Shown: positions 1 to 21,683 of the stretch, piece by piece | How the letters are laid out: each line of letters starts with the position of its first letter | Position numbering within the stretch: the first letter of the stretch is position 1 | Virus record (IMG/VR): IMGVR_UViG_3300046007_004921 | Span: 1-21,683 of that record | Length of the DNA stretch: 21,683 nucleotides | Source: a virus | Reading direction: 5' to 3' (one strand) | The notes under the pieces: model-generated | Databases searched by the model: none | What the model was told of the DNA's origin: nothing | Seen by the model: the letters and a program-made list of their open reading frames with translations, nothing else | Position numbers and translations under genes: made by a program

Positions 1-48
1 AGAGCGAATATCATGCTTAAAAACAAAAGCTTTGAGGAGGCCAAGTAT

Positions 49-336
49 ATGTTTACGCTAGATTGGTGTTTGGGGCCGCACTATACCTCTGGCTACGGGG
101 AGATGGCGGCTGGCCACAAGTGCGGTCATGTGTTTGCGGGTGATGGACAATACTTTATCCAGCCTAACAATCGTGTGCTATGGATGGACGGGGGATCGTT
201 TATCGCCAAGAAGTTTCCCCAAAAGCCCGACTGGAAGGTATTTAGCCAAGAATTTAGCTGCGAAAGCACAGGAAGCCGCTGGGTTAGCGAAAGCGAGGAG
301 GAGCTATGGTTTTACGATTTCAAAGAGCAGGGATAG
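49..336 (+). CDS. Hypothetical protein, 95 aa
   Basis: I do not recognise this protein. It is rich in aromatic residues (Trp, Tyr, Phe) with no transmembrane segment or signal peptide, and ends in an acidic WVSESEEELWFYDF-like stretch. An in-frame ATG at 13 would add 12 residues. I chose the ATG at 49 because a near-perfect ribosome-binding site, GAGGAGG at 34-40, lies 8 bases before it, whereas the ATG at 13 has nothing comparable. The 3' end overlaps the next gene by 31 bases, so the two are probably translated together. A role cannot be inferred from the sequence. Confidence 0.7.
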   Translation: MFTLDWCLGPHYTSGYGEMAAGHKCGHVFAGDGQYFIQPNNRVLWMDGGSFIAKKFPQKPDWKVFSQEFSCESTGSRWVSESEEELWFYDFKEQG

Positions 337-596
337 TAATTGCACTACTTATTACAAGTGGTTGTGTTTCTTATCCACCCCGCCCCTATCCTTGGAACTT
401 CCCCCCAGAACATGAATGGAACGCGCCATTGGAGACTAGTTGGGTCAATGCTGTTGACGCCTTCCGCAACTGGACAGCCCCCAAGGGGAGGGTCTGGAAT
501 CCGATTATTCGGCAGTATGAGCCTGACTTTGGCTATGAGATTGAACTAATGAAGCTTCTGGAGAGGGATCTTGAAGAGTATGAAATGTATCAATAA
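306..596 (+). CDS. Small lipoprotein (possible o-spanin-like)
   Basis: The N-terminus is a lipoprotein signal peptide: a short basic start (MVLRFQR), a hydrophobic core (AGIVIALLI) and a lipobox TSGC, with the lipid-modified cysteine at residue 20. The mature part is about 77 residues. It begins with a proline- and aromatic-rich run (PPRPYPWNFPP) and ends in an acidic, probably helical tail. A GAGGAG ribosome-binding site at 295-303 sits just before the ATG, inside the end of the preceding gene. Proline-rich small lipoproteins occur among phage outer-membrane spanins (Rz1 type), but no inner-membrane spanin is nested with it and the likely lysis genes are at the other end of the window. Superinfection exclusion is another possibility. 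The lipoprotein call is firm; the role is not. Confidence 0.75.
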   Translation: MVLRFQRAGIVIALLITSGCVSYPPRPYPWNFPPEHEWNAPLETSWVNAVDAFRNWTAPKGRVWNPIIRQYEPDFGYEIELMKLLERDLEEYEMYQ

Positions 597-909
597 TCCA
601 ACCTTGTTTGCGGGCTTCGCGCCCGTTAGCGTGGCACCAATCATGGCATCCCCGACAAAGCGCGGCAAACAGGCTATAGTCGCAAAGGTAGCGACCAATC
701 CTGCCCGCCTTATGATGGATATCCTGACTCTTCGCCTTCTTACATTTCTCGCATATGGGATGCAATGCCAAGTAAGCTTTCTTCACCTTTGCATACTCAT
801 TGTATTCACGCTGGCGTTTGGGGGATGCGCTCCGCAACCTTCCGTTGCGCTTAAGTGGCTGATTCCTGCTTAATGGGGTTTTTGAACGAAGTGGAGTTTT
901 TCTTGTCAT
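505..909 (-). CDS. HNH-type endonuclease-like zinc protein, 134 aa
   Basis: The protein matches, by eye, a common phage HNH family. It has a basic N-terminal arm (MTRKTPLRSKTPL), then CEKC (C53, C56), a paired histidine with following glycine (HH at 65-66, HHKAGRIG), and CRGCHDWCHAN (C85, C88, H89, H93), followed by the typical ARKQGW ending of the core near residue 104. The cysteines would hold a zinc and the histidines form the beta-beta-alpha metal nuclease site. Such proteins nick or cut DNA and often assist packaging or recombination, though here it lies over 4 kb from the terminase genes. The last 30 or so residues run antisense to the 3' end of the lipoprotein gene, a convergent overlap of 92 bases. 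It starts back to back with the gene at 917, with 7 bases between the start codons. Confidence 0.8.
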   Translation of the reverse strand: MTRKTPLRSKTPLSRNQPLKRNGRLRSASPKRQREYNEYAKVKKAYLALHPICEKCKKAKSQDIHHKAGRIGRYLCDYSLFAALCRGCHDWCHANGREARKQGWIIDTFHTLQDPSPEASLVQSHSQSQAHTAE

Positions 910-916
910 ACCTACT

Positions 917-1105
917 ATGATTACTTGGAACGATTACAATAATACAAAACCCGATGCAGAGGGAATCTACCTCATCAAAAACGATGAGTCAAACCCTCCA
1001 TTGAAATGGGCCTGCCATTACCACCCCCACCATGGATGGAGCGGGATTGGACACATCCTTGAACGTGTGATTAAGTATTGGACACCATGGCCCGATTCAA
1101 AGTAG
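917..1105 (+). CDS. Small DUF551-like protein, 62 aa
   Basis: A short protein beginning MITWNDY and ending YWTPWPDSK. The spacing of an N-terminal Trp, a KPD-x-EGIYL segment and a C-terminal Y/H-W-x-P-x-P motif resembles the small phage proteins grouped as DUF551, whose function is unknown. I see no Shine-Dalgarno motif. The start codon is separated by only 7 bases from the oppositely directed HNH gene, so both must be expressed from within this junction or from further upstream. The family resemblance is by eye. Confidence 0.6.
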   Translation: MITWNDYNNTKPDAEGIYLIKNDESNPPLKWACHYHPHHGWSGIGHILERVIKYWTPWPDSK

Positions 1106-1311
1106 TTCTTACAGTAATCAATGAAGACTCTGTTTCCCCATTCGTTGTTGGCCCACGGTTCCGTCGAGGAACCCCCATGCCAATGGAAGCGTTGTTCGCT
1201 GAACGTGGCGGTTACTTCTTTGACCCAGAATCAGAAATCGAGATGGCCAGAGATTGCGCCGAATCCTTTCAAAAATACATCAATCAATCAGAGAAAAAAA
1301 AGAAAAAATGA
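1087..1311 (+). CDS. Hypothetical protein, 74 aa
   Basis: Not recognised. The protein begins MARFKVVLTVI, has a short basic RFRRG segment, and ends in a lysine run (SEKKKKK). An upstream in-frame TTG at 1078 would add three residues; the ATG at 1087 is preferred as the normal start codon. It overlaps the end of the preceding gene and shares an ATGA stop/start junction with the next, placing it in a translationally coupled chain of tiny genes from 917 to 1720. Confidence 0.55.
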   Translation: MARFKVVLTVINEDSVSPFVVGPRFRRGTPMPMEALFAERGGYFFDPESEIEMARDCAESFQKYINQSEKKKKK

Positions 1312-1499
1312 GCGAAAGTAATAAAACTTACATTGTGTGCCACGGAGAGAAAGTTGTGGAACTTCATGCCTTTGGACTAAGCAGGGAAGAGGCAACTCTT
1401 GAGTCCGAAAAACTAACGGGCCAAGGATACAACAACGTTCGTATTCGCTTGGAAGATCCCGTTCATCCGACTTGGCCGCTTAATTTTGACGCACAATGA
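1308..1499 (+). CDS. Hypothetical protein, 63 aa
   Basis: Not recognised. The ATG at 1308 overlaps the stop codon of the preceding gene (ATGA), typical of coupled phage genes, and is preferred over an in-frame TTG at 1254. The pattern is short beta strand (TYIVCHGEKVVELHAF), a helix (SREEATLESEKLTGQG), then a strand (NNVRIRLE), a compact alpha/beta fold seen in many small phage accessory proteins. No catalytic motif is visible. Its own stop again overlaps the next start. Confidence 0.6.
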   Translation: MSESNKTYIVCHGEKVVELHAFGLSREEATLESEKLTGQGYNNVRIRLEDPVHPTWPLNFDAQ

Positions 1500-1720
1500 A
1501 TGAGACAGAAGCCATGCTTCGCGAAGCCCGCGACAAATGTTACAGGCTACGAAGGGATCGTTTAGCTATTACAAGATCTTATTTGGATGTATCAGAAATG
1601 CTTGATAAGGCTATAGATGGCCTCAAAGAAATTGCCAAGATGGACACCTTACAGGGGGCCAGTCCGCAACAATGCGGAGCCGTCTTAATTGCTATGAATA
1701 CTTTGCAAGAGCTTCAATGA
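1496..1720 (+). CDS. Small helical protein, 74 aa
   Basis: Not recognised. The composition suggests two or three helices with a charged, coiled-coil-like N-terminal half (ETEAMLREARDKCYRLRRDRLAITRS is mostly charged heptads) and a C-terminal helix ending NTLQELQ. The ATG overlaps the upstream stop (ATGA at 1496-1499), and its own stop overlaps the start of the glycosyltransferase-like gene in the same way, so it belongs to the same coupled series. A structural or adaptor role is possible but unsupported. Confidence 0.55.
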   Translation: MNETEAMLREARDKCYRLRRDRLAITRSYLDVSEMLDKAIDGLKEIAKMDTLQGASPQQCGAVLIAMNTLQELQ

Positions 1721-2805
1721 ATATTGTCTTTGCCTACCACAACGGAGATGCTGAATTGGCTATGGAGTCAGCCAAGGCGATTACAGCTTTTGGCATCAAC
1801 ATGCGACATAAGGCGACTTTATGCTGCACGAAGGATACATCTGGAGCTTCGGACATCATCTATGAACTAAAGAAAAGTTTTCCTGAAGTTGACCAATTGT
1901 TCGCCCAAGACGGATTTGACGGCTGGCCTCTTGGCCCAAACCAGATGTTTGCCGATGTAGCTGCTGCAATGTACCCAACCAATACCCCGTTCTACTTCTG
2001 GGAGCCAGATTGCGTTCCGATGAAAGAAGGATGGGCTGACGATCTCGACGTTGAATACCACAAACAGGTCGGTATTCTTGGTCACCTTTACGAGGGTGGC
2101 ATGGCATCCAACGGAAAAAACATCTACAAGATGATCGTTGGAAGCGCGGTCTATCCTGCTAATTTCTTGGACTTTTGTCCTTCGGCCCAATCTCTATCAA
2201 CCTACAATTTGGCCTATAGGGAATCAGGAAATGTTCCAGAGCCTTGGGACGTTCGTTGTCGCTGGAACTTCATGGAGATTGGCCGCGACACGCCTCTTAT
2301 CCGAACCTACTGGAAAAGCGTTAACTACCAATGGAAGGATGGGAAAATTGTGTTTTTTGCTGCTGATCCAGAAGCCCAAGCGGTTCAGGGTGTTACTTGC
2401 CCAGACAGAGTTATATCCAGCCAAGCCGTGGTCATTCACGGGTGTAAGGATGGATCTCTCCACAAAATGGCGCAAGAGGGATTTCCAATGCCGTCAGATT
2501 CCACGGGATTAAATACCCCATCGAATTCGATGGGATTAAAAAGGGGGGGGCAAATTGCCACCCCCCTTGTGCAAAGCGTCAACAATGATGCACAAAGTCC
2601 TACAGTTTGCAACAATACCTCAGATGTGAGCAATTCGCCAGAAGTGGCGACAAAATCAAAATCTACTCTAAAGCCAAAAAATAACTCGTCACAAAAGGCG
2701 AAAAAGAAGCGAGTTATCTCTGAGGTGGAGCGCGAACGCCGCAGGCAGGCGATGATGGAAATTTTGCAAAGAAAGCGTGAACGAAAGGCCCAAGAGGCTG
2801 TCTAA
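1717..2805 (+). CDS. Glycosyltransferase-like protein with basic C-terminal tail, 362 aa
   Basis: Residues 1-250 look like a GT-A-type glycosyltransferase domain. There is an opening strand MNIVFAYHNGD, an alternating alpha/beta pattern, an acidic motif E96-P-D98 in FYFWEPDCVP that fits the metal/nucleotide-sugar DxD position, and a late histidine (H241 in VIHGCKDGS) that fits the closing metal ligand. Such enzymes in phages modify DNA, virion proteins or host envelope; the substrate is unknown. From about residue 258 a Ser/Thr/Asn-rich low-complexity linker leads into a Lys/Arg-rich helix (KKKRVISEVERERRRQ and onward). The DNA for this tail carries a cluster of inverted repeats and an 8-G run. 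The ATG at 1717 overlaps the upstream stop (ATGA); an in-frame upstream extension lacks support. Confidence 0.6.
   Translation: MNIVFAYHNGDAELAMESAKAITAFGINMRHKATLCCTKDTSGASDIIYELKKSFPEVDQLFAQDGFDGWPLGPNQMFADVAAAMYPTNTPFYFWEPDCVPMKEGWADDLDVEYHKQVGILGHLYEGGMASNGKNIYKMIVGSAVYPANFLDFCPSAQSLSTYNLAYRESGNVPEPWDVRCRWNFMEIGRDTPLIRTYWKSVNYQWKDGKIVFFAADPEAQAVQGVTCPDRVISSQAVVIHGCKDGSLHKMAQEGFPMPSDSTGLNTPSNSMGLKRGGQIATPLVQSVNNDAQSPTVCNNTSDVSNSPEVATKSKSTLKPKNNSSQKAKKKRVISEVERERRRQAMMEILQRKRERKAQEAV
2491..2717. repeat. Cluster of inverted repeats within the 3' part of the glycosyltransferase-like gene
   Basis: Successive inverted repeats: an 18-bp perfect palindrome CCCATCGAATTCGATGGG (2517-2534); AAGGGGGG plus GGCAA paired with TTGCC plus CCCCCCTT, one bulged base (2541-2568); TTGTGCA/TGCACAA (2567-2573, 2589-2595); CTCA/TGAG with a 4-base loop (2619-2630); TCGCCA/TGGCGA with a 4-base loop (2635-2650); ATAACTCG/CGAGTTAT with a 21-base loop (2681-2688, 2710-2717). 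A GGGATTAAA direct repeat flanks the first palindrome. The series ends about 100 bases before the helicase gene. Function unknown. Confidence 0.7.
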
Positions 2806-2813
2806 CGCTTCCT

Positions 2814-4118
2814 ATGCAAGAAGTCATCTTTGAACCATCCGCCGAAACCGCCATTCTTTCATGCCTCTGTCATGCCCCGTCAGAGGATCAGCGTGAGATC
2901 CTTTTATCCATAAAGGAAGATCATTTCTACCTTCAGGAGAACAAGATCATCTTTCGGGCAGTCATGCGCTGTATCGCCAAGGGGATGCAGGCAGACATCA
3001 TCAATGTTAAAGGAGAGATCGAAGCCGCCAACGAATACGATATTGTCGGGGGTGAACAAAAGATTACAGAAGTTGCAACTTCGTGTGTAGCCCACAACAA
3101 CTGGAAACGCTACTACCCCAAGCTGGAAGAGGCCCGCTACAGAAGGTCGTTGGAATACTTGGCCAATGACATGGTTCACAAAGCCAGAGATCGCGAACTA
3201 AAGATCGAAGAACTCAAGAATTGGTCGGAAACCACTGTCATGCGGGCTGACTACGAGATGGATGATGGCAGCAAGCTGTCTATTAACAATGCCTTGGATC
3301 GCGCTGCCCAGAACATCGAATCCACGATTGCTGGAAAACCCTGTATCGGCATTCGCACTGGCATCACTCCATTGGATGACCTTCTTATGTTTGGCTTGCG
3401 TGGCGGGGACATGGTTGTCTTGGCTGCGAGACCAGCGGTTGGTAAGACGGCCAGCGCCCTTCAGATTGCTGAAAACGTGGCGCTTAACCAGAAGAAGCGG
3501 GTATTAATCTTTTCTTTGGAGATGACAAGCGTTGCCCTCATGGAGCGCATGATCCGCTCGCGGGCGCGTGTGGGTGCTGCTGACATCCTTTCTGGTCGGG
3601 TAGCCCCGCATCAGAAGCAATCTCTCGGACGGGCTGTGCAGGAAATCCAAGCATCTGAAATCATTTGCGACGATAGCTCGGCTAAATCTATCGGCTATCT
3701 CAAGGCGGTAGCTCGCCGTGCCCACCAACGCACTCCGCTAGACCTCATCATCATTGACTACCTCCAGTTGGTTAAGGGCGATAGCAAGAGGGGCAAAGAC
3801 AATCGCGTGTGCGAGGTTGAGGAGATTAGTGGCGGAATTAAGGATCTGGCTAAAACCCTCAAGGTTCCCGTTTTGGTGTTGGCTCAACTAAACCGCGATC
3901 CCGACAAGCGCGGAGGACGCCCAAGCCTTTCAGACCTCAAGGGATCTGGAGCCATCGAACAAGACTCAGATATCGTCATCATGCTTCACAGCGAAGACGC
4001 CCAAGACCATGAGCAGAATCCTACCATGGAGTTTATTGTCGGCAAGCATCGTGACGGGCCTACAGGCGTGGCCAACATGAGCTTCAATAAGGCGATTACC
4101 CGATTTGAGATGGCGTAG
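2814..4118 (+). CDS. dnaB: DnaB-family replicative DNA helicase, 434 aa
   Basis: This is the ring helicase that unwinds DNA ahead of the phage replication fork. Residues 1-110 form the N-terminal DnaB domain (SAETAILSCL opening). After a linker comes the RecA-type ATPase domain: Walker A ARPAVGKT at 205-212, FSLEM at 243-247, Walker B IIIDYLQL at 312-319 with D315, the VLAQLNR sensor region near 365-371, the SDLKGSGAIEQDSD segment at 383-396 and a GKHRDGPTG arginine-finger region at 410-418. The length fits the family. It begins 8 bases after the preceding stop with no clear Shine-Dalgarno motif. The 3' end overlaps the minus-strand cysteine-rich gene by 23 bases. No primase domain is present, so priming must come from elsewhere. 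Confidence 0.97.
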   Translation: MQEVIFEPSAETAILSCLCHAPSEDQREILLSIKEDHFYLQENKIIFRAVMRCIAKGMQADIINVKGEIEAANEYDIVGGEQKITEVATSCVAHNNWKRYYPKLEEARYRRSLEYLANDMVHKARDRELKIEELKNWSETTVMRADYEMDDGSKLSINNALDRAAQNIESTIAGKPCIGIRTGITPLDDLLMFGLRGGDMVVLAARPAVGKTASALQIAENVALNQKKRVLIFSLEMTSVALMERMIRSRARVGAADILSGRVAPHQKQSLGRAVQEIQASEIICDDSSAKSIGYLKAVARRAHQRTPLDLIIIDYLQLVKGDSKRGKDNRVCEVEEISGGIKDLAKTLKVPVLVLAQLNRDPDKRGGRPSLSDLKGSGAIEQDSDIVIMLHSEDAQDHEQNPTMEFIVGKHRDGPTGVANMSFNKAITRFEMA

Positions 4119-4698
4119 CCTTCCAGCAATGGGATGGGAAGTTCAATCCTTCACCCGTCTGTGCATCAAGTGGAAGATGGACTGAGACCGCATTGTAGCA
4201 ACCACAGATCCCACAGGCTTTAAGTTGCTGGTCATAAGTCGTTGTCTTTGCTCCCGCAATATGGGGCAGCATACCAGCAATCCCCTTACAACCCCAGCAT
4301 CCAGAAGTTGAAATCTGGTATGGACAAGCAGCGCATATTTTAGCTCTTCGTTCAGCCTCATCTTGATCAACGAGTTGAAATTTGTTGTCCTTGGCAAAAT
4401 GATACATTGCCTTGACCCATCGTACAATTTCACCAAATCCAAGGGTTTGTTTGGCTGTTGAACAAGGAACACAGTTGGTGCTTCCAGCAAGCCTGTCACA
4501 AAGATTGTGTTCTATTTGTGACACAAGATCCGTTGGGGGTGTTATTCCTCTGGATATTAAAAGCTTCTCACAATTCGCAACCATATCATACCAATCACCT
4601 CCGCGAACGGGTTCGCCCACAATCGGACAACTTACCCACCATCCCTGTGGCGGAACATCCGATTTCCTTTCGTAGCAAAATTTGGGCGCTTCACTCAT
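4096..4698 (-). CDS. Cysteine-rich, probably zinc-binding phage protein, 200 aa
   Basis: The N-terminal half (PPQGWWVSCPIVGEPVRGG, a helix, then HNLCDRL) and C-terminal half resemble a phage protein family of unknown function often found near head or packaging genes. Cysteine pairs at C76/C79, C122/C125, C134/C137 and C162/C165/C167, plus C191, suggest one or two zinc sites; the segment ACGICGC followed by VSVHLPL is characteristic. I prefer the ATG at 4698 to one at 4719: it overlaps the upstream small-terminase stop by 8 bases and has GGAG about 10 bases before it. It is therefore the second gene of a two-gene minus-strand unit. It could be a packaging accessory or a DNA-binding adaptor. 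Confidence 0.75.
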   Translation of the reverse strand: MSEAPKFCYERKSDVPPQGWWVSCPIVGEPVRGGDWYDMVANCEKLLISRGITPPTDLVSQIEHNLCDRLAGSTNCVPCSTAKQTLGFGEIVRWVKAMYHFAKDNKFQLVDQDEAERRAKICAACPYQISTSGCWGCKGIAGMLPHIAGAKTTTYDQQLKACGICGCYNAVSVHLPLDAQTGEGLNFPSHCWKATPSQIG

Positions 4699-5461
4699 TG
4701 ACAACCAACTCCGCTTCATAGGTGTTGTTTTCGGGAATCTTCATGGAATCCAGTTTGGTGGCAATATTAATCTGAATTGCATTTTGCTGATTATTGCCCT
4801 CAGAAAAGTTTATAGATGCTGCTTCTGCCAACTGCTTGATATTTCTCATCATGCCAAGAGCTTCCATGCCATCTAGGTCTTGCGCGGCATCAGCGGCTTT
4901 CACCAGAACCCTGCCAGTCAGAAACTTGATCGATTTTTTCATGGTCTCCAATGAAGCCGTAATTTCCGACATCAAAGTGGGAACGCCGTCATCCTCCCAA
5001 GGGGCTGGAGACTGCTCGTTGACCAGACGCTCTCTGCATTGAATCCAGCGTTGGGTATCCCGCCATAGACAGACAGTAGATTCGCTAACCTTCAGTTCTT
5101 CGGCAATATCCCGCATGGTGCGCCCCGAACAATACATGGAGAATCCCTTGATGCATTCCAGCCTGCGTTTCTTATCCATCTCCTCCATTCTGGCGGGAGG
5201 GGCAATTAGGGCTACTGGACGCTCCTTATCCCAAGGGTAGAGGTTTTCTGCTTCTGGGTTTTCCTGCCAGACCTTGACGTACTCGTCCCACTTTTCGCTA
5301 TAGATTAGCTTTTCGAGAGTTGGTTTATGCTTTGTTTCCAAGGCTTTCATTACTTCTGGCAATCCTCTCCCAGCGGCGTAGAGCCTAAATGCGCTCTGTT
5401 TTTTGATGCGGTTTTCTGGTGTGTCCCAATTCCGTTCTCCGCTCTTGCGCTTTTTCTCCAT
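4691..5461 (-). CDS. terS: Probable terminase small subunit with two HTH-like segments, 256 aa
   Basis: Residues 107-140 contain a helix-turn-helix (GRTMRDIAEELKVSESTVCLW). Residues 22-60 show a degenerate copy with the same spacing (FRLYAAGRGLPEVMKALETK ... TLEKLIYSEKW), suggesting a tandem duplication. A helical middle (MSEITASLETMKKSIKFLTG) could oligomerise and the tail is polar. The small terminase subunit recognises phage DNA and hands it to the large subunit. The assignment rests on the HTH, helical middle and adjacency to terL. The two genes are divergent, with 28 bases between their starts, instead of the usual same-strand order. A transcriptional regulator is the main alternative. 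Confidence 0.65.
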   Translation of the reverse strand: MEKKRKSGERNWDTPENRIKKQSAFRLYAAGRGLPEVMKALETKHKPTLEKLIYSEKWDEYVKVWQENPEAENLYPWDKERPVALIAPPARMEEMDKKRRLECIKGFSMYCSGRTMRDIAEELKVSESTVCLWRDTQRWIQCRERLVNEQSPAPWEDDGVPTLMSEITASLETMKKSIKFLTGRVLVKAADAAQDLDGMEALGMMRNIKQLAEAASINFSEGNNQQNAIQINIATKLDSMKIPENNTYEAELVVNE

Positions 5462-5489
5462 TCGGATTAGTTTAGTATAAATTTCATAA
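5462..5489. promoter_or_regulatory. Short AT-rich divergent junction between terS and terL
   Basis: Only 28 bases separate the two start codons. They include TATAAAT on the plus strand (5476-5482) and TATACT on the minus strand (5479 down to 5474), both -10-like, without a recognisable -35. Neither gene has a Shine-Dalgarno motif here. Promoter elements would have to lie inside the opposing coding regions. Whether this is a promoter or just an A/U-rich initiation region cannot be told. Confidence 0.35.
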
Positions 5490-7331
5490 ATGGCAACAGT
5501 TGATCAGGGGATAGAGAAATACGGGAGGTTGTGGTTACCCAAAGACGGACAGGCGATTACGCCAATCCGTATTGAGATGGATGCATTCTTGCAGGGGCTT
5601 ACACCCGAAGATGGGGGACTAGGAAAGGCCCGCCATTATCGCAATATTGTCTCTGCTATATGGCCAACCTTTCAATGGCACAGGTGGGCAGAACTCAGCG
5701 CACAAGCATTCTGTAACCAAGTTTACGAGGTGGACGAGGCAACTGGCAACCGATTTGTCCGAAGCGTAACTGGACTAGCTGGGGGAACAGACTCTGGCAA
5801 GTCTTACGGGATGGCGGCATTTGCGCTGGTTAATTGGTTCTGTGACCCAATTAATACAATGACCATTGTGGTCTCTACGTCCAAAATAGACGCCAAGCAG
5901 CGTATCTGGGCGGCATTGGTCAAGATGTACCGCGAAGCCCGAAACATGGGACTAGCCTCTGGAAGACTCATTGAGTCTATGGATATCATCAAGCTCTCGG
6001 ATGAAGAGGGGGCTATTATCGACCCAGAAACGGGGGTTAGTGATGCTTCATCAATCATGCTACTCGCAGCGGGTGACGAATATAAAGATGACGCCCAGAA
6101 ACGACTTCAAGGCAAGAAGAATCGTCGTATTGTGTTGATAATCGATGAGTTACAAGACTGTTCGCCTTCCGTGATTTCCCAAGCCGTGTGGGGATTTAAG
6201 GGCGCTCAAGAACTTTATATCGTCGGCGCTGGTAACCCATCTTCTATATTCGATCCCCACGGGAAGTTCTGCGAACCTATTAAGGGGTGGATGAGTGTGG
6301 ACGAGAATACCCCAAATTGGAAGATACGGGTGGCTGGTATTGAGGGAGTATGTATCAGATTTGATTCAGAGAGCGACAACCCCAACCAACAGTCCTTCGA
6401 CGCTGGCAAGGGGTTGCGCTATCCGTTTCTCCCCAAACCTAATGATGTGGCCTTGGCCCGAAAAGAACTCGGAGAACTCAATCCCCAATATTGGAGGAAG
6501 TTCAGGGGCTTCTGGCCTCCCGCCGATGCCGATGACTCCACGATTGTCTCAGATATCCTGTTGGCCCGTCATGGAGCTTTGGACAAACCGATCTGGGATG
6601 GAACCCCGAAAGATATTGCAGGGATTGACCCAAGCTATACCGAAGGCGGCGATAGATTTGTATTTACCCACCTTAAGTATGGAAAGCTTATTAGTGGTAA
6701 GTGGGCGATAGCTGTTGAAAAACAGTATGTTCTTAACCGAAGGGCAGGATCTCAAGAGGATTTCCAGTATGAGATGATTCAACAAATCCACGATCTTTCT
6801 CTTAAATTGGGTATTCCAAATCAATGGATGGGGGTGGACGCTTCGGCTGGTGGTATCTTCTGGTCAATCGGAGAAAGGGAACTCCTAAAGGGTTGGCATG
6901 CAGTAAGTTTTGCTGGCGCTGCATCTGACCTTCCTGTCAGCGCCCAATACGCCATGAGGAACGAAGCCACTGGAAAACCACAAGTCGGAAAAGAATTGTT
7001 CCACAACATGGCCTCTGAACTCTGCTTTGCTGCCCGATACTTCCTAGAATGTGAACAACTCAAGGGAATCACCCCAGATCTGGCATGGGAGATGACCCAG
7101 AGAAAGTATGTGCGCCGAACCCGAAAGATCATCATTGAGTCCAAGACCGACATGAAAAAGCGGATCGGAAAATCTCCCGACTTGTTTGATTCGTTTGCAG
7201 TAGGATTATTTGTAGCCCGTAAGGTATTCGGAGCCATGGCAGGCAGTGAGGCGATTGAGGAAAAGAAGCGGCTCAATAAAGAAACATTCAAGAAACTTAA
7301 ACAAGCCTTGACTATAAGAAAGAATTGGTAG
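5490..7331 (+). CDS. terL: Terminase large subunit, 613 aa
   Basis: This is the packaging motor: an ATPase that pumps DNA through the portal, with a nuclease that cuts the concatemer. Walker A is GGTDSGKS at 98-105, Walker B is IVLIIDELQD with D219/E220, and GAGNPSS near 246-252 fits the coupling motif. The RNase H-like nuclease domain shows acidic residues in the expected places: D380 (IAGIDPSYTEGGD), D450 (WMGVDASAGG) and D564/D567 (KSPDLFDSFAVGL). Length is normal to slightly long for the family. The leader is AT-rich without a Shine-Dalgarno motif. The portal gene does not follow directly; about 6.6 kb of fibre genes intervene. Confidence 0.95.
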   Translation: MATVDQGIEKYGRLWLPKDGQAITPIRIEMDAFLQGLTPEDGGLGKARHYRNIVSAIWPTFQWHRWAELSAQAFCNQVYEVDEATGNRFVRSVTGLAGGTDSGKSYGMAAFALVNWFCDPINTMTIVVSTSKIDAKQRIWAALVKMYREARNMGLASGRLIESMDIIKLSDEEGAIIDPETGVSDASSIMLLAAGDEYKDDAQKRLQGKKNRRIVLIIDELQDCSPSVISQAVWGFKGAQELYIVGAGNPSSIFDPHGKFCEPIKGWMSVDENTPNWKIRVAGIEGVCIRFDSESDNPNQQSFDAGKGLRYPFLPKPNDVALARKELGELNPQYWRKFRGFWPPADADDSTIVSDILLARHGALDKPIWDGTPKDIAGIDPSYTEGGDRFVFTHLKYGKLISGKWAIAVEKQYVLNRRAGSQEDFQYEMIQQIHDLSLKLGIPNQWMGVDASAGGIFWSIGERELLKGWHAVSFAGAASDLPVSAQYAMRNEATGKPQVGKELFHNMASELCFAARYFLECEQLKGITPDLAWEMTQRKYVRRTRKIIIESKTDMKKRIGKSPDLFDSFAVGLFVARKVFGAMAGSEAIEEKKRLNKETFKKLKQALTIRKNW

Positions 7332-7347
7332 ATTCTATTTGCCATTT

Positions 7348-7710
7348 ATGGCTCAACTACCGATTGCCGAAGCGGATATCTGCATATTCCAAGGTGCCAC
7401 CTTCAATCAGACTCTGTTCTATGAGACTGGGGAACCCTCGGCTCCCGTGGATCTTACGGGATTTACAGCCAAGATGCACATTCGGTCAAAGCCCGAATCC
7501 AAAGCACTAATTCTTGAATTGTCCACAACTAATGGTAGAATTGTTTTGAATGAAGCTACAGGATCTATTAGACTATTTATTTCGGCATCTGACACGGCGT
7601 CACTCTCGGTCTGTGATAAAGCCGTATATGACCTTGAGCTTTACAACGGGGCCGTCACAACCCGAATCCTGCAAGGCAATGTTATCATTTCACCAGAAGT
7701 CACCCGATAA
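7348..7710 (+). CDS. BppU-like small virion protein, copy 1, 120 aa
   Basis: The protein shows the pattern of an immunoglobulin-like phage domain related to the N-terminus of baseplate upper protein BppU: FQGATFNQTLFY, PVDLTGFTAKMHIRS, a NGRIVLN strand, then SIRLFISASDTASL, YDLELYNG and a closing ILQGNVIISPEVTR. I use the ATG at 7348 and not an upstream TTG. It starts 16 bases after terL and abuts the next gene (TAAATG). A clear paralogue lies at 10480, also just before a large fibre gene, so it probably attaches or organises the fibre. The family is recognised by eye. Confidence 0.7.
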   Translation: MAQLPIAEADICIFQGATFNQTLFYETGEPSAPVDLTGFTAKMHIRSKPESKALILELSTTNGRIVLNEATGSIRLFISASDTASLSVCDKAVYDLELYNGAVTTRILQGNVIISPEVTR

Positions 7711-8034
7711 ATGAGCAAGATCTGTATCCCCATCCCATCCAGTAGCGTTATCGGCGTTTCTTCGACTCCGATCCAAACCCCAAGCGTCAACATTCTTCGT
7801 GTCGAGCCTTCGATTACTGGATTAGAGGGGGGGGGATCGACAAACCTTGACGGATTGGCCACGGTTAGCGGAACCTATGCTGTTGGGATTGTTATTTTTT
7901 TAGTTATTGATGGACTTCCTGCAATTTATCAACTAACAAATGGTACTGACGCTGAAAACTTGCCATTCGTAGTCCGACCCAATGACTACGATAGCCAAAC
8001 AGGAACCAAAAGGGTCTGGAAGCGATTAATGTAA
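7711..8034 (+). CDS. Small fibre-module protein with 9-G tract, 107 aa
   Basis: The C-terminal part has the pattern TNLDGLATVSGTYAVG, IDGLPAIYQLTNGTDAENLPFVVRPNDYD and a final VWKRLM. This resembles a small domain seen in phage tail-fibre-associated proteins (GTDAE ... VRPxDY ... VW). The N-terminal 35 residues are Ser/Pro/Ile-rich and probably extended. It starts directly after the preceding stop and is followed one base later by the first fibre gene, so the three form a unit. A run of nine G (7827-7835) codes for Glu-Gly-Gly-Gly at 39-42, and a slip there would end the protein early in either alternative frame. Confidence 0.65.
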   Translation: MSKICIPIPSSSVIGVSSTPIQTPSVNILRVEPSITGLEGGGSTNLDGLATVSGTYAVGIVIFLVIDGLPAIYQLTNGTDAENLPFVVRPNDYDSQTGTKRVWKRLM

Positions 8035-8035
8035 A

Positions 8036-10483
8036 ATGAAATATATTCTCTCACTTATTATTAGTGGATCCTTAGTTGTTTCTGGCTTCGGACAAACTCG
8101 AAATGTTTTAGTTGGAACCAACAATGCTGTAGTTCAGCCAACTAATTTTTGGAGCGCCGATGCTTCAAATGCTCGTTCGGGGCTTGGACTTGGAACAGCA
8201 GCCACCAATCCCGCATCCGCATTTCAGCCATCTTCTTCCAACCTTTCTAATGTTGCAGCTAACAATGGAGTTGGATTAACTAATCTAAATGCCACTAATC
8301 TTGTAGGGACATTGAGCGTTTCTAATGGTGGAACTGGGTCAACTAATGCTTCTGATGCAAGGTTGTCTTTAGGTCTTGGTACTGCATCAACTAACCCCGC
8401 AACAGCCTTCCAGCCAGCAGATTCTGATCTTAATGCGCTTGCAAGCAACAACGGGGGAAGCTTAACCAATTTGCAATCTACAAGTATTGTTGGGATAATT
8501 CCTGCATCAAATATTGCTACGGTTAATTTTTCAAACGTGGGCGGAACCCTTGCAATTTCTTCGGGTGGAACAGGAGCGACTAATGCGGGTGGAGCTAGAA
8601 CAAATCTCAGCCTTGGATGGTCTGCTCTCACGAACAGCAACTCGGCAACGTCATTGTTGGGTTTCACTACCAACGGCCAAGTAGTCGCCAGCACGGGGAC
8701 GAATGCGCTGGCGTTTACCAGCCCTATAGCATTTTACGAAGCTGGCACGATAGACAACCTAACAATTAAGCAGGGCCGCGTAATTAGTTACGTTAATGAC
8801 ACGAGCTTCATCAACTTTGAAGACATGACGTTTTATCCACGTGTTTCCGTATATAATGGAACAAATGAACTGGTGTTTTCCGCAGTAGCGGCTACCACCC
8901 GCACCAATCTCGGCCTCGGCGCTGCATGGCTCACCAACACAAACGTCACGAATTTTAGAACAGATGTCGGCCTTGGACAAACCAATAGCGTTACGTTCTC
9001 TGAAGTTACAGTGACAAACACGTTTTATCCACCGACCTTCTCCCCCACCAACTTATTGACCGCTGCTGGAAGCCTCAGAATGACGGGCTCTGGCACTGCC
9101 ACTCGCTTAATTTATAGGTTACTTGGCGCAACCCCGTTGGATAGGACAGTGCTTAATGCAGAGGACAACCTTTCTAACTTAAGCAACGCAGCCACGGCCC
9201 GAACTAACCTCGGCCTTGGAGCCTCATGGCTCACCAATACAAACGTCACGAATTTCAGAACGGACATCGGGCTTGGCGCAACAAACAATGTTACGTTTAA
9301 TGCCGTTTCAATAGATGGCGGATCTCTTTCTAGTTATTTTGATTTTGGAAACTCCGTTCAGGTTCTTGCCACAACAAACAACCAAGATGGGCTAACAATA
9401 TTCTTTACTGGATCGGAAAGAGCGTACATAGGGTACGATGGTGTAATATTGCACCAAAGTGGCGGGGCACTTGCTTTTGGCGCTGGCAATACTAGCGGGG
9501 CCGCAATTACTAGAACCAACCTCGGCCTTGGCTGGCCCGCTCTCACAAATACCAATGCAGCTGGATTTAACACTTCGCTTTACGGCAGTGGCACCAACCC
9601 TGTTTTATACAACACCAACGGAGATGTGGTAAGCCCTACCAACTTCTGGCAACAAGCTCCGATTGCGACAACTGTTGCTTTTTCCGCTCCAGCTACAAAC
9701 TCTACCAACACGGCGACAAATTCCCGAAACCTGATCATCCAAAGTCTTTCCTCTAATATTGTAAACACAACCAACACGTTACTGCTCCCAACCAACACCT
9801 CCACATTCAATGGTGATACGGCGGTAGTCATTCATGCTGGTGGCACGGGATCAGCAACCGCAATTCGTCAAGCTGGACAGACATCTAATCTGATTGTTCT
9901 GACTAACTTCGACCATGCTATAAGATTTCTATACTTTAATAATACTTGGGACTTTTACCACAACTTGGCTTATGTCGAGCCTATCTATTTTTCGGGAACC
10001 AATGCAGCAGTACTTGCGGCAGCAAGCAGAACCAATCTCGGCGGGACTACGGTGGGCAATTCGGTTTTTACGGCCACCAACGCTGGGGAGGCAGCTACGG
10101 CTATTGGGGTTGGTGCCTCAAACACACCGCTTTTTTTGGGCGCGTACCTAAGTGACAGCTTGATCATAAATGGAACAAACGCGCAGCTAATCGCTGGTAC
10201 AAACGTTTCTGTAAGACTTGATGGAGCTTCGGGGCTTCAGTTCCTCGGAACAAGTGCATCAACATTGTCTGCCATAACCCGAACCAACCTAGGCCTCGGC
10301 CTCACAGCCCTGACCAACACCAACAATGCCAACTTCCAAGCGGCAGTGTTTTCCACAAACACCGCACCCACGAATTCCGCAAACGTAAATACAGTAAACT
10401 TCAATACGGCTGTTGCTTGGATGGAGGTTACAGTTTCGACCAATGGAACAAATCACAGCTTCAGAATCCCGCTATTTAAATGA
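8036..10483 (+). CDS. Fibre-like repeat protein with N-terminal signal peptide, 815 aa
   Basis: The body is built of repeats typical of phage tail fibres: GGTGSTNASDARLSLGLG and GGTGATNAGGARTNLSLG, and six copies of an R-T-N-L-(G/S) turn beginning at R188, R289, R389, R493, R665 and R749, with Asn/Thr/Ser-rich beta stretches between. Residues near 46-80 and 107-141 are also mutual repeats (GLGTAATNPASAFQP / GLGTASTNPATAFQP). Unusually, it begins with a Sec-type signal peptide, MKYILSLIISGSLVVSGFG then Q, cleavable around residue 19-20. It could be a receptor-binding fibre, or a secreted or surface protein built from fibre-like repeats. It follows the small protein at 7711 with one base between and overlaps the next gene by ATGA. 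Confidence 0.75.
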   Translation: MKYILSLIISGSLVVSGFGQTRNVLVGTNNAVVQPTNFWSADASNARSGLGLGTAATNPASAFQPSSSNLSNVAANNGVGLTNLNATNLVGTLSVSNGGTGSTNASDARLSLGLGTASTNPATAFQPADSDLNALASNNGGSLTNLQSTSIVGIIPASNIATVNFSNVGGTLAISSGGTGATNAGGARTNLSLGWSALTNSNSATSLLGFTTNGQVVASTGTNALAFTSPIAFYEAGTIDNLTIKQGRVISYVNDTSFINFEDMTFYPRVSVYNGTNELVFSAVAATTRTNLGLGAAWLTNTNVTNFRTDVGLGQTNSVTFSEVTVTNTFYPPTFSPTNLLTAAGSLRMTGSGTATRLIYRLLGATPLDRTVLNAEDNLSNLSNAATARTNLGLGASWLTNTNVTNFRTDIGLGATNNVTFNAVSIDGGSLSSYFDFGNSVQVLATTNNQDGLTIFFTGSERAYIGYDGVILHQSGGALAFGAGNTSGAAITRTNLGLGWPALTNTNAAGFNTSLYGSGTNPVLYNTNGDVVSPTNFWQQAPIATTVAFSAPATNSTNTATNSRNLIIQSLSSNIVNTTNTLLLPTNTSTFNGDTAVVIHAGGTGSATAIRQAGQTSNLIVLTNFDHAIRFLYFNNTWDFYHNLAYVEPIYFSGTNAAVLAAASRTNLGGTTVGNSVFTATNAGEAATAIGVGASNTPLFLGAYLSDSLIINGTNAQLIAGTNVSVRLDGASGLQFLGTSASTLSAITRTNLGLGLTALTNTNNANFQAAVFSTNTAPTNSANVNTVNFNTAVAWMEVTVSTNGTNHSFRIPLFK
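8900..9298 (+). repeat. Direct repeat with 300-bp period inside the first fibre gene
   Basis: The stretch from about 8898 to 8998 is repeated at 9198 to 9298, exactly 300 bases (100 codons) later. Blocks such as GCATGGCTCACCAA / TCATGGCTCACCAA and a shared AAACGTCACGAATTT are nearly identical, coding for TNLGLGA-WLTNTNVTNFRTD-GLG. Intervening sequence is not conserved. This supports recent internal duplication or conversion of a fibre repeat unit. Confidence 0.75.
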
Positions 10484-10848
10484 CCAACTACTGGAGACTT
10501 GAGAGAGATATCGAAATCGTCCAAGGAAAGACATGGACGGCGAAGTTTCGTTATCTGACCAAGTCCTGTAAGGGCAAGTCCAATGTCCCAGTCAATCTTT
10601 CAGGCTACGGGGCCAACATGGTAATTCGGGAGTGCGCCAAGGATAGTGCCACATTGCTCACATTGACCTCTGGAAGCGGGATTACCCTCGGAGGAGCTGC
10701 TGGCACCATTGAAATCGAAATCACCGCCACACAGGCCGCAAACCTTACAGCAGGAGACAACGTCTACGAAATCGAACTTTACTCTGGCTATACCTACATT
10801 GCATTTGCTACAGGCAAGGCCAAGGTCTATCAGGAGATTATTCGATGA
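10480..10848 (+). CDS. BppU-like small virion protein, copy 2, 122 aa
   Basis: A paralogue of the protein at 7348. It shares the order [27 protein letters not shown], a [11 protein letters not shown] turn, [14 protein letters not shown], a VYEIELYSG strand and a final KVYQEIIR. The start overlaps the end of fibre 1 (ATGA at 10480-10483) and its end overlaps the start of fibre 2 in the same way. Each large fibre is therefore preceded by its own small partner, which supports a structural adaptor role. The relation to copy 1 is visible in the pattern, not in long identical runs. Confidence 0.7.
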
Positions 10849-13478
10849 GCCAAGAGGTCATTGAGATTACAGAGAGGGAGGTTGAAGTTATTGAGGTGGT
10901 GGAGCGCGGGCCTGCTGGCCCAGCGGGCGCGGCTGGCACGGGTCTAGAAACGCTCACGACCCAAGGCGACACCCTCTACCGTGGAGCGGTTACGGGCGAG
11001 CGGTTGCCTATAGGAACGGCGGGCCAAGTTCTCAAGGTAAATAGCGGAGCCACTGCCCCAGAATGGGGAACTATCTCTACGGCACCCAGCGGAGCGGCTG
11101 GAGGGGATCTTACAGGAACCTATCCCAATCCAACATTGGCTGCTTCGGGCGTAACCTCTGGCACCTACACGAAAGTCACCGTGGACACCAAAGGACGGGT
11201 AACCACGGGGGCTACGGCCACAGCCTCTGATATTGGTGCTGCTGGATTGGATTCCCCCGCCTTTACAGGAACCCCGACAGCAACCACTGCTGCTGCTGGA
11301 ACCGATACCACTCAGATTGCCACCACGGCATTTACGTTGGCCAATCGCGGAGACAGATATCTAACAACCAGCACATCTTCCCACTCTCTTACTATTGGCT
11401 CCAAGACGTTCGTTGTACAGTCGGGTCTCAGCTACACCCCGACACAGGACGTTACTATTGTATACGATGCAAGCCGTCATATGCATGCTATTGTTACTAG
11501 CTATTCTGGAACAACGTTGGTGGTTAATGTCGATACCGTAGAAGGTAGTGGCGGGCCGTTTACAGCTTGGACGATCAATGTTGGAGGGCTTCTTACGGCG
11601 CAAGGTGCGCTTCTAGAGGTTAATAATCTCAGTGATGTCAGCAACCCCGCAACAGCACTAACTAATATTGGAGGTGTGCCGACAAGTAGAACCATCAGCG
11701 CGGGAACAGGGCTTACGGGTGGAGGAGATCTTACGGCCAATAGAACGCTCGCAGTTAGTTATGGATCTGCGGCTGGCACGGCCTGTGAGGGCAACGATGC
11801 TCGCCTAAGTGACGCGAGGACGCCAAGCAGCACACTCGCACACAAAGCCTCCCACACCACAGGCGGCACGGATGCGCTGGCTCCGAGTGATATTGGGGCC
11901 ATATTTCAATGGTCGGTCTTTGAAGAAGCAATTTCGGCGTCACCTACAACTTTGGCAACTGGTCGCGCCCGCCGCATAACGATTTCGACAACACTAAGCA
12001 CCGACACCGAAGTCCTCCTGCCAACCACGGGCAACCAAGATGCAGATTTGTTTCAGTTGATTCGCTCTGGAAGCATTGCCAACGGTCGCATTCTTGTAAA
12101 GACAAGCGCAGGAGGATCAACGCTTGCAGACCTTGGAACGAAAGATAACGAAGGTCGCTCGTTTACTTTTAGATGGCAAACTGGCGGTAGTTTTTGGGCC
12201 ATCGTCCCCGTTGATGCCCACGGCGCAGACAAAGTAACCAGCGGCACCCTCGACGTTGCCCGCCTCCCTGTCGGCACAGGATCAACACAAGTAGCCGCAG
12301 GCAACCACACTCACGTTGTCGCAGACGTAACAGGCGCAGCCGCCTCTGGCTCCATCACCGCCAGCGGCCTAACGCAAGCCACCGCAAGAATTTTGGGAAG
12401 GACGAGCGCGAGCAGCGGCTCGATCGAGGAAATTACAATCGGGTCGGGCTTGAGCCTTTCGGCGGGGGAGTTGTCGGCAACGTCATCGGGCGGCATCTCC
12501 GCAGTCGGCGCATCCACCGCCGATGTCTTGAGTGTGAGCGGCAGCGATCTGGTTGCCGATGACGGCGGCTTAATCAACAGCGCCAACCCTGCCGTGGTGT
12601 GGGATGATGTCGCTGGCAAGCTGGTCTATGCCAACCCTCTGGCGCGCCCAAGCGGAGCGGGTTCTATGTTTGTCGGCCTCGCGCCTTCGACTACGGCGCT
12701 TGGGACAGATGCCATCAACATTCAAAACGTGCGCGGTGCGGCAACGCGAGTGGCAAGCGGACAGTCCTCGATCAACATTGGCAGCGGGACAGCATCCGCC
12801 CAGAACACGATAGTCATAGGCAATGTCTCAACCGCATCAACGCGAGGCTCGATTGTCATTGATGGCGAAGGCGGCGCTCTTGCAAACGGAGGAAATAATG
12901 CGATTGCGATTGGTTCGGTGGCACAATCAACGGGTGGCAATGGCACCATTGCAATCGGTCAGTCGGCAACAGCAAGCGCAGCCGCATCTATGGCGATTGG
13001 AGGCTTTGACGCACAGGCGACAGGAGCTTGGTCTGTTGCCATTGGCAGAGAATCGCGGGCGTCTTTGCGCGCACAATTTGGAACTCGGCCATTTAGCTCG
13101 GTGTATTGGGGTGGCCAGACAACCAACAATACGGCAACAATTCTTACGCTGGACGCAACTGGAACTGCGACAGACCGCTTCACCATCGCGGCCTCCACCG
13201 CGCTCGCCGTGGACATCCTGCTTGTCGCCCGCCGCTCCGACACCGCCGACAAATGGCTCGTCGCCCGCCGCTTCCTCGGAATCCGCAGGGATGGCAGCAA
13301 CAACACGGCGCTCATCGGCACGGTTCAGACGCTCGGCACCGACCAGAGCGCAGGCTCGCCAACGTGGACTTTTGCGCTGACCGCCGATGACACCAACGAA
13401 GCCCTGCAACTGGAAGTGACAGGAGCGGCCTCCGAAACGATCCAATGGCGTGCCACCGCATTTTACCGAGTCGCCTAA
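10845..13478 (+). CDS. Tail fibre / receptor-binding protein with collagen-like and YadA-like repeats, 877 aa
   Basis: The N-terminus has an acidic segment ([19 protein letters not shown]) then a short collagen-like [10 protein letters not shown]. Further on come typical fibre motifs: [52 protein letters not shown] near 340, and a [12 protein letters not shown] segment near 485 whose HxH fits the metal-binding trimer motifs of fibre tips. Residues about 620-740 carry repeated (A/S)(I/V)(A/V)IG units ([42 protein letters not shown]), as in YadA/Hep-Hag trimeric adhesin heads. A beta-rich domain closes the protein and probably contacts the receptor. From about 12.2 kb the coding DNA becomes visibly more GC-rich. 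The start overlaps the preceding stop (ATGA). Confidence 0.88.
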
Positions 13479-13479
13479 T

Positions 13480-13998
13480 ATGAACTCCTTCGAAATCTAC
13501 AACGTCCTCTTGGCCGAACCCCGCAGCATAGACGGCAAAACATGGCACGGCCTGTCCTACCAGCTATCCCGCGACGAGAGCGGCAAGGTCGAAGTGCGCG
13601 AGCATGGCTGGCCGACGAGGCTCACCATTTACGAACAGGACGGCCCCGAACTCGATGCGCTGGACGAGGCCACGGTGAAAGCCGCCGTTGAATCCGCGCT
13701 GCCCGTGGATGAGGCGTATGTGATTCCGCCGCCGCCTGTGCCGTTTGTGGAGACTTTCACGCCCGAAGCATGGGTGACGAAGCACCTCACATCCCTGCAA
13801 ATCCTGTCCCTTCAACGCTTGGAAATGGCGCTGCTCACCGCAGGCAAACCACTCGGCAGCAACATGGCCGCTCTCAAGGGGTGGCTTGAAGGCATGATGC
13901 TCGCCTCGGTCGATCCGACCCCGCGCACGTTTGATCTGCCGCCGTGCAGCTACGAGCAGGCCAGCGCCGAGGCTGTCATAAGCTTGCAATCTAATTGA
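13480..13998 (+). CDS. Hypothetical protein after the fibre, possible fibre chaperone, 172 aa
   Basis: Not recognised with certainty. It starts one base after the fibre 2 stop (TAATATG); an earlier in-frame GTG inside the fibre gene is less likely. The N-terminal half is a beta-like domain (NSFEIYNVLLAEP, WHGLSYQLSRD), then a Pro-rich linker (VIPPPPVP) and a helical C-terminal region (SLQILSLQRLEMAL and a GWLEGMMLA helix). Genes in this place often code for fibre assembly chaperones or capping proteins. Base use is GC-rich (36 of 60 in 13501-13560, hand count), matching the fibre 2 tip and unlike the portal gene after it. Fibre and partner may have been acquired together. Confidence 0.65.
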   Translation: MNSFEIYNVLLAEPRSIDGKTWHGLSYQLSRDESGKVEVREHGWPTRLTIYEQDGPELDALDEATVKAAVESALPVDEAYVIPPPPVPFVETFTPEAWVTKHLTSLQILSLQRLEMALLTAGKPLGSNMAALKGWLEGMMLASVDPTPRTFDLPPCSYEQASAEAVISLQSN

Positions 13999-14032
13999 CT
14001 TAACTGGACAACCAACTTACACTTATACTTTA

Positions 14033-16312
14033 ATGGCATCTCAAGGATCAGCAGAACTAGAAAATCTACCAGAGAGTGGTAGTCCCCCAAAAAAAAGGAT
14101 CAAATCATCTGATAGCCTTGTGGCAATCGCCAACAAGTATATCGAACAAGATGAGGATGCGGCGTATCTTCGGGCGCGGGCGCAAGCCTTGGTTAATGGC
14201 GAAGCCCCCTATGATGCCGAAGAACTGAAAAGCAAGGGGTTAACCCATGTGGTTAATGCCAACTTCGGGGAAGCCAATGCCATAATGGAAGCCGCCTTGG
14301 CTCCGTATATCGAACTCCAGAACGGAGTGCCCCGTATCGCCAATGTCATTATGAATTCCTATGATGGGGATTCTAACGAGGACTCCGAAATCATCTCTGA
14401 AGAGTTTGACTGGATGCTTAAGGAGTGGAGCGACCATGCCTATAACATGCAGCTTCTTTCCCGCGAGTTTGTGGGTGACGGAGTCGGGGTGGCTATGTGG
14501 CCCGATGAACGCTCCATCTTCTGGGAGCCCTGTGGGCTCAAAGATTTCAAAGTAGCCCGTGATACAAAAGTATCAGATGAGGCCATTGAAGTAGGTATCG
14601 TCCAACGCTCCATGAGCGTAAGCGAGCTTTACAACTACATCCGCAATCCCAAAGCCGCCAAAGCCTTGGGGTGGAATCTCAATGCGGTTAAGCAGGCCAT
14701 CTGGAAAGCTTCTACCAAGCGTGATCAGTGGAAAAACTACACCGCCCACTGGGAAGACTTTGAACGCGAAATCAAGGAGAATGACCTATATGCTGGCGAA
14801 TCTGCCTACCACCGCGCACAGCTAATCTACGGCTACAACCGCGAATTTGATGGCAAGTTTACCCAACTTATTGGTTCCCGTGATTCTTCGGACTTCCTCT
14901 ACGAGCGTTATTCTCGTTATGGTAATGTAAACCAGTGCTTTGTCATCTTCACCTATGGAGTTGGACAGGGAACTTTCCATACGATTCGCGGACTCAAACA
15001 GAAGATTTATAACCAAATCCAGATTTCCAACAGGGTTCTGTGTCAGTCTGCACAAGCCGCCATCACCTCTGGGCTTATCCAATTGCAGGGTGACGCCGAA
15101 GCCATCCAAGACTTTCAATATATTGAGGTCGGGCCTTATACATTCATCCCCAGTGGGTTGACCCCGATCCAACTTCAACCGCCGTCGATTGCCACTCAGG
15201 GTCTTCCTGTTTACAACTTGATGAGCCAAGTATTGCAGAATAATACGGGTAGTTATCGCTCGCGTCAGGCTACTCCAGATGGCCAAGCCCGTTCTGCCAC
15301 GGAAGTTGTTCAGCAGGCCCGCCAAGAGTCAACGCTCAACGCCGCAGCATTGGAACTTTTCTACACCCCCTACAACAAACTTCTGACCGAACAATACCGC
15401 AGGGCTGTTAATCCTCTCCTTACAGCCAATGATAAGGGCGGGCAACTTGCACTTGAATTTCGCCGCCGTTGTGCGCGTCGAGGAGTTTCTATTGAGCGTA
15501 TGCGCCAGTTCCTTAAGGTCACGGCATTCCGCGCCATGGGTGATGGAAGCCCCGTTATGACCGAAATGGCGAGCAAGCAACTCATGGAGCTTTATTCCTT
15601 GATGGACGAGAAAGGCAAAGAAAACACCCTGCGTTCTGTCATTGCTGGCATCTCTGGTGTGGGCTGGCAGAAGGTCAACCTTTTTGTTTCCGACAAAGGC
15701 CCGCGCCGTGTGGTGGACTTTGACATCGCCAACCTTGAGAATGGCAACCTCCGTCAGGGTATTCCGCAGATGGTTCACGATAGCCAGAACCATGCGGTTC
15801 ATATCGAAGCCCACATCCCGATGATTGCCGAAATCATTGAGGCCCATCGCCAGCAGCAGATTCCTGATGAGCAGGCAATGCAGATCTTACGTCCTGCTTC
15901 TGACCATGTGACCGAACACCTAGTCTTCTTCTCTAACAACAGCTATCGGGCGCAGGAAGTTCGCGAACTCAAACGCCAACTCCAAAACCTCACCGCTTAT
16001 ATCGATGAGCTAGAGCAACAGGTTATCAACCGCATGATGGCCCAACAGAGCCAAGCACAAGAACAGGCTATGCAGGCTGGGCAACAGCCGCAGGGACAGA
16101 TTGATCCCAAGATGGAGATGGAAATGCAAAAAGCGCAACTCAAGTTGGCAGAAATGCAGGAAAAACGCATGATGAACCAAGAGACTCATCAGCAGAAGAT
16201 GGAAACGATCCGTCAGCAGATGGCTCTTAATGATCTTAAAACCCGCAGTTCTATTCTTGAGAAAACGGCAAGGCCCGCTGGCCGACCCCCGATGGCTGCA
16301 CAAACAGCTTAA
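14033..16312 (+). CDS. Portal protein, 759 aa
   Basis: The portal is the dodecameric ring at the capsid vertex through which DNA enters and leaves and on which head assembly starts. The assignment rests on size, place before the scaffold and capsid genes, and sequence character: an N-terminal helical region with repeated acidic/aromatic segments (ISEEFDWMLKEWSDHAYNMQ), a conserved-looking middle (IRGLKQKIYNQIQISNRVL, GLPVYNLMSQVLQNNTGSY, then TEVVQQARQE), and from about residue 640 a long Gln/Met-rich coiled coil (RELKRQLQNLTAYIDELEQQ onward), as in podovirus-like portals whose C-terminus forms a barrel. The leader has TATACT three bases before the ATG and no Shine-Dalgarno motif. Confidence 0.88.
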   Translation: MASQGSAELENLPESGSPPKKRIKSSDSLVAIANKYIEQDEDAAYLRARAQALVNGEAPYDAEELKSKGLTHVVNANFGEANAIMEAALAPYIELQNGVPRIANVIMNSYDGDSNEDSEIISEEFDWMLKEWSDHAYNMQLLSREFVGDGVGVAMWPDERSIFWEPCGLKDFKVARDTKVSDEAIEVGIVQRSMSVSELYNYIRNPKAAKALGWNLNAVKQAIWKASTKRDQWKNYTAHWEDFEREIKENDLYAGESAYHRAQLIYGYNREFDGKFTQLIGSRDSSDFLYERYSRYGNVNQCFVIFTYGVGQGTFHTIRGLKQKIYNQIQISNRVLCQSAQAAITSGLIQLQGDAEAIQDFQYIEVGPYTFIPSGLTPIQLQPPSIATQGLPVYNLMSQVLQNNTGSYRSRQATPDGQARSATEVVQQARQESTLNAAALELFYTPYNKLLTEQYRRAVNPLLTANDKGGQLALEFRRRCARRGVSIERMRQFLKVTAFRAMGDGSPVMTEMASKQLMELYSLMDEKGKENTLRSVIAGISGVGWQKVNLFVSDKGPRRVVDFDIANLENGNLRQGIPQMVHDSQNHAVHIEAHIPMIAEIIEAHRQQQIPDEQAMQILRPASDHVTEHLVFFSNNSYRAQEVRELKRQLQNLTAYIDELEQQVINRMMAQQSQAQEQAMQAGQQPQGQIDPKMEMEMQKAQLKLAEMQEKRMMNQETHQQKMETIRQQMALNDLKTRSSILEKTARPAGRPPMAAQTA

Positions 16313-16369
16313 TTTTTAAGATATTTATACTAGACAAAGTTAGAATCTGAGTGTAGTTAGACTTTATTA

Positions 16370-16657
16370 ATGGATTGGACAGATCAGGATTCGCGTGAGT
16401 GGAGCAAAACTTGGGCTATGCCCCATATGCAAAAGGGGCTTAAGTTTATCTCCAAACGGGTTCGCCCGAAGCGGAGCAGTAGTCCTGTGGCGCAGGGTTT
16501 TGATCTGTCGCCAGTGTTCATTAAGAGCGCGGGTTTTTATGAGGGCAGTCAAGAGGTTATGGATCTCATTGATACCTTGGGTCAGGGACAGGTAAATAAA
16601 CCCAAATTTGACTTGCCAGAACCATTCTCCCATATAACTTCAGAAGAAACCAACTAA
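16370..16657 (+). CDS. Hypothetical protein between portal and scaffold, 95 aa
   Basis: Not recognised. The N-terminal half is basic (WSKTWAMPHMQKGLKFI, RVRPKR), then comes a small alpha/beta-like part (FDLSPVFIKSAGFYEGSQEVMDLIDTLG) and a Pro-rich acidic end. It stands alone between a 57-base AT-rich leader and an 18-base gap before the scaffold gene, within the head operon, so a small head-assembly or decoration role is likely from context only. The leader contains TATACT at 16326-16331, about 38 bases before the ATG, which could be a -10 element. Confidence 0.6.
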   Translation: MDWTDQDSREWSKTWAMPHMQKGLKFISKRVRPKRSSSPVAQGFDLSPVFIKSAGFYEGSQEVMDLIDTLGQGQVNKPKFDLPEPFSHITSEETN

Positions 16658-16675
16658 CATAACTAATATACTATT

Positions 16676-17995
16676 ATGGCCGATATCCTCAATTCAGCCC
16701 TCACGGGTGACGCAGACTTTGCTGGCACAATCTTTGGCGGCAAAAATCAAGAACCTGTAGAACCCACTCCGAGTGAGACGCCCGCCCCTGAAACCCAACA
16801 AGAAGAGCCAAAGCCCGCAGCAGAAACCCCGAAAGAGGAAACTCCCAAGGCGGAGAAAAAAGCTCCCGTTAAAGCGGAGCCCAAGGCCAAGGCAACCAAG
16901 GAAGAGGCGGAGAAAGTAGTTGCAGATATTACCAAGAAAGTGTCTTCGGAGAACACTACAGATAAATCAAATGAAAATTCTTCGGAGGACGATCTCCCGC
17001 TAAACCCCCATTTTTCCGATAAGCCCATCTCTGATAAACCCGAAGGTGATGATTCTGAGAAGGGCGTCTCAAGCTGGAAAGAGATCAAAAGCGAAATGAA
17101 AAAAGCCCGCGAGGAGCGGGATCGTCTGAAAGCCGAATTGGATGCCACCAAGGAGAAGGTGGGCAAATATGAGGGTGAAACAGTCAAAAGCCTTCAGGAA
17201 GAACTAGAAGGCTACAAAACTCGCATGGCAGAGCTTAATCGCGAGCTAAAGACCGCAAACTTTGAACGAAGCCCCGAATATATTGAAACGATCAAAAAGC
17301 CTCTCAGCGGCCTTCAGGGCGATTTGAAAGCCATCGCAGAAGCCAATGACGCAGACTTCTCTAAGCTCTGGCAAGCTATCAGTGAGCCCGATGCCCGTAA
17401 ACGCATCGACTCCTTGGAAGATTTGACCAGCGACTTTAAGCGCATGGAACAGTTGTCCATCGTCAAGATGGCCGATAAATACCATGAACTGGCTCAATAC
17501 CATGAGCGTTTCCAGAGTGAGGCAGAGTCCCTTGCCGAGGCCGAAGCTGCTCGCAAGGCCCAATCTGAGCAGGAGTTTATTGAAAACGACCAAAGACTCC
17601 AGAAGGCGTTCACAGCTAAAACTTGGACAAATCTGGAAGACCGCTACAATTTCCTTCAGGAGATTGATGGACAGGATGAATGGAATGGCAGTATCCGTAG
17701 TGCCAAAAAAAACGCCGCAGAGACCAATCTGGATCGTCTAAGTGTCGAGGATCGAAGCGCCATCCTTGCACGGGCTGCTGTTGTCCCCTTCCTTGAAAGC
17801 GCCATCAACCACTACTCTGCCCAATTGCAGAAGGTTAGCGAGTCCAAGGACGCCGAAATCAAAGAACTTAAAACCCAACTGGAAGGATTAGTTGGGGCCA
17901 CTCCGAGTCTTGGTAAGGCTACCGAAACGGATGCCAGCGAAGAAGACGAAGATGTGGATAGCTTGATGAATTTCGGAAAATCTATATTCCGTTAA
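16676..17995 (+). CDS. Capsid scaffold protein, 439 aa
   Basis: The order portal, scaffold, capsid and the composition support a scaffolding protein, which fills the procapsid and leaves before DNA packaging. Residues 25-100 are Pro/Glu/Lys-rich and disordered (ETPAPETQQEEPKPAAETP-like). Residues about 135-190 form a strongly charged coiled coil (EMKKAREERDRLKAELDATK). The middle is helical (DARKRIDSLEDLTSDFKRM), another coil lies near 380-410 (SAQLQKVSESKDAEIKELK), and the tail is acidic with DSLMNFGKSIFR at the end, a short motif that could bind capsid. It begins with TATACT plus three bases before the ATG. No protease domain is seen. Confidence 0.85.
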   Translation: MADILNSALTGDADFAGTIFGGKNQEPVEPTPSETPAPETQQEEPKPAAETPKEETPKAEKKAPVKAEPKAKATKEEAEKVVADITKKVSSENTTDKSNENSSEDDLPLNPHFSDKPISDKPEGDDSEKGVSSWKEIKSEMKKAREERDRLKAELDATKEKVGKYEGETVKSLQEELEGYKTRMAELNRELKTANFERSPEYIETIKKPLSGLQGDLKAIAEANDADFSKLWQAISEPDARKRIDSLEDLTSDFKRMEQLSIVKMADKYHELAQYHERFQSEAESLAEAEAARKAQSEQEFIENDQRLQKAFTAKTWTNLEDRYNFLQEIDGQDEWNGSIRSAKKNAAETNLDRLSVEDRSAILARAAVVPFLESAINHYSAQLQKVSESKDAEIKELKTQLEGLVGATPSLGKATETDASEEDEDVDSLMNFGKSIFR

Positions 17996-18202
17996 AATTC
18001 TTCTATTGACAATCTAGCGGTCTCGTAGTAAAAGCATTGCAGACTTAAATCTGAATTGGTCACAGATGCCTTGTTAGCTGGCTCAGTGCTTTCTAAATTA
18101 ATCTTCCGTTAACTCTCTGCTGGCGGGGCAGAAACAAACCGATTACGGCATAATGCCGCAATCAAAAAAAACTCTTAACCTTAATTAGAAAGAAATAAAA
18201 TT
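17996..18202 (+). promoter_or_regulatory. Capsid gene leader with two hairpins
   Basis: This is the longest non-coding stretch in the window (207 bases). After the candidate promoter it holds a TCTGC/GCAGA stem with a 7-base loop (18116-18132) and a stronger hairpin, GATT-a-CGGCA-TAA-TGCCG-c-AATC (18141-18163), followed by eight A. It ends in an A/T-rich run (AAGAAATAAAATT) before the ATG, with no true Shine-Dalgarno motif. A-runs after a hairpin do not make an intrinsic terminator, so an mRNA-stability or translation-control role is more likely. No open reading frame or tRNA is seen in it. Confidence 0.5.
18006..18034 (+). promoter_or_regulatory. Candidate sigma70-type promoter for the capsid gene
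   Basis: A perfect -35 hexamer TTGACA (18006-18011) is followed after 17 bases by TAAAAG (18029-18034, 4 of 6 matches to TATAAT). It lies just after the scaffold stop, giving a leader of about 160 bases before the capsid start. A separate strong promoter for the most abundant virion protein is reasonable. The weak -10 limits confidence. Confidence 0.4.
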
Positions 18203-19432
18203 ATGTCAGCACAAATTGCTACAAGTTGCGAATCAATTTCTGACCAATTTCAACGTGAAACGGGCAGGATCGCTCTTGGTACCCATCGCTTGGGTCTTTA
18301 TAAAGATCCCTATATGCGTTTCGTAACGCAATCCGCTTTCCCCGACAATATGGGCGCGGTTATCACCAACACCATCGCCCAGCGCACTGTTGCCGTTGGT
18401 AGCGGTTGGGAAGATGTCGGCGTCACTGGCGTTGATGGCGAAGCCAACTCCTGCTTGGCCCCCGTCAAAACCGTTGGCTATGCCTTCGATCAGAAAACCT
18501 TCAAACTCCGCCATCAGGCGATTGAGTCGAACTGGATCTGCTTGGAAGACGTTCGTACTTCGGCGTTCCCGATTGACGATGTCAACAACTACATCAAGAT
18601 CCTTGCCGATAACGTCAACAAAGAGTGGGTCGAGCGTTATGACAACGACTACTACGCAGCCGTGACGAAAGTTTCTGTGGAACCTGGCCTTGCCGAGTCC
18701 ACGGGATCGACTTTTGGTTCGCTGCCGAACCCGACCTCCGTCTTGACGATTGGCGTCCTTCGCGAACTTTATGATCGTCTCTACCAGAACAATGCTGGTG
18801 ATGATGGTGATGCGGTGACCGATGATGGATCGCCTGTTTTCAACGTGTTCGCTGAACGCGCCACGATTGAGAACCTGATCAAGCTCAACTTGGAAGTCCG
18901 TCAGGACATCCGTTGGAGTGATCGTGTTAATGATCTGCTTGGTGCCAACGGCTCCTCGCTCCTGCCCCGTAAGGCTTACGGTGGATTCGTGTTCCATAGC
19001 CGCCCGTTCCCGAAGCGTTTCAACGACGACGGATCTGGTGGTTATACCGAAGTTGCTCCCTACGTCTCCACGACTGGCGCGACCAAAGGCACGAAGTTCA
19101 TCATCAACCCCGCCTACAAGGCTGCGAAATACACCTCCACGGTTGTTTTCCATCCGAAGGCCGTTGAGTGGCTGGTTCCGAATCCTAACCTGAAAGTTGG
19201 AAAACTCGTTTACGATGCCCAAAACTATCGTGGCGATTTCCGCTGGATCAACGAGTTCGACCGTAATTGTAACCCTGACAAAAACAGCGGTTACTGGCGG
19301 GCGAAGATGGCGTGTGCCGCGAAACAGGTGTTCCCTGAATTCGGCTATTACATCCTCCACTTGCGCTGCAACCTTGCGGCTGACTTGGTGGCATGTCCTA
19401 GCGGAAGCGGATACGGCTACCTCGCGGGCTAA
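18203..19432 (+). CDS. Major capsid protein, 409 aa
   Basis: The protein fits an HK97-fold type major head protein by position after the scaffold, length, and soluble alpha/beta composition: an N-terminal helical arm (ISDQFQRETGRIALGTHRLGL), a central RHQAIESNWICLEDVR strand/helix segment, a spine-helix-like DVNNYIKILADNVNKEWVERYDNDYY, and a beta-rich C-terminus (NPKLKV-type loop, then GDFRWINEFDRNCNPDKNSGYWRAKMACA). Codon use is strongly biased, consistent with high expression, and this bias creates a long spurious antisense frame. It has its own leader and possible promoter. No N-terminal protease or Ig-like extension is evident. Confidence 0.88.
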   Translation: MSAQIATSCESISDQFQRETGRIALGTHRLGLYKDPYMRFVTQSAFPDNMGAVITNTIAQRTVAVGSGWEDVGVTGVDGEANSCLAPVKTVGYAFDQKTFKLRHQAIESNWICLEDVRTSAFPIDDVNNYIKILADNVNKEWVERYDNDYYAAVTKVSVEPGLAESTGSTFGSLPNPTSVLTIGVLRELYDRLYQNNAGDDGDAVTDDGSPVFNVFAERATIENLIKLNLEVRQDIRWSDRVNDLLGANGSSLLPRKAYGGFVFHSRPFPKRFNDDGSGGYTEVAPYVSTTGATKGTKFIINPAYKAAKYTSTVVFHPKAVEWLVPNPNLKVGKLVYDAQNYRGDFRWINEFDRNCNPDKNSGYWRAKMACAAKQVFPEFGYYILHLRCNLAADLVACPSGSGYGYLAG

Positions 19433-19450
19433 TAGCTAGTCTCTATTCAT

Positions 19451-19485
19451 CAAGGCTTGCCTTGGAGTAAAATCTAAGGCAAGCT
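19451..19485 (+). other. Two competing hairpins after the capsid gene
   Basis: GCTTGCCTT (19455-19463) pairs perfectly with AAGGCAAGC (19476-19484) over nine base pairs with a 12-base loop. The same central arm can instead pair with CAAGG(C) at 19451-19456 to form a smaller CAAGG-CTTG-CCTTG hairpin. The two structures exclude each other. No T-run follows, so this is not a standard terminator. It lies between the capsid stop and the GAGGAG ribosome-binding region of the next gene, a suitable place for mRNA processing, stability or translation control. Confidence 0.6.
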
Positions 19486-19507
19486 CTATGAGGAGAGAAT
19501 AACTATT

Positions 19508-19750
19508 ATGAAAATCAAAATACCTACAGATTACACTTTGCCCGAAGACGTTGCCGATGGGGACTCGCTGGAAGAGCTTGTGACCTTCCGTGTCGAGGGA
19601 GATTCCCTTGTTCCTACCATGATTGCTGGCGTTGAGATCGCCGCTGACGAGGAAGAGGACATGGAGATGGAGGACGAGGCCGCTGACGAAATGGAAGCTG
19701 GCGTGTCCCCTATGGCTGGCATGGGTGAGCGAATCATGGGCATGGCTTAA
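19508..19750 (+). CDS. Small acidic Met-rich protein after capsid, 80 aa
   Basis: Not recognised as a family. Residues 1-48 look like a small beta-containing domain (MKIKIPTDYTLPEDV, LVTFRVEGDSLVPTMIAGVEI), followed by a highly acidic, Met-rich tail (EEEDMEMEDEAADEMEAG) and a hydrophobic end. A GAGGAGAG motif lies 13-20 bases before the ATG, rather far for a ribosome-binding site. Its place directly after the capsid gene and its acidic nature would fit a head decoration or completion protein, but this is from context. The DNA between it and the capsid gene forms strong hairpins. Confidence 0.65.
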   Translation: MKIKIPTDYTLPEDVADGDSLEELVTFRVEGDSLVPTMIAGVEIAADEEEDMEMEDEAADEMEAGVSPMAGMGERIMGMA

Positions 19751-19769
19751 AGGACGGAGACCATAGGCT

Positions 19770-20456
19770 ATGGCTCTCCCCACTTTAGATGCGGTTTTTG
19801 CTTCGGCGGCGGATCAGCCCCGAAGGTATATGCTTTCCCAATGGTTGGTAAATGAGTTGGGTTCGGGGTCTATTGCTAATTACGTCACCCTCCCAGAACG
19901 CTATCTCTGGGCCAAGATTGCCGTAGCCGCAGGCGCACCGCTTCCAGAGGCCAACTATATCTCTCTTCCCAAACAATATGTCTGGAAGGCCATCTATGAT
20001 GCGGTTTCGGGGTCAAGCCTTGGCACAATCGACTGGGTAGAAAAACAAGCGTTGGGACATATTGCCGCCGCCTATCGCGGAGACACGGCAAACCCCGCAA
20101 ATCTAGCCACCTACATTGACTGGCCTTGGCGTTACAAGGTCGCATCCATTATTACCAGTTTGACGGAGCAAGAGCCTCTCGTTGATTATTTATATATAGC
20201 AAGTGGAGTGGGTTTATCTCCAAATATAAATGGTTTTAGATTTTATGATAGTGGACTAACTCAAAACGGACAACCGATATACTATGATGAAACCAATGTG
20301 TATTGGTTAACATATATTGCTGCTGCTTGGATTATTGCTCCAATTGGAACAATCGGCTCATCTGGTTTATTTTTTAAATCTGGCAGCATAAATCCTATTG
20401 GGTTATATTCTGGATCTAGTGGCTATACTGGAAATGTTACAATTAATGCAATTTAA
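19770..20456 (+). CDS. Mosaic protein: helical repeats plus AT-rich beta module, 228 aa
   Basis: Residues about 28-133 contain four helical repeats of roughly 25 residues: ANYVTLPERYLWAKIAVAAG, ANYISLPKQYVWKAIYDAVS, TIDWVEKQALGHIAAAYRG and ATYIDWPWRYKVASIITSL. From about residue 135 the protein changes to a beta-like module (GFRFYDSGLTQNGQPIYYDE, YWLTYIAAAWIIAP, GLYSGSSGYTGNVTINA) of a kind found at the ends of phage virion proteins. The DNA changes with it: 33 of 60 G/C at 19921-19980 against 18 of 60 at 20221-20280 (hand counts). A GGACGGAG region at 19752-19759 can serve as ribosome-binding site. The role is unknown; a virion surface or head-tail protein is plausible. Confidence 0.7.
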   Translation: MALPTLDAVFASAADQPRRYMLSQWLVNELGSGSIANYVTLPERYLWAKIAVAAGAPLPEANYISLPKQYVWKAIYDAVSGSSLGTIDWVEKQALGHIAAAYRGDTANPANLATYIDWPWRYKVASIITSLTEQEPLVDYLYIASGVGLSPNINGFRFYDSGLTQNGQPIYYDETNVYWLTYIAAAWIIAPIGTIGSSGLFFKSGSINPIGLYSGSSGYTGNVTINAI

Positions 20457-20480
20457 TTTTATAGTAAATATCAATAAACT

Positions 20481-20765
20481 ATGAGCATTGAAGAAATACC
20501 AAGACGCAGAGGAATGGAGCGCGGAGTAAAGCTTACAATGAGCGAGTTGATTGCGGGGGTTGCCCTGATGATCACTTTGTTTTCGGCGCTCAATGGGTGG
20601 ATTGTCCTCCCAGAGCAGATGCGGCACATCCAAACCAATGATGCCAAGCAGGACGCGACGATTGAGCTTATTCAAAAAGATGCCAACGTCCGAAGTGAGA
20701 CCTTGGCCCGAATTGACGAGCGTACAAAAAGAATCGAAGATTTCTTGCAATCCAAGGGTTACTGA
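20481..20765 (+). CDS. Single-pass membrane protein with coiled coil, 94 aa
   Basis: A basic N-terminus (RRRGMERGVKL) precedes one transmembrane segment at about 20-44 (LIAGVALMITLFSALNGWIVLP), followed by a polar helix likely to be a coiled coil (IELIQKDANVRSETLARIDERTKRIEDFL). This N-in/C-out layout fits an inner-membrane spanin or a small holin-accessory protein, and it precedes two further membrane proteins. The leader is AT-rich (TATAGTAAATATC) and lacks a Shine-Dalgarno motif. A non-lysis membrane adaptor is also possible. Confidence 0.65.
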   Translation: MSIEEIPRRRGMERGVKLTMSELIAGVALMITLFSALNGWIVLPEQMRHIQTNDAKQDATIELIQKDANVRSETLARIDERTKRIEDFLQSKGY

Positions 20766-20780
20766 TTTAGCTTTATTCCT

Positions 20781-21065
20781 ATGAAATCATTCTTTGCCAA
20801 AATCTGGGGTATTACCTCAAATGTCTTTAACTTCTTCCTTCCTGTCCTTCGGGAAATTGCCTCCTCTTCGGTAGCAGTTCTTCTCCCGATTGCCTTGGAG
20901 ATCGTCCAATCGCTGGCCTCTACCGACAAGACGGGAGCGGAAAAGCGCGAGGCCGCAGTCAAGAAGCTCACTGCTGCTGCTAAAAAGCAGGGAGTTAGTG
21001 CCTCTGAGTCTTTGATTCGCTTCACCGTTGAGTCGGCGGTTCAACGCTACAAGCTGGAGCAATAA
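20781..21065 (+). CDS. Putative holin or holin-like protein, 94 aa
   Basis: An N-terminal hydrophobic/amphipathic region at about 5-47 (FAKIWGITSNVFNFFLPVLR and VAVLLPIALEIVQSLA) is followed by a charged segment GAEKREAAVKKLTAAAKKQG and a final helix with FTVESAVQRYK. The order hydrophobic helix, G-x-x-K-R-x-x-A-V, then a C-terminal E(S/A)AV helix resembles LL-H-type phage holins. Holins make the membrane lesion that lets endolysin act. It lies 15 bases after the preceding gene and 4 before the next membrane protein. Holin assignment is tentative. Confidence 0.55.
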   Translation: MKSFFAKIWGITSNVFNFFLPVLREIASSSVAVLLPIALEIVQSLASTDKTGAEKREAAVKKLTAAAKKQGVSASESLIRFTVESAVQRYKLEQ

Positions 21066-21069
21066 CCAA

Positions 21070-21402
21070 ATGAAAGATAAAATCCTCGCATTTCTAGTTA
21101 GTAAACTGGGTGGAGTCATCACTCCCCTCATTGCTATGGTGGTTGCCGCGATTGTTTCCCGTCTCGCCATGGTTGATCCCAAGTTGGCTGAGTCCGTTGA
21201 TCAGGTCAGTCTTACTGGCTTCATTGTGGCCCTTCTCATCTCTATCGTTAACTACGTTACTAACGAAGTGAATGTCAGGGGCGTCAAGAAGATCCAAGCC
21301 TTGGTTCATACTGACGAGGATGGGGTGGCTGGGCCCATTACTTATACAGAGGTTCGTCGGGCTATCGCCATCAAAAAGCCCGTTCGCCGCAAGAAGAAAT
21401 GA
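21070..21402 (+). CDS. Two-pass membrane protein, holin candidate, 110 aa
   Basis: I place the start at the ATG at 21070, four bases after the preceding stop, not at the upstream TTG. There are two probable transmembrane segments: residues about 5-33 (FLVSKLGGVITPLIAMVVAA and on) and about 47-66 (LTGFIVALLISIVNYVT). The protein ends in a strongly basic tail (KKPVRRKKK), a common holin feature. With its neighbours it makes a set of three membrane proteins, so this may be the holin and the preceding gene its partner or antiholin. The stop overlaps the next start (ATGA). Confidence 0.6.
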   Translation: MKDKILAFLVSKLGGVITPLIAMVVAAIVSRLAMVDPKLAESVDQVSLTGFIVALLISIVNYVTNEVNVRGVKKIQALVHTDEDGVAGPITYTEVRRAIAIKKPVRRKKK

Positions 21403-21575
21403 GATTATCCCATGAAACCCTCAAAGCAATACTCGTCCCAGTCCCGCCCAAAGAAGATCGCAGAAATTTCTTTGTCCGTTTATTCAGTTCCCTCAAAGTC
21501 GGCATCCAAATCAAGCGGGGCCATGATGGAAAAATTACCAAGTCCTACCGAATCGGAGGTAGAGCGGATTTCTAG
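21399..21575 (+). CDS. Small protein, 58 aa, coupled to the membrane protein gene
   Basis: The ATG at 21399 overlaps the stop of the preceding gene as ATGA, the same junction used elsewhere in this genome. The product begins MRLSHETLKAILVPVPP and ends KITKSYRIGGRADF, with a mixed hydrophobic/basic pattern and no clear transmembrane segment. It is not recognised. It is preferred over a 66-residue Ser/Lys-rich frame (21412-21612) in the same DNA because of the coupled start and more natural composition. A role in lysis is possible from position only. Confidence 0.5.
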   Translation: MRLSHETLKAILVPVPPKEDRRNFFVRLFSSLKVGIQIKRGHDGKITKSYRIGGRADF

Positions 21576-21586
21576 GAATTGGGATA

Positions 21587-21683
21587 TTGGGCGGCGTAAG
21601 TGTTGCTGGTAACCTGATGGGGGCTACCCATGTGGAAATCAATCCTGAAACTACTTGGGCTAGAGTCAATCCCTTTCTTTCTT
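21587..21683 (+). CDS. Start of a further gene, cut by the window edge
   Basis: An open frame runs to the end of the window without a stop. The candidate start is TTG at 21587, with AGGA nine bases before it; an ATG at 21617 is the alternative. The first residues are hydrophobic and Gly-rich (GGVSVAGNLMGATH), then VEINPETTWARVNPF. It could be the start of a membrane or exported protein. Only about 32 codons are visible, so neither start nor identity is certain. Confidence 0.4.
   Translation, partial: MGGVSVAGNLMGATHVEINPETTWARVNPFLS

Follow-up and report, generated by a model that had tools for sequence, protein, structure and literature searches.

Why should coding DNA just ahead of a phage replicative helicase gene be packed with inverted repeats? 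The repeats lie at positions 2491-2717 of a linear virus record of 21,683 bp, all of which was analysed and is called the window below; they fall in the tail of an open reading frame (the host gene) that is followed by dnaB (Table 1). The original prediction offered three readings: a replication origin, a protein-binding array, or a hot spot that generates hairpins and at the same time forms the basic tail of the protein.

Table 1. Coordinates of genes and repeat features at the cluster (window numbering).
Feature	Position	Strand	Remarks
Host ORF	1672..2805	+	377 aa; glycosyltransferase-like by appearance only; from the ORF list
Block A1 (PSDSTGL)	2491..2511	+	imperfect palindrome; 21-nt unit; absent from L032, present in L022
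Block A2 (NTPSNSMGL)	2512..2538	+	27-nt unit with palindrome 2517-2534; absent from L022 and L028, present in L092 and L093
Block B, G/C hairpin	2541..2570	+	arms 2541-2548/2561-2568; ~30 nt; absent from L009; inverted in L007 relative to L006
Stem TTGTGCA/TGCACAA, B-C junction	2567..2595	+	needs C to be preceded by a block whose end is GTG
Hairpin H1 TCGCCA-GAAG-TGGCGA (block D)	2635..2650	+	
Outer stem ATAACTCG/CGAGTTAT	2681..2717	+	encloses hairpin H2 (2686-2701)
Basic C-terminal helix, conserved	2701..2802	+	kept in 61/64 relative tails
DnaB-type replicative helicase	2814..4118	+	Pfam DnaB_C 9.3e-78; phrog_19 5.6e-87

Inverted repeats in the tail of the host gene

The cluster contains a perfect palindrome of 18 bp (2517-2534), a G/C stem (2541-2548/2561-2568) and further stems at 2567-2573/2589-2595, 2635-2640/2645-2650 and 2681-2688/2710-2717. 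The G/C stem had been described as 13 bp long; it is indeed present, but this length is slightly high, as there are 8 perfect base pairs, extended in the predicted RNA fold to 12 pairs interrupted by a single bulged base. From the end of the last arm, the dnaB ATG (2814) is 97 bases away, in good agreement with the estimate of about 100 bases in the original prediction. Allowing loops of up to 30 bases, 8 stems of at least 6 bp (two of them sub-stems of a G run), 4 of at least 7 bp and 3 of at least 8 bp are found in 2491-2717, while dinucleotide shuffles (n=2000) hold a mean of 1.0, 0.23 and 0.06 such stems, and the observed numbers are reached in 0, 1 and 0 shuffles, respectively. Synonymous recoding of the tail (n=2000) gives a similar result, with means of 1.0, 0.34 and 0.07 for the same three thresholds compared to 8, 3 and 2 observed; these are reached in 0, 9 and 1 recodings. 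The dense inverted repeats are thus real and exceed chance by both standards. A density scan against shuffled controls, which had been proposed as a check, places the cluster beyond the shuffles and ranks it as the highest stem density of any 227-bp stretch in the window; the claim that no such cluster occurs elsewhere holds for these 21.7 kb, but pieces of the relatives' contigs contain other stretches with 4-5 stems, at equal or higher density. When the record was searched against itself for repeats, the DNA of the cluster was not repeated in the window beyond its own site. As a candidate intrinsic terminator (G/C stem plus a T run on the coding strand), a sole site was found, at 2566-2545 on the minus strand; shuffles average 0.8 such sites, and the candidate was rejected.

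The earlier label of the host gene as glycosyltransferase-like describes its appearance, but finds no backing in databases: there are no Pfam matches and no significant PHROG matches, and the AlphaFold model (mean pLDDT 35.7) is of too low quality for fold comparison. Within this poor model the linker has no secondary structure, and the C-terminal helix is fairly confident. An alignment of 23 sequences, including relatives, suggests that the true start of the gene is the ATG at 1717. Searches of 50,697 phage records with the host gene and the terminase large subunit gave no matches, and the DnaB matches among phage records were all <60%; relatives were obtained from IMG/VR, where 80 of 121 loci were kept for the host gene and 80 of 93 for DnaB.

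Whole blocks are gained and lost between near-identical phages

We define the tail as running from residue 263 to the start of dnaB; loci in which both ends could be placed provide 64 distinct sequences, with lengths from 222 to 522 nt and one odd case of 1091 nt (L154). Divided by three, the tail length leaves a remainder of 2 in 52 tails, of 0 in 11, and of 1 in L154 alone; the tails with remainder 0 go, at least in most cases, with a second type of DnaB that is about 40% identical to the first. All tails except three (L045, L071 and L154) are open up to the conserved C-terminal helix. As a separate observation, the same host gene and linker are followed in some loci by one DnaB type and in others by the other (L053-L082 vs L003-L052), which implies that the helicase itself has been exchanged.

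The linkers are built from recurring blocks, namely A (PSDSTGL, PSNSMGL), B (GGGQIATPLV), C, D, E and S, and regular expressions for these blocks distinguish 19 architectures among the 64 tails. Zero, one and two A units are found in 20, 19 and 25 tails, respectively, and block B in 9. Even among the 31 tails whose DnaB N-termini (100 residues) share at least 99% identity, 4 have no A unit, 17 have one and 10 have two, and the lengths span 224 to 356 nt. Alignments of pairs chosen by eye reveal the loss or gain of exact units between near-identical flanks: L032 and L022 differ by 21 nt (A1), L022 and L092 as well as L028 and L093 by 27 nt (A2), L032 and L092 by 48 nt (A1 and A2), and L003, which is of the window type, and L009 by 30 nt (B). 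These differences of 21, 27, 30 and 48 nt are all multiples of three and in frame, and they separate phages with DnaB N-termini that are 99-100% identical; whole blocks thus turn over in frame between near-identical phages. Blocks A and B joined as a single string are rare, with 6 stretches found, 3 of which are the host gene.

The excess of stems is seen across the family. In 55 distinct linkers, which are related to one another and do not amount to 55 independent tests, we find 67 stems of at least 6 bp (loop of at most 12 bases), compared to a mean of 18.1 and a maximum of 32 in 300 synonymous recodings, where codons were drawn from the gene core and dnaB, and L045, L061, L071 and L154 were left out. 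In the same recoding test, control stretches lie at expectation, with 2 stems vs 1.4 (gene core) and 5 vs 2.8 (dnaB). For hairpin H2, which can be placed in 54 of the tails (not in the other 10 of 64), the pair types are mixed: C-G in 33, T-G in 9, C-A in 7 and T-A in 5; we do not take these counts as proof of covariation.

One pair of phages retains the signature of a copying event. Between L006 and L007 there are 11 substitutions in 356 positions, 4 of them inside hairpin B, and a letter-by-letter check demonstrates that all four changes are accounted for by one 17-nt reverse-complement copy; a single such copy explained none of 20,000 randomly drawn sets of four changes. The peptide of the hairpin is GGGQIATP in one phage and GGWQFAPH in the other. 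A scan of all pairs of equal length that differ at no more than 40 positions explained 1 of 298 distinct substitution clusters in this way, and 0 in reversed and complemented controls; no template-switch event beyond L006/L007 was found in all tail pairs. Hairpin-directed copying is thus seen in one event and is otherwise our inference. The event resembles template switching in yeast, for which spacer inversion and arm homogenisation are described (PMC8604942), and the upkeep of hairpins by template switching proposed for RNA genes (PMC8794818): the arms are homogenised, the spacer is inverted, and one reverse-complement copy suffices. Quasipalindrome mutations as described there are point events in existing hairpins, whereas in the phage linker whole hairpin blocks also turn over. 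Block turnover, 67 stems where recoding gives 18, and the template-switch signature support in substance the original suggestion of a hairpin-generating hot spot that forms the protein tail.

Blocks and palindrome in unrelated genes

A second phage gene (L247, L296) came to light through close variants of the palindrome; it is unrelated to the host gene and is a primase according to PHROG (phrog_2597, E 2.8e-21; Pfam DUF5906). We fetched 18 relatives; as L754 does not span the linker site, 17 cover the linker (L737-L753), which is hypervariable and sits between ..YFNPxAG and DIYYDGK. It contains NPS[KN]STGLE (block A) and/or EGGGQ[IS]A[AT]PL (block B), except in L739, L742, L750, L752 and L753, from which both are absent. 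Blocks A and B, with the consensus PSxS[TM]GL and GGGQxAxPL common to both genes, thus recur in the unrelated primase linker, in the order and frame that they have in the host gene. Other hairpins of the primase linker are GTATCG..CGATAC, which alternates with GTATCA..TGATAC, and the H2-like TCGTCATCCAAGACGA. The 14 distinct primase linkers hold 55 stems of at least 5 bp, compared to 24.8 (maximum 37) after synonymous recoding; for an upstream control in the same genes, the numbers are 28 and 30.1, as expected.

The 18-mer itself occurs in 73 viral-contig stretches, 27 of which are the host gene by a hand count of contexts; the rest belong to other phages, where the 18-mer often lies beside tRNAs or together with A/T runs resembling terminators. 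A 22-base version is present in at least 119 stretches of prokaryote genomes, with one or two palindrome sites per genome; most of the matches listed lie in KilA-N-type genes, where the palindrome is read as NPVEFDGI or NPIEFDGI, in a frame other than that of the phage linker. Since this search selected for the palindrome, KilA-N genes were resampled by protein (Pfam assigns the query to KilA-N with E 5.2e-23) in 887 genomes from four phylum samples (145, 196, 247 and 299), giving matches in 87; the centres of the four samples are genomes known to hold the palindrome, so that these four genes are not independent of it. The motif is covered by 77 alignments, 65 of them distinct.

The resampled genes, from bacteria and archaea, contain a coding palindrome of 30 bp that is centred on the E and F codons within the KilA-N domain (L555-L643; e.g. 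L584:1693-1728). On average, 13.1 of 15 positions about the E/F boundary form Watson-Crick pairs, compared to 10.2 when the 3' arms are re-dealt (maximum 10.7 of 1000), 7.9 after synonymous recoding (maximum 8.5 of 1000), and a mean of 4.0 at other codon positions. Of 975 cells, 93.5% are paired; 9 of the 15 pairs have changed on both sides, and covariation is 0.442 vs 0.149, with slides never exceeding 0.140. The 65 segments encode 37 octapeptides, among them NPVEFDGI, KVVEFDHF, KPLEFERF, NYGEFAII and NTTEFSSI. Covariation of the arms thus preserves the KilA-N palindrome even as the encoded peptide varies. A second palindrome lies 43-183 bp upstream of the KilA-N gene in L555, L556, L558, L561, L586 and L608, and is absent from most genes; its arms often differ from those of the palindrome inside the gene. 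No KilA-N gene was found in 17 contig pieces of the phage family and the window, where contigs may be incomplete genomes, and the link suggested between the phage cassette and the KilA-N palindrome is one of sequence identity.

A stereotyped intergenic hairpin, AAACCC[AG]TCGAAATCGA[CT]GGGTTT, was also noticed in many unrelated-looking phage contigs (L644-L736 and earlier loci), and is probably a terminator. Pooled with 18 previously found loci, intergenic phage hairpins with these arms have the core AAAT in 64 cases and AATT in 19; given this dominance of AAAT, many of them are probably plain terminators, and part of the shared sequence may reflect convergence.

Proposed assembly of the linker and competing explanations

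We suggest, with a probability of roughly 0.6, that the cluster encodes a linker, disordered and hypervariable, that has been put together from short portable cassettes; several of these would be palindromes or hairpins of 21-30 nt. New hairpin blocks would arise or arrive through hairpin-directed copying, either by template switching at the fork or by recombination with copies elsewhere, and the same process would then keep the arms paired. Selection would purge frameshifts and retain the C-terminal helix, so that blocks survive only if they are in frame and lie in a permissive linker. The cluster could in this manner be explained without any origin or regulatory role. Against the cassette model speaks that only one template-switch event is seen among all pairs. 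Blocks E and S have no obvious hairpin character, which means that the linker must also be shuffled by ordinary recombination among relatives; and as no convincing copies of the blocks were found elsewhere in the pieces of family contigs examined, no donor copy is seen in the same genome. It is possible that the host-gene and primase linkers share a function, or that a common cause at the protein level lies behind the shared peptides.

If the cassette model is correct, short DNA hairpins would be portable building blocks of phage protein linkers, and a coding palindrome could persist over phylum-level distances despite changes of peptide; with dozens of near-identical phages that carry different block sets, birth, loss and rewriting of coding palindromes become directly testable. 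In phages of the T4 type, short stem-loops in promoter/stem-loop cassettes are thought to mediate modular shuffling; those cassettes are intergenic and regulatory, whereas the linker hairpins are coding. PARCELs are horizontally spread coding repeats with dyad symmetry (PMC2996958), but form tandem arrays of a 25-residue amphipathic motif, whereas the phage linker contains several unlike blocks in one or two copies. Translated genes of nematomorph mitochondria also have perfect inverted repeats, with template switching as the proposed cause (PMC6649704); there the repeats are long and lie in conserved animal mitochondrial genes, whereas the phage repeats are short and lie in a disordered linker. 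Our literature search found no paper on the palindrome or the block peptides and, judged by titles and the starts of abstracts, none on KilA-N and palindromes or on coding hairpin cassettes in phages; subscription literature was mostly outside this search, and the novelty of such cassettes is provisional.

A far wider scheme can be drawn from the KilA-N data, in which a self-maintaining family of coding palindromes spans bacteria, archaea and phages, and hairpin-directed copying among KilA-N genes (the commonest carriers), intergenic hairpins and disordered phage linkers would supply in-frame peptide blocks; we regard this as rather doubtful.

An mRNA structure ahead of dnaB that modulates translation, stability or termination is unlikely to account for the cluster. 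The RNA fold of the window has a z of -5.5, z is below -2 in 12 of 17 tails tested, a terminator-like site exists on the minus strand, and the same arms occur between genes in other phages, where they resemble terminators; but across these 17 hand-chosen tails z ranges from -5.4 to +0.6, the upper value belonging to L058 with an identical DnaB N-terminus, the tail of which has a fold not superior to those of shuffles, the tails share no common structure, the single terminator-like site equals the shuffle expectation (0.8), and no Rfam family scored above its gathering score.

Slightly less probable still is a classical mobile element mobilised by a transposase in trans, modelled on the Rickettsia palindromic elements (RPEs). 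According to PMC10969869, RPEs are palindromic DNA of ~150 bp inserted in frame into coding genes, with many copies per genome and the same element in unrelated genes. The phage blocks likewise insert in frame in unrelated genes (indels of 21, 27, 30 and 48 nt; the primase as second gene), and the palindrome is widespread. RPE length is about 100-150 bp, whereas the phage units have 21-30 nt and occupy one site per genome; exact copies number one or two per genome, pattern matches number 0-3 per record and all lie in the linker (in family contigs whose sites were read), and the aligned pairs have no identified target-site duplication.

Protein-level selection for the linker peptides, with the stems as a by-product of peptide sequence, would fit with blocks A and B being read in the same frame in the host gene and in the primase, but we consider it quite improbable, given that recoding the peptide with synonymous codons leaves fewer stems than are observed and that KilA-N genes read the palindrome in another frame and stay palindromic while the peptide changes.

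The origin of phage lambda lies inside gene O, and in origins of this type iterated direct repeats serve the initiator. A comparable origin inside the host gene, as originally proposed from the adjoining dnaB and the dense stems, is not supported and is very improbable: L032, L058 and L075 lack most or all stems despite DnaB N-termini that are 99-100% identical, iteron-like direct repeats are absent (2300-3000 has just three repeats, of 8-11 nt and with two copies each), as is any local rise in AT content (GC 0.48-0.49), cumulative GC skew does not turn consistently at the cluster in four relatives, and the same blocks also occur in a primase gene elsewhere. Stem conservation and GC skew, both of which had been put forward as checks of the origin claim, thus came out against it, and we caution that a hairpin cluster beside dnaB is not always an origin.

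Elsewhere in the window, a small HNH endonuclease-like gene is encoded on the minus strand at 505-909 (phrog_740, E 1.4e-7).
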